A stretch of DNA of 64,000 nucleotides from Moraxella porci DSM 25326 (GTDB lineage Bacteria; Pseudomonadota; Gammaproteobacteria; Pseudomonadales; Moraxellaceae): positions 124,001 through 188,000 of the forward strand of contig NZ_MUYV01000005.1 of the NCBI RefSeq assembly GCF_002014855.1, given 5' to 3'. The notes under the pieces are model-generated. The model saw only the letters and a list, made by a program, of their open reading frames with translations, was not told the origin of the DNA and did no database searches. The translations under genes and the position numbers were made by a program. Positions 1 through 64,000 of the stretch are shown piece by piece (positions within the stretch are counted from its first letter, which is position 1; each line of letters begins with the position of its first letter).

Positions 1-2
1 GC

Positions 3-656
3 CATGGCGCAAAGGTGATGGTGCTTGATAGCGCTGACACCTTGACTTTGGGCGCGGCCAATGCGCTGCTTAAGACCCTTGAAGAGCCGCGCGATGGGGT
101 GTTTTTGATTTTAATCAGTGATCATCCTTCAAGATTATTACCGACCATCAAAAGCCGTGTGCAGACCATGCCGCTATCGCAGATTGACCAGACACTTGCA
201 TTGAGCTATCTGGGCGAGCAGATGGATGCTGATACTGCCCAGATGCTACTTGAACTCAGTGATGGCGCGGTATTGCAAGCCCAGCGTCTATGGCATGAGG
301 ACTGGTTTCACCAACGCGCGCTGTGGCTAAAGACTTTCGCGGCGCTAAATCGCGGCACCCGACAACCGATGGCAGCCAGTGAATATTGGCAAAAAACGCT
401 ATCCTTGCAGCAGTTTATTCTGTTGTCGCGGATGATGTTAGTAGCACTGTGGCGGCATCGCTTGGCTTTGCCAAATCTGCATCGTGATTTGGATATCGAA
501 TCATTGCTTGGGGGACTGGATCTGGATCATCATGCACTGGAGCGGCTGCTCGTTGGTCTGGATGATGTTGAGCTATCGATCATTCAAAATGTTCAAGAAA
601 AACTGGCCTATGATCAGCTGATGCTTACGATGGCAGGTCAGTCATCCGTATCATGA
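3..656 (+). CDS. holB: DNA polymerase III delta' subunit, C-terminal part (5' end outside window)
   Basis: The frame is open to the left edge of the window, so this is the 3' portion of a longer gene. The protein is a subunit of the clamp loader that places the beta sliding clamp on primed DNA. The visible part starts in the AAA+ fold with HGAKVMVLDSAD (Walker B region), followed by the signature NALLKTLEEP and SRVQTMPL, the latter matching the sensor-1 SRC/SRV region of delta' proteins. The remaining 150 or so residues fit the helical collar domain. A bidirectional terminator follows and ahcY converges from the other side. In many gammaproteobacteria holB is next to pilZ and tatD; here a tatD gene lies 5.7 kb downstream instead. 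Family assignment is firm from the motifs; the missing N-terminus prevents checking the P-loop. Confidence 0.93.
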   Translation, partial: HGAKVMVLDSADTLTLGAANALLKTLEEPRDGVFLILISDHPSRLLPTIKSRVQTMPLSQIDQTLALSYLGEQMDADTAQMLLELSDGAVLQAQRLWHEDWFHQRALWLKTFAALNRGTRQPMAASEYWQKTLSLQQFILLSRMMLVALWRHRLALPNLHRDLDIESLLGGLDLDHHALERLLVGLDDVELSIIQNVQEKLAYDQLMLTMAGQSSVS

Positions 657-797
657 TCGATGGGTTGATGCTAAAATCCTGTGCCAGCTAAGTTTGATCC
701 ATCATAACTGCCTGCTTAATATTACAACTAAAATAAAAGCTGGGATAATGATAAACCCATCTAAAGTTCACCAGTCATCATAAATAACGCCCAAAAT

Positions 798-831
798 AAA
801 AAGCGATCGGATAATCCCAATCGCTTTTTTT
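798..831. terminator. Bidirectional intrinsic terminator between holB and ahcY
   Basis: A perfect 10-bp stem (798-807 with 820-829) has an inner GGAT/ATCC extension. It is followed by a T run on the plus strand and also by one on the minus strand. It sits between two convergent genes and can serve both. Confidence 0.85.
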
Positions 832-840
832 GGCTATGAA

Positions 841-2205
841 TCAGTACTTATATTCATCTGACTTAAATGGACCATCAATTGATACGCCGATATAGTCGGC
901 TTGTTTTTGGGTAAGTTTGGTGATGACACCATTGAAGCCTGCAACCATCGCCGCAGCCACTTCTTCGTCAAGCTTCTTTGGTAGTACCTTGACATAGACT
1001 TTGCTTGGCTTGTCAGCGGCAGGTAAATCAGCGAATTTTTCTTGATACAGGTGAATCTGCGCCAGTACTTGGTTGGCAAATGAGCCATCCATGATGCGTG
1101 ATGGGTGACCTGTAGCATTGCCAAGGTTCACTAGGCGACCTTCAGACAGTAGGATGAGATAGTCATCATCGCTGTCTGAGCGATAGACTTGATGCACTTG
1201 CGGCTTGACTTCTACCCATTTCCAGTTGTCACGCATGAACTGAGTATCAATCTCGGTGTCAAAGTGGCCGATGTTACACACGACAGCGGTTGATTTTAGG
1301 GCTTTTAGCATCTCGGCGTTACACACATGATAGTTACCTGTGGTGGTCACGATCAAATCGGTGTCTTGTAGTAGGGTGGTGTTCACGCCTTGGGCTTGGT
1401 CTCCGCCGACGAATGGTGAGACGACTTCATAGCCGTCCATGCACGCTTGCATCGCACAGATTGGGTCAATCTCAGACACACGCACGATCATACCTTCTTG
1501 GCGTAGCGACTGTGCTGAGCCTTTGCCTACATCGCCGTAGCCGATGACCAATGCACGACGACCTGATAGCAGCATATCCGTACCACGCTTGATGGCGTCG
1601 TTTAGTGAGTGGCGGCAGCCGTATTTGTTGTCATTTTTTGATTTGGTGACAGCATCATTGACATTGATGGCAGGGACTTTGAGTGTGCCATTGCCCAGCA
1701 TCTCGATTAGGCGGTGTACGCCTGTGGTGGTCTCTTCAGAGATGCCGTGGATACGATCGAGCATTTGTGGATATTTGTCGTGAATTAGTGCGGTCAAATC
1801 ACCACCGTCATCTAGGATGATGTTGGCATCCCACAGTTTGCCGTCTTGGTGGATTTGTTGTTCAAGACACCACTCGTATTCTTCTTCGGTTTCGCCTTTC
1901 CAAGCAAATACAGGAATGCCAGCAGCGGCGATGGCGGCAGCGGCGTGGTCTTGGGTTGAGAAGATGTTGCAAGAAGTCCAGCGAACCTCAGCGCCCAATG
2001 CCACCAAAGTCTCAATCAAAACGGCTGTCTGAATGGTCATATGGATACAGCCGACGATTTTGGCACCAGCCAGTGGCTGAGCGGCAGCATAACGCTTACG
2101 CAGACCCATTAGGGCAGGCATTTCGGTTTCGGCGAGGCGGATTTCTTTACGGCCGAAGTCGGCAAGGCTGATGTCAGCTACTTTATAATCGGTAAATGTA
2201 GACAC
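841..2205 (-). CDS. ahcY: Adenosylhomocysteinase (SAH hydrolase)
   Basis: The enzyme reversibly cleaves S-adenosyl-L-homocysteine to adenosine and homocysteine in the cytosol and so removes the product inhibitor of SAM-dependent methylation. The sequence shows the full family architecture: an N-terminal substrate domain with [18 protein letters not shown], the [19 protein letters not shown] block, the NAD-binding loop [15 protein letters not shown], and the C-terminal tail ending KSDEYKY that closes over NAD. The longest frame starts at a GTG (2214) that overlaps the AAAGGAG ribosome site. The GTG three codons later (2205) has an 8-nt spacing from that site and is preferred, giving 454 residues. 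The gene has its own leader of about 160 nt that folds as an SAH riboswitch (see 2270-2366), so regulation by its own substrate is likely. Confidence 0.97.
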
Positions 2206-2269
2206 TGCGTCCACTCCTTTTAAAAATTAACGATGAGATGATGGATAATCATCATAAAAAAGAAAACGC

Positions 2270-2366
2270 AGATGTCGTTGATTATTTTAAATCGCTGTCG
2301 CAAATCTAAAAAGCAAGCCTGACCGCTGATGAATCCAAAGCCAAAAGCGGTTGCAACATCTCTTGC
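2270..2366 (-). promoter_or_regulatory. SAH riboswitch candidate in the ahcY leader
   Basis: Read on the minus strand, the leader forms P1 (GCAAG 2366-2362 with CTTGC 2317-2313), P2 (ACCGCT 2351-2346 with AGCGGT 2327-2322) and a variable P3 (2311-2304 with 2292-2285, one G-U pair). It also forms a pseudoknot P4 between the P1/P2 junction AGATGT (2361-2356) and ACATCT (2275-2270), extendable to 8 bp. The junction keeps UGC before P2 and CAGG before the 3' strand of P1, as in the known SAH riboswitch class. The element begins where transcription from the promoter at 2376-2384 should start and controls the expected gene. The fold was drawn by eye. No obvious expression platform is seen beyond a U-rich stretch just after P4. 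Confidence 0.8.
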
Positions 2367-2375
2367 AAACTGATT

Positions 2376-2384
2376 ATTATAACA
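2376..2384 (-). promoter_or_regulatory. Extended -10 promoter of ahcY
   Basis: The minus strand reads TGTTATAAT, a consensus extended -10 element, 6-7 nt before the first base of the riboswitch. No good -35 hexamer is seen 16-18 nt upstream, as is usual for extended -10 promoters. Confidence 0.6.
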
Positions 2385-2416
2385 AATCTTTGTGGCAAAT
2401 ACAGCTATAGATACAA

Positions 2417-2446
2417 TAAAAACGGCTGATAATATCAACCGTTTTA
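2417..2446 (-). terminator. Intrinsic terminator of the TonB-dependent receptor gene
   Basis: On the minus strand an AAAACGG/CCGTTTT stem, extended by TGATA/TATCA with one mismatch, is followed by a T run. It lies 16 nt after the receptor stop codon and upstream of the ahcY promoter. Confidence 0.75.
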
Positions 2447-2462
2447 TCAATCCTAGAGCGGA

Positions 2463-4421
2463 TTAGTATTTAAAAGTCACCCCAAGATTGGCTTGGCGAC
2501 CGCCATTGACATACCATTGATTTGCTGAATTATATACCGCTTTATATTCCACATTACCGATATTTTGAATGTTGGTAAATAGTTTGACATGCGGATTGAT
2601 ATTCCAATGCGCATCAACATCGACGGTAGCATGGCCTGGCACTTTGATGGTGTTGGCACTATTGGCAAAGGCATCTGAGCGCGCGATGATTGAGGTACTG
2701 ACACCAACGACGCCATCATCATAGCCTAAGGTTAGTGTGCCGGTATGTTTTGGGCGATAGGCAATTTCACGATTGTTGTCTTTATTTTCGGTTTCTACGT
2801 ATGCATAACCAGCTTTTGCGTAGTAATTATCACGAACATATGTAGCGTTGATTTCACCACCAATAAATGAGGCCTTATAAATATTTGAATAAGTGCCAGT
2901 ATTGAATCTCTGAATTATGCCTGGATTGGTTGTATCTAGAATATCAGTGGTTGAGTTTTGAATATCGATTAGGTTTTTAACATGGGTGTGAAATGCAGTA
3001 ACATCCAGAGTCAAGTTATCACTAAATTGATGTGAAGCTCCTAGCTCATAGCTAATACTTTTCTCAGGTTCTAGGTTTTCATTGCCAATTGTGGCATATG
3101 TTTCAAGTATATCTGGATTCACCCAGTTTGGATATGGCCCATCAATACTTTCGTAATACAATTCAGACAATGCAGGTGCGCGGAACGCTGAACCAACATT
3201 GGCATAAACACTCGTTGCAGGTGTGATACGATAACGAATTGCGCCTTGACCCACGGTATGATTACCAAAGCGTTCATTGTCTTCTAAGCGCACACCGACT
3301 TGGGTATTAACTTTGTCGCTATTGTACTGATGCTGTGCATAATAGCCAATCGTATCGATACTCTGAACACCATCTTTGACAGCGTTACTGGTGTATTCAG
3401 ACTGATTGCCTGTGACGCCGACTAGGATATTTTGATTGTTTGCAAATGACCACTTGGCGTTGACATCAGCCTCATCCACTTGGGTGTGATAAAATGAGGC
3501 GTAGTCTATGACATCTTGTTTATTTTTGACATTGCTATAACGGGCATTTAAGCTAAGATTGTCAATTGGTTTATAAGAAATTTTGGCATTAATAATTTGG
3601 TTTTCAAATTCACGCAATGAAGTATTTGGTGATGTGCTGCTGCCAAAGTTATTAAATTCATTAATACCTTCGCTGTGATCAAAGCTGATGCTAGCATCAA
3701 GATTTTGTTTGTTGTCAAAGCCAAGCTTGGCGGTGTAGCCTTTTTGTTCGTAGCCCGCTTGATTATCACGGCTTTGGTTATTAAAAATGCGAGTGCCATC
3801 AGTTTCTAAACGCTGTCCTGATAGGCTGGCATAAAAGTCATTATGCACGACATCGCCTTTAACGATGGCTTTGTAGGTGTTGTTTTCACCAACCACACCA
3901 GTAATTTCAGCACCTGTGCGTGTTGGCGTTTTGCTGACCATTTGAATGACACCACCAATGGCATCAGAACCATACTGTACTGAAGCAGGGCCTTTGGCGA
4001 TTTCAACACGGCTCAGATTTGTGGTATCGATAAAGCCAGTATAAACAGAACCAAGATGATTTTGATTATTAAGGCGTGCACCATCTTTTAGTACTAAAGT
4101 ATGCACAGGATAAGAGCCACGGATGGAGACTTCGGGAATTTGACCGATGCCACCTGATTGTTTGACATAGATGCCCGCATCTAATTGGATGACATCTGAC
4201 AGATTGCGTGCAGGGTTTTTCTCGATTTCGCCTGCACTGATGACAGTTACTGAGGCGGGTGTGTCGCTAAGTGGTGTGGCGCTGCGACTCACCGTCACCA
4301 CAACAGGATCCAACTCCACAACAGGCAAATCATCACCTGTGGCAGCTGTCGCGTTCTGTGAAATCAAAGTGGCTGGGGCTAATGCCAGGATAATGGCACG
4401 GCGTAAAGTAAGGGATGACAT
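2463..4421 (-). CDS. TonB-dependent outer-membrane receptor, BtuB/siderophore type
   Basis: This is a 652-residue gated beta-barrel porin for energy-dependent uptake of a scarce ligand across the outer membrane. A signal peptide ends near ATAA (residue 27). The TonB box region is ELDPVVVTVSRS, and the plug domain runs to about residue 165 with SIRGSYPVHTLVLKDGARLN and VEIAKGPASVQYGSDAIGGVI. The barrel shows the NVGSAFRAPALSELYY and NENLEPEKSISYELG motifs and ends in an aromatic residue (TFKY). The short plug and overall length resemble BtuB (cobalamin) and similar receptors, but the substrate cannot be fixed from sequence. The start has AGGTGAG 5 nt upstream. The leader from its probable promoter is only about 50 nt, too short for a cobalamin riboswitch. 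Confidence 0.9.
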   Translation of the reverse strand: MSSLTLRRAIILALAPATLISQNATAATGDDLPVVELDPVVVTVSRSATPLSDTPASVTVISAGEIEKNPARNLSDVIQLDAGIYVKQSGGIGQIPEVSIRGSYPVHTLVLKDGARLNNQNHLGSVYTGFIDTTNLSRVEIAKGPASVQYGSDAIGGVIQMVSKTPTRTGAEITGVVGENNTYKAIVKGDVVHNDFYASLSGQRLETDGTRIFNNQSRDNQAGYEQKGYTAKLGFDNKQNLDASISFDHSEGINEFNNFGSSTSPNTSLREFENQIINAKISYKPIDNLSLNARYSNVKNKQDVIDYASFYHTQVDEADVNAKWSFANNQNILVGVTGNQSEYTSNAVKDGVQSIDTIGYYAQHQYNSDKVNTQVGVRLEDNERFGNHTVGQGAIRYRITPATSVYANVGSAFRAPALSELYYESIDGPYPNWVNPDILETYATIGNENLEPEKSISYELGASHQFSDNLTLDVTAFHTHVKNLIDIQNSTTDILDTTNPGIIQRFNTGTYSNIYKASFIGGEINATYVRDNYYAKAGYAYVETENKDNNREIAYRPKHTGTLTLGYDDGVVGVSTSIIARSDAFANSANTIKVPGHATVDVDAHWNINPHVKLFTNIQNIGNVEYKAVYNSANQWYVNGGRQANLGVTFKY

Positions 4422-4477
4422 ATCTCACCTAAAACTATGTTGCTGTTGATTTAAAATTTGTAACATTCATTGCGGGT

Positions 4478-4486
4478 ATTATAACA
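4478..4486 (-). promoter_or_regulatory. Extended -10 promoter of the TonB-dependent receptor
   Basis: The minus strand reads TGTTATAAT about 57 nt upstream of the start codon. The surrounding AT-rich sequence could hold a metal-regulator operator, but no clear Fur or Zur box was recognised. Confidence 0.5.
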
Positions 4487-4702
4487 TGAATATAATTTCA
4501 CTCAGCCATATTTTGCTGAAAATTTCTTATCTTAAGTTGAAATTCATTCAATCAGCTTGCCAGTACAGCATCTGATGATCATCATACAGATGGCGTCGGT
4601 TGCCAAGCGGTTTATTTATTTATACAATGATCAGATTTGTCAGGCGATGCATTGTCTTTATGGCATTTTTGCTTTAATCCCATTCAACCAGTTGCAGTCA
4701 TT

Positions 4703-6337
4703 ATGAGACATTTACCGATGATCAAAAGTACGCTCATGTCGATGGGCTTAATATTGGTGCTGATGCTTGGCATCACACCAAGCTTTGCCACCACAGCCAA
4801 AATTTTAAGCAAAGAATCTGCCAGCGCCGAAGAGTCTGTCAAAGCGACAGACAGTTTCGGTCGTGAGACGCCGCGAGGCACTGTCCAAGGATTTATGCGC
4901 GCCATAACAAGCGATGATTATGATCTGGCGGCAAACTATCTGGATGGTCGATATCTGGCAGAAACCCAAATGGCCAATCGTGATGTGGTTGAGCATTTGG
5001 TGCAGACGCTGGATTCTGGCGGTAGGCTGTTTCCTGATTTGCAGCTGAGTGATGCGCCTGAGGGGAATTTATCGGATAATCTGCCCAGAGAAGTTGATAA
5101 AGTCGGTGAAATTCAGCTGATGAATGAGCGGTTCGATATTTTGGTGACGCGTCGCGAAAGTGATGAAGGCGTGGTATTTTGGCAAATTTCAGGTCAGACC
5201 TTAGAGCAGCTGCCCAGCAAGGTCGCTCAGACCAAGACTTTGGCCGAACAGCTAAATCTGGTGCGCGATGATATGGACAATCACCAAAAGCAGTGGCTGG
5301 AAGTGCTGGCCGTGATACTGCTCGTCGTGGCGATGTGTTTGATCTTTTATGTCGCGGTGTGGCTGCTGTATATGATTAGTAAGTTTTTATACACAAACAT
5401 CCGCAAAAAACCATATCGAGTAACGCCCAGTGTCATCATGCCTTTGGCGCTGATATTCGTGGCGATGCTGCTGCCTGAGGTGATGGTGCGCGTCGGCGTG
5501 CCGCTGACTTTGCGCAGCTCATTTGGTCGTATCAAAGACATCGTGGCATGGGGTGCGACTGCTTGGCTGGTGCTGCGATTGCTGGACAGTGTGTTTCGCC
5601 GCGCTGAAGCCAATTCGCTCAAGCGCGGCCGCCCTGAGCAGGTCTCGATCCTAAATCTGCTTCGCAAAATCGCCAAGGTGTTTATGGTCATTTTGGCAAT
5701 TATTATCATCTTTGGCAACTTAGGCTTTGATTTGACCACGGGGATCGCTGCACTGGGTGTGGGTGGTTTGGCACTGGCTTTTGGCGCCCAAAAAACTATC
5801 GAAAATCTCATCGGCTCAGTGGTTGTCGTCGCTGACCGTCCAGTGCATGTGGGAGATTATTGTAAATTTGGTACTTATGAAGGCACGGTCATCGACATCG
5901 GTATCCGCTCAACGCGTATCCGCACGCTCAATCGCACCATCGTCACTGTGCCTAATGGTGAGTTTTCTGCTTTACAGATTGAGAACTTTACCGCAAGAGA
6001 TATGTTTTGGTTTTTGCATAATTTATTCATTAAGCGCACCGCAGATTTGGCAGAAGTAGAGCGGATGATTGCTGATTTGCAAGACTTTTTGGCATCGCAT
6101 AGTCTGACCAATGATGAGTGGAATCAGGCGTGGATCAAAGAGCTGCGCCAAGACTGCTATGTCATCGAGATGCGTGCGTATATTCCAGCGTCAGGGGCGC
6201 AGGAGTTTTATGACAAACAAAGCCAGTTGATTTTACAGGTACTAAAATTCTTAGAAAATTATCAGGTTGAGCACGCCTTGCCGAGCCAGACGGTGGTGCT
6301 GGATGACAAAAACCGCCTAAATCAGTCAGATTCGTGA
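4703..6337 (+). CDS. MscS-family mechanosensitive channel with periplasmic N-terminal domain
   Basis: This inner-membrane channel opens on membrane tension and releases solutes on hypo-osmotic shock. After a signal-like hydrophobic N-terminus (ending near SFATT) there is a soluble domain of about 150 residues. Four membrane segments follow, beginning at WLEVLAVILLVVAMCLIF. The MscS pore helix GIAALGVGGLALAFGAQKTI and the beta domain VHVGDYCKFGTYEGTVIDIG then RTLNRTIVTVPNGEF are clear. The frame is open back to a TTG at 4637. The ATG at 4703 gives a proper signal peptide and is preferred; the ATG at 4718 is also possible, and neither has a strong ribosome site. At 544 residues it is of the larger YbiO/YnaI-like class rather than the minimal MscS. 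Confidence 0.9.
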   Translation: MRHLPMIKSTLMSMGLILVLMLGITPSFATTAKILSKESASAEESVKATDSFGRETPRGTVQGFMRAITSDDYDLAANYLDGRYLAETQMANRDVVEHLVQTLDSGGRLFPDLQLSDAPEGNLSDNLPREVDKVGEIQLMNERFDILVTRRESDEGVVFWQISGQTLEQLPSKVAQTKTLAEQLNLVRDDMDNHQKQWLEVLAVILLVVAMCLIFYVAVWLLYMISKFLYTNIRKKPYRVTPSVIMPLALIFVAMLLPEVMVRVGVPLTLRSSFGRIKDIVAWGATAWLVLRLLDSVFRRAEANSLKRGRPEQVSILNLLRKIAKVFMVILAIIIIFGNLGFDLTTGIAALGVGGLALAFGAQKTIENLIGSVVVVADRPVHVGDYCKFGTYEGTVIDIGIRSTRIRTLNRTIVTVPNGEFSALQIENFTARDMFWFLHNLFIKRTADLAEVERMIADLQDFLASHSLTNDEWNQAWIKELRQDCYVIEMRAYIPASGAQEFYDKQSQLILQVLKFLENYQVEHALPSQTVVLDDKNRLNQSDS

Positions 6338-6371
6338 TAAAATACGGCGTTTGTATTGATTGAGAACGACT

Positions 6372-7178
6372 ATGTACACCGATTCGCACTGCCACCTAAC
6401 CTATCTAAAACTTGACAATTATGAGCAATCGCCACGCCATCTACTGACTGCCATGCGTGATGCTGATGTCAGCCGAGCGATGGCGATTATGTGCAAGTTT
6501 GAGGAAAATGATGCCATCCGTGCATGGGTGGATTTGGCGATGAGTGATGATAGCCTACCTGATATCGGCATGAGTGTGGGGATTCACCCTTGTCAAGATG
6601 AAGCGATGCTAAAGAGCGTGCAAGTTGAGGATTTGTTGGCTTTGGATACGGATAAGGTGTGGGCATTTGGCGAAACGGGGCTTGATTATTATTGGGATGG
6701 CAATAAAAAATCTGCCCAAAAGCATAGCTTTGCCACCCATATCAGTGCCAGCAAAATCGCCAAAAAACCCATCATTGTGCATACTCGCAGTGCCTATCAT
6801 GATACTTTGGATGTGCTGCAAAGCGAGCGCTGTGAGCATGGTATCATCCACTGTTTTACCGAGGATTATGCCTTTGCCAAGCGTGCACTGGATATGGGGC
6901 TGTACATTTCGCTATCAGGGATTGTTAGCTTTAATAAATCTGAAGCACTGCGAGAAGTTGCCAAACAGCTGCCCCTAGACCGCTTATTGATTGAGACTGA
7001 TAGTCCGTATCTAGCACCTGTGCCCAAGCGTGGTCGTGACAATGAACCGACCTATGTGCCGTATGTGGCACAGGCACTTGCCAAGGTTTATGGCATGGAT
7101 AGTGCCGAGATTGGGCAGATGACCAGTCAGAATTTTGTCAATTTGGTGAATCAGTACAAGGTGGTTATTGGTGACTGA
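6372..7178 (+). CDS. tatD: TatD family metal-dependent hydrolase (DNase)
   Basis: This is a TIM-barrel phosphoesterase of the TatD/YcfH family that acts on nucleic acid ends in the cytosol. Metal ligands are visible in order: DSHCHL at the N-terminus, GETGLDYYWDGNK around residue 95, PIIVHTRSAYHDTL around 135, GIIHCFTEDYAFA around 160, and ETDSPYLAPVPKRGRDNEP near residue 210. The reading frame is open from a TTG at 6360, but the ATG at 6372 gives the canonical MYTDSHCHL start. It is followed after 4 nt by dusA, so the two are probably one transcript. Length (268 residues) matches the family. Confidence 0.93.
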   Translation: MYTDSHCHLTYLKLDNYEQSPRHLLTAMRDADVSRAMAIMCKFEENDAIRAWVDLAMSDDSLPDIGMSVGIHPCQDEAMLKSVQVEDLLALDTDKVWAFGETGLDYYWDGNKKSAQKHSFATHISASKIAKKPIIVHTRSAYHDTLDVLQSERCEHGIIHCFTEDYAFAKRALDMGLYISLSGIVSFNKSEALREVAKQLPLDRLLIETDSPYLAPVPKRGRDNEPTYVPYVAQALAKVYGMDSAEIGQMTSQNFVNLVNQYKVVIGD

Positions 7179-7182
7179 TATC

Positions 7183-8145
7183 ATGAAAAATAAACGCATC
7201 AGTCTGGCCCCCATGATCGATTGGACGACTTCGGATTTTCGTGCATTTGCCCGATTGTTCAATCCCAATATCCATCTATACACTGAGATGATCAGCACCA
7301 GTGCCATCCTAAAGGGCGATGCCGATCGTGTGCTACGCTTTGATGGCACTGAGCATCCTGTGGTACTACAGTTGGGTGGCTCTGATGCTGATGAGATGGC
7401 GCAGGCGGTGCAGCTTGCCGATGCCAAGGGTTATGATGAATTTAACATCAATGTCGGCTGTCCATCCGATCGTGTCCAGCACAACAAAATCGGTGCGTGC
7501 CTGATGGCAGAGCCTTTGATAGTCGCCAAGATGGTGACAGCGATGCAAGCGGTCACGGATAAGCCTGTCACGGTCAAGCATCGTATCGGTATCGATCATC
7601 ATGACAGCTATGAGTTTATGAAAGGCTTTGTGGAGACGGTGGCAGAAGCTGGCTGTACGCATTTTATCGCTCATGCTCGCATCGCTTGGCTACAAGGCCT
7701 ATCACCCAAGCAAAACCGAGAAATTCCGCCACTGCGTTATAATGATATTTATCGACTCAAGCAAGACTTCCCCATGCTCACCATCGAGATTAATGGTGGC
7801 ATCGATCAGATGAGTGCTATCCGTGAGCATCTGCAGTATGTCGATGGCGTGATGATTGGGCGTGCGTTTTATCATAACCCTTATCTGATGGCAGAGTGTA
7901 ATGAGCTTTGGGGATTGCCGATGCCGAGCCGTCGTGAGATTTTTGAAGGATTGATGAGTTATCTTGCCAAGCGAGACGAAGAAGGGGCAAATCTTGCGAC
8001 CTTGACACGGCATTATTTGGGCTTATTTCAAGGGCTGACAGGTGCGCGCGCATGGCGACAGGCATTGAGCGGTAAACCATCATTGACCCTAGATGACATC
8101 CGCAGTGCAGGCGAGCAGGTGCTACTCCAAAATCAACAGCAGTAG
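7183..8145 (+). CDS. dusA: tRNA-dihydrouridine(20/20a) synthase DusA
   Basis: This is an FMN and NADPH-dependent enzyme that reduces uridine 20 and 20a in the D-loop of tRNA. It shows the N-terminal SLAPMIDWTT, the FMN-contacting VVLQLGGSD, the catalytic-cysteine block FNINVGCPSDRVQ, and the DusA-specific HARIAWLQGLSPKQNREIPP at residues 165-185. The flavin-binding VDGVMIGRAFYHNP follows. The ATG at 7183 is chosen over the in-frame TTG at 7168, which would overlap tatD; GGTGA lies 8 nt upstream. The last 24 bp overlap tail-to-tail with the convergent CPBP gene. Confidence 0.95.
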   Translation: MKNKRISLAPMIDWTTSDFRAFARLFNPNIHLYTEMISTSAILKGDADRVLRFDGTEHPVVLQLGGSDADEMAQAVQLADAKGYDEFNINVGCPSDRVQHNKIGACLMAEPLIVAKMVTAMQAVTDKPVTVKHRIGIDHHDSYEFMKGFVETVAEAGCTHFIAHARIAWLQGLSPKQNREIPPLRYNDIYRLKQDFPMLTIEINGGIDQMSAIREHLQYVDGVMIGRAFYHNPYLMAECNELWGLPMPSRREIFEGLMSYLAKRDEEGANLATLTRHYLGLFQGLTGARAWRQALSGKPSLTLDDIRSAGEQVLLQNQQQ

Positions 8146-8883
8146 CACCAAACTATTATTCATACTATGCAAAATCATCGGCGCATATACCGAGCCTGTT
8201 CGCACACGAGCATAGCACAATCCCAGTGCGACGGCGAACATCATACCAGTATCGATCAGATTATATTGAAAATGTAGCAGAGCAAATATCAAACTGCTGA
8301 TCAAACTGGTCAGTATGGTGATATGGTGTGTGTTATTGCTAAATGATGAAAAAATATCCTGCCCCAGTCGCCAAAACAGCCCACGACAAATCAGCTCTTC
8401 ATAAACTGGCGCGCACACCATCACCATCAGCGCAAATAGCCACATCGGCGTATCATGACCCATCAAGGCAGTGCTATCTGCCGATGGCGTTGGTGATAGG
8501 GCGGTGGTGAGTAGATTGGCGATGAGACTGGCGACAAGCACCACCGACAAGAACACCCATAGACAGTACCAAAACTTTCGCCCATCCATCGGCATCAATG
8601 CCAGATACTGTTGCCATAGTTGCCGTGCTGTCTTAGTGTCATTGGCATACTTTTGCATTCGAAAATACTGCCAAAACACCATCAGCCACACCAAGCACAC
8701 CGCCGTCAGCACCACCGACATCACAAGCAGGGTATTATCCGTCACCTGATGATAGGGTGTGGCATTGGCGATGGCTCTTAGGATAATCAGCCAGCCATTT
8801 TGTAGGGCGAACATGGTCGCCACCACCATCACCATCAAGGCGGCGGCAGTCATCGGGCGATAGCGTGGCAAGGACGATCGCAT
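8122..8883 (-). CDS. CPBP family intramembrane glutamic endopeptidase
   Basis: This 253-residue polytopic membrane protein carries the CPBP (Abi/CAAX-protease-like) motifs in order: EELICRGLFWRLG (motif 1, two glutamates and arginine), SSLIFALLHFQYN (motif 2, histidine) and the last-helix motif YAPMILHSMNNS (motif 3, histidine). Family members cleave membrane proteins or peptides; some process bacteriocins or confer self-immunity, and the substrate here is unknown. The start codon overlaps the stop of the upstream hydrolase by one base (TGATG), indicating translational coupling. The 3' end runs 24 bp into dusA on the other strand. Confidence 0.88.
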   Translation of the reverse strand: MRSSLPRYRPMTAAALMVMVVATMFALQNGWLIILRAIANATPYHQVTDNTLLVMSVVLTAVCLVWLMVFWQYFRMQKYANDTKTARQLWQQYLALMPMDGRKFWYCLWVFLSVVLVASLIANLLTTALSPTPSADSTALMGHDTPMWLFALMVMVCAPVYEELICRGLFWRLGQDIFSSFSNNTHHITILTSLISSLIFALLHFQYNLIDTGMMFAVALGLCYARVRTGSVYAPMILHSMNNSLVLLLLILE

Positions 8884-9797
8884 CAGGCTTGTGATGGGTG
8901 GATTTGGCGTAGGATGGTCGCCAAAATCTCATCGCTGATGGCATCAGGTCGCTCCAGTGGGAACATATGCTCGCCATCGACATACTGCACGGTCAATCCA
9001 AATTTATCAGCTGCATCACGATATGAGCCGATGCGAGTAAAGTGGCTATCCTTGCCTGCGATGATGGTCATTGGTCGCTTTGGGTTGATGGACTTAAGCC
9101 AATACAATGACGGTATGGTGCGAAAGATGGCGACTTCCACTGCCTTTGGGATGGCGAGCGTCACTTTGCCATCAGCTGTCGGTACAAAGCCGTGTTGGAT
9201 GTACAACTCAAAGCAGCGTTCATCAAATGGCTTGAACAACGCCTTGTCCCGCAGTGCTTGATAAGCAGCATCATAGCTATCAAAGGTATCTTTGCGGTAT
9301 TTGGATTTGCCAGCAGGGGAGAGCTTATCAATCAAGCGATGCGCCAGTGATGGCACACGATTTAGCTGATCATCAACTGACTTTGCCAGATGCCAAGTCA
9401 GGCTATTTTTGCCTGTCAATAAGGATGGATCAAGCAATACCGCTTGGCTGATTGGCTTGGGATTGGCAAGTAGGCTTTGCATCGTGGTCATTGCTCCGAC
9501 CGAATGCCCAACCGCCACCACCGTCGGCACACCATGCTTATAGCACGCATCATCGATGCTGTCAGCGACTTGGCGAGTCAGACACTGCCAGTGATTATCC
9601 ACAGGATAATTGGGATGCGTACCAAGACGGTCAATCCGCTCAATGGTGAAGTGATTTGCCAATCGCTCAAGTATCGGCAGATAGGTCGGTGATGGCACTC
9701 CATTGGCATGGACGAAATGCAGTACTGGCTTGCCTGTCAGTTTGGATTTGGGTAAGCTGTCAAGTAATGCTAATTGTTCGGTATTAAAATCAGTCAT
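8883..9797 (-). CDS. Alpha/beta-fold hydrolase
   Basis: This is a serine hydrolase of the alpha/beta fold. The oxyanion region is PVLHFVHANGVPSPTYLP, the nucleophile elbow is VAVGHSVGAMTT (Ser within GHSVG), an acid residue is likely in TIIAGKDSHFT, and the catalytic histidine is in DGEHMFPLERPD near the C-terminus. HANGxPSxTY is typical of a group of uncharacterised esterase-like proteins in Moraxellaceae and pseudomonads. The frame has an ATG at 9809 without a ribosome site; the ATG at 9797 (MTDFNTEQ) has GGAT at a suitable distance and is preferred. It is probably the first gene of a two-gene operon with the coupled CPBP gene. The substrate is unknown. Confidence 0.85.
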   Translation of the reverse strand: MTDFNTEQLALLDSLPKSKLTGKPVLHFVHANGVPSPTYLPILERLANHFTIERIDRLGTHPNYPVDNHWQCLTRQVADSIDDACYKHGVPTVVAVGHSVGAMTTMQSLLANPKPISQAVLLDPSLLTGKNSLTWHLAKSVDDQLNRVPSLAHRLIDKLSPAGKSKYRKDTFDSYDAAYQALRDKALFKPFDERCFELYIQHGFVPTADGKVTLAIPKAVEVAIFRTIPSLYWLKSINPKRPMTIIAGKDSHFTRIGSYRDAADKFGLTVQYVDGEHMFPLERPDAISDEILATILRQIHPSQA

Positions 9798-9961
9798 GAT
9801 CAGATCCATCGGCGCATGCTAAGATAATTATGAGTTAAATGCATTAGCATAAACAATTATTTAAGATTTTACCAGTAAAATAATTGACGGCTAAGTCTCT
9901 GATCCTATGCAAAATTTATACCAAATTAACACAGAGCTAACGCTACAAAGCTTGCGCCGTG

Positions 9962-9970
9962 TGCTATAAT
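9962..9970 (+). promoter_or_regulatory. Extended -10 promoter of glmM
   Basis: TGCTATAAT lies about 125 nt upstream of glmM with no recognisable -35 hexamer. The identical element precedes copZ and nuoA in this window, which supports it as a real promoter type in this genome. Confidence 0.6.
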
Positions 9971-10095
9971 TTGCCATCTTTTTTATAATTGTACAAATCA
10001 TGATCAGCACAGCCCTGACTTGACTGCTGATCAATGTCGTTGTAAAAACATTTCATCATTGATTGATCACTCAAGAATGAGTGTAAGGATAAAAA

Positions 10096-11454
10096 ATGAG
10101 CTATTTTGGTACGGATGGGATTCGTGGGCAGTTTGGGACTTTTCCGATTACCCCTGATTTTTTGTTGCGTTTAGGCTTTGGCGCAGGGCGTGTATTGGTC
10201 GCCCAAAATCCTAATAAGCGCCCAAGCGTACTCATCGGTAAGGATACCCGTCTGTCGGGCTATGTGATCGAAGCGGCACTGCAAGCAGGATTTAACGCAG
10301 CAGGTGTCGATGTCTATATGCTTGGCCCATTGCCAACGCCTGCGATTGCGCATTTGGTCAAAAGCTTCCATGCGGACATGGGTGTGGTGATTTCGGCCAG
10401 TCACAACCCATACCAAGATAACGGTGTCAAATTCTTCTCACACGAAGGCAAAAAAATCTCTGATGACATGCAAGACGCCATCAATGTCGAGCTTGACTAC
10501 CTGGTCGGCGATACTGATGCACGCCTAGCTCGCCTAGCAGGTATCAAGGCAGATAGCATCGGCAAAAACCACCGTGTCGATGATGCCAAAGGCCGCTATA
10601 TTGAATACTGCAAAGGCAGTTTTCCTTATCACTACAGCCTATCAAATCTGACGATCGTCGTGGACTGTGCCAACGGTGCAGGGCATAGTGTCGCCCCACG
10701 CGTACTCAAGGAACTCGGTGCCAAAGTCATCGCCATTCACAATACGCCAGATGGTATCAATATCAATGACAACTGTGGTTCGACCCATCCTGAAGTGCTA
10801 CAAGCTGCCGTACGCGCGCATGGTGCTGATGTCGGTATCGCACTAGATGGTGATGGCGACCGCATTATCATGACCGATGAGCATGGCAATATCGTCGATG
10901 GCGATAGCATCCTATATGTACTTGCCACGCACTTACAACCTGCAGGTGTGGTCGGTACTTTGATGAGCAATGTGGCACTTGAGCTGGCGTTGGCGGAGCG
11001 TGGCATCGAGTTTCATCGTGCCAAGGTCGGCGACCGCTATGTGATGCAAGACCTTGAGACTCGTGGCTGGACGATTGGTGGTGAACCATCAGGTCATATC
11101 CTATGCCTAGATAAGAGCCGTACGGGTGATGCCATCGTTGCAGGCTTGCAGGTGCTATCTTGCATGGCAGAAACAGGCAAAAAACTCTCCGAGCTCACCC
11201 AGGGCTATACGCCATTCCCACAGACCTTGATCAATGTACGCTTATCACAGATGAGCGATCCGTATGCCAATGAAGAGCTGTCTGCCATCTTTGCCAAGGC
11301 AGAGAGCGAGCTTGTTGGCAAAGGCCGCCTACTCATCCGCAAATCAGGTACTGAGCCTGTCATCCGTGTGATGGTCGAGCATCAAGATGCGGACACCTGT
11401 CAAGCGATGGCACAGAGCCTAGCGGATCATGTCAAGCGAGTGTTGGCATCATAA
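10096..11454 (+). CDS. glmM: Phosphoglucosamine mutase
   Basis: The enzyme interconverts glucosamine-6-phosphate and glucosamine-1-phosphate, the entry to UDP-GlcNAc for peptidoglycan and lipid A. The four active-site loops are seen: the phosphoserine loop [14 protein letters not shown] (about residue 100), the magnesium loop DGDGDR (about 250), the sugar loop GGEPSGH (about 328) and the phosphate loop [13 protein letters not shown] (about 413). The N-terminus [10 protein letters not shown] is diagnostic. A ribosome site (AAGGA) stands before the ATG. At 452 residues it is of standard length. It is flanked by an upstream extended -10 promoter and a downstream terminator, so it is probably monocistronic. 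Confidence 0.97.
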
Positions 11455-11471
11455 TTTGCTGTACTGATTTT

Positions 11472-11507
11472 AACCGCTGATACGCTAAGTATGAGCGGTT
11501 TTTTTGT
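11472..11507 (+). terminator. Intrinsic terminator of glmM
   Basis: AACCGCT pairs with AGCGGTT, extended by ATAC/GTAT after one mismatch, and is followed by seven or more T residues. Confidence 0.85.
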
Positions 11508-11614
11508 ATATGGATTTGTGTTGGCAATTGCATAAATTCCCCACATATTATAAGGAAATCGGTGTATAATAAATCATCTTTTTACTCACATCACAGTCAA
11601 TTAGGGGGAATCTC

Positions 11615-12250
11615 ATGGATCTTACCGACCACAGACAATCATACGAAAAACATACCCTGCCTGATACAGGTCTGCCAACGACACCGTTTGAGCTATTTCG
11701 CACATGGTTTGATGAAGCGGTGGCAGAAGCCTTGCCCGAGCCTTATGCGATGAGCCTTGCCACCTGTGGTGCGGATGGTCGCCCGAGCGTGCGTATCGTG
11801 CTGATGCGTGAGCTGACTGAGCGTGGTGTGGTGTTCTACACCAACTATGACAGTGCCAAAGGTCAAGATATCGCTGACAATCCTAATGCCGAAGTGCTAT
11901 TCTTCTGGCAGGGGCTAGAGCGTCAGGTGCGACTATCGGGTCGCATCGAGAAGGTGAGTGCGGACAAATCTGCCGCCTATTTCGCCAAGCGTCCGCGTGA
12001 AAGCCAACTGGGCGCATGGGTGAGCGAACCCCAAAGCGGTGTCGTGGCAAACCGTGCCATCATCGAGGAAAAATATGCCATCTTAGATGCAACTCATAGT
12101 GACAGCGTGCCGTACCCAAGCTTTTGGGGTGGCTATGAGCTGATCGTGGATTGTGCGGAGTTTTGGCAGGGGCGTGTCGGTCGGATGCATGATCGTATGC
12201 GATATACCGCTGATGGCGATGTGTGGCGTATACAGCGACTCTTGCCTTGA
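11615..12250 (+). CDS. pdxH: Pyridoxamine 5'-phosphate oxidase
   Basis: This is an FMN enzyme that oxidises pyridoxine or pyridoxamine 5'-phosphate to pyridoxal 5'-phosphate, the last step of vitamin B6 synthesis and salvage. Family blocks are clear: PYAMSLATCGADGRPSVRIV, FYTNYDSAKGQDI, ALFFWQGLERQVRLSG-like EVLFFWQGLERQVRLSG, and RPRESQLGAW. The C-terminal substrate-binding region WGGYELIVDCAEFWQGR with HDR also matches. AGGGGGA just upstream of the ATG is a strong ribosome site. A TATAAT at 11565-11570 is a possible -10 element. The 211-residue length is normal. Confidence 0.96.
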   Translation: MDLTDHRQSYEKHTLPDTGLPTTPFELFRTWFDEAVAEALPEPYAMSLATCGADGRPSVRIVLMRELTERGVVFYTNYDSAKGQDIADNPNAEVLFFWQGLERQVRLSGRIEKVSADKSAAYFAKRPRESQLGAWVSEPQSGVVANRAIIEEKYAILDATHSDSVPYPSFWGGYELIVDCAEFWQGRVGRMHDRMRYTADGDVWRIQRLLP

Positions 12251-12257
12251 TGATCTT

Positions 12258-12289
12258 AAAAGCCGCCGCCGATGAGGTTGGCGGTTTTT
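12258..12289 (+). terminator. Intrinsic terminator of pdxH
   Basis: A GC-rich stem (AAAAGCCGCC with GGCGGTTTTT, one G-T pair) is followed by a T run 7 nt after the pdxH stop codon. Confidence 0.85.
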
Positions 12290-12599
12290 ATTGCCACAAA
12301 ATCAGATAACAATGCCATAGCCATCACTGGCAAAATAAGCAGTAAGACAATCTAACAAAACACGCTGTCAAATCTTTAAACACCAAACAGCAGCAGATCA
12401 ATACCTAAAAATTCGTCATATTTTGTTACAAAATTGGCAAATGCTGCGGCTTTTGGCAACTTTTATGCTAAAATCAGTGTTTTTTCATGGATGCAGTAAC
12501 AATCAGGTGGGCTTGGTTGCATTTTTTATGTAGATTGCAACACAGTATTTTGGCACAATGCACACATCAAAACTTGAATGATATTTTTTGGAGAACGAT
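12290..12599. other. Intergenic region between pdxH terminator and lolA
   Basis: About 310 bp with no open reading frame that looks coding on either strand. The only signals seen are the probable lolA promoter at 12466-12474 and the lolA ribosome site. The long leader between them (about 120 nt) shows no strong hairpin. Confidence 0.6.
12466..12474 (+). promoter_or_regulatory. Extended -10-like promoter of lolA
   Basis: TGCTAAAAT differs from the TGCTATAAT elements elsewhere in the window by one base and lies about 125 nt before lolA. No -35 hexamer is evident. Confidence 0.4.
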
Positions 12600-13268
12600 A
12601 TGACAACTTCAACCATCAAAGCACTGACGCTAAAAGCGATGATTGGCGCGGCCACGATCACGGCGGCAGCAGCACCGATGATGCTTGCTACGACCGCGCA
12701 CGCCGCAGCAGCCTCACAGCAAACCGCGGTGAATAACCTAAATCGCCATCTAAGCAACATCCGCTCAATGACGGCAAATTTCACCCAAACCACATACGCA
12801 GGTAACAAAAAAACCAACTTTAGCGGTACGATGAGTGTACAGCGCCAAAATCAATTTCGCTGGGAAACCAAGTCGCCATCTGAGCAGCTGATTGTCGCCA
12901 ATGGCAACACCATGTGGGTTTATGATAAAGACTTGCAACAAGCCACCAAGCAATCGGTGAGCAACCAAGTCGGCGAGACGCCTGCCCTGTTGTTATCTGG
13001 CGATCCAAGCCAAATCAGCCGTAACTTTAATGTCGCTCAACCAAATGCTGGTCGCAATTACTTTGTATTGACACCAAAATCAGCCAATGCTAATTTTAAA
13101 AATGTCTCAATCAGCTTTAATGGTGGTCGTCCTGTGATGGTGGTGCTTAATGATGCCATCGGCCAAACCACCAGCATCCGCTTTACCAACATTTCGTTGA
13201 ATAAACGATTGAGCAATGCACAATTTGAATTTACGCCGCCACGCGGTGTGGATGTGATTAGCCAATAA
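12600..13268 (+). CDS. lolA: Outer-membrane lipoprotein carrier protein LolA
   Basis: This is the periplasmic chaperone that accepts lipoproteins from LolCDE and delivers them to LolB at the outer membrane. A signal peptide ends at THAHA-type processing site (TAHA then AAASQQ, about residue 37). The mature part has the LolA pattern: LSNIRSMTANFTQTTYAGN, FSGTMSVQRQNQFRWET, ANGNTMWVYDKDLQQATKQ and the LLLSGDPSQISRNF segment. The C-terminal NAQFEFTPPRGVDVI is the most characteristic stretch. The frame extends upstream to a TTG, but GGAGAA before the ATG at 12600 fixes the start. At 222 residues it is of normal size. Confidence 0.93.
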   Translation: MTTSTIKALTLKAMIGAATITAAAAPMMLATTAHAAAASQQTAVNNLNRHLSNIRSMTANFTQTTYAGNKKTNFSGTMSVQRQNQFRWETKSPSEQLIVANGNTMWVYDKDLQQATKQSVSNQVGETPALLLSGDPSQISRNFNVAQPNAGRNYFVLTPKSANANFKNVSISFNGGRPVMVVLNDAIGQTTSIRFTNISLNKRLSNAQFEFTPPRGVDVISQ

Positions 13269-13348
13269 CAGCACCATCAAGGCAATGCTTTTATCATTGC
13301 CTTGATGACCGCAGACACTGGCGGCTAATCAAGGTGGGATAGACACAT

Positions 13349-14128
13349 ATGCAAAACCATCACACTCATGCCTATGATAATCGCACGCAGCACATAAGAG
13401 TCGCTGGATGCCAAAAGCATCGTAGCGCTAACAGCTGTGATACTGCCTTGGCTGTCAACACAGCCGCCAAAAAAACCGCCTCAATTAAGCTACTTGGTGT
13501 GCTGGTGGTTGGCTTATTATCGATGCTGCTTTTGACGGCTTGTACCCAAAAAGAAGAAAGCACCCATCTAAAAGCTGCGCAATCTGAGGTGGGTGCAGCC
13601 AATGGCCATAGCCAAAAATATCTGGATATTATCACGGATCTAAAAAAATCCTCCGCCCAAGTCGATGGCGATATGGATATCAATCAGCAGTTTATTCAGG
13701 CGATGCGCAACCATCAGCAGGCAGCGGTGATGATGGCTTATATTGAGTTAAAACACGGCAAAGATGCCGATGCGCGGAGCATTGCCCAGCGCAGTATTGA
13801 TATTCAACAGGCACAGATGAGCTGGATGGATCAATGGCTGTCCTTTTATGTGCCCAAAGACAGCGTGCAGAGCGCCGATCAATTTGTACTATCCAAACCA
13901 AGCAGCCAGCATTTTCAAAGTATGACCAAAGCCGCCCAACAAAGCTCGCCTGATCAAGCGTTCATACTGCTCATGCAGCTGCATCAAAGCCAAATGCTGG
14001 CGATGATCAAGCAGGCTGATGTGTTGGCATTGGATGCTGAGGTTCAGGCTTTGGCAGAGGATATTTATGATACCCAAAGCGCGCAGATTCAGCAGATGGA
14101 GGCTTGGTTAAATAAGCATCAACATTAA
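13349..14128 (+). CDS. DUF305 family lipoprotein, possibly copper-related
   Basis: This 259-residue protein has a transmembrane-like signal (LLGVLVVGLLSMLLLTAC) and a lipobox cysteine at about residue 66, so it is probably anchored on the periplasmic side. The N-terminal extension before the signal is about 45 residues and unusually long. AAGGTGGG precedes the ATG, but initiation further downstream cannot be excluded. The mature part has two DUF305 repeats rich in Met and His: FIQAMRNHQQAAVMMAYIEL near residue 115 and QAFILLMQLHQSQMLAMIKQ near 210, each a helical H..M pattern. DUF305 proteins include copper-binding periplasmic proteins. The copper chaperone gene 240 bp downstream makes a role in copper tolerance a reasonable inference. 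Confidence 0.75.
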   Translation: MQNHHTHAYDNRTQHIRVAGCQKHRSANSCDTALAVNTAAKKTASIKLLGVLVVGLLSMLLLTACTQKEESTHLKAAQSEVGAANGHSQKYLDIITDLKKSSAQVDGDMDINQQFIQAMRNHQQAAVMMAYIELKHGKDADARSIAQRSIDIQQAQMSWMDQWLSFYVPKDSVQSADQFVLSKPSSQHFQSMTKAAQQSSPDQAFILLMQLHQSQMLAMIKQADVLALDAEVQALAEDIYDTQSAQIQQMEAWLNKHQH

Positions 14129-14185
14129 CCAATTAAGCATCGCCAATCAGTCATCGTCTAGGCAATGGCTGATAATAGATAACCA

Positions 14186-14217
14186 AACCTGAGCAAAAAG
14201 TGACGCTCGGGTTTTTA
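14186..14217 (+). terminator. Intrinsic terminator of the DUF305 gene
   Basis: AACCTGAGC (14186-14194) pairs with GCTCGGGTT (14205-14213) with one T-G pair, followed by a T run. Confidence 0.8.
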
Positions 14218-14243
14218 TTTTATTAAAACTGGTGATGATGGCG

Positions 14244-14252
14244 TGCTATAAT
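14244..14252 (+). promoter_or_regulatory. Extended -10 promoter of copZ
   Basis: TGCTATAAT lies 115 nt upstream of the copZ start and just after the DUF305 terminator. The leader contains an 8-bp inverted repeat (14307-14314 with 14332-14339). Confidence 0.6.
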
Positions 14253-14367
14253 GAGAGCTGATGATGATATCAAATAGCGATATCAACTATATAGTAATTT
14301 GATGCGATGGCGATTCTTGGTTAGGACTCCCATCGCCATAATCTAAAATAAGTTCAAGGAATAAGAT

Positions 14368-14586
14368 ATGCAAAACGCTCACATTCAAATCGATGGCATG
14401 ACTTGCACAGGCTGCACAGCCAGCGTCCAAAAAGCCCTACAAGCACAAACAGGTGTCAGCAGCATCTCGATAAGTCTAGAAGATGGCGTGGCCAGCGTCG
14501 GCTATGATGAGGCATTGGTGAATCAGCAGCAGTTATTGGATGCCATTGAAGCGGCAGGCTTTGATGCGACGCTGACATCACTTTAA
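14368..14586 (+). CDS. copZ: Heavy-metal-associated (HMA) copper chaperone, CopZ-like
   Basis: This 72-residue protein consists of a single HMA ferredoxin-like domain. The metal-binding loop is GMTCTGCTASVQKAL (CxxC at about residues 13-16) and the C-terminal half has LLDAIEAAGFDATL, typical of cytosolic Cu(I) chaperones that pass copper to a P-type ATPase or regulator. AAGGA precedes the ATG. No copper ATPase is in the window, so the partner must be elsewhere. A zinc or other soft-metal role cannot be ruled out, since the loop alone does not define specificity. Confidence 0.85.
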   Translation: MQNAHIQIDGMTCTGCTASVQKALQAQTGVSSISISLEDGVASVGYDEALVNQQQLLDAIEAAGFDATLTSL

Positions 14587-14709
14587 GCTGTTTGCGCCGC
14601 TTAATTGATGCTTGATGGCTTTACAGCATTTATAAAAATGATGCCATAACAATTTGAAATAATTTGTGGGCAGAAATTCTTTGCCAAAATGATGTATTTT
14701 TGTAAAGTA

Positions 14710-14718
14710 TGCTATAAT
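14710..14718 (+). promoter_or_regulatory. Extended -10 promoter of the nuo operon
   Basis: TGCTATAAT lies 41 nt before the nuoA ATG. No convincing -35 hexamer was found at 16-18 nt. Confidence 0.65.
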
Positions 14719-14759
14719 ACCGCCATTTTATAAGATTATACCAATCACAAGAGGTGATT

Positions 14760-15359
14760 ATGTTAGCCAATTGGTCAGCGATTGCATTTTTGCTAGCCGC
14801 CGCAGGGCTTGTGGTGTTTATGTTGGTTGTGCCACGACTATTAGGTGGTCGTTCTTCGGGTTCTCAAAAACAAGAAATATTTGAAGCAGGCGTGGTGTCA
14901 GCAGGTTCGGCACGCATCCGTCTATCTGCCAAGTTCTATTTGGTTGCAATTTTCTTTGTTATTTTCGATTTAGAAGCATTATTCTTATACGCATATGCAG
15001 TGAGCGTGCGTGAAGTCAACTGGCTTGGTTTTACCGCAGCTGCCATCTTCATTGCTATTTTATTTGTTGGTCTGGTCTATGAAATGCGTCTGGGCGCGAT
15101 GAACTGGGCACCAGCGGATAAACGCAAGAAAAAACCACGCATCCTATCTCGCCCCGAAAACTTTGACTTGGCTGCCATCACGGCATTTAATGGCATTGAT
15201 GAGCTGCACACCGACCCAACAGGCAAGGTGCCGGCACAGTCATCTGGTCGCATCAATGTCTCTAACGACATCGAAAAAAACCGTGCACATATGGCGAACA
15301 TTGACCATATCAACACGACAGGGCGTGTCACCACACGCGATTTTCGTCAAGATGACTAA
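14760..15359 (+). CDS. nuoA: NADH-quinone oxidoreductase subunit A
   Basis: This is a small membrane subunit of complex I at the interface of the peripheral and membrane arms. Three membrane helices are visible (AIAFLLAAAGLVVFMLVVP, FYLVAIFFVIFDLEALFLYAYA, GFTAAAIFIAILFVGLVYEM), with the conserved FEAGV and FDLEALFLY motifs. The ATG at 14760 follows AGAGGTG. A GTG two codons earlier lies within that ribosome site and is rejected. The C-terminal 60 or so residues after MNWAP form a charged soluble tail that E. coli NuoA lacks; longer NuoA proteins are known in Moraxellaceae. A terminator-like hairpin follows immediately. Confidence 0.95.
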   Translation: MLANWSAIAFLLAAAGLVVFMLVVPRLLGGRSSGSQKQEIFEAGVVSAGSARIRLSAKFYLVAIFFVIFDLEALFLYAYAVSVREVNWLGFTAAAIFIAILFVGLVYEMRLGAMNWAPADKRKKKPRILSRPENFDLAAITAFNGIDELHTDPTGKVPAQSSGRINVSNDIEKNRAHMANIDHINTTGRVTTRDFRQDD

Positions 15360-15363
15360 ATAC

Positions 15364-15395
15364 AAAAACGTTACGGCTTAGGCTGTGGCGTTTTT
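15364..15395 (+). terminator. Terminator-like hairpin inside the nuo operon (nuoA-nuoB gap)
   Basis: A 14-bp stem (15364-15377 with 15382-15395, G-T pairs allowed) closes a TTAG tetraloop and ends in TTTTT, 5 nt after the nuoA stop. It has the form of an intrinsic terminator or attenuator, yet the remaining nuo genes follow in the same direction. Confidence 0.65.
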
Positions 15396-15503
15396 ACCTT
15401 ATGCAAAAGCATCATCGCATTGCAAAGGAATGCAAAACGCTTAAGCCAGATTTAATCCAGCAATTCGTCTATTCTAAACAAACAAAAATAAAAGTGTACC
15501 GCT

Positions 15504-16175
15504 ATGAAATACACACTAACCCGTGCCAATCAATCGGCAGATCAATACCCAAAACAATCACGAGAGTTGATTGATGACATCACCCAAGCTGAGATTGATA
15601 AGAATGTCTTTATGGCAAAATTATCAGATCTGACGCACGCTGCTGCTAACTGGGGTCGCAAAAACTCACTTTGGCCGTTCAACTTCGGTACCAGCTGCTG
15701 CTATGTCGAATATGCCACCACTTTGACAGGTGTGCATGACTTATCACGCTTTGGTGCTGAAGTCATCCGTGCATCACCTCGTCAGGCGGATGTGATGATC
15801 GTGGCAGGGACTTGTTTTGTCAAGATGGCGCCAGTTATCTTGCGTCTGTATGAACAGATGCTAGAGCCAAAGTGGGTCATCTCAATGGGGGCTTGTGCCA
15901 ACTCAGGCGGTATGTATGATATCTATTCAGTCGTACAAGGTGTGGATAAAATCCTACCTGTCGATGTCTATATCCCAGGCTGTCCACCACGCCCAGAAGC
16001 GGTCATCCAAGCGTTGATGCTACTTCAAAACTCCATCACGCACGAACGCCGTCCGCTTGGTATTCACTTGGATGAGCAGGGCATTATCCAGCCTGTAATG
16101 ACACCAGAGCGTGACCGCAAAAATGCAGATCGTATTGCGACGGTCAATTTGCGTAGCCAAGATGATGCTTGGTAA
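15504..16175 (+). CDS. nuoB: NADH-quinone oxidoreductase subunit B
   Basis: This is the peripheral-arm subunit that holds the terminal 4Fe-4S cluster N2 next to the quinone site. Ligand cysteines are seen in [10 protein letters not shown] (tandem Cys), [11 protein letters not shown] and [23 protein letters not shown] is also conserved. The first 40 residues are a variable extension. The ATG at 15504 has no strong Shine-Dalgarno, and the gap to nuoA is 144 nt and contains the hairpin. Expression relative to nuoA may therefore depend on read-through or a weak internal promoter. The 223-residue length is normal for the group. Confidence 0.97.
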
Positions 16176-16256
16176 TCTTATTTAAAAATATTAGAATTTT
16201 TAAAATTAAATTTGAATCATATCGCATAATGATATGAGCGAATAAGGAAAATAACA

Positions 16257-18011
16257 ATGAGCATCATTGACAACGCATCAACCCATGCGGTTTTTGATGA
16301 ATTAAATGCCAAGCATCAAGGTCAATACACGGTACAGACTACCGCTGATGGTATCCCAACGATTTGGGTTGGCACCGAACATGTGCTGGATGTACTATTG
16401 ACCCTGCGTACTTTGCCAAAGCCCTATGTGATGTTGGTGGATTTATCCGCCATTGATGAGCGTTTGCGTACGCATCGACATGGCTTGCCTGCCAGTGATT
16501 TTACGGTGTTTTATCATCTGATGAGTCTTGAGCGTAATAGCGATATTCGTGTCAAGGTTGCCCTAAAAGAAGGTCAAAGCACCCCAAGCGCCACCAAGAT
16601 TTACCCAAATGCCAACTGGTATGAGCGTGAAGTCTATGATATGTTTGGCATCATCTTTGATGGCCATCCGCATCTGACTCGTATCCTACTGCCAAAATAC
16701 TGGGAAGGTCATCCGCTGCGTAAAGAATATCACGCTCGCGCGACTGAGTTTACGCCTTATTTTCTAAACACCGCTAAGCAACAATTTGAGCAAGAAAACC
16801 TGCGTTTTGTGCCTGAAGAGTGGGGTATGAAGCGTAGTGGTCGTGATGAGGACTTTATGTTCCTAAACATCGGCCCGAACCACCCATCGGCGCACGGTGC
16901 ATTTCGCCTAGTGCTACAGCTGGATGGTGAAGAGATCATCGACTGTATCCCTGACATCGGCTATCACCATCGTGGTGCTGAGAAGATGGCAGAGCGTCAG
17001 ACTTGGCATTCGTTCATCCCTTATACCGACCGTATCGACTATCTGGGCGGTGTGATGAATGAGTTGCCGTATATCATGGCAGTCGAAAAATTGGCAGGCA
17101 TCACTGTGCCTGAGCGTGCCCAGACCATCCGTGTGATGATGAGTGAGTTTTTCCGCATTACTAATAACCTGTTGTACTGGGGTACATTTATCCAAGACGC
17201 CGGCGGTATGACGCCAATCTTTTATATGTTTGCCGACCGCCAAAAGGCCTATGATGTCATCGAAGCCGTGACAGGCTATCGTATGCACCCTGCATGGTTC
17301 CGTATCGGTGGTACAGCACATGATTTGCCAAATGGCTGGCAAAAACTGGTGCGAGATTTTCTTGACTGGATGCCAAAGCGTATCGATGAATATGTCAAAG
17401 CCACGATGACCAACACCGTGCTAAAAGGCCGCACCCAAGCAGTCGCCCAATATGATGCCAAGCAGGCGTTGGCGTGGGGTGTGACGGGTGCAGGTCTGCG
17501 TGCAACAGGTATTGACTTTGACCTGCGTAAGGCTCGTCCGTATATGGGCTATGAGAACTTCGACTTTGAAGTGCCAGTATTCTACAACGGCGATGCTTAT
17601 GACAGATGCTTGGTGAAAATCGAAGAAATCCGCCAATCACTACGCATCATCGAGCAGTGCTTGAACAATATGCCAAGCGGTGCTTATAAGGCCGAGCATC
17701 CGTTGGCTGTACCGCCACCAAAAGACCGCACGCTCCAAGACATCGAAACCTTGATTAACCACTTCGTCTCTGTGTCATGGGGTCCTGTGATGCCAGCTGG
17801 CGAAAGCTGTGCGATGGTCGAAGGTGTTAAGGGTCTAAACAGCTACTATGTGACATCAGATAACTCAACCATGAGTTATCGCACGCGTATCCGTACGCCG
17901 ACTTTTGCACACTTACAACAGATGCCAAGCGTGATTAATGGCTCATTGGTATCGGATGCGATTATTTATTTGGCAAGTATTGACATCGTCATGGCTGACT
18001 GTGATCGTTAG
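16257..18011 (+). CDS. nuoCD: NADH-quinone oxidoreductase fused subunits C and D
   Basis: This fused protein carries the 30-kDa NuoC domain (residues 1-170, with [25 protein letters not shown]) and the 49-kDa NuoD domain (from about 205, with [21 protein letters not shown]). The latter lines the quinone cavity and derives from the hydrogenase large subunit. [16 protein letters not shown] and the C-terminal [13 protein letters not shown] are conserved. AAGGA precedes the ATG. A 7-bp hairpin (16217-16223 with 16231-16237) sits in the leader. The fusion is usual in Moraxellaceae, pseudomonads and enterobacteria. In a standard nuo operon nuoE follows directly; here two unrelated genes intervene. 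Confidence 0.97.
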
Positions 18012-18039
18012 ATTGTTAAAGTATTTGGAGTAAAAAAAG

Positions 18040-18636
18040 GTGTTTTCTTTTGGCTTGGGGCGCATGACTATACGTGATCAGGTGAGTAAACATCTTATAG
18101 ACATGTATGGCTATGAATCATTAAAGTTGTTGTCATTTGAAGTTGTGTCTATTTCTTTTGATTGGTATAGATTGCTTTCAGATGAGAAGCTGTTTTATGA
18201 TAATCTCAAAAAATGGCTTCAGGATTCTAATATGATTCATGATGTAGAAAAGGAAAAAGAAACAACCGGTATTGGTGTATATAAAAGAGGTGTAAAAGAG
18301 TATGATCGTACTATTCATACAACTTACCATGCCGGAGTGATACATCTGCATGAATCTTTTGAGTCAGGAGGCGGAACTTATAGTGTAAGTATCACACACT
18401 CTAAACATTTGGATGAAAACTTAGCAAGAAAAAACCCTAAATATTTACAGATACCTGACTTGCTACGTATGGTGTATGGTATGAAAAGAAAATATCCAGC
18501 CAGCTACAAAATGGCTAATATTACATTGGAATTGTCGCTAAGAGATGATGTTAGTATGTCTGATAATTATAATTACGAGCTTCTTGGAAGAGTGGTAAGT
18601 ACAATGCTTAGATATAGAAAATTCAAGTATTTCTGA
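18040..18636 (+). CDS. Hypothetical protein inserted in the nuo operon, gene 1
   Basis: The product is not recognised. It has 198 residues from a GTG at 18040 (GGAG 9 nt upstream) or 190 from an ATG at 18064. It has no signal peptide, membrane segment or cysteine cluster and looks like a soluble mixed alpha/beta protein. Segments of note are YHAGVIHLHESFESGGGTYS, the basic DLLRMVYGMKRKYPASYKM, and the C-terminal RVVSTMLRYRKFKYF. The sequence is markedly richer in A+T than the surrounding nuo genes, and 8 of 12 arginines use AGA, whereas nuoE next door uses only CGN. Its stop overlaps the start of the next gene (TGATG), so the two are translated together. This points to a horizontally acquired gene pair; the function is unknown. 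Confidence 0.7.
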   Translation: MFSFGLGRMTIRDQVSKHLIDMYGYESLKLLSFEVVSISFDWYRLLSDEKLFYDNLKKWLQDSNMIHDVEKEKETTGIGVYKRGVKEYDRTIHTTYHAGVIHLHESFESGGGTYSVSITHSKHLDENLARKNPKYLQIPDLLRMVYGMKRKYPASYKMANITLELSLRDDVSMSDNYNYELLGRVVSTMLRYRKFKYF

Positions 18637-19268
18637 TGGTAAATAATTTTATAATAGCCCATCTGTACGAAATCGAGGAAGAATTAAATATCTTTGAAGA
18701 TAACTTTGATGAAAGGCTGTTGGAGAGTTTTAAGAATATTGAAAAACAGGCCAAAGAAAGCAGGTTGGGCTATCTGCAGAAAAGAAATAGTGCATTCTGC
18801 CCAGATTGTGATGATGAAGCGACAATTGAAGAAAATGCGTTTTTTCATCAGGTTAATTTTGTAAATCTGCACGAGGATTTTAAGAATGATTTTATAAACA
18901 TATCTGCTGTTTGGTTGTATCATATTTTTGAAAGAAGGTTTAAGCAAGTGTTTAATTGTCGGAACGATAATTACAGGATGAATGATATTTTGTCTAAGTT
19001 CAACCTGGTGAGCTCGAATTATGAATTTGAAAAATGTACAAATATTTGCACTATCAATTATGAATTGCGATTGGTAGCAAATGCAATTAAACATGGTAAA
19101 GGCAGATCCTTTGATCAATTGGTGAGAAAATACCCAAATATGGTGGTTGATAATAAATTGATTTCTTTGGCTGATGCAAAAATTCAAGTTGGAGAAGATG
19201 ATATCCATCGATATATCCTAGCAATGCGAGCGTTTTGGAGGCAAGTGTTAGAAAGCTCATATGGTTAA
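18636..19268 (+). CDS. Hypothetical protein inserted in the nuo operon, gene 2 (HEPN-like motif, tentative)
   Basis: This is a 210-residue soluble, mostly helical protein with an acidic N-terminal half and no signal peptide. A single CPDC at residues 55-58 is seen. The best clue is ELRLVANAIKHGKGRSF (residues 143-159), an R-x7-H arrangement with a conserved N. It resembles the helical RNase-type motif of HEPN proteins, which are common in toxin-antitoxin and antiphage modules; the spacing differs from the strict R-x4-6-H consensus, so this is only suggestive. Nine of 13 arginines are AGA or AGG. It is coupled to gene 1 by a one-base overlap and followed by an 88-nt gap to nuoE. The pair may be a defence or toxin-antitoxin unit carried by the nuo promoter. 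Confidence 0.7.
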   Translation: MVNNFIIAHLYEIEEELNIFEDNFDERLLESFKNIEKQAKESRLGYLQKRNSAFCPDCDDEATIEENAFFHQVNFVNLHEDFKNDFINISAVWLYHIFERRFKQVFNCRNDNYRMNDILSKFNLVSSNYEFEKCTNICTINYELRLVANAIKHGKGRSFDQLVRKYPNMVVDNKLISLADAKIQVGEDDIHRYILAMRAFWRQVLESSYG

Positions 19269-19356
19269 AATGTGACAGTATTAATATTATCTTCTATCTT
19301 AAAGGATTGGTTTATTTACTAAACTAATGAATAATTAAATTGCAGTAAGGGTTTCT

Positions 19357-19866
19357 ATGAAAATTGTAACTGATAAAACCCCCAAAGTGGATGTGGCATC
19401 CATTTTGACCAGTGCTGAGATTGCAGGCATTGATGAGTATATTCATCACTACCCACAAGCTCGTGCTGCGGTGCTTGATGCCCTAAAATTGGTTCAAAAG
19501 CGAAACGGCTGGGTTGATGATGCTCAAGTCGCTGCCATTGCCAATATGCTAGACATTGCCACCACGGATGTGGAAGGTGTGGCGACATTTTTTAACCGCA
19601 TTTATCGCAGTCCTGTGGGTCGCCATGTGATTTTGATTTGTGATTCGATTGCGTGTTATTTGACAGGTTATGAAGCTTTGGCGGACGCATTCAAGCGTGA
19701 GCTTGGCATTGAATTTGGTCAGACGACAGCGGATGGTCGCTTTACACTATTGCCAATTTGCTGTTTGGGTAACTGTGACAAAGGCCCAAGCGTGCTAATC
19801 GATGAAGATACTTATGGCCCTGTACTACCAAGTGAAGTATCGATGTTGCTGGAGCAATACGCATGA
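19357..19866 (+). CDS. nuoE: NADH-quinone oxidoreductase subunit E
   Basis: This is the 24-kDa thioredoxin-like subunit with the 2Fe-2S cluster N1a in the NADH dehydrogenase module. The ligands are in CDSIACYL and PICCLGNCDKGPSVLI; VQKRNGWVDDAQVAAIA and DVEGVATFFNRIYR are also typical. TAAGGG precedes the ATG. Length is 169 residues. It is separated from nuoCD by the two inserted genes; its stop overlaps the nuoF start by 4 bp. Unlike the inserted genes, its arginines are all CGN codons, marking the return to native sequence. Confidence 0.96.
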   Translation: MKIVTDKTPKVDVASILTSAEIAGIDEYIHHYPQARAAVLDALKLVQKRNGWVDDAQVAAIANMLDIATTDVEGVATFFNRIYRSPVGRHVILICDSIACYLTGYEALADAFKRELGIEFGQTTADGRFTLLPICCLGNCDKGPSVLIDEDTYGPVLPSEVSMLLEQYA

Positions 19867-21290
19867 AAACCGTAGCAGAACAAATACAAGCTCGCCAAAA
19901 TGGACTAGCGCCAAGCCAGCTCAATAATCAGCGTGTGCCGATTTATGGTGTGGGCTTGGCAGAAGGTGAAGCGCCAACAAGCCTTACCCATCCTTTGACT
20001 TGGCGACTGTTTCACCAAGATGCGGTGCTAAAGCTTGCTGATTATTTGGCACTCAAAGGCTTTGAAGGGCTAAAAATCGCCTTATCAAAAACTCCAAAAG
20101 AAGTCGGTGAGATGATTAAGACTGCCAATGTGCGTGGTCGTGGGGGTGCAGGCTTTAACGCAGGTCTAAAATGGACCTTTATGACACCACCGGATGGGGG
20201 CGTGCGTTACCTGATTTGTAATGCCGACGAGATGGAGCCGGGTACTTTCAAAGACCGCCTATTGATGGAGCGTCTGCCATTCCAGTTGATTGAAGGGATG
20301 TTGATTACTGCTTATGCCATCGGTGCAAGTGTCGGTTATATCTTTATTCGTGGTGAATACATTTTGGCTGCCGAGCGTCTAGAAGCTGCCATCAAAGAGC
20401 TGCACGAAGCAGGGCTGATGGGTGATGGCATCATGGGTACGGCGTTCAACTTTGATTTGCACGTACATACTGGTGCAGGTCGCTATATCTGTGGTGAAGA
20501 GACGGCATTGATTAACTGCCTAGAAGGTCGCCGTGCCAACCCACGCACCAAGCCACCGTTCCCACAAGTCTCAGGCGCATGGGGTCGCCCGACTGTGGTG
20601 AATAATGTTGAGACATTGAACAATATGTCAGCCATTATGCTAAATGGCGTTGAGTGGTATCTAGATTTGCCTAAGAAAAAAGGCAAATCAGAAACGCCTG
20701 GTACCAAAATCATGGGCTGCTCAGGTCGTGTCAAGGATGCAGGTCTGTGGGAAGTGCCATTTGGCTATACCGCTCGTGAGCTGATTGAGCTGGCTGGTGG
20801 CATGCAGGACGGACTTAAGCTAAAAGCTTGGCTACCAGGTGGTGCAAGTACCGACTTTTTGACCGCAAGCGATGAGCATCTGGACTTGGTGATGGACTTT
20901 GATCCGATCATGAAAGCGGGTAGTCGTCTGGGTACTTGCCTAATGATGGTCGTCGATGAAACTCAAGATATGGTGAGCCTATCCAAGAACCTACAGCAAT
21001 TTTTCCAAAGAGAAAGCTGTGGTTGGTGTACGCCATGCCGTGATGGTCTGCCTTGGGGTGTCAAGATGCTTGATGCGATTGACAATGGACAAGGTAAGCC
21101 TGAAGACATCGAAAAACTGTCTGAATTAACCCGTGATTTATGGATTGGTAAGACATTTTGTGCACACGCACCTGGGGCGATGGAGCCTTTGATGAGTGCT
21201 TTGAAATATTTCCGCCATGAATTTGACAATAAAATCAATTCATCTGCCGACGATACAGCCGAGCAATCAGCACAACAAGGGGGTGTGTGA
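19863..21290 (+). CDS. nuoF: NADH-quinone oxidoreductase subunit F
   Basis: This 51-kDa subunit binds NADH and FMN and carries cluster N3. The FMN/NADH fold has RGRGGAGFNAGLKWTFM and CNADEMEPGTFKDRLLME; the 4Fe-4S ligands are in ESCGWCTPCRDGLPWG plus a distal cysteine in GKTFCAHAPGA. At 475 residues it is slightly longer than the E. coli protein, with extra residues at both ends. ATGA overlap with nuoE and TGATG overlap with nuoG indicate coupled translation of the E-F-G module. Confidence 0.97.
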   Translation: MKTVAEQIQARQNGLAPSQLNNQRVPIYGVGLAEGEAPTSLTHPLTWRLFHQDAVLKLADYLALKGFEGLKIALSKTPKEVGEMIKTANVRGRGGAGFNAGLKWTFMTPPDGGVRYLICNADEMEPGTFKDRLLMERLPFQLIEGMLITAYAIGASVGYIFIRGEYILAAERLEAAIKELHEAGLMGDGIMGTAFNFDLHVHTGAGRYICGEETALINCLEGRRANPRTKPPFPQVSGAWGRPTVVNNVETLNNMSAIMLNGVEWYLDLPKKKGKSETPGTKIMGCSGRVKDAGLWEVPFGYTARELIELAGGMQDGLKLKAWLPGGASTDFLTASDEHLDLVMDFDPIMKAGSRLGTCLMMVVDETQDMVSLSKNLQQFFQRESCGWCTPCRDGLPWGVKMLDAIDNGQGKPEDIEKLSELTRDLWIGKTFCAHAPGAMEPLMSALKYFRHEFDNKINSSADDTAEQSAQQGGV

Positions 21291-24200
21291 TGGCAGTTAT
21301 TCATATTGATGGTAAAACTGTCGAAGTTGATAGTGCCGATAACTTATTACAAGCCTGTTTGTCGCTTGGTATCGATATCCCGTATTTTTGTTATCATCCA
21401 GCATTAGGTTCAGTGGGTTCATGCCGTCAGTGTGCGGTCAAACAGTACAACAATGCTGAAGATTATGAAGCAGGTCGTGGCAGACTTGTGATGAGCTGTA
21501 TGGTGGCTCCAACCAATGATATGTATATCTCGGTTGATGACGAAGAAGCCAAAGGGTTTCGTAAGCGTATCGTTGAATATCTGATGACCAACCATCCGCA
21601 TGATTGTCCGACTTGTGAAGAGGGCGGTCATTGCCATCTACAAGACATGACTTATATGTCAGGTCATCGCCAAAGACGCTATCGCTTCACCAAGCGTACG
21701 CACCACAATCAAGATTTGGGCCCGTTCATCAATCATGAGATGAACCGCTGTATCGCTTGCTACCGCTGTGTGCGTTTTTATAAAGACTATGCTGGTGGCG
21801 AAGACATGGGCGTCTATGCGTCAAATAACCGTGTGTATTTCGGTCGTGAAGCAGATGGTCAGTTTGAGAGCGAATTTAGCGGTAACCTAACCGAAGTCTG
21901 CCCAACAGGTGTATTCACTGACGCAACCCACTCAGACCGCTACAACCGTAAATGGGATATGCAGTACGCACCGAGCATCTGTCATGGCTGCTCTACAGGC
22001 TGCAACATCTCAGCAGGTGAGCGTTATGGTGAAATTCGCCGTATCGAAAACCGCTATAACCATGATGTCAATGGCTATTTCCTATGTGACCGTGGTCGTT
22101 TTGGTTATGGCTATGTCAATCGTGCCGACCGTCCAGTACGCCCGTATGCCAATGGTGCATCAGGCAAAGTATTGATGGATGCCAACCAAGCATTAGATAG
22201 TGCAATTGAGCTTTTAAAAGGCAAAAAAACCATCGGTATCGGTACTGATGCGACCAGCCTAGAAAACAACTACGCGCTCAAAAAACTGGTCGGAGCGGAT
22301 AATTATAGTACAGGTCAATCGATGGCAACCAAAGCTTTGGTGGATAAATCGGTTGAAATCCTGCGTAATGACAGCGTATATAATGTCTCACTCACTCAAA
22401 TTGAACAGGCTGATGCGGTGTTCGTCCTAGGTGAAGATATCACTCAGACAGCAGCTCGTGTCGCACTGTCAGTCCGCCAAGCTGCCAAAAATGAAGCCAA
22501 AAAAATGGCGACTGCATTACGCACTGATCATTGGCTGGCTGAGCCTGTCAAGCGTATCGGTCAATCGGCTTATAGTCCAATTTATGTGGTGGATGTGGTT
22601 GATACCAAGCTTGATGACATCGCCAAAGTCTCAGCAGTGGCAAGTATCGAAGAGATCGCCCGCCTTGGCTATCTGGTCGGTGAAGTGATTGAAAGTTTTG
22701 ATACACATCTTGAGAATCTGGCTAAGCCTGCACTCAATGCCGATGCTGATATGCTGGATTTGGCTTATCAAATCGCTGTGGATTTGGTCAGTGCCAATCA
22801 GCCACTTGTGGTATCAGGCACATCACTGGCATCTGCTCAAGTTATCGAAGCGGCAGGCTATATCGCTCAGGCATTAAGCAATAAACGCCGTGCCATCAAG
22901 TCTGTCAATGATGCTGAAGTCGCTGCTTATCAAGCGCTCGAAGATGCAGCACAAACTGTGCCTGAGCAAGATCCACAGCTGGCTGCCAAGCCTGAACATG
23001 ACGGCACAGGTACGGATAAAGAAGTGCAAGCTCAACTTGTGCGTACACCTAAGCCAAAAGCACTCGATGCTAAGTTTGCCACCATGGCAGGTATCTATCT
23101 ATGCCTACCATCGGCGAACAGTGCTGGCATAAGCTTACTTAGCGGTCAGTCAATCGAAGAAGTGTTGGCAAACGACTTTGATGCGGTGGTGGTGCTAGAA
23201 AACGACCTAAGCCAGCTAAGCAGTATCAATGTGCTGGATAAGATTGATGGCAAAACTGTGATTGTCATTGACCATCAACACTATGCTTGGCATGATAAGG
23301 CGGATTTGGTGCTGTCAGCATCAAGCTTTGCTGAAAGTGATGGTACGCTTGTGTCGTCAGAAGGTCGTGCACAGCGTTTCTTCCAAGCTTATGACAAAAA
23401 ATACTACGACCCAACCAGTGACATCAAAGATGCATGGCGTTGGCTATACGCTTTGGCACATGATGCAGGACAAGTGGCATCTGCAGCACACCTAGATGAA
23501 GTGATTGCTGATATCGTGGCGGATTATCCACAGCTGACTGGTATCAAAGATGCTGCCCCTGAAGCGGACTATCGTATCACTGGCCTAAAAATCGCTCGTG
23601 AACCACGCCGTTATTCAGGTCGTACTGCGATGCGCGCACCGCTGTCTATCCATGAACCGATGCAGCCAAAAGATGTGGATACTGCACTGACTTTCTCAAT
23701 GGAAGGCTATGTCGGTAACCAAACCAATCCTGCCAGTATTCCATTTGCTTGGGCGGCAGGCTGGAACTCACCACAAGCTTGGAATAAATACCAAGACAAA
23801 GTTGGTGGCAAGCTCAAAGGTGGTGATGTTGGTGTGCGTCTGTTTGACAGCTTACCACGATTGGATGTGGTTTATGCGTCAAATCGCAGCATGGTACAAG
23901 ACCCTGCCAGCACCAGCGTATTCAATGGTGTGGTACGCTTAGTGCCTGTGCATAACTTGTTTGGCTCAAGCCCAATGGCATCAAGAAGTCCAGTGGTGGC
24001 AAGCCAAAACCAAGACATCGGCTGGTACATGACCCAAGAAGATGCCGATCATTGGCAAGTGCGTGAAGGGGATTTGCTATCCATTCAAAGCGCCCAAGGT
24101 GAAATCGTCCTACCAGTAAAATTTGCCGAATTTATCCCTGATGGCTGCATCGGCTATGCAGCAGGACAAGTGCCACTGTCGCCAAAAGTCCCAACCACCA

Positions 24201-24343
24201 TCAAGCGTGCTGATACGGTCGATCCAGTTTATCGTCCTGCTTATGCGGTGAGTTTGGATCATTTGCCAAGCCATCATCGTAATCCGCTGTTTAAGGTGAG
24301 TGATACACCAATCAAAGTCACACCATCTGTGGAGGCAGTGTAA
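21290..24343 (+). CDS. nuoG: NADH-quinone oxidoreductase subunit G
   Basis: This is the largest peripheral subunit, with several iron-sulfur clusters and a molybdopterin-oxidoreductase-like C-terminal region. The 2Fe-2S ferredoxin domain shows [19 protein letters not shown]; the His-Cys cluster is [18 protein letters not shown]; two more clusters use [13 protein letters not shown] with TEVCPTG, and CHGCSTGCN. The ATG at 21290 shares a base with the nuoF stop. At 1017 residues it is about 100 longer than E. coli NuoG. Much of the excess is an Ala/Glu/Lys-rich low-complexity stretch around residues 550-590 (near [16 protein letters not shown]). Confidence 0.96.
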
Positions 24344-25374
24344 TGAGTACGCGTATTATTCCAGAAATGCCGACATTTTTGGCAAATATGATGAGCTTTG
24401 ATGCTTGGTCGGTGCTATTCTTGGTGGTGCAAGCCTTAGTAATTTTCTTGGGGCTTGTGATTGTTGCTGCCTTGATGATTGTCTATGAACGCCGTATGCT
24501 GGCACTATGGCAAGACCGCTATGGCCCGAACCGTGTGGGCTGGCAAGGCTCGCTACAGCTTGTGGCGGATATGCTAAAAATCTTCTTCAAAGAAGACTGG
24601 ACGCCAGAATTTGCCGACAAAAAAATCTTCACACTAGCACCTGCGATTGCAATGTTCACTGCATTGGCAAGCTTTGCCATCATTCCGCTTAGCCCAACTT
24701 TGGGTGCGGCAGATTGGAATATTGGCTTATTATTCTTCTTTGCGATGGCGGGCCTTGCTGTGTATGCGGTGATGTTTGGTGGCTGGGCATCGGCGAACAA
24801 ATTCTCGCTTTTGGGTGGTCTGCGTTCATCAGCCCAAACCATCAGCTATGAAGTATTCCTAGGTCTATCATTGATGGGTGTGGTGGCAATGGCAGGTTCT
24901 TTTAATCTGCGTGACATCGTCGAAGCCCAAACGACTGTATGGAATGTCGTACCACAGTTTTTTGGCTTTTTGACCTTTGTCGTGGCAGGCGTGGCTGTGA
25001 CGCACCGTCATCCATTTGACCAACCAGAAGCCGAGCAAGAACTTGCTGAAGGTTATCATGTGGAATATTCGGGCATGAAATTTGGTATGTTCTTCATCGG
25101 TGAATATGTCAATGTCGTGCTGATTTCAGCGCTCATGACCTGCTTGTTCTTTGGCGGCTGGTTGCCACCGTTTGGCATTGACATTCCATTCATTCCACCT
25201 GTGGTGTGGTTTATGCTAAAGACTTTGTTTTTTATGACCTTGTTTGTCCTAGCGCGTGGCTCGCTGATGCGTCCGCGTTATGATCAGGTGATGAACTTTG
25301 GCTGGAAAGTCTGCTTGCCTGTGACCTTGATTAACTTATTGGTGACTGCTGCAGTCATTCTGCTGGCACAATAA
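24343..25374 (+). CDS. nuoH: NADH-quinone oxidoreductase subunit H
   Basis: This is a membrane subunit that forms the quinone-access channel with NuoB and NuoD. Eight hydrophobic helices are predicted by eye. Conserved stretches are [56 protein letters not shown] and [17 protein letters not shown]. The start overlaps the nuoG stop (TAATG). Length (343 residues) is slightly above E. coli's 325. Confidence 0.97.
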
Positions 25375-25387
25375 GGATGATGAAATT

Positions 25388-25936
25388 ATGCTAACAACTC
25401 TAAAAAATACAGCAGTTGGTATCGCAAGTATCGTCCGCTCAATGTGGATGGTCAATAGCCATGCCTTGCGCCCTCGTGACACCATTTTGTACCCAGAGCA
25501 GCCTGTGCCAGTGCCACCACGCTTTCGTGGTTGCATTGTCCTGACCCGTGACCCTGATGGCGATGAGCGTTGTGTGGCGTGTAACCTTTGTGCGGTGGCG
25601 TGTCCTGTGGGCTGCATTAGCCTACAAAAAGCTGAACGGGAAGATGGTCGTTGGTATCCTGAATTTTTCCGTATCAACTTCTCTCGCTGTGTGTTCTGTG
25701 GTATGTGTGAAGAAGCGTGTCCGACGACAGCCATTCAGCTGACTCCAGATTTTGAAATCGGTGAATACAACCGCCAAAACCTAGTCTATGAAAAAGAGCA
25801 CCTACTCATCTCAGGACCAGGTAAATATCCTGATTATAACTACTATCGTGTGACTGGCATGGCGACCGAAAATCAACCAAAAGGCTCGCACCAAAACGAA
25901 GCTGCACCGATTGATGTGCGGAGTTTATTACCATGA
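25388..25936 (+). CDS. nuoI: NADH-quinone oxidoreductase subunit I
   Basis: This is an 8Fe ferredoxin-like subunit carrying clusters N6a and N6b on the path from NuoG to NuoB. The two ligand sets are [16 protein letters not shown] (about residue 58) and [16 protein letters not shown] (about 97), with the conserved [14 protein letters not shown] ahead of them. ATAAGGATGATG precedes the ATG. Length is 182 residues, matching the family. The stop overlaps the nuoJ start. Confidence 0.97.
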
Positions 25937-26574
25937 TGACGATTTTATCCGATATTTTAAGCAATGCCAATTTGGTCGGCTTTTATGCCTTGGCAGCTGT
26001 GGCAGTGTTTGCCAGTTTTCGAGTGGTGACGCACGCCAATCCAGTGCACGCCATCTTATCGATGATTGTGTCATTGTTGGCAGTGGCAGGGATTTTCTTT
26101 ATCTTGGGTGCGCCATTTGCAGGTGTGCTTGAGGTGATTGTCTATGCTGGTGCGATTTTGGTGTTATTTGTCTTTGTGATTATGATGCTAAATCTAGGCA
26201 CGGATGTCAGCGAAGAAAAAACATGGCTGACCTCAAGTGCTTGGGCGACACCTGTTTGTTTGATGCTGATTATCGCAACTGTGCTTGTGGGTCTGATTCT
26301 AGCATCATCTGATGCCAATCAAATGCTTAATGACCAAACCATCGACGCCAAAGCGGTCGGCACAAGCTTATTTACGCAATATGTGCTACTGGTCGAAGTG
26401 GCGGCATTTTTGCTATTGGGTGCTTTGGTAGCGGCTTATCATCTGGGCAAAAAAGCACTTGACGATGAGAACTTTAGCCATTACCAAGATACAGAAGATG
26501 CAGCAAATGCACCAAACCATCAGCCTGATGGCCCGGTCTTTACTGATCATAACAAACGCCAAGGAGGTCTGTAA
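25933..26574 (+). CDS. nuoJ: NADH-quinone oxidoreductase subunit J
   Basis: This is a membrane-arm subunit with five hydrophobic helices, including the conserved third helix with the pi-bulge region [20 protein letters not shown]. It starts at ATGATG within the end of nuoI; the first ATG (4-bp overlap) is used here. The hydrophilic C-terminal tail of about 40 residues, rich in Asp, Asn and His, is longer than in many homologues. It is coupled to nuoK by a one-base overlap. Confidence 0.95.
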
Positions 26575-26945
26575 TGGCGACAAATTTGCAGACAGCGGTC
26601 ACTGACATGACAGTGCAAGTGGGGCAACAAGTGGCAAATTTGGGCATCCCATCATCACACGCACTGATTTTGGCAGCGATTTTATTTGCCATTGGTTTGG
26701 TGGGTGTGATGGCACGCCGCAATGTGCTTTTTATGCTGATGAGCCTTGAGATTATGATGAACTCGACTGCATTGGCATTTGTGGTTGCTGGCAATATGTG
26801 GGGCAGCCCAGATGGTCAAATCATGTTTATTTTTGTGCTGACATTGGCAGCAGCAGAAGCGGCGATTGGTTTGGCGATTTTGCTTCAGTTCTACCATCGA
26901 TTCCGCAATCTTGATGTGAATCAAGCCAGTCGATTAAAGGGGTAA
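26574..26945 (+). CDS. nuoK: NADH-quinone oxidoreductase subunit K
   Basis: This MrpC-like antiporter subunit has three helices and buried glutamates important for proton translocation: [15 protein letters not shown] and [18 protein letters not shown]. At 123 residues it is longer than the usual 100 because of an N-terminal extension of about 23 residues before [11 protein letters not shown] later start would give the standard length, but AGGAGG immediately upstream favours the ATG at 26574. Confidence 0.95.
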
Positions 26946-26948
26946 GAC

Positions 26949-28820
26949 ATGAGTATGCTAGCGTGGACTTTTATTTGCCCACTGATTGGTTTTTTGATCT
27001 TAGCAAGCTTGCGTGATCGCCTATCTGAAACAATGGCTACCATTGTTGGTGTGGGTAGTATGGCATTATCGGCAATCTTTGCCTTGATGACATCACTGGA
27101 TTATTTCCAAAATTATAATGGACAAGCGGTGAATGTACCGCTATGGACCTGGCTAAAAGTGGGCGAGTTTGCCCCAGCTTTTGGCTTGCAGTTTGATGGT
27201 CTAACTTTGACCATGACCGCCATCATTACTGGTGTGGGCTTTTTGATTCATCTATTCGCTTCATGGTACATGAAGGGTGAAGATGGTTTTGCACGTTTTT
27301 TTAGCTACCTAAACCTATTCGTCGCCAGTATGCTACTACTAGTGCAGGGCGATAACCTGCTGTTACTATACCTAGGCTGGGAAGGCGTTGGTATCTGCTC
27401 ATACCTATTGATTGGTTTTTATTATTCTGAGCGTGCCAATGGCCGTGCGGCGATTAAGGCATTCACCGTGACCCGTGTAGGCGATGTGTTTTTGGCGATT
27501 GGTTTATTCCTATTGTTCCGTGAGTTTGGCACCTTGACCATCTCTGAGATCATCACCAAAGCACCTGAAGTATTTAGTGTCAATAATCCTACGATGATTT
27601 TGACGACCATGATGCTAGTGGGCGGCGCTTGGGGTAAGTCAGCGCAGATTCCACTACACACATGGCTTGCTGATGCAATGGCGGGCCCGACGCCAGTCTC
27701 AGCATTGATTCACGCGGCGACGATGGTAACTGCTGGCGTGTATCTGATCGCTCGTATGCATCCATTATTTGTCCTAACACCTGAAGTACTACTATACTGG
27801 GTAGGTGGCGTTGGTGCTATCTCGATGCTTGTTGCAGGTTTTTGTGCTTTGGCACAAACGGACATCAAGCGTATCTTGGCTTACTCAACCATGAGTCAGC
27901 TTGGCTATATGTTTATCGCACTGGGTGTGGGTGCTTGGCAAGCGGCGATTTTCCACTTGATGACGCACGCATTCTTTAAGGCATTGCTATTCTTGGCATC
28001 AGGTGCGGTGATTTTGTCAGTGCATCACGAACAAAACATCTTTAAGATGGGTGGTTTGTATAAGAAAATCCCACTGGTCTTTGCTTGCTTTGTCGTCGGT
28101 GGTGGTGCCTTGGTGGCATTGCCTTGGGTGACTGTCGGTTTCTACTCAAAAGAAGCGATTCTTTGGGAGGCGTATGCAGGCGGTTATCAAACCCTATTCT
28201 GGGCAGGTGTCGTCGGTGCATTCTTGACATCGGTTTATACTTTCCGCTTGATTTGGATTACCTTCTTTGGCGAAGAAAAAACCCATGCACATAAGCTATC
28301 AGGCATCTCATATTGGCTGCCTTTGACTGTACTGCTTGTGCTATCAACGGGTGTGGGTGCACTGCTTGTACCACCTTTGACAGGTGTACTACCACTTGGC
28401 CCTGGTGCACTACTTGAGCAAGCAGGTGATGCTCATGCCAAGCATACGGCTGAATATATCGCTGTTGGCTTTATGGCGGCAGGGTTGCTACTGGCTGTGA
28501 TTTTGTATGTATTTAACAAAGGTCGCCTGCTTGAATGCTTTAAAAAGACTGCCATCGGTGGTGCGATGTATCATTGGTGCTATCATGGCTTGGGCTTTGA
28601 TGCATTGTATGACATCGTCTTTGTCAAGCCATTCTTGGCAATCGCCAAAGCACTACGCAATGACCCAGTGGATAAGCTGATTAATGTTTTCCCTGCATTG
28701 GCATCAGTGGGCAACAAATTGACTGCAAAAACCCAAACTGGTCTATTGCGTACACACGCGATCAGCTTTGGTTTTGGCTTGGTCATTCTTCTAATCTTGG
28801 CAATGATGATGGTGGTGTAA
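26949..28820 (+). CDS. nuoL: NADH-quinone oxidoreductase subunit L
   Basis: This is the distal antiporter-like subunit of the membrane arm, whose long lateral C-terminal helix runs along NuoM and NuoN. Conserved proton-channel segments are LLLYLGWEGVGICSYLLIGFYY, GGAWGKSAQIPLHTWLADAM with GPTPVSALIHAATMVTAGVY, and KRILAYSTMSQLGYMF. Length 623 residues fits. It starts 3 nt after nuoK; GGGGTAAG serves as ribosome site. Confidence 0.97.
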   Translation: MSMLAWTFICPLIGFLILASLRDRLSETMATIVGVGSMALSAIFALMTSLDYFQNYNGQAVNVPLWTWLKVGEFAPAFGLQFDGLTLTMTAIITGVGFLIHLFASWYMKGEDGFARFFSYLNLFVASMLLLVQGDNLLLLYLGWEGVGICSYLLIGFYYSERANGRAAIKAFTVTRVGDVFLAIGLFLLFREFGTLTISEIITKAPEVFSVNNPTMILTTMMLVGGAWGKSAQIPLHTWLADAMAGPTPVSALIHAATMVTAGVYLIARMHPLFVLTPEVLLYWVGGVGAISMLVAGFCALAQTDIKRILAYSTMSQLGYMFIALGVGAWQAAIFHLMTHAFFKALLFLASGAVILSVHHEQNIFKMGGLYKKIPLVFACFVVGGGALVALPWVTVGFYSKEAILWEAYAGGYQTLFWAGVVGAFLTSVYTFRLIWITFFGEEKTHAHKLSGISYWLPLTVLLVLSTGVGALLVPPLTGVLPLGPGALLEQAGDAHAKHTAEYIAVGFMAAGLLLAVILYVFNKGRLLECFKKTAIGGAMYHWCYHGLGFDALYDIVFVKPFLAIAKALRNDPVDKLINVFPALASVGNKLTAKTQTGLLRTHAISFGFGLVILLILAMMMVV

Positions 28821-28821
28821 G

Positions 28822-30537
28822 ATGGCATTAGAACAAAATTGGATACTGCCAGCATTGATTGCAATTCCGTTTATTGCAGGCTTATTGTGCTGGCTGATTG
28901 AGAAAGTGGATGATCGCTTGCCGCGATGGATTGCACTGATTGGCATGGCGATTACCTTTGGCCTGACTTTGGTACTATGGCAACAAGGCGGTATGAATAC
29001 CTTGCTTGCAACCGAAGGGGCGGTCGATAAAAATAACCTACCTTGGGCGGCGCAGTTTATCCTGCCATGGATTCCAACTTTTGGCATCAAGTTTCATTTG
29101 GCGATGGATGGCCTGTCGCTACTGATGATTGCGTTGACAGCCTTTTTGGGTATCATGGCGGTTGGTTGTTCATGGGGTGAAATTCAGCGCCGTGTGGGCT
29201 TTTTCCACCTGAATCTACTATGGAGCTTGGGTGGTGTTATTGGTGTCTTTTTGGCAATTGACTTATTCTTATTCTTCTTCTTTTGGGAATTGATGCTATT
29301 GCCAATTTATTTTTTGATTGCGTTGTGGGGTCATAATGCCACAGGCGGTCGCACCAAAGAATATGCTGCCACCAAGTTCTTTATTTACACCCAAGCATCC
29401 GGCCTGATTATGCTGATTGGTATCTTGCTACTGGTCATCATTCATTTTAGCCAAACTGGGGTGCTAAGCTTTGATTATCATGATCTTTTGGGTCTAAATC
29501 TTGGCGGTTGGGAATACATTATCATGCTGTGCTTCTTTATCGGCTTTGCGGTGAAGTTGCCAATTTTCCCACTGCATGGCTGGCTACCTGAAGCACACGC
29601 CCAAGCACCGACCGCAGGTTCTGTGGACTTGGCAGGTATCTTGATCAAGACAGCGGCATTTGGTTTATTACGCTTTGTCTTGCCATTATTCCCAACGGCA
29701 TCTGCTGAATTTGCACCGATTGCGATTGTACTTGGTATGATTGGCGTATTCTATGGTGCGTTCTTGGCATTTGCCCAAAGCGATGTCAAACGACTGCTTG
29801 CCTATACCAGTATCTCACACATGGGCTTTGTAGTGCTGGCGATTTATGCTGGTACTTTGGTATCGCTACAAGGCTTGATGGTGCAGATGATTGCACATGG
29901 CTTGTCTAGTGCAGCGCTATTTATCATGGCAGGTCAGCTGTATGAGCGTCTGCATACGCGTGATTTGACTTTGATGGGTGGTATGTGGGGTCAGTTCCGC
30001 TACTTTGCACCACTATTGATGTTCTTTAGTGCAGCCTTGCTGGGTATTCCAGGTACGGGCAACTTCATCGGTGAGATTTTGATTTTGCTTGGTGCGTTCA
30101 AATTGCATCCGATTGCAACTGTGCTTGCAACTGTTAGCCTAGTGCTTGCTGGTCTATATTCGCTGATCATGATTTATCAAGCGCTCTTTGGCAAAAATAC
30201 TACCGCTACACTGGTCAAACAAAATGGCGGTAAGCTCAAAGACCTTGGCAAGCGAGAACTGCTACTGCTCGTGACTTTGGGTGTAGGTTTGGTATGGCTT
30301 GGTCTATATCCACAGCCAGTACTGGATAAATCACAAAGCTCAATGCAGTGGATCTCACAAGCTTATACCTATGATGTCAAAGCGAGTGCTACTGAGCATG
30401 GTGTACGCCTGATTGATGGTAATATGGGTGACTTTATGCAAGAGCACGCCAATCATCTGCATGGTGTCGGACATGATGCCAAGCATGAACACGGATACCA
30501 TGGTTATCATGGTCACAACCACACACACGGAGAGTAA
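28822..30537 (+). CDS. nuoM: NADH-quinone oxidoreductase subunit M with histidine-rich C-terminal tail
   Basis: This is an antiporter-like proton-pumping subunit. Typical blocks are FFFFWELMLLPIYFLIALWG (key glutamate), FAVKLPIFPLHGWLPEAHAQAP (key lysine), and VKRLLAYTSISHMGFVVLA. After the last helix the protein continues with a hydrophilic tail. Its last 32 residues contain 11 histidines, spaced among Gly and acidic residues, and end GHNHTHGE. E. coli NuoM (509 residues) has no such tail; this protein has 571. The tail should face a membrane surface and could bind a transition metal. The gene starts one base after the nuoL stop. Confidence 0.96.
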   Translation: MALEQNWILPALIAIPFIAGLLCWLIEKVDDRLPRWIALIGMAITFGLTLVLWQQGGMNTLLATEGAVDKNNLPWAAQFILPWIPTFGIKFHLAMDGLSLLMIALTAFLGIMAVGCSWGEIQRRVGFFHLNLLWSLGGVIGVFLAIDLFLFFFFWELMLLPIYFLIALWGHNATGGRTKEYAATKFFIYTQASGLIMLIGILLLVIIHFSQTGVLSFDYHDLLGLNLGGWEYIIMLCFFIGFAVKLPIFPLHGWLPEAHAQAPTAGSVDLAGILIKTAAFGLLRFVLPLFPTASAEFAPIAIVLGMIGVFYGAFLAFAQSDVKRLLAYTSISHMGFVVLAIYAGTLVSLQGLMVQMIAHGLSSAALFIMAGQLYERLHTRDLTLMGGMWGQFRYFAPLLMFFSAALLGIPGTGNFIGEILILLGAFKLHPIATVLATVSLVLAGLYSLIMIYQALFGKNTTATLVKQNGGKLKDLGKRELLLLVTLGVGLVWLGLYPQPVLDKSQSSMQWISQAYTYDVKASATEHGVRLIDGNMGDFMQEHANHLHGVGHDAKHEHGYHGYHGHNHTHGE

Positions 30538-30539
30538 TT

Positions 30540-32018
30540 ATGGATCATATGATTTTCGCATCTGTTTCGTCATTACTGCCGATGGTTGTGGTGGCGCTAA
30601 CAGCCTTGGTGGTGATGTTCGCCATCGCTATGAAACGCTCACATTTTTGGACGGCGACCATCAGTGTCGTCGGTCTGAACATTGCTTTACTTGCTTTATT
30701 GGCACAGGCGATGGGTCTGATGCCATCAGGCGGTACGCTGGGCGGACTGTTTATGTTTGATGGTTTTGCCAAATTTAATATGGGCGTGATTTTGATTGCG
30801 TCATTGGCGTGCTGTACACTGTCTTATGGCTATTTTGAGACACTCAAAGACAATAAAGATGAACTGTATCTGTTGATGCTGATTTCGACTTTGGGTGCGA
30901 TGTTGATGACAGGTGCCGAGCATTTGGCGGCATTCTTTATGAGTCTTGAGCTGTTGTCTGTGCCAATGTATGGGATGCTTGCCTATACGTTCTTGCGTGC
31001 TCGTTCGCTTGAGGCGGGTCTAAAATACCTAGTACTATCGGCAGCAGCATCAGCGACGCTACTGATGGGTATGGCGCTGATTTTTGCTGATACAGGTACT
31101 TTGTACTTTGATGGTTTGGCTCGCGCCATGTATGCTAATGAAGTCAGTAGCCTATTTGCTGCTGGCGCAGTACTGATGGTCGTGTCTATTGCCTTTAAGC
31201 TGTCGGCAGCACCGTTTCATGCGTGGGTGTCTGATGTCTATGAGGGCGCACCATCACCCGTGGCGGCATTCTTGGCAAGTGTTAGTAAAGTTGCCATGAT
31301 GGCATTGGCGCTCAGATTCTTAATCGGCAGCCATGTGGTCATCACGCCATTATCCGAGGTGATCTTAACAGTGATCATCGTGGCATCCATCGTGATTGGT
31401 AACTTACTTGCCATTCGTCAAGACAACCTTAAGCGTATGCTGGCATATTCATCGATTGCCCATATCGGCTATGCGCTGATTGCACTGCTTGCGGTGCAAG
31501 GTGGCGGCACAGGTTTGGTGAGTCTGTACATGGCGGTGTACGCACTGACATCGATCGGTGCCTTTGGGGTGATTGCCTTGATGTCTAGCCCATATCGTGA
31601 GCGTGGTCATACATCGATCAGTGGCGAGGCGGACGAGCTGAGATTTTATCAAGGTCTGTTCTGGCGTCGCCCTGTATTGACTGCAGTCTTGACTGTGATG
31701 CTATTGTCATTGGCAGGTATCCCATTGACCGCAGGCTTTATCACCAAATTCACCATCTTCTTTGCTGCCGTGCAGGGTATGCGGTTTTGGGCGGCTGGGA
31801 TGATTATCCTTGGCAGCGCCATCGGCTTGTACTACTATCTGCGAGTACTGGTCAATCTATACCAAAAACCAAAAACCAACCTTGAATTTGATGCACACCA
31901 GCATTGGGGTGTCAAAGCGGGTGGTGTGATGGTGATGATTGTGACTGCTTTGGTCCTGATTTTTGGTGTCTTACCAGAGGGTATGATGCAATTGGCAGGA
32001 CTTGCGGTGATTCGCTAA
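30540..32018 (+). CDS. nuoN: NADH-quinone oxidoreductase subunit N
   Basis: This is the third antiporter-like subunit and the last gene of the operon. Conserved stretches are FFMSLELLSVPMYGMLAY, LSAAPFHAWVSDVYEGAPSP and LKRMLAYSSIAHIGYALIAL, and the C-terminal broken helix is LAGIPLTAGFITKFTIFFA. GGAGAG precedes the ATG, 2 nt after the nuoM stop. Length 492 residues is usual. A strong intrinsic terminator closes the operon. Confidence 0.97.
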   Translation: MDHMIFASVSSLLPMVVVALTALVVMFAIAMKRSHFWTATISVVGLNIALLALLAQAMGLMPSGGTLGGLFMFDGFAKFNMGVILIASLACCTLSYGYFETLKDNKDELYLLMLISTLGAMLMTGAEHLAAFFMSLELLSVPMYGMLAYTFLRARSLEAGLKYLVLSAAASATLLMGMALIFADTGTLYFDGLARAMYANEVSSLFAAGAVLMVVSIAFKLSAAPFHAWVSDVYEGAPSPVAAFLASVSKVAMMALALRFLIGSHVVITPLSEVILTVIIVASIVIGNLLAIRQDNLKRMLAYSSIAHIGYALIALLAVQGGGTGLVSLYMAVYALTSIGAFGVIALMSSPYRERGHTSISGEADELRFYQGLFWRRPVLTAVLTVMLLSLAGIPLTAGFITKFTIFFAAVQGMRFWAAGMIILGSAIGLYYYLRVLVNLYQKPKTNLEFDAHQHWGVKAGGVMVMIVTALVLIFGVLPEGMMQLAGLAVIR

Positions 32019-32036
32019 TTACCAAGCTCTGATTCG

Positions 32037-32068
32037 AAACAAGCACCGTGATTGGTGCTTGTTTTGTT
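32037..32068 (+). terminator. Intrinsic terminator at the end of the nuo operon
   Basis: A perfect 11-bp stem (32037-32047 with 32054-32064) with a 6-nt loop is followed by a T-rich tract. Confidence 0.88.
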
Positions 32069-32115
32069 TGGATGGCTTTGGTATATTGTATTTTTTAAAT
32101 AATGAATGACAACTT

Positions 32116-32919
32116 ATGAGCGACGAAAAAGCCATCGCACTGACTGTGCTTTCAAAGACCGTTTGGTCAGATACTTTATTTAGCTTCACCACGACACGCC
32201 CTGAGGGTTTTCGCTTTGAGGCAGGGCAGTTTGTGCGACTGGGCGTAAACCCAAGTGAGCTTAGTGCCAATCAAGGCAAAAATGTGCCTGATGAGCGGAT
32301 TTTTCGAGCATATTCGGTTGCATCATCGCCGTATGATGAGGTGCTTGAATTTTTCTCGGTGGTCGTGCCAGATGGGGCGTTTACTTCACAGCTTCAGCAT
32401 CTACAAGCCAATGACACGCTATGGCTCAATCCCACGCCGTTTGGCTTTTTGACTTTATCTCGCTATCAAGAACCAGCACCCAAGACACTGTGGCTATTAT
32501 CCACTGGGACAGGGCTTGCTCCGTTTCTATCTATGTTGCAGGATTTATATACTTGGGAAAATTACCAAAACATCATCTTGGTGTATAGTGCCCGCACAAG
32601 CCGTGAATTGGCTTACCAAGATAAAATCCGAGAACTTAGCGAGACTTTCGCTCTGATGAGCGAGCAGACGGTGAATTTTAAGTATATTCCCATTGTGACT
32701 CGTGAAGCGGTTGATGGCTGTTTGCAGGCTCGCATCCCGACGCTGATCGAACAAGGGGAGCTTGAACGACTGGCAGGTATTGCGTTGGATACTGATAGTC
32801 ATGTGATGCTCTGCGGCAATCCTGCAATGGTTGATGACACCAAAGAAGCACTCAAAGCCAAGGGCTTGACGATGAATCGTCGTGGTGTGGGCAATATCGC
32901 TGTTGAGAATTATTGGTAA
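32116..32919 (+). CDS. fpr: Ferredoxin/flavodoxin--NADP+ reductase
   Basis: This FAD protein exchanges electrons between NADPH and ferredoxin or flavodoxin in the cytosol, supporting iron-sulfur assembly and oxidative-stress defence. The FAD-binding block is RAYSVASSPYDE, the NADP-binding loop is LLSTGTGLAPFLSML, and VMLCGNPAMVDDTKEAL is the C-terminal nucleotide motif. The protein ends in an aromatic residue (NIAVENYW), which would stack on the flavin as in the subclass of bacterial reductases. It has 267 residues. It is separated from nuo by a terminator and followed after 11-14 nt by pncA. Confidence 0.94.
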   Translation: MSDEKAIALTVLSKTVWSDTLFSFTTTRPEGFRFEAGQFVRLGVNPSELSANQGKNVPDERIFRAYSVASSPYDEVLEFFSVVVPDGAFTSQLQHLQANDTLWLNPTPFGFLTLSRYQEPAPKTLWLLSTGTGLAPFLSMLQDLYTWENYQNIILVYSARTSRELAYQDKIRELSETFALMSEQTVNFKYIPIVTREAVDGCLQARIPTLIEQGELERLAGIALDTDSHVMLCGNPAMVDDTKEALKAKGLTMNRRGVGNIAVENYW

Positions 32920-32933
32920 ATGGATGAAAAATG

Positions 32934-33563
32934 ATGAAAAATATTAATCAAGCCACCACAGCGCTGATAGTGGTCGATGTCCAAAATGGCTTTATCACAG
33001 GCAATCTTGCGGTAAAAAATGCCGAACGCGTCGTACCGATCATTAATCAGCTTGCCAAACAATTTGAGCATGTGGTGATGACTCAAGATTATCATCCTGC
33101 CAATCATATCTCATTTGCTTCTAATCATGCCGATAAGCAGCCATTTGACACTATCGTGCTCAAGTATGGCGAGCAAATTCTGTGGCCTGACCACTGTATT
33201 CAAGGTACGGATGATGCCAATTTTCATCCTGATTTGGACATTCCGCACGCGCAGTTGATCATCCGCAAGGGCCATCATTGGCAAGTGGATAGCTATTCGG
33301 GTTTTATGGAAGCTGATGGCACCATGACAGGGCTTGATGGCTATCTAAAACAGCGTGGTATCGATACGGTCTATGTGGTGGGGATTGCGACTGATTTTTG
33401 TGTGGCGTGGACAGCGATGGATGCCGCCAATCTTGGCTATCAGTGTACGGTGCTGATGGATGCGACTGCTGCCATTGATCAAGATAGCTCACTACAAGCT
33501 GCCATCGATGATATGCAAGCGATGGATGTGGTGCTGGATTTTAGTAAATTTGCACAAGATTAA
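32934..33563 (+). CDS. pncA: Nicotinamidase
   Basis: The enzyme hydrolyses nicotinamide to nicotinate for NAD salvage. The catalytic triad is visible: Asp in ALIVVDVQNGFI, Lys in IIRKGHHWQVDSYSGF, and Cys in VGIATDFCVAWTAMDA. The metal site is DYHPANHISFASNH, and LWPDHCIQGT is also characteristic. Two adjacent ATG codons (32931, 32934) are possible. Its proximity to fpr suggests co-transcription and a redox-cofactor theme. Length (209 residues) is standard. Confidence 0.95.
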   Translation: MKNINQATTALIVVDVQNGFITGNLAVKNAERVVPIINQLAKQFEHVVMTQDYHPANHISFASNHADKQPFDTIVLKYGEQILWPDHCIQGTDDANFHPDLDIPHAQLIIRKGHHWQVDSYSGFMEADGTMTGLDGYLKQRGIDTVYVVGIATDFCVAWTAMDAANLGYQCTVLMDATAAIDQDSSLQAAIDDMQAMDVVLDFSKFAQD

Positions 33564-33602
33564 GCGCTCTTTTAGGTACTCAGATAGAAGTCTTAATCGA
33601 TA

Positions 33603-33627
33603 TTTTATTAATTATATATTAATAAAA
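33603..33627. repeat. AT-only inverted repeat between pncA and azlD
   Basis: TTTTATTAAT (33603-33612) and ATTAATAAAA (33618-33627) are perfect 10-bp arms around a 5-nt loop between two convergent genes. It may act as a weak bidirectional terminator; the lack of G and C makes that uncertain. Confidence 0.45.
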
Positions 33628-33756
33628 ATATGAAAGCAAATAAAATCAAGCAAGCTGTCGGTCATTTTTGTGATGGATAGATGTTGATGGCTCTTTGATC
33701 GTCCGTACTTTAGCTTAAGCATTGGCCATCGGCTGATTAATCTTATGGCAAATGAC

Positions 33757-34113
33757 CTACAGCAAACCGTGAATCATCTCACCGATCAAAAACCCCACCA
33801 TCCCGATAATCACACTCATGCCAGTGTTGATGCCGCGAGCGGTGGCAAGGATGGTGGCGATGATACCGCAGATGGTGGCAATCATCGGACTATGCTCAGT
33901 CGGCGCCTCAAAAAACGGCAGCATCAGCACCATCGTCATCGCAACGATGATCGCACCGCCAAGAGGCGCTAAGGGCGAATTTTCGGCGGTAAAAAAACGA
34001 ATGATGGGCGAATTATCAGGTAATAAAAACGGCAACGCACGAGACAAGGCGGTCAAAAAAGCCATCGCCACCACAGCAATTACCAAAGTCGAAAAATTAG
34101 CTTGGCTAAACAT
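33757..34113 (-). CDS. azlD: AzlD family branched-chain amino acid transport subunit
   Basis: This small membrane protein (118 residues, about four helices) is the partner of AzlC in export of branched-chain amino acids or analogues. Typical features are the N-terminal TALSRALPFLL, the helix LAPLGGAIIVAMTMVLMLPFF and the closing GMSVIIGMVGFLIGEMI. It starts 9 nt after azlC on the same strand, so the two genes form an operon. It lies tail-to-tail with pncA. Confidence 0.87.
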   Translation of the reverse strand: MFSQANFSTLVIAVVAMAFLTALSRALPFLLPDNSPIIRFFTAENSPLAPLGGAIIVAMTMVLMLPFFEAPTEHSPMIATICGIIATILATARGINTGMSVIIGMVGFLIGEMIHGLL

Positions 34114-34122
34114 AGCTACCCC

Positions 34123-34815
34123 TTATCCTCTGATGCGATTGATGGCTAATTGCACAAGCACACCTGCAAAGCCCGCCACCAGTAGCGCGATTTCTCCGTG
34201 TCCATAGCGTGTGCAGAGGATGGCAATCACCGCTGAAATGATCAGCGCCACGCGAAAGCGAGGCTCACTGATAAAAGCGTGCGTCGAGAGCGAAACGAAT
34301 AACGCCACAAACGCAAAATTCATCACCGCACTCATCGTCGGATAATCAGCCAGTAGTTTGCCACCATAAATCCCTGCAATCGTCCCGCCCCACCATGACA
34401 CCCATGAGACGATGGCAAGCCCGATCAGCCATGGCTTTTGGTTGTCGATGTCTTTGAGTTTCGCCATCGCTGTGGCAAAGACCTCATCGGTAATCAGCGG
34501 CGCAATCCAAATCATGCCATCACTGGATTTGAGATGGCGTTTCATTAGTGGTACATATAACAGATGCCGAGAGTCGAGCAGGGCGCACAATCCGACCACT
34601 GCCGTCACGCTCGCACCGCTCATAATGGAGGCGAATAACAAAAACTGACTAGCGCCTGCATAAATAAACAAACTCATCGCCACAATCACCCAAGTGGGAA
34701 ATCCTGCCGCCGTCGTCGCCATGCCAAAAGCGATCGCCACAGGAATATAGCCTAGCGCGATGGGTAGGGCGGCTTGACAGCCTTGGCGTAGTGCTTGTTG
34801 ATTGGACTGGCTCAT
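34123..34815 (-). CDS. azlC: AzlC family branched-chain amino acid exporter
   Basis: This 230-residue membrane protein has the AzlC/YgaZ signature: QGCQAALPIALGYIPVAIAFG at the N-terminus, LFIYAGASQFLLFASI, and CALLDSRHLLYVPLMKRHLK with TDEVFATAMAK. YgaZH-type pairs export valine and related amino acids; the substrate here is inferred only from family. A TTGCTA-16-TATAAT promoter lies just upstream and gives a very short leader. Confidence 0.92.
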   Translation of the reverse strand: MSQSNQQALRQGCQAALPIALGYIPVAIAFGMATTAAGFPTWVIVAMSLFIYAGASQFLLFASIMSGASVTAVVGLCALLDSRHLLYVPLMKRHLKSSDGMIWIAPLITDEVFATAMAKLKDIDNQKPWLIGLAIVSWVSWWGGTIAGIYGGKLLADYPTMSAVMNFAFVALFVSLSTHAFISEPRFRVALIISAVIAILCTRYGHGEIALLVAGFAGVLVQLAINRIRG

Positions 34816-34839
34816 AATGATAAATCGATAAAAATCACT

Positions 34840-34867
34840 ATTATAACCAAGTTTAATAAATTAGCAA
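34840..34867 (-). promoter_or_regulatory. Promoter of azlCD
   Basis: On the minus strand TTGCTA (34867-34862) and TATAAT (34845-34840) are 16 nt apart, ending 24 nt before the azlC start. Confidence 0.45.
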
Positions 34868-34947
34868 TATTTATCAAAAAGGCGATGACGGCTGTGGGGT
34901 TATTGTCATGCATTGAGCCGCATGATGATCTGATGCAAGATTTACAT

Positions 34948-35316
34948 TTAAAAAAATAAAATCAACGCCCAGACGATGGTTAAGGCTGATAATGACACAA
35001 ACTGCGCAGCGCTGCCCATGTCTTTGGCGCGGCCAGATAAAGGATGATGCTCAGTGCTAACGCGATCAACCACCGCTTCGATGGCGGAATTGAACAGCTC
35101 AACAATAATACAAAACAAGCAAACAAAAATCATGAATGCGCGCTCAAGGGTGCTGACATCCAAGATAAAAGTCAATGGGATAAGAACAAGATTAATCCAG
35201 ATGATCTGGCGAAAAGCAGCTTCATGTCGATAAGCTGCAACAAATCCTGCCATCGAATAACCAAAGGCATTGATGATACGGCGGATGCCAGTTTTGCCTT
35301 TTTGGGGTGAGTACAT
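34948..35316 (-). CDS. dgkA: Diacylglycerol kinase DgkA
   Basis: This is a small trimeric inner-membrane kinase that recycles diacylglycerol (made when phospholipid headgroups are transferred to periplasmic glucans or lipid A) to phosphatidic acid. Its signature ELFNSAIEAVVDRVSTEHHP is intact, with YRHEAAFRQIIWIN at the N-terminus and three membrane helices. Length is 122 residues. Phosphoethanolamine transferase reactions also release diacylglycerol, so the presence of eptA 1.6 kb away on the same strand is functionally sensible. Confidence 0.95.
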   Translation of the reverse strand: MYSPQKGKTGIRRIINAFGYSMAGFVAAYRHEAAFRQIIWINLVLIPLTFILDVSTLERAFMIFVCLFCIIVELFNSAIEAVVDRVSTEHHPLSGRAKDMGSAAQFVSLSALTIVWALILFF

Positions 35317-35344
35317 ATCAGTTCCTCATAAAATATAGCAAGCA

Positions 35345-36043
35345 TTAAGCAGTCTGAATACCAAAAAAATGCCCAATCAAACTGGTCGCAGCCAGAGCAA
35401 CCACACCCCAGATCACCACACGAGCCATCGCAAGCATCTTATTGGCACCGCCCAGATGCGCTGAGAGCATGCCCAGTAGCGCAAGTCCTACCAATGTCGC
35501 GATCCATAAGGCTGTGATGCGCATCGGCTGAGGTGCCGCATAAACGCACAATAGCGGTAAGATCGCACCCATCACAAATGACGCTGCCGACGCCAGTGCG
35601 GCTTGTAGGGGATTGGCAGACAGATCCTCATTTAGTCCGATCTCATCGCGTGCATGCGCTTGTAGTGCATCGTGTTTGGTCAGAGCTTCAGCGACTTTGG
35701 CAGCAAGATCGGCATCCAGACCTCTGGACTGATAAATTTGGGTCAGTTCTTTTAGCTCATTGTCAGGGTTGTGCATCAGCTCATATGCTTCTTTGGCAAG
35801 ATCGGCCTTTTCGGTGTCTGCTTGCGATGACACGGAGACATATTCACCAGCTGCCATACTGATCGCACCAGCGATGAGTGATGCCACACCAGTCAAGATC
35901 AGCGTCTGCTCACTGCTGCCTGCAGCAGCAACACCCATCAGTAGGCTTGCGGTGCTGATCAGCCCGTCATTGGCGCCCAACACTGTGGCGCGCAGCCAGT
36001 TATTACGATTGCTAAAATGAGGTTCGGGATGGGTGCTTCTCAT
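35345..36043 (-). CDS. VIT1/CCC1 family metal-ion transporter
   Basis: This membrane protein is related to plant VIT1 and yeast CCC1, which move Fe(II) or Mn(II) across membranes. The first helix motif RATVLGANDGLISTASLLMG and the second GAISMAAGEYVSVSSQADTEK are diagnostic. A helical, charged cytosolic linker follows with acidic residues that bind metal in homologues, then three more helices. The frame begins at 36070, but the ATG at 36043 (MRSTHPEPHFSNRNNW) has AGGT upstream and matches the family start. Length is then 232 residues. Confidence 0.9.
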   Translation of the reverse strand: MRSTHPEPHFSNRNNWLRATVLGANDGLISTASLLMGVAAAGSSEQTLILTGVASLIAGAISMAAGEYVSVSSQADTEKADLAKEAYELMHNPDNELKELTQIYQSRGLDADLAAKVAEALTKHDALQAHARDEIGLNEDLSANPLQAALASAASFVMGAILPLLCVYAAPQPMRITALWIATLVGLALLGMLSAHLGGANKMLAMARVVIWGVVALAATSLIGHFFGIQTA

Positions 36044-36118
36044 GATGATTACCTGTGATAAGTATGACATTAGTATAACATAGGGTAGCGTTAAGTGTTT
36101 GAATGTTGATCAATCGGT

Positions 36119-36195
36119 TTAGGTCATACTGCCAGATCTGTGAAAAAATAACAGTGCCAAGCTTCCTGCGATCAGCCAAGCTGTGCATAAAGATG
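36119..36195 (-). other. Out-of-frame 3' remnant of the pap2 gene
   Basis: Directly beyond the pap2 stop, the minus-strand +1 frame continues with FSHALASLCTAWLIAGSLAL and FFHRSGSMT before a TAA at 36119-36121. Joined after GDHF this restores GDHFFSHALAS, the normal end of this PAP2 subgroup, and a last membrane helix. One T appears to be missing from a run (five Ts present, six needed). Confidence 0.65.
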
Positions 36196-36846
36196 CTAAG
36201 GCATGACTGAAAAATGATCGCCAATCAGCATCTTATAGCCGCCCATGACAAACCCAAGCATCGTGGTGATGAGGATAATTTTTTTGCGATGATGACTAAA
36301 TTCAGGCACAAAAGCAAAGGCATACAGTGCAAAACCGACACTGGCATGAGCAGCAGGAAAGCATTTGGCAGGTAGGCCCAAAATCATACTTTGTATCAAA
36401 GAAACATAAGGCAAATCCCCACCAAACACATCAAGACTGACAGGACAAGCGACATGAGTCACCGCCTTTGCTATTCCAACCACCAATGGCGTACTCACAA
36501 GTGCCAAGCTTAAATACGCCAAAGAGTGTGTGGATAGATGGCGACAAGGATAAAACACGCCAAACTGCCGCTTGAGCTTTCTGACCAGATAAGCTGCGAT
36601 GATATAAATCTCTAAAGCAATCAAAAGGTATTTTGGTGCAGTATAGAAAATGATAAATAAAGCCGTATTTTGCTTATCAATCAGCCACTGCCCATCGCCT
36701 TGATATGCCAACCTAGCCAGTGACAGATCGATCATACTATGCTCAATAAACAGCGAGGTGACCACCAATAGCACCAGCATGATCCAGATGCTGACCATCA
36801 GATTACGCGTAGTTATGGCTGTATTAGAAGATGAACGATGGAGCAT
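36196..36846 (-). CDS. PAP2 superfamily phosphatase, probably frameshifted near its C-terminus
   Basis: This is a membrane-embedded acid phosphatase-like protein that normally dephosphorylates lipid pyrophosphates or phosphatidic acids. Motifs 1-2 are THVACPVSLD and KCFPAAHASVGFAL, and motif 3 begins GGYKMLIGDHF. The protein then ends abruptly with SVMP, missing the final helix; the lost part is present in another frame (see 36119-36195). It is the neighbour downstream of the mcr-like eptA, the same order as mcr-1-pap2 on resistance plasmids. The 216-residue product retains the motif-3 histidine but probably folds poorly. A sequencing error in the T run is the main alternative. Confidence 0.8.
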   Translation of the reverse strand: MLHRSSSNTAITTRNLMVSIWIMLVLLVVTSLFIEHSMIDLSLARLAYQGDGQWLIDKQNTALFIIFYTAPKYLLIALEIYIIAAYLVRKLKRQFGVFYPCRHLSTHSLAYLSLALVSTPLVVGIAKAVTHVACPVSLDVFGGDLPYVSLIQSMILGLPAKCFPAAHASVGFALYAFAFVPEFSHHRKKIILITTMLGFVMGGYKMLIGDHFSVMP

Positions 36847-36894
36847 GGAACACCTTGATCAACAAAATTAATAAAATGATTAAAATTCAATGAC

Positions 36895-38517
36895 TTATTC
36901 GATAAACATCGCTTGGTTTTCCGTCGCTTTGGTCTTGACATCAAATAAACGCAGCAAAGTCGGCGTGATGGCATCATGAGTTAATGGTGCTTGATTGCTT
37001 ACTGCATGGATGGCTGGGTTTGCTGTCCATAAAAATGCAGCAACATGCTTTTGAGCTTTGGGAGCAAAGGTGTTTGGCATACCATGCAAATACACGCCAT
37101 TTTCACCCAAGCTTTCACCGTGGTCGGATACATACAATAGGGTGACATCATGGCTGGCTTGATGTGTTTTTAGCCAATCGATGGTTTGTTTTAAAAAGTC
37201 ATCGGTTGCCACCAAGGCATTGTCATAGGCGTTGATTACATGGCTGGTATCGCATTTGGCCAGATCGTTATCACGGCAGACGGGCGTAAATTTTTCAAAG
37301 GCTTCATTATAGCGTTTATAATAAGCTGGCCCGTGGTTGCCCATTTGATGCAGCACGATCAGCACATCTTGATTGCTGTTTTTGGCGGTTTGTGCCACAT
37401 AGTCATCCAGTCCGATCAGCATGCCAATGTCGCGGCATTCTTGATGGGCGTTGGTGCACTCATGATTAAGATCAGAGGTTTTATAATTTTGATACAAATC
37501 GGCAGGGAGCTTATCCATCACACCTTTGGAATCCGAATTATTATCACGCCACAGAACATTCACACCCAAGCGATGCAAGGTATCTAGGCTGTTCTCATGA
37601 TAATTGGCGGTATCAACATTATAGTCATCTGCACCCAAATAGCTGAACATGCAAGGTACAGAATATGCGGTTGATGTCCCACAGGATATGACATTTTTAA
37701 AACTGGTCAGATGATCCATGCTGGATAACTGCACAAAAGTGTCTTTTGAATAGCCGTTTAATGACACATGATCAGCGCGAGCCGTCTCACCGACCACCAT
37801 TACAATAAGCTTAGGTTTTCGTTGGGTGCTTGTAGTGGTCTGCGCAGCATCTTTGGCATGATAAGTTAGGTCTTTTGGAGCGGTAGCTTTTTTATATTCG
37901 ATGCTGGCAAGCTTGCCGACGGCATAGATTGGCATGGCAGGATTGGTATAAGAACGCAGCGGTTTATGCTCTCTAAAAAAGCTGGCAAAAGCCTCGCTAA
38001 AGCTTAAAATCGGCACCAAAATCAAACCTAGGCTCAATAATAAATATCCTAATCTTTGAAATGCGTTGGTTTTAAAATTGGCAAAATGAACTGGCAGCTT
38101 TAAAATCAGTAAACTTGGTAACACGCCCAATAACAGTATGCGCACCAAAAAGCCTAAGTTAAGTAGATCTTTGGTTTCGCTGCTGTCGGTTTGTAGAGCG
38201 TTTTGTAGCATATTGGTGTCATACACCGTGCCATAAGTGTCGGTAAAATAACTGGTGATGGCGGCAACCATGATCATAAAGATCAAAACAAATTTTAGCG
38301 TATATCGATAGCTAAACAAGCCAATCACAAGTGCTAAAACACCGCATAACACCACTGTCAATGAAGCAACAAATAACAAATGATCTGCAATGGGATAAAC
38401 CAAAACCACCTGCTTAAAAAAAGTAACATTGGCACTAATGGTTAAAAATACGGCGACAATCAGCATTAGTAAATATGGGTTGATTGAGCGGTGTTTTGGG
38501 TGAAGGAAGTTAAGCAT
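36895..38517 (-). CDS. eptA: Lipid A phosphoethanolamine transferase, MCR-1/MCR-2-like
   Basis: This inner-membrane enzyme transfers phosphoethanolamine to lipid A and so lowers polymyxin binding. Five N-terminal helices precede a periplasmic alkaline-phosphatase-fold domain. From the ATG at 38517 it has 540 residues, against 541 for MCR-1. The catalytic set is complete: E244 (GETARADH), T283 nucleophile (SCGTSTAYSVPC), K331, H395 (QMGNHGPAY), and D465, H466, H478 (YVSDHGESLGENGVYLHG). Cysteine pairs 279/289, 353/361 and 414/422 match the three MCR disulfides. Long stretches such as SYFTDTYGTVYDTNMLQNAL and WRDNNSDSKGVMDKLP agree with MCR-1 as remembered. The TTG at 38538 is rejected. No insertion sequence flanks it, so it appears chromosomal and native. 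Confidence 0.95.
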   Translation of the reverse strand: MLNFLHPKHRSINPYLLMLIVAVFLTISANVTFFKQVVLVYPIADHLLFVASLTVVLCGVLALVIGLFSYRYTLKFVLIFMIMVAAITSYFTDTYGTVYDTNMLQNALQTDSSETKDLLNLGFLVRILLLGVLPSLLILKLPVHFANFKTNAFQRLGYLLLSLGLILVPILSFSEAFASFFREHKPLRSYTNPAMPIYAVGKLASIEYKKATAPKDLTYHAKDAAQTTTSTQRKPKLIVMVVGETARADHVSLNGYSKDTFVQLSSMDHLTSFKNVISCGTSTAYSVPCMFSYLGADDYNVDTANYHENSLDTLHRLGVNVLWRDNNSDSKGVMDKLPADLYQNYKTSDLNHECTNAHQECRDIGMLIGLDDYVAQTAKNSNQDVLIVLHQMGNHGPAYYKRYNEAFEKFTPVCRDNDLAKCDTSHVINAYDNALVATDDFLKQTIDWLKTHQASHDVTLLYVSDHGESLGENGVYLHGMPNTFAPKAQKHVAAFLWTANPAIHAVSNQAPLTHDAITPTLLRLFDVKTKATENQAMFIE

Positions 38518-38531
38518 AAGACACCATGGGC

Positions 38532-38561
38532 GATCCAAAAAAAATTGGATGCATTATATCA
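38532..38561 (-). promoter_or_regulatory. Promoter and palindromic leader of the mcr-like eptA
   Basis: The minus strand has an extended -10, TGATATAAT (38561-38553). Immediately after it comes a 6-bp inverted repeat, ATCCAA/TTGGAT (38549-38532), covering the likely transcription start. It could be an operator or a 5' mRNA hairpin. No -35 hexamer is apparent. Confidence 0.5.
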
Positions 38562-38823
38562 CAGCTGCCTTAAATAAATGAAGCTTAAATTTATCTCAAA
38601 TGCGCAATAACTTTATGCCTAAAATCAGCCATCAATCATCGCAGTCAAGGATAGTCATGATAAAGCAGGCTCGGCGTATTTTGGGCGAGCATATCATCGG
38701 GTGTCGTCTGTCCAAGTCGGCTAGTGCATCAAACAGGGTGATGGCGATACCAATACCAAAGCATTATTGATTGTAGTATAATACAGTCTTTAATTATGAT
38801 AATTGAATTGGTGGAAGTTTGAT

Positions 38824-39717
38824 ATGTTTAAAAAATTCATGGCATGGATGCTGATTGCCTTGCCCTTATGTGCATCAGCCAATGACATTTTGCTATCAAA
38901 GGCAATATTTGATTTGGCACCTGTAGCGTGGCAGATGGAGGATGTGGCACAGGTGGATCGATCGCATTACCAAAAGCGGATGCTCACTTGGCAAACAGGA
39001 GGCGGTCAGGTGATGGTAGATGAGCATTATTTTGCCAAAGAGCCAGTATTTACTCAGCAGGATATCATCAGCTCTGAGTTGGGTGTGAATGAATTGGGAT
39101 TTTTATCAGCATTCGTCAAAGTCACCCCTCAAGCAGCCATACGCCAAGAAAAAGCCACCCAGCAAGCACTAAAATCAGATCGAGGCAGTGCACATCTTTC
39201 TATCGTGGATGAATCTTTTACCAAAGTATATGGTACATTGAGCTTGTATGTGCCAATCGATGGTGATGAGTTTGTGCTTAGCTTGACTGATCCACTGCTA
39301 TTATCCACGCATCAAAACTTACAGTTCGTGCTGTCTGAGTATGTCCCAACAGACGGCTATACGCTCAAAAGTATCACTCGCATTCCACCACCTGAATCCA
39401 TACAGCATCCAGTGTATGTTGCAGATTGGGGAATCAATCAAGACGACATCAAACAGCTCGCCATCATCAATCAAGGCGATATGTATGGCATCGGGTCGGG
39501 TGCCTATATGCTCGTAGCGACACTCAAGCCATCAGCGATCGCCAAAAAAGATGCGTTGATGTTTGATACCAGTGTGGGTTTGATGATTCATCATCCGCAC
39601 AAGTCGTTTTGGCATGATTTTGCACCAAGTTATGAAGTTCAGCTTGCTTTGCCGGATAATCAAATTGCCATTGCGATGAGTTTTGAGCCTTCTATACTGA
39701 CATCATTGTTTGAATAA
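38824..39717 (+). CDS. Hypothetical secreted or periplasmic protein
   Basis: The family is not recognised. The 297-residue product has a clear Sec signal peptide (MFKKFMAWMLIALPLCASA, cleaved about residue 19) and no further membrane segment, so it should be periplasmic or secreted. The mature protein is mostly beta-like, with GTLSLYVPIDGDEFVLSLTD, QNLQFVLSEYVPTDGYTLKS and GIGSGAYMLVATLKPSAIA. It has no cysteines in the mature part and no metal or catalytic motif that can be named. A TTG upstream in frame is rejected because GGTGGAAG is correctly spaced before the ATG at 38824. A TATAAT at 38777-38782 is a possible -10. It is divergent from eptA, and the two share a 300-bp intergenic region. 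Confidence 0.8.
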   Translation: MFKKFMAWMLIALPLCASANDILLSKAIFDLAPVAWQMEDVAQVDRSHYQKRMLTWQTGGGQVMVDEHYFAKEPVFTQQDIISSELGVNELGFLSAFVKVTPQAAIRQEKATQQALKSDRGSAHLSIVDESFTKVYGTLSLYVPIDGDEFVLSLTDPLLLSTHQNLQFVLSEYVPTDGYTLKSITRIPPPESIQHPVYVADWGINQDDIKQLAIINQGDMYGIGSGAYMLVATLKPSAIAKKDALMFDTSVGLMIHHPHKSFWHDFAPSYEVQLALPDNQIAIAMSFEPSILTSLFE

Positions 39718-39748
39718 AATTATCCCCAGTGCTAGACTGGGGGTAATT
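39718..39748. terminator. Hairpin between convergent genes before argS
   Basis: A 12-bp stem (39718-39729 with 39737-39748, one T-G pair) encloses a 7-nt loop. It lacks a long T run but is well placed to end both the upstream plus-strand gene and argS. Confidence 0.6.
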
Positions 39749-39760
39749 ATCTGAATTAAT

Positions 39761-41488
39761 TTACATCTTCTCAACGGTCTTGATGCCAAGTAAATCAAGA
39801 CCTTGCTTAAGCGTCTTGGCGGTGAGATTGGCAAGCAGTAGGCGGCTGGTTTTGGTTGGCTCATCGGCTGTTAGGATTGGACAGGCTTCATAAAAGCCTG
39901 AGAACGCACCTGCCAGCTCAAACAGATATTGGCAGAGCAGATGTGGCAGTCCATCTTTGGCGACGGCGAGTAGCACTTCTTCGAACTGCAATAATTTCAC
40001 CGCCAAAGCGCGCTCTTTATCATCAGTGATGCTGATTTGACCTGCAAGCGTATCGCCATCCACACCCGCTTTGGCAAAAATCGAGCGAATACGAGTATAA
40101 GCGTACTGCATATACGGAGCGGTGTTACCCTCGAACGACAGCATATTATCCCAATCAAACACATAGTCGGTATTGCGATTTTTTGACAAATCGGCATATT
40201 TGACCGCACCGATGGCGACAGCATCGATGACTGCTTGCTTTTTGGTATCATTAAGTTCGGTGTTTTTGTCATTGATTAAGACAGTAGCACGCTCGATGGC
40301 TTCATCTAGCAGGTCGTTTAATTTGACCGTGCCGCCAGTACGAGTCTTGAACGGCTTGCCGTCTTTGCCAAGCATCATCCCAAAGGTAAAATGCTCAAGG
40401 CTGAATGACTCAGGCACAAAGCCTGCCTTGCGAGTGATGAGCCATGCCTGTGCCATGTGCTGTGCTTGACGAGCGTCGGTAAAGACCAACGCACGATCGC
40501 CCTGCAAGGTCTCATAGCGGTATTTGGCAGCGGCGATGTCGGTGGTGGTATATAGATAGCCGCCGTCTTTTTTCTGGATGATGACGCCCATCGGCTCACC
40601 GTCTTTGTTTTTGAATTCATCCAAAAATACCACGACAGCACCATCATCTTCGACCGCAAGACCTTTGTCTTTGAGTGCTTGCACCACGACAGGCAGCATC
40701 GGATTGTATAGGCTTTCACCCATGACATCATCAGGTGTCAAAGTGACATTCATACGCTCATAAGTGGCTTGGCACTGCGTCATGGTGATATCGACAAGCT
40801 TACGCCACATACTTAAGCAGTACTCATCACCGCTTTGGAGTTTGACGACATAGTTACGAGATTTCTCGGCAAAGGCTTCATCATTATCATAATTTAGCTT
40901 AGCTTGACGATAAAACTCTTCGATGTCAGACAAATCCATATCGGTGGCGTTTTCGTTTTGCATCTTTTCAAGATAAGCAATCAACATACCAAACTGCGTA
41001 CCCCAGTCACCAACATGATTGGCACGAATCACGGTATTGCCTAGAAACTCAAGCGTACGCACGACGCTATCACCGATGATGGTGGAGCGTAGATGACCGA
41101 CGTGCATTTCTTTGGCGACATTTGGTGATGAATAGTCCACGACCACGCGCTGATGTTGGTTGGCATTCACACCCAGTTTGGCATCGCTATTGGCGACCGT
41201 AGTGCTATTTTCTATCCATTTATTATTTAAGAAAATATTGATAAATCCCGCACCAGCGATTTCTACTTTACTGGCGATATCGCTGATGTCTAGCACATCG
41301 ATGACGCTTTGGGCGAACTCACGAGGATTTTTGCCCAGTTTTTTGGCAGCGCCCATGATGCCATTGGCTTGATAATCGCCAAACTGTGGCTTGCCAGACT
41401 GACGCACGAGCGCTTGGACATTGCTGTCTGCACCTGCACTGATCATGGCTTGTGTGATTTTGTCATTTAAAAGTTGTTGAATATTCAT
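39761..41488 (-). CDS. argS: Arginyl-tRNA synthetase
   Basis: This class I synthetase charges tRNA-Arg. The N-terminal tRNA D-loop recognition domain ([15 protein letters not shown]) is followed by the HIGH-type motif [19 protein letters not shown]. The catalytic domain has [12 protein letters not shown] and [18 protein letters not shown] in place of KMSKS, as in many ArgRS. The anticodon-binding domain begins near [15 protein letters not shown]. The ORF continues 18 nt upstream, but the internal ATG at 41488 gives the canonical N-terminus (575 residues). The leader carries three ATTGG repeats on the plus strand (41514, 41524, 41535). Confidence 0.97.
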
Positions 41489-41557
41489 AATTTTATGCTT
41501 ATCCATAAAGAAAATTGGACGATATTGGATGATAATTGGTGAAATTTAAACCACAGT

Positions 41558-41566
41558 ATTTTAGCA
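41558..41566 (-). promoter_or_regulatory. Extended -10-like promoter of argS
   Basis: The minus strand reads TGCTAAAAT 70 nt upstream of argS, the same variant element as upstream of lolA. No -35 hexamer is evident. Confidence 0.4.
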
Positions 41567-41622
41567 AATTTTCCACAAAAAATCTTAGGCGATTGAGCAT
41601 GATTTGGGATAAATTAGCTGTA

Positions 41623-42267
41623 TTAACCAAAATACAGTCGATGAGCATAAATCGCCAGATTAAAGGCGATAAGCCACATGACTAATGCGATCAAGGCATC
41701 CAAGATCCGCCAAGTGATGGGCTTTTTGAATAATGGAATGAGTAGGCGTGCGCCATAACCCAAGCCAAAAAACCAACTGGCAGAAGCCAGCAGCGCGCCT
41801 GCCAAAAATAGCCAGCGCCCATCTGGGCTCAGTGTACTGGCAACCCCACCGATGATGACCACAGTGTCAAGATAGACATGCGGATTTAATAGCGTCAATG
41901 CCAGTGTGGTACCGATGGTGGCGGCTAGGGTGGTGGCTTTTGGGCTGGCGTCGATAGACAGTGCGCTATCGCCACGAAAGGCACTCATCAAAGCACGAAA
42001 GCCATATACGGTCAAAAACAGCGCGCCAACCAAAGCCAAGGCGATGGTGGCCATCACACTTTGCGCGATCAAAGATCCCATGCCGAGTACGCCGATGCTG
42101 ATGAGTATGAAATCGCACAAAAAGCAGGTGAGCACCACCCAAAACACATGGTTCTTTAGTAGGCCTTGTTTTAGTACATAAGCATTTTGGGCGCCGATGG
42201 CTACGATCAAGCCGCCAGAGACCAAAAAGCCTTGCACAAACACTGGGTTTAATACGCTGTAGGACAT
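41623..42267 (-). CDS. argO: LysE/ArgO family amino acid exporter
   Basis: This 214-residue inner-membrane exporter has six helices. The LysE/ArgO signature is GGLIVAIGAQNAYVLKQGLL near the N-terminus, with FLCDFILISIGVLG and ALTLLNPHVYLDTVVIIGG. Members export basic amino acids (arginine in E. coli ArgO, lysine in Corynebacterium LysE). It lies directly upstream of argS on the same strand, which favours arginine as substrate, though argS seems to have its own promoter. No divergent LysR-type regulator (ArgP/LysG) is next to it. Confidence 0.88.
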   Translation of the reverse strand: MSYSVLNPVFVQGFLVSGGLIVAIGAQNAYVLKQGLLKNHVFWVVLTCFLCDFILISIGVLGMGSLIAQSVMATIALALVGALFLTVYGFRALMSAFRGDSALSIDASPKATTLAATIGTTLALTLLNPHVYLDTVVIIGGVASTLSPDGRWLFLAGALLASASWFFGLGYGARLLIPLFKKPITWRILDALIALVMWLIAFNLAIYAHRLYFG

Positions 42268-42339
42268 GATGCCACCAAATCAAAAACAGTCTAAGCCAAA
42301 TTACCGTGCGTCAGTCACAGATGCTGCACAAACAGATAT

Positions 42340-42373
42340 AAAATCGCCCAAATCCAATGCGGACTTGGGCGAT
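42340..42373 (-). terminator. Terminator of the tRNA-Ser pair
   Basis: ATCGCCCAA (42343-42351) pairs with TTGGGCGAT (42365-42373), extended by TCC/GGA after one mismatch. On the minus strand it ends in TTTT. Confidence 0.75.
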
Positions 42374-42379
42374 CAATAA

Positions 42380-42470
42380 TGGCGGAAGCTGAGAGATTCG
42401 AACTCTCGGTGGGCTATAAACCCACGCCGGTTTTCAAGACCGGTGCATTCAACCGCTCTGCCAAGCTTCC
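42380..42470 (-). tRNA. tRNA-Ser (UGA), copy 2
   Basis: A 91-nt class II tRNA with encoded CCA has acceptor stem GGAAGCT/AGCTTCC and discriminator G. The anticodon loop is CTTGAAA (anticodon TGA) and the T arm is GAGAGTTCGAATCTCTC. It is identical in its mature sequence to the copy at 42511-42601, from which it is separated by 40 bp. Confidence 0.97.
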
Positions 42471-42510
42471 GTAAGCGGTATTCATCACAAGGATGATAAA
42501 ATCAGAATAA

Positions 42511-42601
42511 TGGCGGAAGCTGAGAGATTCGAACTCTCGGTGGGCTATAAACCCACGCCGGTTTTCAAGACCGGTGCATTCAACCGCTCTGCCAAGCTTC
42601 C
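42511..42601 (-). tRNA. tRNA-Ser (UGA), copy 1
   Basis: This is the promoter-proximal copy of the tandem pair, with the same class II structure, long variable arm, TGA anticodon and encoded CCA. It should read UCA and UCG (by wobble also other UCN) codons. Confidence 0.97.
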
Positions 42602-42611
42602 AATGCGTCAT

Positions 42612-42639
42612 ATTATAGCCTAAATTTTTATAAATGCAA
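42612..42639 (-). promoter_or_regulatory. Promoter of the tRNA-Ser pair
   Basis: On the minus strand TTGCAT (42639-42634) and TATAAT (42617-42612) are 16 nt apart, placing the transcription start just before the first tRNA. Confidence 0.7.
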
Positions 42640-42705
42640 GGATTTTTTTAGATGGGTGAATTTTTATGACAAATCAGCGAAAACGGTGAGCCAAGCTTGA
42701 TAACA

Positions 42706-43461
42706 TCATAAAAATAACTTTGGCTTGCGTCTTGGCGTGCTGATCTCTTCGATGCTGATCTCATCACTACTGCGGCAATTTGGCTGCGGTGCGATGATGT
42801 CGCGCGCCAAAGCTGCAATCTCATACAGTGTGCGACGGCTGTGAATGAGGTTATTGCTTGGCTGTGTCCAACTGGGGCGGATGTGCAGCCTAGCAGGCGC
42901 AGCGATGGTATCAATGCCAGAACGCGCAAACTGACGACGGGCGCGCGCCATGTGATAGCGATCAGTCACCAGATAAGCGGTGGTCGGCAACTCATGATGG
43001 GCAAGTAGCTTGGCGGTGAATGCGGCATTTTCACAAGTATTCATGCTGGCATTTTCGTTGATGATGACAGCGCGTGAGCGATTAAGATGTAAATTCAGAT
43101 AATCGCGTAGCCACGGAGACTCAGCACCACTGGTGATGATATTTAACGGTGAATCACGGTGCAGGGCGATGGCTTTATCGGCGCGGCTTTGGCTGTAGTG
43201 ATTTAAAACAATGTCGCCTTGTTGATCGCGCGTCAGTCCACCGCCTAAGATCACGATGCTACTGGCAGGCTGATCGATGCTGGGCAGTGTCAGCTTAGAA
43301 TAGGCAGACAACAAAGCCACACCAGCATCGGCAAATAAGGGGGTGAACACGCTTACAGTGACCACGCCTGCCAACAATGCAACACCGATCAATAGCCTAA
43401 TGGCGCTTCGTAGCATGCGACTGATGACAGATGGCTTAGATGCGTCAGTGATGGCTGCCAT
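42706..43461 (-). CDS. YdcF/SanA-type DUF218 domain protein
   Basis: This is an envelope protein of the DUF218 group. An N-terminal membrane anchor (LLIGVALLAGVVTVSVFTPLF) is followed by the Rossmann-like domain with SSIVILGGGLTRDQQG, NENASMNTCENAAFTAKLL and YLVTDRYHMARARRQF. E. coli relatives are linked to envelope integrity, but no reaction is established. The frame opens at 43503, deep inside murB. The ATG at 43461 (MAAITDAS) overlaps murB by 17 bp and is preferred; the exact start is uncertain. The overlap indicates an operon with murB. The C-terminal 20 residues are basic and poorly conserved. Confidence 0.82.
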   Translation of the reverse strand: MAAITDASKPSVISRMLRSAIRLLIGVALLAGVVTVSVFTPLFADAGVALLSAYSKLTLPSIDQPASSIVILGGGLTRDQQGDIVLNHYSQSRADKAIALHRDSPLNIITSGAESPWLRDYLNLHLNRSRAVIINENASMNTCENAAFTAKLLAHHELPTTAYLVTDRYHMARARRQFARSGIDTIAAPARLHIRPSWTQPSNNLIHSRRTLYEIAALARDIIAPQPNCRSSDEISIEEISTPRRKPKLFL

Positions 43462-44488
43462 CGCGATCAATCCATACAGGTTCGCGCACCAAGCGAATGC
43501 CAAATTTGGCCGCTACAGCATCGATGATGTGCTTGGCTGTAGCGGCGATGTCATTTTGGGTGGCGATCAGTGGGGCGTGATTGGTTAAGACCAAAGCCTG
43601 TTTGGTGTGTGTCAAGATCGGTGCGATGCCACCGCCTTTAAGTCCAGCTTGTTCGATGAGCCAACCTGCAGGGACTTTGACCATGCCATCAGCCATCGGA
43701 TAGTGCGGCATGGTGGGATATTGCTCGAGCAAGCTTTGGTATTGATCGGCAGAAATGATGGGATTTTGGAAAAATGATCCGCAATTTGGCAGCTGCTTTG
43801 GGTCGGGTAATTTGCTGTTGCGAATATCGATCACTGCATGATATACATCCATCGGTGTGATGCTTGATCGGCCATCTTGTGCGGCTAGGTCGGTGGCGTG
43901 GTTGTGCAGATCACCATAGTTGCTCATCGTCTTGGTGCTGTCTTTGTGCAGCTTTAGGGTGATGGCGGTGATCAAATAGCGATCAGGATCATCTTTAAAG
44001 ATGCTGTGACGATAAGCAAACTGGCACTGATCTTTGGTCAAGGTCTCAAAACGAGCGGTCTGCCATTCATATACGCGCACCGATACCAGTGCATCTTCTA
44101 GCTGCACACCATAAGCCCCGATATTTTGGACGGGAGCAGCGCCTGCCAAGCCTGGGATCAAGGCCAAGTTTTCCAGTCCATACCAACCTTGAGCAGTGCA
44201 ATAACTGACCAGATCGTGCCAGTTTTCACCTGCCATCACCTCTAGCGTGACACTGTCAGCATCTTCGGCGATGACTTTTTTGCCCATCATACGCGGCATC
44301 ACCACCGTCGCCTCGATGTGATGGGGCAAAAGCACATTGCTGCCGCCAGACAACACCATCCAAGGCGCTGCCAGTTGTAATGATGGCAATACCGATTCAT
44401 CATCGATGATGATGGCGGTAGCGGCTGTGGCACTGAGCGCCATGGTATTCAAGGCGGACAGGTCGTAATTGTGATGGGTGTGAATCAT
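43445..44488 (-). CDS. murB: UDP-N-acetylenolpyruvoylglucosamine reductase
   Basis: This FAD-dependent enzyme of peptidoglycan synthesis reduces UDP-GlcNAc-enolpyruvate to UDP-MurNAc with NADPH. FAD contacts are in WMVLSGGSNVLL and ENLALIPGLAGAAPVQNIGAYG; the catalytic serine is in NCGSFFQNP and a glutamate in GWLIEQAGLKGGG. The insertion and C-terminal IRLVREPVWID mark the type I (E. coli) form. It has 347 residues. A good promoter stands 31 nt upstream. Confidence 0.96.
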   Translation of the reverse strand: MIHTHHNYDLSALNTMALSATAATAIIIDDESVLPSLQLAAPWMVLSGGSNVLLPHHIEATVVMPRMMGKKVIAEDADSVTLEVMAGENWHDLVSYCTAQGWYGLENLALIPGLAGAAPVQNIGAYGVQLEDALVSVRVYEWQTARFETLTKDQCQFAYRHSIFKDDPDRYLITAITLKLHKDSTKTMSNYGDLHNHATDLAAQDGRSSITPMDVYHAVIDIRNSKLPDPKQLPNCGSFFQNPIISADQYQSLLEQYPTMPHYPMADGMVKVPAGWLIEQAGLKGGGIAPILTHTKQALVLTNHAPLIATQNDIAATAKHIIDAVAAKFGIRLVREPVWIDRDGSHH

Positions 44489-44518
44489 TGGCGACTTAGA
44501 TTAGTTGAAAATGAGTGC

Positions 44519-44548
44519 ATTATAGCGACTACAAGCTTGGCAAGTCAA
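44519..44548 (-). promoter_or_regulatory. Promoter of murB
   Basis: On the minus strand TTGACT (44548-44543), an 18-nt spacer and TATAAT (44524-44519) lie 30 nt before the start codon. Confidence 0.65.
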
Positions 44549-44590
44549 TCGATAAAGCCATCATTGGGACAGCGGCTTATCAGATTTATT

Positions 44591-44992
44591 TTACCACTGC
44601 TGTTTGAATTTATTCAGTGCTCGGCGTTGTTTCTTGTCGGGCTTGGTGTCGGGGCGAGCAAGGTTCAAAAGCTTGCGCTGCTCGGCAAAAAACTCTCGCT
44701 GCACCACGCTCTCATCAGTCTCATCATACAGTGTGGCTGCGATGGTGGCATTCCCACGGTTTTCGGATAATGCCTTTATCACCACGGTTTTTTCTTCAAG
44801 GCGGGTGGCATGACCTTGCCGGATGGTGAGCGTATCGCCGACTTGCAGCTCTTTGCTGACCTTGATTTTGGCACCGTTCATATGTACTTTGCCAGACTCG
44901 ATGGCTTCTTTGGCTAGGCTACGAGTGCGGAAAAACCGTGCCGCCCATAGCCATTTATCGGCGCGTACTTTGGTGAGTTCAGATGGGTTCAT
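44591..44992 (-). CDS. hslR: S4 domain heat-shock protein 15 homologue
   Basis: This 133-residue RNA-binding protein resembles E. coli Hsp15, which rescues stalled 50S subunits carrying peptidyl-tRNA. The S4 domain covers VRADKWLWAARFFRTRSLA through GKVHMNGAKIKVSKELQVGD. The C-terminal third is a basic helix (LLNLARPDTKPDKKQRRALN) as in HslR. It precedes murB on the same strand with a 102-nt gap that contains the murB promoter. Confidence 0.9.
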   Translation of the reverse strand: MNPSELTKVRADKWLWAARFFRTRSLAKEAIESGKVHMNGAKIKVSKELQVGDTLTIRQGHATRLEEKTVVIKALSENRGNATIAATLYDETDESVVQREFFAEQRKLLNLARPDTKPDKKQRRALNKFKQQW

Positions 44993-45120
44993 AAAATTTT
45001 AACCACTGTAAATTCTTCAAAAATTAGCCACATTTTATCATCCGCCATTTGTGGGCTATCGCCAAATGACCAATGGGGCAGGGTGTGGATGCTTGTGATG
45101 TCCATTGTCGCTTGATTGTC

Positions 45121-45645
45121 TTATAACGAGATCCAATAGCGCCTGATGATTTGATCGCCAGATTCTATGGTGTTTTCTAGCTCGCCGCCATGACTTTCGA
45201 TGACCTTGGCAGAGCCTGTATTGCGATCATTACAAGTGAGCAAGGCACGATCAACGCCTTTGTCCTTTAAAATTTGTAAGGCATGAGTCAGTGCTTGTTT
45301 TGCGATGCCCTGACCTTGAAAATCTGGATGCGTGCTATAGCCAATATGGCCACCTATTTTTGATAACAATTCAGTTAGCTCATAACGAATATTGACGATG
45401 CCCACCACGGTATTTTCTAGATAGATTAGCCATGTCTCATCACCGACCTTGTCATAACCAAAAGTATTAGTGCCAGCAGGAGCATAAACATAGTTAAGCC
45501 ATTCATTAAAAGTGCTGTCATCAAAGCGTGCCAATTCTGCACCGCCATGAATGCCAGTTTCATCATAATAAGATAAATAGGCGTTGGCAAAGGCTAGGGT
45601 GCTTTGTTTGTCATCCAGTGTGGGTTTTTTAAAGGTGAGAGTCAT
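45121..45645 (-). CDS. GNAT family N-acetyltransferase
   Basis: This 174-residue protein has the acetyl-CoA-binding motif of the GNAT fold: GGHIGYSTHPDFQGQGIAKQAL (motif A, Q/R-x-x-G-x-A), then LLTCNDRNTGSAKVIESHGG (motif B). The family members closest by pattern acetylate small molecules or ribosomal proteins, but the substrate is unknown. A TTG upstream (45657) in frame is rejected; GGAA stands before the ATG at 45645. It is isolated between hslR and a small membrane protein gene. Confidence 0.88.
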   Translation of the reverse strand: MTLTFKKPTLDDKQSTLAFANAYLSYYDETGIHGGAELARFDDSTFNEWLNYVYAPAGTNTFGYDKVGDETWLIYLENTVVGIVNIRYELTELLSKIGGHIGYSTHPDFQGQGIAKQALTHALQILKDKGVDRALLTCNDRNTGSAKVIESHGGELENTIESGDQIIRRYWISL

Positions 45646-45679
45646 TAGCGTTTCCAATTTTAATGACAGGTGCGGATGT

Positions 45680-46216
45680 TCATTCTTTGCTCATATGATT
45701 GTCGTTTGCCTGTTTGATTTTTTCTTGCAGGCGATTGATATAATCGGTGGTAGCTTGGTTTTTTATCCGAAAGATTTGTGATTCTTGATTATAATTGCAC
45801 GCATCTTCCCAAGTTACAAAAAAGATTTTATCACCAAATTTATTGGGCTGTTTAAAATAAAATTCAACGATATAATTTCGATTATCTATTAAATATCGGA
45901 ATTTATATTCAACTTTTTTGATATCACAAAAGCGAATTTCTTCATAGTCATTATCAATAATGATGATAAAGCCGTCAGGCGTTTCCCAAACTTCATCAGC
46001 ATGATGATTGTTTATTTTAAAATGCCAATGTAAATTACCAATGATGGCAATGATAACAACAATAATAAAACCAATATCGCCATTATACCAACCAATCGCC
46101 AAGAAAATACAAGAAATAATTGGTATTAGGTAGATGGATAAGGATTTTGATAACGCAGTGGAGTCAACGGCGATATTTTTGGCACCACGCTGCCTTAACA
46201 GTTGGCGGTCTAGCAT
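45680..46216 (-). CDS. Hypothetical membrane protein with two N-terminal helices
   Basis: The family is not recognised. It has 178 residues: a short cytosolic N-terminus, two adjacent hydrophobic segments (SIYLIPIISCIFLAIGWY and IGFIIVVIIAIIGN), then a soluble domain of about 110 residues. That domain is rich in aromatic and charged residues (DEVWETPDGFIIIIDNDYEE, IVEFYFKQPNKFGDKIFFV). The layout resembles YcxB-like or PH-like bacterial membrane proteins, but this is only an impression. Codon use is AT-rich compared with neighbours, suggesting later acquisition. It stands alone between ilvA and the GNAT gene on the same strand. Confidence 0.7.
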   Translation of the reverse strand: MLDRQLLRQRGAKNIAVDSTALSKSLSIYLIPIISCIFLAIGWYNGDIGFIIVVIIAIIGNLHWHFKINNHHADEVWETPDGFIIIIDNDYEEIRFCDIKKVEYKFRYLIDNRNYIVEFYFKQPNKFGDKIFFVTWEDACNYNQESQIFRIKNQATTDYINRLQEKIKQANDNHMSKE

Positions 46217-46258
46217 AAGTGTTTGACCGCCAATTTATCTGTGATGATAGTCATCATG

Positions 46259-47800
46259 TCACTTCAAAAACAGTTGATAGCCCACATTATCCGTTAGACT
46301 GTCACATTCATAGCCGATTTCGGTGAGTGCATCTAGGATTTGGCGGCTGCTGCCTTTGGAGGCTTGCAAGCCCACCATGATACGACCTTCAGCGGCACCA
46401 TGATTGCGATAATGGAATAAAGTGATGTTAAAATCTTGACCCAGTTTTTCAAGGAAATTCAGCAGCGCTCCTGGGCGTTCTGGGAAAATCACACGGAATA
46501 ACTGCTCATCATCCAAGCGTGCATGACCGCCGATCAGATAGCGGATATGGGTTTTTGAGGCTTCATCATCGGTGAGGTCATGGGCGATATAGCCGCCTTG
46601 TGTTAGGGCGTCACTGATGATGGCACGCTCTTTTTGACCTTCTTTGAGTCCGATACCGACAAAGACATGGGCGCTATTTGGGTTGGTGGCATCCATGCGG
46701 TAGTTAAATTCGGTGATGTTGCGACCTTGTAGCACACGACAAAAGTCCAAAAACGCCCCTGTTTTTTCGGGTAATTGCACCGCAAAAATCGCTTCTTTTT
46801 GTTCACCAATCTCGGTACGCTCGGCGATATAGCGTAGGCGGTCAAAGTTCATGTTCGCGCCTGAGACGATGGCGACGCAGTTTTTGTTTGTGATGCCGTG
46901 CGTGCTTAGGTATTTTTTCATGCCAGCGATGGATAATGCCCCTGCGGTCTCGACGATGGCTCGGTTTTCTTCAAAGACATCTTTGATGGCAGCGCAGATT
47001 TCATCATTGGTACAAGTCACCACTTCAGACTCAATGACAGTGCCTGCGCCGTCCGATTTCATCATCTGGGCGACTTCAAAAGGCTTCTCGCCAATCTGTG
47101 CAACTGCCACACCATCGGCAAACAGTGAGACCTGTGGCAAGCGTACTCGCTCGCCTGCAGCTAGGGCGGCTTTTAGGCAAGCGGCACCTTCAGGCTCAAC
47201 GGCGACTACTTTGATGTGTGGTGCGACATCGCCAAGATAAGCGGCAATACCTGCCATCAGACCGCCACCGCCGACCGCAACAAATACATAATCAATCTCA
47301 CGCCACTGCTGGGTCAGCTCAAGCCCAATTGTACCTTGACCTGCGATGACCAGCTCGTCATCATAAGGGGCGATATAGGTCAGTCCGTCGGTTTGGGATT
47401 TGTTGATGGCAAAGCGGTTGGCTTCATCAAAGCTATCACCATGCAGATGTACTGTACCGCCCAATGCCTTGACCGCTTGCACCTTGATATCAGGGGTGGT
47501 GGTCGGCATGACGATGAGATTATTGAGATTTAGACGGCTGGCGGAATAAGCGACGCCTTGGGCATGGTTGCCAGCGGATGCACAGATGACGCCTTTGGCT
47601 TTTTCAGCATCGGATAGTTGGCTGATTTTGTTGTATGCACCACGCAATTTAAAGCTAAACACAGGCTGTAAATCTTCACGCTTGATGCGAATGTCGTTAT
47701 TAAAGCGTTTGGATAATTTCACCGCTGACTCAAGTGGTGTACGCACAGCAGCATCATAGACGGTGGCTTGTAGGATGGCACGAACATAAGGGGTTAGCAT
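46259..47800 (-). CDS. ilvA: Threonine ammonia-lyase, biosynthetic
   Basis: This PLP enzyme deaminates threonine to 2-oxobutanoate, the first committed step of isoleucine synthesis. The PLP lysine is in FSFKLRGAYNKIS (about residue 50), the substrate loop is CASAGNHAQGVAYSA, and the phosphate-binding glycine run is AVGGGGLMAGIA. Two ACT-like regulatory domains occupy residues 330-415 and 425-513 (VIFPERPGALLNFLEKLG), the allosteric site for isoleucine and valine. AAAGGAAA precedes the ATG. Only 33 nt separate it from vapC upstream and no promoter is evident there, so it may be transcribed with the toxin-antitoxin pair. Confidence 0.97.
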   Translation of the reverse strand: MLTPYVRAILQATVYDAAVRTPLESAVKLSKRFNNDIRIKREDLQPVFSFKLRGAYNKISQLSDAEKAKGVICASAGNHAQGVAYSASRLNLNNLIVMPTTTPDIKVQAVKALGGTVHLHGDSFDEANRFAINKSQTDGLTYIAPYDDELVIAGQGTIGLELTQQWREIDYVFVAVGGGGLMAGIAAYLGDVAPHIKVVAVEPEGAACLKAALAAGERVRLPQVSLFADGVAVAQIGEKPFEVAQMMKSDGAGTVIESEVVTCTNDEICAAIKDVFEENRAIVETAGALSIAGMKKYLSTHGITNKNCVAIVSGANMNFDRLRYIAERTEIGEQKEAIFAVQLPEKTGAFLDFCRVLQGRNITEFNYRMDATNPNSAHVFVGIGLKEGQKERAIISDALTQGGYIAHDLTDDEASKTHIRYLIGGHARLDDEQLFRVIFPERPGALLNFLEKLGQDFNITLFHYRNHGAAEGRIMVGLQASKGSSRQILDALTEIGYECDSLTDNVGYQLFLK

Positions 47801-47833
47801 GGGGTTTCCTTTAATAATAGTAAGCTATTGATA

Positions 47834-48211
47834 TTATTGATGAATTTGTTTTTGATATTTGTTCATCAGACCTTGGTCTAAGCTTAACAATTCTAAATGA
47901 TGCGTGATTGCCGTTGCCAAAACTATGGCATCAGGCAATTTGATTTTGTGATGGCTACGCAGGGCGATCACAGCATCTTCAACAGCTCTATCAAGCGGTA
48001 TGGTGATGACGCTATTTAATAGATGTTCAAGATTTTGTCGATCTTGGTCTGATAATTGACCAAAGCCCAAGACCTCCATGCGGTTAATTGGGCTGATGGC
48101 ACAGCTACCTAAGTCAATATGATTTTTCTCAATAATATCAACGACGGTTGGATGACCATTATACAGCTCAATGATAAAGCAAGTGTCCAATAAATAATTA
48201 ATCCCACTCAT
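47834..48211 (-). CDS. vapC: PIN-domain toxin, VapC-like
   Basis: This small ribonuclease toxin has the PIN fold. Acidic metal ligands are seen in YLLDTCFIIELYNG (Asp near residue 9), ISPINRMEVLGF (Glu) and IKLPDAIVLATAI (Asp), with a final acidic SLDQGL. Members cleave tRNA or rRNA when the antitoxin is degraded. The frame extends 10 codons upstream, but MSGINYLLD at 48211 gives the normal length (125 residues) and a 14-bp overlap with the antitoxin gene. It sits between that antitoxin and ilvA. Confidence 0.87.
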   Translation of the reverse strand: MSGINYLLDTCFIIELYNGHPTVVDIIEKNHIDLGSCAISPINRMEVLGFGQLSDQDRQNLEHLLNSVITIPLDRAVEDAVIALRSHHKIKLPDAIVLATAITHHLELLSLDQGLMNKYQKQIHQ

Positions 48212-48434
48212 CACGCAATGCCTGTTGAATTGCCAAGCCATCGCCCAGCTGGTTGCGGTTTGGTAGAGTTTTGATAAAATCGGTTAGCAGTTCGCCCTGT
48301 TTTGGTGTGGCAAACGATTGCAGGGCTTTTTCGTAAGCACTGATGGTGATAAAATCTTGAATGCTTTGACCGTTTTTATGGGCAACTTGTTCAATGATTT
48401 GCAGCATTTGTGGCGGTAGGTCTAGTACAATCAT
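48198..48434 (-). CDS. vapB: VapB-like antitoxin
   Basis: This 78-residue protein has an N-terminal part (MIVLDLPPQMLQIIEQVAHKNGQS) that fits a ribbon-helix-helix DNA-binding fold. The acidic, probably disordered C-terminus ends ALRDEWD and would wrap the toxin. AGGAAAA stands before the ATG. It overlaps vapC, as expected for a toxin-antitoxin operon. Such antitoxins repress their own promoter; the long inverted repeat 32 nt upstream is a possible site. Confidence 0.8.
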   Translation of the reverse strand: MIVLDLPPQMLQIIEQVAHKNGQSIQDFITISAYEKALQSFATPKQGELLTDFIKTLPNRNQLGDGLAIQQALRDEWD

Positions 48435-48465
48435 TGGATTTTCCTAAATTTGACACCGTTTTTTA

Positions 48466-48508
48466 ATTAAAAAAATTGGATATGATGATCAGCTATCATA
48501 TCCAATTT
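48466..48508 (-). terminator. Long inverted repeat between yebC and vapB (terminator, possibly also operator)
   Basis: A perfect 14-bp inverted repeat (48473-48486 with 48495-48508) is followed on the minus strand by a T run, so it should terminate yebC transcription. Because it also abuts the vapBC start region, it may double as the VapBC autoregulatory site. Confidence 0.75.
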
Positions 48509-48530
48509 GCTTTATAAATTCAATGACAAA

Positions 48531-49280
48531 TCAAGCATCCAACTGTGCCATCACATCATCGCTAAAATTGACATTGGTATAAACTTCTTGGACATCGTCC
48601 AAATCTTCTAGCATATCAATCATCTTCAGCACTTTTTGGGCGTCATCGATGTTATCAATATCAGCAGTAGTGCTTGGCGACATGGTGACTTCCATATTGT
48701 CAGGCTTTAGCTCTGCTGCCAATAGGGCATCGACCACCGCACCAAAAGCAGCTGGACTTGTGATGACCAGTAGGCTCTCACCATCATTCTCAATATCATC
48801 AGCGCCTGCTTCTAGGGCGACTTCCATCACGCTGTCTTCTAGGCTAAGATCATTAAATACGATCTCGCCACGCTTGCTAAATAGATAAGCGACCGAGCCT
48901 GATGTGCCTAGGTTGCCACCGTGCTTGCTAAAGGCATGACGCACTTCACCAACTGTGCGGTTGACATTGTCTGTCATGGTCTCAACGATGACCGCCACAC
49001 CACCGACGCCATAGCCTTCATAGGTGATTTCTTGGACGTTATCGCCTTCACCACCGCCTTGACCGCGTTCAATGGCGCGCTTGATGACATCTTTGGTCAT
49101 GTTGGCAGCATTGGCTTTTTCGAGTACCGCACGCAGGCGTGGGTTGTTGTTTGGGTCTGGATCACCGCCTTTGGATGCTGAGACGATTTCACGGATGATT
49201 TTGGTAAAAATCTTGCCTTTTGCGGCATCTTGCTTGGCTTTACGATGTTTGATGTTCGCCCATTTACTATGACCTGCCAT
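48531..49280 (-). CDS. yebC: YebC/PmpR family protein
   Basis: This is a conserved cytosolic protein of the YebC family, long called a transcriptional regulator and more recently linked to translation of difficult sequences. The N-terminus [19 protein letters not shown] is diagnostic. [14 protein letters not shown] [43 protein letters not shown] and the acidic C-terminal third complete the three-domain form. The frame runs on 27 codons upstream, but AAAGGTG before 49280 sets the start (249 residues). It ends in the strong inverted repeat before vapB. Confidence 0.95.
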
Positions 49281-49387
49281 AATGCACCTTTGTATAGAAT
49301 AATCCAATAATGGATAAAAATTAAACAAAATTAATAAAAAATAACTGGGTATTATACGCAATTTTCGGTGGATTTTCTACTGCTTCG

Positions 49388-50539
49388 CTACTTTGATGCC
49401 TGTTTTTCTGCATTTTTGGGCTGAGTATCGACTTTGGCAATGACCGACATCCCTGGTCTAAGCTGATCGAGATTGGGCTGATCGGGCATGATATCGATGC
49501 GTACAGAGATGCGTTGGACGACTTTGGTGAAGTTGCCTGTGGCATTGTCGGTCTTGATGACGCTAAATTCAGAGCCTGTGGCAGGCGAGATGCTGTTCAC
49601 GATACCTGTGAAAGTCGCACCGTCCAAAGCATCTACGCTAAAAGTCGCCGGCTGACCGATGTGAATGTGCTTAAGCTGTGTTTCTTTAAAATTAGCAATC
49701 ACCCAAGTGTCTTTTGGAATGATATACATAAGCTGTGTGCCGGTGCTGACATATTGTCCATTACGCACGCCAACTTGCCCAAGCTGTCCTGAGATCGGCG
49801 CCACCACTTCGCTGTACTGACGATAGGTTTTGGCTTGGGTGGCGGATGCGGCGGCACTCTTTACTTGTGCTTCAAGTCCTGTGCGAGTAACTTCTGCGGT
49901 CTTTAGGGCTTGTATTGCGGCATCAGCAGATGCTTTGGCTTGATTAATCGCAGCTTCACTAGAGCGGACACTGGCACGAGCATTATCGATTTCAGCTTGT
50001 GAGACAGCACCGATATCGACGAGCTTTAACAAACGATCAAGCTGGGTATGGGCTAGCTCATATTGGGTTTGTGCTTGTTTAATCTGTGCATTGGCGACTT
50101 TGATGTCAGCTTTGCGTTGCTCAATGACTTGCTGCTGATTATTCAGATTGGTTTGGGCTTGGGTGATGCCTGATTCAGCCTGTATGACTTGCTGGTCGTA
50201 ATTGGCAGTGTTGATACGCATCAATACTTGACCTGCCTTGACGGTGTCAAAATCCTTAACCAATACTTCATCAACATAGCCATTGATTTGCGATGATAAA
50301 ATGGTGGAATTTCCTCGTATATAAGCATTGTCTGTTTGCTCACTGTTTGAGACAAAAGGTGGGATTTTCCATACCCATAAAATGATCGCCACACCAAGCA
50401 AAAACACCAAAGACATGATAAAGATTGTCGATTTTTTGGCGGCGATGAGTTTGGACGTCTCAGCAGTGGGTTTTTGGATGACATCTTCCTTGTTCGTGAC
50501 ATCAATATTGCTGTCGGTATTTTGCTGATCTTGGCTCAT
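49388..50539 (-). CDS. HlyD/EmrA family membrane fusion protein
   Basis: This is the periplasmic adaptor of a tripartite drug efflux pump. One membrane anchor (STIFIMSLVFLLGVAIILWVW, about residue 40) is followed by the lipoyl half-motifs (INGYVDEVLVKDFDTVKAGQVLM). Next comes a long Gln/Ala-rich coiled coil of about 120 residues, then the beta-barrel (VVAPISGQLGQVGVRNGQYV, QPATFSVDALDGATFTGIV). GGAG before the ATG at 50539 rejects the longer frame. It starts 20 nt after the stop of the MFS gene and works with it as an EmrAB-like pair; an outer-membrane channel is not in the window. Confidence 0.9.
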   Translation of the reverse strand: MSQDQQNTDSNIDVTNKEDVIQKPTAETSKLIAAKKSTIFIMSLVFLLGVAIILWVWKIPPFVSNSEQTDNAYIRGNSTILSSQINGYVDEVLVKDFDTVKAGQVLMRINTANYDQQVIQAESGITQAQTNLNNQQQVIEQRKADIKVANAQIKQAQTQYELAHTQLDRLLKLVDIGAVSQAEIDNARASVRSSEAAINQAKASADAAIQALKTAEVTRTGLEAQVKSAAASATQAKTYRQYSEVVAPISGQLGQVGVRNGQYVSTGTQLMYIIPKDTWVIANFKETQLKHIHIGQPATFSVDALDGATFTGIVNSISPATGSEFSVIKTDNATGNFTKVVQRISVRIDIMPDQPNLDQLRPGMSVIAKVDTQPKNAEKQASK

Positions 50540-50559
50540 GTATTTCTCCAAATTTATTG

Positions 50560-52209
50560 TTATTTTTGACCGATGGGTAAGGGATTTTTCTTTAAATATC
50601 GTTTGACAATGAACATCTGAACGATGCCCCAAATAATGCCTACCAATGCCAAATAAAAATTGAAGCGAATCACATCTCTAAAGGCAAGAACTGTCGCTTC
50701 ACGGTTAATGACTTGATTGAGAGTTAAGGTGGCTTGCTGGCTTGTCTGAGTGCTGTCGGTGAGTACAGGGCGATAGCTTGCTTGATACTGGGCAAGTCTG
50801 AGTGTGGACTGAGGATCAGTCGATGGTATATCATTAAGTATGGCTTGACGATGTACCTGAAATTGTTGCTGCTGATATGTTGAATAAAATGACGAGCCAA
50901 GCAAACCACCGAAGTTTTGACTGGCGGTGAATAAGATGATCAACATGGCAATGTGGTTAGGGCTTTTTAGCATCGCTTTGACAAAGCCGACCAATAGCAT
51001 CGGACCGATAAACATACCGCCAGCACAGCCGATGAGGAACTGACTGATATAAAAATTCTGTGGCCGCACATCGCTGGTCAAATTGGTATCAAAATAACTG
51101 GCAATCGCGATCAATACACCTGCACCAAGCAGCTGTATGAATACAGTCTTTGGCGAAAAGGTCATTGCACTGACCATACCACCAACAAAAGTACCAGCGA
51201 CGATGATGGCATATAAGCCGACAAACTGATCGCTGCTCATGCCCATATTACGCAGAAAATTCACCGTCGCCCAAGACTGCTCCGCCATCAAAAATCTCAA
51301 CAAAATCGAAGCCATCAAAAATCGCAACAAACCAATCGTCGTCAGCCAGCGGGTATCCACCAAAGGCAGGCGACGATGATGCTCAATAAAAAATGCCAAC
51401 ATCAGCGCACCAAAGCCGAAGATTAGCCAGTAGGCGAGCGTTGGGTCATTTTGCCACCAGACGATCGGACCTTGTACCAGTACACCTGCCAAAGCACCAA
51501 AACCTGCAGTCAGTAAGACGAATGCTGCGATGTCGCCTTGATTGAACACTCGTATGCGTACGCCACGGGGTAGCTTGAGCATCATCACCATTGCAAAGCA
51601 GCACAGCGTCAAGCCAAATTCAAAGCTATACAACCGACCCCAGTTATCCGCTGATAGCAGATACGGCGAGATGACCCAAGCCAATGGCACACCCAGTTGT
51701 CCTGCCGCCATCGCAAAGTACAGCGAATGCAGTTTATACTGTTTTTTGACGCCTTGCATGATATAAAACAGCCCAAGTGTCGAGAGCGTACCACCAGCAA
51801 ACCCACTCAAGCCACGCACCAACAGCGCCAATTCATAGCTATGGGTGAGTAGATGTAGCCCTGTTACCACCAAAAACGCAAACAGTGATACTTCAGTGAA
51901 CCAGCGGATACCTTGTTGTTGCCGTGCTTTATAGGCAAGAATACTTGAGCTCATACTGCCGATGACATAAACAGCGGGAAACCAAGCGGCTTGCGTCGTC
52001 GTCAGACCGTATTCGCCTTGTAGATAGGGTAAATTGGCAGTGGTAAAGCCATTACCCATACCGCCTGCGATGGTCACGAACATCCCGATGATAAAATACA
52101 AGATGGCGATCGGACGGGCATGAGTGATGCTGGCGGGCGACCCGGGCAGGGCAGGCCGCTCATCCGCTGTCCAATTAGGTGGTTTTTCGATATATTCTGG
52201 TGTTTGCAT
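50560..52209 (-). CDS. DHA2-type MFS drug exporter, EmrB-like
   Basis: This 549-residue inner-membrane proton antiporter has about 14 helices. Family motifs seen are ANLPYLQGEYGLTTTQAAWFPAVYVI (helix 1-2), LLVRGLSGFAGGTLSTLGLFY and the central linker LKLPRGVRIRVFNQGD. A loop of about 80 residues near the C-terminus (from SFYSTYQQQQFQVHRQA) corresponds to the large extracytoplasmic loop. It precedes the adaptor gene; in E. coli the order is emrA-emrB, so the order here is reversed. A LysR gene lies 116 bp upstream on the same strand and may regulate it. Confidence 0.9.
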   Translation of the reverse strand: MQTPEYIEKPPNWTADERPALPGSPASITHARPIAILYFIIGMFVTIAGGMGNGFTTANLPYLQGEYGLTTTQAAWFPAVYVIGSMSSSILAYKARQQQGIRWFTEVSLFAFLVVTGLHLLTHSYELALLVRGLSGFAGGTLSTLGLFYIMQGVKKQYKLHSLYFAMAAGQLGVPLAWVISPYLLSADNWGRLYSFEFGLTLCCFAMVMMLKLPRGVRIRVFNQGDIAAFVLLTAGFGALAGVLVQGPIVWWQNDPTLAYWLIFGFGALMLAFFIEHHRRLPLVDTRWLTTIGLLRFLMASILLRFLMAEQSWATVNFLRNMGMSSDQFVGLYAIIVAGTFVGGMVSAMTFSPKTVFIQLLGAGVLIAIASYFDTNLTSDVRPQNFYISQFLIGCAGGMFIGPMLLVGFVKAMLKSPNHIAMLIILFTASQNFGGLLGSSFYSTYQQQQFQVHRQAILNDIPSTDPQSTLRLAQYQASYRPVLTDSTQTSQQATLTLNQVINREATVLAFRDVIRFNFYLALVGIIWGIVQMFIVKRYLKKNPLPIGQK

Positions 52210-52325
52210 TGGTTGTTATTGTTATTTTTGAGTATCGCCAAACTATACGACTGCTATCATAGCCGGTCAAGCGAATTTGATGACTTGGGCGTATAACTTT
52301 AATTTTCCAAAGTAAGAAAAGAGAT

Positions 52326-53195
52326 TTAATTAAACAAATCAACATACCAATCAATAAAACTGCGCACCGCTGGAATGCCGCCGCGGTTTTTATAGTACAG
52401 CATAGAAATTGTTTTGCTGCCCATTTCCCAATCTGTCAGCACGCGCACCAACTGTGGGTGATGCCGAGAACTTTCAAAGGTCATCTTGCCGATGCCAAGC
52501 CCTTGTGCGATCAAAGGATCGACAGCGGTAAAGTCATTACAGCCGATAAATGGATGGGGATTAATTTTGATGAGCTGATCATCTTTTTGAAACTGCCAAG
52601 GTAAGCTTAGTGTCTGTGCGATGATACGGTGATCGTATAGGTCGTTTGGGTTGGTTGGCACGCCATAGGTGTCAAGATAGCTTTGGGTGGCAAAAATGCC
52701 AAATTGCATATCCAGCCATCGTTTGGCGACAACATTGTCATTTTCAATTGAGCCGACGCGGATGGCGATGTCGATGCCATCTTGGATCATATTGACTTTT
52801 TGTTGGCTAAGATTGATGTCGATCATCACATCAGGATACTCAGTCAGATAGTCATTGAGATAGGGAATGACATAGCGGTGCGCGACATCGACAGGTGCAG
52901 AGATGCGCAGTAGGCCGCTGGGTTTGTTCAGACCGTTTTGGATGCTTTGGATGGCGGCATCGGCTTGTTCGAGCATATTTTGGGCATGAGCAAAAAAATG
53001 CTCACCAAGTTCATTGAGGCTCACGCCTTTTTTGCCGCGATTGATCAGCTGTGTACCAAGCGAATTTTCAAGCTGTGTGAGTCTGCGACTGAGCCTAGAA
53101 GCTGGCACACCAGTCAAATCAGAGGCGGCACTCAGACTGCCTGCTTGGACGACAGAAACAAATAGACGGATATCATCAAGGCTAATCTGACTCAT
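52326..53195 (-). CDS. LysR family transcriptional regulator
   Basis: This 289-residue LysR-type regulator has the winged helix at residues 5-62 (DIRLFVSVVQAGSLSAASDL with SRLSRRLTQLENSLG). An effector-binding periplasmic-fold domain follows (LLRISAPVDVAHRYVIPYL, GIDIAIRVGS). The subgroup is the CrgA/DsdC-like proteins often found beside doxX, pirin or reductase genes. It is divergent from doxX across 253 bp that contain a T-N11-A palindrome. It is also upstream of the efflux genes on its own strand, so either could be a target. Confidence 0.93.
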   Translation of the reverse strand: MSQISLDDIRLFVSVVQAGSLSAASDLTGVPASRLSRRLTQLENSLGTQLINRGKKGVSLNELGEHFFAHAQNMLEQADAAIQSIQNGLNKPSGLLRISAPVDVAHRYVIPYLNDYLTEYPDVMIDINLSQQKVNMIQDGIDIAIRVGSIENDNVVAKRWLDMQFGIFATQSYLDTYGVPTNPNDLYDHRIIAQTLSLPWQFQKDDQLIKINPHPFIGCNDFTAVDPLIAQGLGIGKMTFESSRHHPQLVRVLTDWEMGSKTISMLYYKNRGGIPAVRSFIDWYVDLFN

Positions 53196-53232
53196 GGCGA
53201 GGACTTCTTTTGATTAAATTTAGTAAAAACTG

Positions 53233-53245
53233 TCATAAACTATGA
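53233..53245. promoter_or_regulatory. Candidate LysR-type operator
   Basis: TCATAAACTATGA is a perfect 5-bp dyad of the T-N11-A form recognised by LysR regulators, placed 38 bp before the LysR start. A second dyad (AAGTA 53389-53393, TACTT 53397-53401) lies closer to doxX. Confidence 0.45.
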
Positions 53246-53448
53246 TATATGATAACAACAGTATGTTTAATGTTGATACTCATCTTTCTATATTTGCAAA
53301 GATGACTTGTCAAAGTGTACCTTGTTCAATCACCAAAATCAATTAAAATAAAGCCAAAACTGATCGCTAAGTCACAACCAGTCACATTAAGTAAAGTACT
53401 TAGCAATCTTTATCTATCATCAAGTCGTTCAATTATTCAGAGGTCATC

Positions 53449-53868
53449 ATGAACAAGTCAGTACAACACAGCGAACATCCAATGAAAGATTTGGTGTTGT
53501 TATTCACTCGGGTGATTGTCGGATATATGTTCTTGGTGCACGGCACGGTGAAATTGTTCGCTTTTCCACAGTCGATGACCAATGGTAAGCCTGCTGTTGA
53601 GTGGATGACTTTGATGGGGCTTGGTGGTATGCTTGAGATTATCGGCGGAGTCTTGCTGATTTTGGGCTTATATACCCGCATCAATACCTTTATCATGGCA
53701 GGTATGATGGCGGTGGCGTATTTTTATTTTCATTCGGGCTTTGATTTGATTTTTAATCCGATTGTCAATAAAGGCGAGGCGGCAGCTCTTTACTGTATGG
53801 TATTTTTAATTTATTGGGTGGTGGGTGCTGGTAAATATTCGCTAGATGCCAAACTGTTTAACTCATAA
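53449..53868 (+). CDS. DoxX family membrane protein
   Basis: This 139-residue inner-membrane protein has four helices and the DoxX pattern: FTRVIVGYMFLVHGTVKLF, GLGGMLEIIGGVLLILGLYTR and AGMMAVAYFYFHSG. DoxX-type proteins have been linked to quinone reduction and oxidative or thiol stress, but the function of this member is not known. AGAGGTC precedes the ATG. It is transcribed away from the LysR gene; pirin, another frequent partner of such LysR-doxX pairs, is 1.2 kb downstream. Confidence 0.9.
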   Translation: MNKSVQHSEHPMKDLVLLFTRVIVGYMFLVHGTVKLFAFPQSMTNGKPAVEWMTLMGLGGMLEIIGGVLLILGLYTRINTFIMAGMMAVAYFYFHSGFDLIFNPIVNKGEAAALYCMVFLIYWVVGAGKYSLDAKLFNS

Positions 53869-54037
53869 ACATAATCAGCAGTAACTGCTGGCGATTTTTT
53901 GACTCATCATTCTACAGTAAATCGGTCAATGAGCGGCCCGATGGCTTGCATGATAACCAAAACTTTTGCATAATGAGTTCAGTGATTACTCATCAAAATT
54001 CACACAGTAGCACACAACAACTTAAAAGGAGACTAAC

Positions 54038-54928
54038 ATGACAATCAAACAAGTAACAGTACTCGGTGCTGGCGTACTCGGTGCGCAGATCGCTTTTCAG
54101 GCGGCGTATGCCGGTTTTGAAGTGGTCAGCTATGACATCAATGATGACGCACTTGCCGCTGCTGCCAAGCGATTTGAGAGCTTGCAAGGCGTGTACCAAA
54201 AAGAAGTCGGCGCAACTGCCGATCAGCTGTCCCAGACGATGGATCGCCTAAGCCAAAGCAGTGATCTGGATAGTGCAGTCAGTGCTGCCGATTTGATCAT
54301 CGAAGCGGTGCCTGAAAACTTAGATCTAAAAAAACAAATCTGGGCGCAGGTGGGGGCAGCGGCACCTGATCATACCATCTTTTTGACCAATACATCGACA
54401 CTACTACCGAGCAGCTTTGCAGAGAGCACCGGTGCGCCTGAGCGGTTTTTGGCGCTGCATTTTGCCAATAATATCTGGGTGCAAAATATCGTCGAAGTCA
54501 TGGGTACTGCCCAAACTGATACCAAATATGTCACAATGACAGAACAATTCGCCAAAGATATGGGCATGGATCCTGTGGTGCTACAAAAAGAGCAGCCACG
54601 CTATATCATGAACAGCCTTTTGGTGCCGCTGCTGGATGCTGCCAGCCAATTGTATGCCAATGAAGTGGCAGATCCCAAACAAATCGATAAAGTCTGGAAA
54701 AAAGCGACTCATGCACCCAAAGGACCATTTGAGATCATGGACATCGTTGGTCTGCGCACCGTCTATGCCATCCACTCTGCCAATGCTGAGCGCACAGGCA
54801 ATGAGCTTGAGAAACAATTTATCCAAAAGCTCAAAGCCGACTATCTTGATCAGGGCAGAACAGGTAAAGAGTCTGGCAAAGGTTTTTATAACTATGATGA
54901 TGCTGGCAATACCATCATTGATGAATAA
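54038..54928 (+). CDS. 3-hydroxyacyl-CoA dehydrogenase family protein
   Basis: This NAD-dependent enzyme is of the 3-hydroxybutyryl/3-hydroxyacyl-CoA dehydrogenase type. The Rossmann motif is VTVLGAGVLGAQIAFQAAYAG with an acidic residue for NAD (YDIN). The catalytic region has ADLIIEAVPENLDLK, FLTNTSTLLPSSFAE and the His of LALHFANNIWVQNIVEV. The C-terminal helical domain contains PRYIMNSLLVPLLDAA and ends GKGFYNYDDAGN. It has 296 residues. AAAAGGAGA precedes the ATG. It resembles stand-alone dehydrogenases rather than the fused FadB; the physiological substrate is unknown. A strong terminator follows. Confidence 0.9.
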   Translation: MTIKQVTVLGAGVLGAQIAFQAAYAGFEVVSYDINDDALAAAAKRFESLQGVYQKEVGATADQLSQTMDRLSQSSDLDSAVSAADLIIEAVPENLDLKKQIWAQVGAAAPDHTIFLTNTSTLLPSSFAESTGAPERFLALHFANNIWVQNIVEVMGTAQTDTKYVTMTEQFAKDMGMDPVVLQKEQPRYIMNSLLVPLLDAASQLYANEVADPKQIDKVWKKATHAPKGPFEIMDIVGLRTVYAIHSANAERTGNELEKQFIQKLKADYLDQGRTGKESGKGFYNYDDAGNTIIDE

Positions 54929-54941
54929 AATGGATCAATCG

Positions 54942-54969
54942 CCACCGCCATGTTGCGGTGGTTTTTTTT
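54942..54969 (+). terminator. Intrinsic terminator of the hydroxyacyl-CoA dehydrogenase gene
   Basis: CCACCGC (54942-54948) pairs perfectly with GCGGTGG (54955-54961), followed by eight Ts. Confidence 0.92.
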
Positions 54970-55093
54970 GATGATGATAAAGATGATAAAATTATCTTTC
55001 TATATTTGAAAAATCATTTGATGCAGCTGTGACTTGTTGCTTTGCTGACATTGATGGATAATACACTCATCAACACAATACAGCGAGTAACTT

Positions 55094-55828
55094 ATGAAAA
55101 CCATCTATCATGCCGCAGACAGTCGTGGCGTCGCCAATCATGGCTGGCTAAACAGTCATCACACCTTTAGCTTTGGTGGCTATTATAACCCTGAGCGTAC
55201 CAATTTTGGCGTACTGCGTGTGATTAATGATGACACGGTCGCAGGCGGGCAGGGCTTTGGTACACATCCGCATAATGACATGGAAATCATCTCCATTCCA
55301 CTAGAAGGCGATTTGGCACACCGTGATAGCATGGGTAATGGCGGGGTGATTCGTCAAGGAGATATTCAGGTGATGAGTGCAGGTACAGGCATTCGCCACA
55401 GTGAGATGAACGCCAATGCTGACCGTGCGGTGAAGTTCTTACAAATCTGGGTCTTAACTCGCAAAAATGGCGTAGAGCCCCGTTATCAACAAATTCGTAT
55501 CAGCGATCATGCTACGCCCAATGATTTTCATCAAATCCTATCGCCAACTGCTGACGATGCAGGCGTGTGGATTCATCAAGATGCGTGGTTTAGCCTAGCC
55601 CACTTTAGCGATGGCACGGCTAAGCGTTATGACATCAAGCGTGATGGTAATGGCGTGTATGTCTTTGTCATCAAAGGCGGTGCCAAGATTGGTGATACTG
55701 TGCTGGGTGAGCGAGACGGCTTGGGCGTGTGGGATACCGATGGCTTCGACGTCACTGCCATTGGTGATAGTCAAATCCTACTGATGGATGTGCCGATGGA
55801 TATCAATACCGCCACCAATCAACCCTAA
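55094..55828 (+). CDS. Pirin family protein
   Basis: This is a bicupin of the pirin family; E. coli YhhW has quercetin 2,3-dioxygenase activity and others bind Fe as redox-sensitive regulators. The metal-binding site is seen in GTHPHNDMEIISIPLEG (two His) and AGTGIRHSEMNA (His and Glu), both in the N-terminal cupin. The start MKTIYHAADSRGVANHGWLNSHHTFSFGGYY type segment is typical. It has 244 residues. It is monocistronic by appearance, 165 bp after the previous gene and its terminator. Confidence 0.92.
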   Translation: MKTIYHAADSRGVANHGWLNSHHTFSFGGYYNPERTNFGVLRVINDDTVAGGQGFGTHPHNDMEIISIPLEGDLAHRDSMGNGGVIRQGDIQVMSAGTGIRHSEMNANADRAVKFLQIWVLTRKNGVEPRYQQIRISDHATPNDFHQILSPTADDAGVWIHQDAWFSLAHFSDGTAKRYDIKRDGNGVYVFVIKGGAKIGDTVLGERDGLGVWDTDGFDVTAIGDSQILLMDVPMDINTATNQP

Positions 55829-55837
55829 GGTACTTGC

Positions 55838-55877
55838 GCATCTTGGTAAGTGTATCATTGCAAAGTTATCAAGATGC
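55838..55877. repeat. Inverted repeat between convergent pirin and MFS genes
   Basis: GCATCTTG (55838-55845) and CAAGATGC (55870-55877) form an 8-bp perfect dyad with a 24-nt loop. It may help end both transcripts, but no T run follows. Confidence 0.4.
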
Positions 55878-55936
55878 ACTGATATAAAGCAAAGCCATCC
55901 ATGTATCTGTACTCTAAGAGCCATCGCGTCCCTATC

Positions 55937-57100
55937 CTAATAGTCTGTTGGGGCAGCTGATTTGGTATAAATGAATGCTGCCACCGCACCCATCACAATC
56001 AATGCGCCCACATAGCCAATCATTGGCAAGCCAAATCCTGCAATCACAAGACCACCAACCATCGCACCGCCACCAATACCGATATTGAAAATACCCGAAA
56101 AAATCGACATGGCGACATCGGTGGCTTTTGGTGCAAGTTTTAGCACGCGAATCTGTAATGCCAGTGCCAAAGCGGTCAGCGATACACCCCAAATAAACAC
56201 CAAAACTGTCCAAATACCCTGTATGTCAGCCATCGGCATCAAGCCAACAAGTCCAATAAGCATACCGCCAAATGCTATGGCAATAAAGCGATCGCCCAGT
56301 TTTTCGTAATATCGACCGAACAAAATGCTTGCTACAATCCCAGCTGCACCAAACAGTAGCAAAGTCATCGTCGCAAAATCAGCGCCAAAATCTGTGATGC
56401 CAAGCACAAATGGCTCAATATAGCTATAAGCAGTAAAATGCGCTGTGACAGTCAGCACAATCATTGCATAGACGGATAATAAGGGCTTGTTTTTGATGAC
56501 GCTTGGTAGGCTAGATAGATTCCCTGAATTCTTGGCAGGCAGGCGCGGCAATAGATAGGCGAGCAGCAGCATGATCACAAGGCCAATCACACCAATCATC
56601 CCAAAACTGGTTCGCCAATCAAATACTTGACCCAGTACACGACCCAGTGGCAATCCCAGCACGGTTGCCAATGCGCTGCCTGTGGATAGTAGCCCTAAGG
56701 CTTGAGTTCCTTTACCAATGGGTGCCAGACGCACGACAAGGCTTGCGGTGATTGACCAAAACACTGCATGGGTAATCGCCACGATCGCACGGCTCACAAG
56801 CAGTATGGTAAAGCTGGTGGCAAGGTATGAGACGATATGACCGATGGCAAATAAGCCAAAAAGAATCAACAGTAGCTTTTTGCGTTCGATGGTAGCGGTC
56901 GCAAGCATCATTGGCAAAGATAGCACAGCGACAATCCATGCATACACAGTCATCATGATACCTGTTTGGCTGGCAGTCATACCAAAGCTGGTACCGATAT
57001 TCGTCAGTAGGGCGATGGGGATAAACTCAGTGGTATTAAAAATAAATGCGGATAACGCAAGAATAATGACAGGTAAAAAGCTTTGATTGGTGTTGGTCAT
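55937..57100 (-). CDS. MFS sugar-efflux/DHA1-type transporter, SotB-like
   Basis: This 387-residue protein has 12 membrane helices of the DHA1 class. The N-terminal SAFIFNTTEFIPIALLTNI and ASQTGIMMTVYAWIVAVLSLP match the SotB/YdeA and AraJ group of arabinose or sugar-analogue exporters. RAIVAITHAVFWSITASLVVR and GLPLGRVLGQVFDWRTSF (motif C region) support this. The substrate is not proven by sequence and could be a drug. It has its own leader after the rimO terminator. Confidence 0.88.
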   Translation of the reverse strand: MTNTNQSFLPVIILALSAFIFNTTEFIPIALLTNIGTSFGMTASQTGIMMTVYAWIVAVLSLPMMLATATIERKKLLLILFGLFAIGHIVSYLATSFTILLVSRAIVAITHAVFWSITASLVVRLAPIGKGTQALGLLSTGSALATVLGLPLGRVLGQVFDWRTSFGMIGVIGLVIMLLLAYLLPRLPAKNSGNLSSLPSVIKNKPLLSVYAMIVLTVTAHFTAYSYIEPFVLGITDFGADFATMTLLLFGAAGIVASILFGRYYEKLGDRFIAIAFGGMLIGLVGLMPMADIQGIWTVLVFIWGVSLTALALALQIRVLKLAPKATDVAMSIFSGIFNIGIGGGAMVGGLVIAGFGLPMIGYVGALIVMGAVAAFIYTKSAAPTDY

Positions 57101-57137
57101 GGTTAGTTATTATTATTTGTTTATCATGATATGAGAT

Positions 57138-57162
57138 AAAAAAGCCATTCAGCGAATGGCTT
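57138..57162 (-). terminator. Intrinsic terminator of rimO
   Basis: AAGCCATTC (57142-57150) and GAATGGCTT (57154-57162) form a 9-bp stem with a 3-nt loop, followed on the minus strand by six Ts. Confidence 0.88.
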
Positions 57163-57205
57163 GGGGTAGATTTTGGGGGTGGTTATAAAGTCATTTAAAA
57201 GCGAA

Positions 57206-58708
57206 TCAAGAACCAAAGCTTGCAAACAAATCATAGTCGCTGGCTTCATCAATCGTCACCGTCAGTATATCGCCAGCTTTGACTGTCGCATCGATATTAT
57301 CCACATACACATGACCGTCAATCTCAGGGGCATCAGCATAACTACGACAGATGGCGATATTTTCTTCGGTATCAATCTCATCGACGAGCACGACTAGGCG
57401 TTTACCCACTTTTTCGGCAAGCTTATCAGAGCTGATTTGTTGTTGAAGTGCCATCAGTTGCTCATAGCGTTCTTGTTTGATGTGCTCAGGTACAGGGTTT
57501 GGCAAGTCATTTGCCACCGCACCTTCGACTTCTGAATAAGTAAAGCAGCCGACACGATCAAGGCGAGCTTGTTTTAGCCAGTCAAGTAGGTATTCAAAAT
57601 CTTCTTGGGTTTCGCCAGGGAAGCCCACTACAAAAGTCGAGCGAATGACGATATCAGGGCAAATCGCGCGCCATGCACGGATACGCTCAAGGGTGTCTTC
57701 GCTCATCGCAGGGCGTTTCATGGCTTTTAGCACACTTGGGCTGGCGTGTTGGAATGGAATGTCAAGGTAGGGCAACAGTCCGCCTGTACCACCTGATTTT
57801 GCCATGCTATCAGCCATGAGTTGTACAACTTGATCGACATGGGGATAAGGATAGACATAGTGCAGGCGTACCCAGATGCCTAGCTTTGCCATCTGCTCGC
57901 ACAGATCAAAAAACTTCGTCTTAATCGGCTGACCATCCCAAAATACCGTCTTGTACTTGGTATCGACACCGTAGGCTGAGGTATCTTGGGAGATAATGAG
58001 TAGCTCTTTGACACCGCTATTTTTGAGTGCGACGGCTTCTTTCATTACGCCATCAATGGTACGACTGACCAAATCACCACGCAATGATGGGATGATACAA
58101 AATGTACAGCGATGATTACAGCCTTCTGAGATTTTTAGATAAGCATAATGCTTGGGTGTCAGCTTGATGCCTGCATCGTTGATAAGATCGATTTTTGGAT
58201 CATAAGTCTTTGATTTGGCAGGCTTTGGTACATGATGAGTGACGGCTGATACCACCTCATCATAGGCGTGTGCACCAGTGACTGCCAGCACCGATGGGTG
58301 CATGGTGCGGATTTTGTCGGCATCTTTGCCCAGGCAGCCAGTGACGATGACTTTGCCGTTTTTGTTGATGGCTTCACCGATGGCATCGAGCGACTCTTGG
58401 ACGGCCGACTCAATAAAACCACAGGTATTGACCACGACCAAATCCGCACCGTCATAATCTTTGGCGACCTGATAGCCTTCACGAGTCAGCTCGGTGATGA
58501 TGCGTTCGCTATCGACGAGTGCCTTTGGACAGCCTAAGGACACAAAGCCAACTTTGGGTGCACTACCTGAGGCTTGTGCGATGGCGGCAGCGGATTCATC
58601 AATGCTGCGGTTTTGGTTGTGATTGGCTTTATGGTGATAGGCAGGTGTGTTGGGATTTGGCGTTTGGGCTGGGTTTTTTGGATCAAATACGGTTGGCGTG
58701 CTGGTCAT
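57206..58708 (-). CDS. rimO: Ribosomal protein uS12 methylthiotransferase RimO
   Basis: This radical-SAM enzyme adds a methylthio group to an aspartate of ribosomal protein S12. The MTTase domain starts [18 protein letters not shown] with [17 protein letters not shown] and VTGCLGKDA (three cysteines of the auxiliary cluster). The radical-SAM motif is [19 protein letters not shown] and the TRAM domain is near the C-terminus ([14 protein letters not shown]). At 500 residues it has an N-terminal low-complexity extension of about 50 residues, rich in Asn, Pro and His, before the first domain. This may partly reflect a start further inside. Confidence 0.96.
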
Positions 58709-58834
58709 AGTTGGCTCTTGGCTGACAGATTTTGAATAAAAAATTGGGGGTATTTTAGCATAAATTGATTTAAATGGTGTGCTACAATTGTATGATAAAA
58801 TTGTTTGTCTATAAAACAGAATGGATTTTAGTTG

Positions 58835-59221
58835 ATGAAATCAATTGATTTAACGAAATTAATTGCCCAAACCTATTTGGATAATTGTGGTGGTATGGAC
58901 TTAAGCTATTTGTGGGATGTGGCTTTGGGTTATTATGGCTGGATGGATCAGCTAGAAACTCCGTTGAATGCAGATTATAATCCAGAGCGATATTTCTTTG
59001 AAGCTTTAGAGTATTTACTAGATAACAAACTTTGCAAATTGCGTTCAAATTCACAGTCCTTGCCAAATGAACAGATGGATAAATTGACACCGAAAGAACA
59101 ATTAAGCTTGGTAAAAGAAATTTGGATTGGAAAAGATGAAATGGACAAATTGGATCGAGAAAATGACTATATGGGTTGGTGTTTTTGGTTCATTGTCCGT
59201 ACTATTTGGCTCATAAAATGA
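58835..59221 (+). CDS. Small hypothetical protein, DUF596-like (tentative)
   Basis: This 128-residue soluble protein is from an AT-rich stand-alone gene. The order of blocks ([54 protein letters not shown] and an aromatic C-terminus [14 protein letters not shown]) recalls small DUF596 proteins. Some of these occur beside polymorphic toxin or contact-dependent inhibition cassettes as immunity-like proteins. The assignment is from pattern memory only. There is no toxin gene beside it, so it could be an orphan immunity gene. The ATG at 58835 is preferred to the adjacent TTG; the ribosome site is weak. Confidence 0.65.
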
Positions 59222-59337
59222 CAGATGAAAAAGGTAAGGTTTTTTGGTGGGTGATTTAGTTTAAAAAAGTTGGTTTGGTTAAGTTTGAAAGCGTACGATG
59301 ATTTGATATGCTAAAGTTGCAATAAACTCGACTCAAG

Positions 59338-59369
59338 AAAAAATCCCCAAGCCAGGGGAGACTTGGGGA
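59338..59369 (-). terminator. Terminator of the tRNA-Val/tRNA-Asp transcript
   Basis: TCCCCAAG (59344-59351) and CTTGGGGA (59362-59369) form an 8-bp stem, followed on the minus strand by six Ts. Confidence 0.85.
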
Positions 59370-59403
59370 GAAAGTGAAAAGCTTATAAAAGCTACACTAA
59401 AAG

Positions 59404-59480
59404 TGGCGCAGCGGACGGGGCTCGAACCCGCGACCCCCGGCGTGACAGGCCGGTATTCTAACCAACTGAACTACCGCTGC
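59404..59480 (-). tRNA. tRNA-Asp (GUC)
   Basis: A 77-nt tRNA with encoded CCA has acceptor GCAGCGG/CCGCTGC, anticodon loop CTGTCAC (GTC), discriminator G and T arm with GGTTCGAGCC. It is 4 bp downstream of tRNA-Val in the same transcript. Confidence 0.97.
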
Positions 59481-59484
59481 AAAG

Positions 59485-59560
59485 TGGTGGGTGGTAACGG
59501 GATCGAACCGCTGACCCTCTGCTTGTAAGGCAGATGCTCTACCAACTGAGCTAACCACCC
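59485..59560 (-). tRNA. tRNA-Val (UAC)
   Basis: A 76-nt tRNA with encoded CCA has acceptor GGGTGGT/ACCACCC, anticodon loop TTACAAG-type with TAC, and T arm GGTTCGATCC. Upstream on the minus strand there is a perfect TTGACA (59601-59596). A 7-bp dyad (59570-59576 with 59580-59586) lies where a -10 would be expected, so the promoter is only partly recognisable. Confidence 0.97.
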
Positions 59561-59776
59561 TAAAATGTCTTTTCCAATTTGGAAAATTGATACTGTGTCA
59601 AGGTATCACATTTTAAGTCTGAACCAAACACGCTACAGTGTGTTGCTATGTTCGTTCGTTGTGGTGCGTATTATATAGAAATTTACACAGGTGTCAAATA
59701 CTTTTTATCAAAAATTTGATAAATTTGTGATAAAGTTTATAACCTATTGAAAATTAACAACTTATTATTATAAAAT

Positions 59777-60265
59777 TTAGAGCGATTTTGCTAAGGCTGA
59801 CTCGATATCTGCTGTCAAATTTTCAGGCTTGGTCATTGGGGCATAGCGGTCGATGACTTTGCCATCACGACCGATGAGAAATTTAGTGAAATTCCACTTG
59901 ATGCCATCGGTCAAAAGTCCGCCTTGCTGGGACTTTAGCCATGTAAAAATCGGGTGAGCGTGCTCGCCATTGACATCGATTTTTTGCATCATCAAAAATT
60001 CGACGCCATAATTTCTTTGGCAAAACTCACCGATGGCAGCACCGTCATTGGGTTCTTGTTTGCCAAATTGATTGCATGGAAAGCCAATCACCACAAGCCC
60101 TTGATCGTGATACTGTTCATGTAGAGCTTGCAGTCCTGCAAACTGTGGGGTAAATCCGCATTCGCTTGCAGTATTGACGATGAGTAGTGCTTTGCCAGTA
60201 AAATCAGCAAAATCAATCGTGTTGCCCAGTAAATCTTGGGTGGTGAAATCATAAATGATGCTCAT
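59777..60265 (-). CDS. Glutathione peroxidase family protein (Cys type)
   Basis: This thiol peroxidase reduces hydrogen and lipid peroxides. The catalytic tetrad is visible: Cys in NTASECGFTPQFAGL (about residue 36), Gln nearby in the GFPCNQFGKQEP block, and Trp/Asn in IKWNFTKFLIGRDG. The second cysteine in GFPCNQF suggests the thioredoxin-dependent subtype, as in E. coli BtuE-like proteins. It has 162 residues. It follows the DUF2254 gene by 35 bp on the same strand and may share its transcript. Confidence 0.93.
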   Translation of the reverse strand: MSIIYDFTTQDLLGNTIDFADFTGKALLIVNTASECGFTPQFAGLQALHEQYHDQGLVVIGFPCNQFGKQEPNDGAAIGEFCQRNYGVEFLMMQKIDVNGEHAHPIFTWLKSQQGGLLTDGIKWNFTKFLIGRDGKVIDRYAPMTKPENLTADIESALAKSL

Positions 60266-60300
60266 AATGTGTCCTTATTTCAGTGGTTGAATTTTATGGC

Positions 60301-61590
60301 TTATGGATGCTTCGGCATGGGCAGATGACCAAAATACGATCGCCATGCCTGATCTAATTGATGCAGCGCAGCATCATAATCGGTGTGATGATGCGCCAAT
60401 AAATAAATGCGCTCAGCCATCAAGACAGCGGCATCTTGTAGGGCGGTCTCAGGCGCAGTACGATGTACGATGTGCAAGCACCGCAGCATATGAACGATGA
60501 ATTCGGTGTGTGCAATGCCATCGCGAGCGATTGGATAATATGGCTCAATAAACCGCGATACGCAAAACGGCTCAATGCTCAAATAAGCATAATCCAGCGC
60601 CTCATCGTCTTTTGCGGGTCGTACATCGGCGAGCAGATGCGTGATCACGCTGACGGTCTGAAATGCAGTGGTCGGGTCATTGACAGCAGCAGACAGCGCG
60701 CGCTCAGCGATCTCGGCCAAGAGCTGAATGCCGTATAAGGGCGCAGACTGGTGCGAGGGCGCTGAGCTGATGACAGCAAATTCATTAAGCGTATCATCAA
60801 GATTTGCCCAAGCCTTGGCATCGAGTGTGCAGTTATCCTGTGCATATACTTCAAATAGCACAGTATCTCTGGCAGCCAGTTCATTTAAATTTAAGGTGAT
60901 GTGAATGCGGCAGTGGTGTTCTTGGCACCATTCATCGAGTAAGCCAAACTCAATGTGTGTCAGATAGCCCGTGCGTCGGCAGTAGATGAGGGTTTTTGGT
61001 GCAATCAATGGCTTGGCGCCTATGATGCCATGCTGTGGGTATTGGCGATAAGTGGCAAGCTGTGCCATGACTGCGCTTTCAATCTTCTCGACAGTATCGA
61101 CCAAAGAGCCGAGGTTTGACAGTGTCTGTACCCAACGGATCAGGGTGAAGATCAGATACATCAGTACAATCAAAGTGCCGATGAACATCACCAAGCGGCC
61201 GCCAGTGCCATAAAGCTGTAATTCTAGTGAAATTTTGGCGATCACCGCATAGATAAAGGCGGTGATAAAACTGGTGATGGCAAGTCTTGTACTGGCATCA
61301 GACATTACCAAGACACGCGCACGAGGGCTGATGCTTGATGAGGTCGCCACTAATGCTGAGACCATGATTGACAGCGAAAATGTGCTCACTGCCAGCATAC
61401 TGCCTGAGATGATGTCTAATAGATCTGATAGTGTTGATGCACTGATCTCGATCAACCAGCGCTCAGGGATGAAATAATGGGTGATGCTGGCCAATACCGA
61501 AAATCCGATGGCAAATAAGGCGCCAAGCGTCGGCTGCACCCATAGATTTTGAGCTGGATTACTTAGCCACAGTTTGAATTTTAACCACAT
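60301..61590 (-). CDS. DUF2254 family membrane protein
   Basis: This 429-residue inner-membrane protein of unknown function has four N-terminal helices (LGALFAIGFSVLASITHYFI, MLAVSTFSLSIMVSALVATS, LAITSFITAFIYAVIAKISL, LVMFIGTLIVLMYLIFTLI). A cytosolic domain of about 260 residues follows. The family hallmark AERALSAAVNDPTTAFQTV lies near residue 290. SSISPRARVLVMSD between helices 2 and 3 is also conserved. No regulator is adjacent; it precedes a glutathione peroxidase gene. Confidence 0.88.
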   Translation of the reverse strand: MWLKFKLWLSNPAQNLWVQPTLGALFAIGFSVLASITHYFIPERWLIEISASTLSDLLDIISGSMLAVSTFSLSIMVSALVATSSSISPRARVLVMSDASTRLAITSFITAFIYAVIAKISLELQLYGTGGRLVMFIGTLIVLMYLIFTLIRWVQTLSNLGSLVDTVEKIESAVMAQLATYRQYPQHGIIGAKPLIAPKTLIYCRRTGYLTHIEFGLLDEWCQEHHCRIHITLNLNELAARDTVLFEVYAQDNCTLDAKAWANLDDTLNEFAVISSAPSHQSAPLYGIQLLAEIAERALSAAVNDPTTAFQTVSVITHLLADVRPAKDDEALDYAYLSIEPFCVSRFIEPYYPIARDGIAHTEFIVHMLRCLHIVHRTAPETALQDAAVLMAERIYLLAHHHTDYDAALHQLDQAWRSYFGHLPMPKHP

Positions 61591-61735
61591 AGAGGATCAC
61601 CTTATCCCTATCTTGTGCATACTATAGCATATTTATGAGCTTCAATGGCCATCACTTATGCATGATGCTTGTATTGATTGACATCCTAAAATACGGATGG
61701 CAAATACCAATCTTGGTCTGCTGATAATTGATGAC

Positions 61736-61769
61736 AAAAAAGGGACAGAAGATCACCCTCTGCCCCTTT
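61736..61769 (-). terminator. Intrinsic terminator of pckG
   Basis: On the minus strand AAAGGG/CCCTTT plus CAGA/TCTG (one mismatch) form a stem that is followed by six Ts, 20 nt after the pckG stop. Confidence 0.8.
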
Positions 61770-61788
61770 AAATGGCTTAAGCGGTCGC

Positions 61789-63621
61789 TTAGGCGGCTGT
61801 CACATCTGCCATCAGCTTGGCATTGTGAGCTTTTAGTGCCTCTGGCATGCGCTCACCCAGCTTTTCAAATAGTTCGGCATGGCTCTCTAACTCTTTGATC
61901 CACAGATCTTTGTCTTGACTGGTGACCAGATCAAACTGCGCTTTACTAAAGTCAGACTCATCCCAGTTGATGTCATCATAAGTTGGGACTAAGCCAATCG
62001 GTGTCTTAACGGCATTGGCAGTACCTTCACAGCGCTCGATGATCCACTGCAGGACACGCATGTTTTGACCAAAGCCTGGCCAGACGAAGTCGCCATTCTC
62101 ATCACGGCGGAACCAGTTGACTTTGAACATTTTTGGTAGGCTGTTGCCAGCAGCTTCGGCTTTGGCACCGACGCTTTCACCCATTTGTAGCCAGTGGTTG
62201 AAATAGTCAGCCATGTTGTAGCCTGCAAATGGTAGCATCGCAAATGGATCACGACGGACGATACCTTGCGCGCCAGTGGCTGCGGCGGTGGTTTCAGAAC
62301 CCATGGTGGCGGCCTTGTACACACCATCGACCCAGTCAAATGCTTCTGAGACCAGTGGCACGGTATTGGCACGACGGCCACCGAAGATGAATGCAGAAAT
62401 CGGCACACCTTCTGGATTCTCCCATTGAGGATCGATCGATGGGCATTGGGCTGCCGATACGGTGAAACGAGCATTGGCATGCGCAGCGCGCTCTTCGCCA
62501 GTATGAGGCTCGCGCTTCCAGTTGGTTAGGTTTGCAGGGGCTTCTTTGGTTTTGCCTTCCCACCAGACTTCACCGTCATCCGTGACCGCGACATTGGTGT
62601 AGATGACATCGGTGCTAAGCGTACTCATGCAGTTTGAGTTGGTTTTGGTGTTGGTACCTGGTGCGACACCAAAAAAGCCTGCTTCAGGGTTGATGGCGTA
62701 TAGTTTGCCGTCTTTTGATGGCTTGATCCAAGCGATGTCATCACCGACAGTCTCGACTTTCCAGCCTTCATAGCCTGCTGGTGGGATAAGCATGGCGAAA
62801 TTGGTCTTGCCACACGCTGATGGGAAGGCAGCAGCGATGTAGTGTTTTTTGCCTTGTGGATTGGTCACGCCTAAAATAAGCATGTGTTCAGCCAGCCAGC
62901 CTTGCTCGCGACCCATGGCTGATGCGATGCGCAGTGCTAGGCATTTTTTGCCAAGTAGAGCATTGCCGCCGTAGCCTGAGCCATATGACCAGATCTCACG
63001 CGTCTCAGGGAAATGCACGATGTATTTGTCATCATTGCAAGGCCAAGCGACATCTTTTTCGCCGTCAGCCAAAGGCTTACCAACGGTGTGTACGCATGGC
63101 ACAAATTCACCATCAGTACCCAGCACATCGTACACAGCCTTACCCATGCGCGCCATCTTGCGCATGCTGACCACTACATACGGTGAGTCAGTAATCTCAA
63201 TGCCGATATGCGCAATATGGCTGCCCAATGGACCCATGCTAAATGGCACCACATACATGGTACGACCAGCCATGCAGCCATCGAACAGGCTATCAAGCTT
63301 AGTGCGCATCTCATCTGGAGCAACCCAGTTATTGGTAGCGCCAGCGTCGGCTTCATTCTCTGAGCAGATAAAAGTACGATCTTCAACACGAGCAACATCC
63401 GATGGATCAGAAAAAGCCAAATAGGAATTTGGATGCTTTTCTTCGTTCAATTTGATCATCGTGCCATTGTCGATCATCAAGTCGATCAAGCGCTGATTTT
63501 CTTCTTCTGAGCCGTCGCACCATTTGATGGCAGCTGGCTTGGTTAATGCGGCAATCTTGGCAACCCAATCAATTAGGGCTTGGTGGCGGACAAATTCTGG
63601 TGCAGTAATCGTTGCAGTCAT
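61789..63621 (-). CDS. pckG: Phosphoenolpyruvate carboxykinase (GTP)
   Basis: The enzyme converts oxaloacetate and GTP to PEP, CO2 and GDP and opens gluconeogenesis for cells growing on organic acids. Motifs of the GTP-dependent class are present: the P-loop [17 protein letters not shown] with the reactive cysteine (about residue 270), the metal-site [21 protein letters not shown], and [14 protein letters not shown]. The nucleotide-binding [19 protein letters not shown] also matches. It has 610 residues. The use of the GTP enzyme rather than the ATP enzyme of enterobacteria agrees with a Moraxellaceae host that lacks sugar catabolism. Confidence 0.97.
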
Positions 63622-64000
63622 GATGAAGTCTCATTTGATAAGAAAATGCAGATTTGCAGGCTGTCACATTATTGACATCAAAAATTGATATCATTAAAAC
63701 TCAAAAAAGTGTAACAAATTGATGCAAATCTTTTGAAAGCCAATATTATGCCATAAAATCTGTTCGATGATAAGTATCCTAATGTAAATAAATACTGGTA
63801 TTTTTTTATTAAATGATAAAGCAAACCTGCGATTGCTCGTCTTGTGACTGTTTTTATTGTAAAAATTGATACCTGTTTTGCCGATCTGTGTTAGCCAAAA
63901 ATGCTTTTTTTTGGGTACTCTTATTATTTGATTTTAAAATAAGACAGTAGATGAAGCCTATCAACAGTCAGTGGCTGATTTATTGTAATAAGGCTTAATC
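63622..64000. other. AT-rich intergenic region upstream of pckG
   Basis: About 380 bp with no convincing gene on either strand. Two small dyads lie close to pckG: TGTCA/TGACA with a 6-nt loop near 63660-63676, and the palindrome TGATATCA near 63687-63694. They could be operator sites for a gluconeogenic regulator, but no promoter could be fixed. The right end holds only a 15-codon frame starting at about 63952. Confidence 0.5.

What the first reader, a model, noticed from the sequence alone, without database searches (positions are those of the whole stretch)
36119..38561. Chromosomal mcr-1/mcr-2-like phosphoethanolamine transferase followed by pap2
The protein at 36895-38517 has 540 residues, all MCR-1 catalytic residues, all six disulfide cysteines, and long stretches matching MCR-1 as remembered. 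Downstream is a PAP2 gene, the order found in the mobile mcr-1-pap2 unit. No ISApl1-like or other insertion sequence flanks the pair, and base composition matches its surroundings. It is therefore probably a native Moraxella gene of the lineage from which mobile mcr genes were captured. The host may be intrinsically less susceptible to polymyxins.
Basis: partly seen in the sequence, partly recalled or inferred. Interest (0 to 1): 0.8.

Follow-up and report, generated by a model that had tools for sequence, protein, structure and literature searches.

The report
Native Moraxella EptA, an mcr-1 cousin
A pig-type Moraxella chromosome carries an enzyme gene that probably decorates its outer membrane and blunts polymyxins; it is a cousin of the mobile resistance genes mcr-1 and mcr-2, not one of them, and its partner gene is broken.

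Summary
In detail: 36895-38517 (-) encodes a 540-aa phosphoethanolamine--lipid A transferase with the MCR-1 catalytic residues and disulfide cysteines, and a PAP2 gene follows. Two corrections. (1) It is not an mcr-1/2/6 gene. It is 63% identical to MCR-1.1, misses the NCBIfam cut-offs for MCR-1, -2 and -6, and forms its own fully supported clade with four metagenomic proteins, beside the MCR-1/2/6 clade. Grouping it with MCR-1/2/6 without those four is rejected (AU p=1e-50); the two clades as sisters are not (p=0.2). It is probably the MCR-POR type reported from M. porci. (2) pap2 is broken: the 216-aa ORF loses frame at residue 212, where an intact 97%-identical relative has 242 aa. The transferase-pap2 pair recurs in other Moraxellaceae, so it is no mark of the mobile unit. 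The nearest held relatives (ArgS protein 92-96% identical) carry mcr-2- and mcr-1-type genes at another site, so transferase type looks uncoupled from host kinship. Ordinary as a gene; the swapping is the interesting part. Polymyxin susceptibility was not testable here.

The parts
36895..38517 (-). eptA/icr-type gene: phosphoethanolamine--lipid A transferase, 540 aa
36196..36846 (-). pap2 ORF (PAP2 lipid A phosphatase-like), 216 aa, out of frame after residue 212
36119..36214 (-). remainder of pap2 similarity, in another reading frame (described only)
   Evidence: tblastn of P0241: residues 212-242 in a second frame
38518..38802 (.). intergenic region between eptA and the divergent 304-aa ORF; presumed to hold the eptA promoter, but promoter-like hits in the region are at chance level
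   Evidence: 11 found in 36000-39800, 9.8 expected
38803..39717 (+). divergent 304-aa ORF with signal-peptide-like start, no Pfam family
34948..35316 (-). dgkA, diacylglycerol kinase, same strand, two genes downstream of pap2
35345..36070 (-). VIT-family gene between pap2 and dgkA
39761..41488 (-). argS (575-aa start); right flank of the eptA site, marker used for host kinship

Best explanation
This is a chromosomally encoded, intrinsic lipid A phosphoethanolamine transferase (EptA, of the Moraxellaceae 'ICR/MCR-like' kind) of a pig-type Moraxella close to M. porci. Inferred mechanism, recalled from MCR-1 and EptA: a membrane-anchored enzyme takes phosphoethanolamine from phosphatidylethanolamine onto its catalytic threonine (T283, at a zinc site with E244, D465 and H466) and passes it to a lipid A phosphate. 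That lowers the negative charge of the outer membrane and weakens polymyxin binding. The diacylglycerol left over would be recycled, for which dgkA lies close by; the adjacent pap2 is broken in this sequence. It is a relative of MCR-1/2/6, not a member of that clade. Shown here: sequence, residues, clade, synteny, the pap2 frame break. Inferred: activity, resistance, regulation.
For: Domains and residues. Generic NCBIfam phosphoethanolamine--lipid A transferase model met (694 bits, cut-off 500) while MCR-6, -1 and -2 models are not (796 of 1235, 783 of 1100, 777 of 1200). A full-length MCR-1 chain, 9nww_B, aligns over residues 9-539. Own clade with P0001-P0004 at 100/99 support, MCR-1/2/6 a separate clade at 100/99; both clades at 100 in the larger tree. 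Identity 62.66% to P0011 (MCR-6 by NCBIfam) equals the 62.66% printed for MCR-POR against MCR-6.1; 62.32% to MCR-1.1 against 62.13% printed. A passage of PMC10228737 states that mcrPOR conferred polymyxin resistance in E. coli, citing Kieffer 2017 and Poirel 2017. Same transferase-pap2 linkage elsewhere (with 51). Host: ArgS 99% to Moraxella sp. FZLJ2107, which PMC10228737 places near M. porci and M. pluranimalium by 16S rRNA (passages).
Against: No activity or MIC data. The M. porci sequence (WP_078317642) was not fetched, so identity with it rests on matching percentages; for MCR-2.2 the figure is off (61.44 printed against 62.18 here for the MCR-2-family protein of G001, which may be another allele) and the nucleotide figure to mcr-1.1 is 63.06 here against 63.88 printed. 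A sister relation of this clade to MCR-1/2/6 is not rejected (p=0.205), so 'nearest chromosomal kin of MCR-1/2/6' remains possible.
Confidence: 0.88

Rival explanations
1. It is a member of the MCR-1/2/6 lineage, a direct ancestor or donor of the mobile genes.
For: The three best-scoring NCBIfam models are MCR-6, MCR-1 and MCR-2; same gene order as mcr-1-pap2; nearest held hosts carry mcr-1- and mcr-2-type genes. Sister relation of the two clades not rejected, p=0.205.
Against: 63% identity, while MCR-1.1 is 82-83% identical to the MCR-2- and MCR-6-type proteins; placing the window protein with MCR-1/2/6 apart from P0001-P0004 is rejected, p=1.4e-50; the three curated cut-offs are missed by more than 300 bits each.
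Confidence: 0.04
2. The module pap2-eptA-304-aa ORF was recently inserted by a mobile element between the VIT gene and argS.
For: In G025 the VIT gene, and in G007 dgkA, nearly abuts argS with no eptA between them; 18 of 22 held genomes of the genus gave no transferase match. The 304-aa ORF was not found in the 22 genomes (without a positive control).
Against: No transposase or integrase domain in the ORFs scanned, no convincing flanking repeats; composition ordinary; transferase, pap2 and argS hits share longest-contig lengths 38356 and 10505, which suggests an older linkage to argS, though the ArgS of the second set (P0138) falls beside the Pasteurellaceae proteins and its host is unclear. 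Loss in G025 and G007 explains the gap equally well.
Confidence: 0.15
3. The pap2 frame break is a sequencing or assembly error and the pair is intact in the strain.
For: Sequence on both sides of the break stays 97% identical to intact P0241, as expected of an error or of a very recent change.
Against: Truncated pap2 next to mcr-2 is reported in a passage of PMC10285318 and in section 2.1 of PMC7559476, so real loss has precedent; no reads are available.
Confidence: 0.4

Closest known systems
MCR-POR, MCR-like transferase of Moraxella porci (WP_078317642; Kieffer 2017 was not held, seen only as cited in passages of PMC10228737 and PMC5893884)
   Same: Percent identities to MCR-6.1 (62.66, equal) and MCR-1.1 (62.32 against 62.13) fit; the nearest named ArgS belongs to a strain placed near M. 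porci
   Different: Sequence not compared directly; the MCR-2.2 and nucleotide figures differ by 0.7-0.8 points
MCR-1/MCR-2/MCR-6 family
   Same: Enzyme class, catalytic and disulfide residues, transferase-pap2 order, Moraxella kinship
   Different: 63% identity, separate clade, curated cut-offs not met, a different chromosomal site from the mcr-1/mcr-2-type genes of G017/G001
ICR-Mo of Moraxella osloensis (PMC5983563, passages) and other chromosomal Moraxella MCR-like transferases
   Same: Intrinsic chromosomal Moraxella transferase; M. osloensis AXE82_07515 is 61.4% identical to MCR-1 by a passage of PMC5893884, as this one is about 63%
   Different: ICR-Mo itself was not in my set; other chromosomal Moraxellaceae proteins fall in other clades
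EptA of Neisseria and of enterobacteria
   Same: Same domains; PDB 5fgn (Neisseria EptA) matches over residues 16-500
   Different: Much more distant: NCBIfam EptA model NF008619 415 bits of a 660 cut-off

Membership tests
Lipid A phosphoethanolamine transferase (EptA-type) | N-terminal EptA_B_N membrane domain plus Sulfatase-fold catalytic domain | tested here: met
   Pfam PF08019 and PF00884 above gathering score
Lipid A phosphoethanolamine transferase (EptA-type) | Catalytic Thr, Zn ligands, three disulfide pairs (positions recalled) | tested here: met
   All 19 listed positions identical to MCR-1.1
Lipid A phosphoethanolamine transferase (EptA-type) | NCBIfam NF028537 cut-off | tested here: met
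   693.6 bits, cut-off 500
MCR-1/MCR-2/MCR-6 family | Curated NCBIfam cut-off for MCR-1, -2 or -6 | tested here: not met
   783/1100, 777/1200, 796/1235; controls P0015 (MCR-1) 1299.5 and P0011 (MCR-6) 1305.7 pass their own models
MCR-1/MCR-2/MCR-6 family | Falls inside the MCR-1/2/6 clade | tested here: not met
   Separate clades, each 100/99; AU p=1.4e-50 against window+MCR-1/2/6 without P0001-P0004
MCR-1/MCR-2/MCR-6 family | Sister clade of MCR-1/2/6 | tested here: inconclusive
   Not recovered, not rejected, p=0.205
Mobile mcr-1-pap2 unit | Plasmid or insertion-sequence context with intact pap2 | tested here: not met
   No close plasmid DNA match (megablast); no transposase domain in the 15 ORFs scanned; pap2 out of frame
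MCR-POR of M. porci | Near-identity to WP_078317642 | tested here: inconclusive
   Percent-identity comparison only
Colistin resistance determinant | Raises polymyxin MIC | not testable with these tools
   No experiment possible

The most novel reading that the evidence does not exclude
The window-type transferase at the argS site is the ancestral EptA of the pig Moraxella group, and the MCR-1/2/6 lineage is a later arrival at a second site that displaced it. Pig Moraxella would then be exchange hosts of mcr-1/mcr-2 and not their ultimate source. On the ArgS tree the transferase types alternate: window type (window) beside MCR-1.36 (FZLJ2107/2109, by paper; whether these also hold a window-type gene is unknown), then MCR-2 type (G001), window type (contig of 38,356 bases), MCR-1 type (G017).
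Probability: 0.22. Interest if true: 0.6.

Novelty: new member of a known kind. Interest (0 to 1): 0.3.

Why it matters
It shows how to separate intrinsic Moraxella transferases from true mcr genes, and that conserved active-site residues and a downstream pap2 do not do so. If the swapping of transferase types between close pig Moraxella is confirmed, the origin of mcr-1 and mcr-2 becomes a testable question of direction of transfer: which site and which lineage came first.

Tried and rejected
Protein-based scan of genome contigs found no relative; the alignment-based scan did. Viral contigs with the alignment: no relative. Repeat search between VIT and argS gave only short, chance-like repeats; promoter-like and terminator-like hits were at or below chance. 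I first thought the pap2 score fell below the NCBIfam cut-off because of the truncation; the intact relative P0241 also falls below it (256 of 275), so that reasoning was dropped. blastn of the window against the Actinobacillus mcr-1 locus (L002) found only the transferase and pap2; I did not check that L002 holds ISApl1, so it is a weak negative. No structure was predicted: at 63% identity to a solved structure it would have decided nothing. Trees used subsets: 82 of 131 collected transferases, 33 of 131, and 27 of 120 listed ArgS hits plus 5.

Full report
THE GENE. 36895-38517 (-) is a 540-aa ORF with EptA_B_N and Sulfatase domains. The 19 positions I listed as catalytic, zinc, PE-pocket or disulfide residues of MCR-1 (list recalled) are all identical in the window protein. 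In a hand-picked alignment of 26 transferases, including MCR-1 and Psychrobacter, 18 of these 19 positions are invariant.

NOT MCR-1/2/6. Identity is 63.1% to MCR-1.1 over 537 residues, 62.7% to the MCR-2-family protein of G001, 63.1% to P0011 (MCR-6), 63.0% to the MCR-1-like protein of G017 and 35-38% to MCR-3.1, MCR-8.2 and MCR-9.1. NCBIfam: the generic lipid A phosphoethanolamine transferase model is met (694 of 500), MCR-1, -2 and -6 are not, while P0015 (MCR-1) and P0011 (MCR-6) pass their own models. In trees of 82 and 33 of 131 collected sequences the protein sits with metagenomic P0001 (91%), P0002 (82%), P0003 (76%) and P0004 (73%) in a fully supported clade; MCR-1/2/6 is another. Forcing the window protein alone into MCR-1/2/6 is rejected (p=1.4e-50); forcing the whole window clade to be its sister is not (p=0.205). 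The deeper order within the Moraxellaceae radiation is unresolved.

PROBABLY THE M. PORCI TYPE. Passages of PMC10228737 print identities for MCR-POR, from M. porci, of 62.13 (MCR-1.1), 62.66 (MCR-6.1), 61.44 (MCR-2.2) and 59.33 (MCR-OSL). The window protein gives 62.32 to MCR-1.1, 62.66 to P0011 and 62.18 to the MCR-2-family protein of G001; to P0022, L042 and P0023, a clade that I took for the M. osloensis type without a name to prove it, it gives 59.5, 60.0 and 61.2. The nucleotide figure to mcr-1.1 is 63.06 here against 63.88 printed. This fits the same type, not necessarily the same allele. A passage there says mcrPOR conferred polymyxin resistance in E. coli, citing Kieffer 2017 and Poirel 2017; the former is not held.

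THE PAP2 NEIGHBOUR. The pap2 ORF 36196-36846 has 216 aa and a PAP2 domain. An intact relative, P0241 (242 aa, 97% identical, 6 member sequences, 8 contigs), matches residues 1-212 in one frame and 212-242 in another. Intact copies therefore exist in close relatives and this copy is out of frame just after the conserved GDHF. Neither this ORF (226 bits) nor intact P0241 (256 bits) reaches the 275-bit cut-off of the lipid A phosphatase model. The transferase-pap2 pair is not special to mcr-1: of the five transferase loci that I searched for it with tblastn, four have it (G017, L064 M. atlantae, L042, L070) and G001 does not; and by eye 13 of the 120 listed transferase hits share their longest-contig length with one of the 57 pap2 hits (equal lengths taken as the same contig, an inference). 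The abstract of PMC7559476 reports that mcr-1 alone allows growth on colistin and that the linked gene gives maximal resistance; Choi 2020 (title only, in the reference list shown) says intact pap2 appears to be required. So the effect of the break is open. dgkA lies two genes downstream on the same strand; diacylglycerol kinase is described as essential for EptA/MCR-1 resistance (Purcell 2022, title only, reference list).

HOST AND SITE. No whole genome is held for the window. Among 348 genomes of the family (336 with a match), nuoM is nearest to G001 (91%), then G017 (82%), G025 (79%), G007 (77%); argS DNA gives G001 90%, G017 84%. G017's contig length, 2,336,058, equals the chromosome of FZFQ2102 (mcr-1.35) in Table 1 of PMC10228737 (passage), and its transferase is 97.4% identical to MCR-1.1. 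ArgS is 99% identical to that of Moraxella sp. FZLJ2107 (listed contig length 2,424,775, which that table gives for FZLJ2109; both carry mcr-1.36). Only 2 of 22 genomes of the genus, G001 and G017, carry a near transferase; 2 more have 35-36% relatives and 18 gave no match (sensitivity not separately tested). In the window the order is azlD-azlC-dgkA-VIT-pap2-eptA-304-aa ORF-argS. In G001 and G017 the mcr-2/mcr-1-type gene lies on the other side of azlD, some 5 kb from argS. In G025 the VIT gene and in G007 dgkA comes within about 150 and 20 bases of argS, and neither genome gave a transferase match.

DISCORDANCE. Window against G001: ArgS 95.7%, AzlC 93.4%, AzlD 92.3%, EptA 63.4%. Window against a metagenomic set sharing contig length 38,356: ArgS 88.7% but EptA 81.9%. 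On the ArgS tree the window groups with P0121-P0123, then G001 (95/76), then that contig (99/99), then G017 (94/85); window plus that contig as a pair, which the transferase tree shows, is rejected on ArgS (p=0.008). Transferase type is therefore uncoupled from ArgS kinship. Exchange is visible elsewhere: 57213-58713 is 97% identical to G017, although the other window stretches compared with it, apart from eptA, are 71-84% identical. Caveats: one marker places the metagenomic contig; the two types' presence in FZLJ2107/2109 is known only for mcr-1.36, from the paper; ArgS itself may have been exchanged (75-78% identity to Pasteurellaceae ArgS); and direction of transfer is not shown. I found no print account of this discordance in the listings, which is not an exhaustive search.

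VERDICT. A real, ordinary intrinsic EptA of a pig-type Moraxella, kin of but distinct from MCR-1/2/6, with a broken pap2. The sequence supports reduced polymyxin susceptibility only by analogy.

Noticed in passing
window 57213-58713: 97% identical to G017 (mcr-1-type host), although other window stretches compared are 71-84% identical to it; looks like recent recombination between species.
   Followed up: partly
window 39761-41488: ArgS is 75-78% identical to Pasteurellaceae ArgS (Glaesserella, Mannheimia, Actinobacillus), unexpectedly high for another order; suggests cross-family transfer.
   Followed up: no
window 38803-39717: Divergent 304-aa ORF next to eptA, signal-peptide-like start, no Pfam family, no match in 22 genomes of the genus (no positive control).
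   Followed up: partly
L042: Record titled Streptomyces cinereus JCM 3040 (2.8 Mb genome) carries a Moraxellaceae-type eptA-pap2 pair, and its genome (G003) was returned within the family of G001; probably mislabelled or contaminated.
   Followed up: no
L070:1197-3366: Record titled Dichelobacter nodosus VPI 2340 holds an eptA-pap2 pair nested among Moraxellaceae-type sequences: transfer or contamination.
   Followed up: no
L002:8001-9596: Actinobacillus sp. GY-402 chromosome carries a transferase 100% identical to MCR-1.1.
   Followed up: no
window 42380-42601: Two neighbouring tRNA-Ser(TGA) genes; two copies also align in G025 and G007.
   Followed up: no
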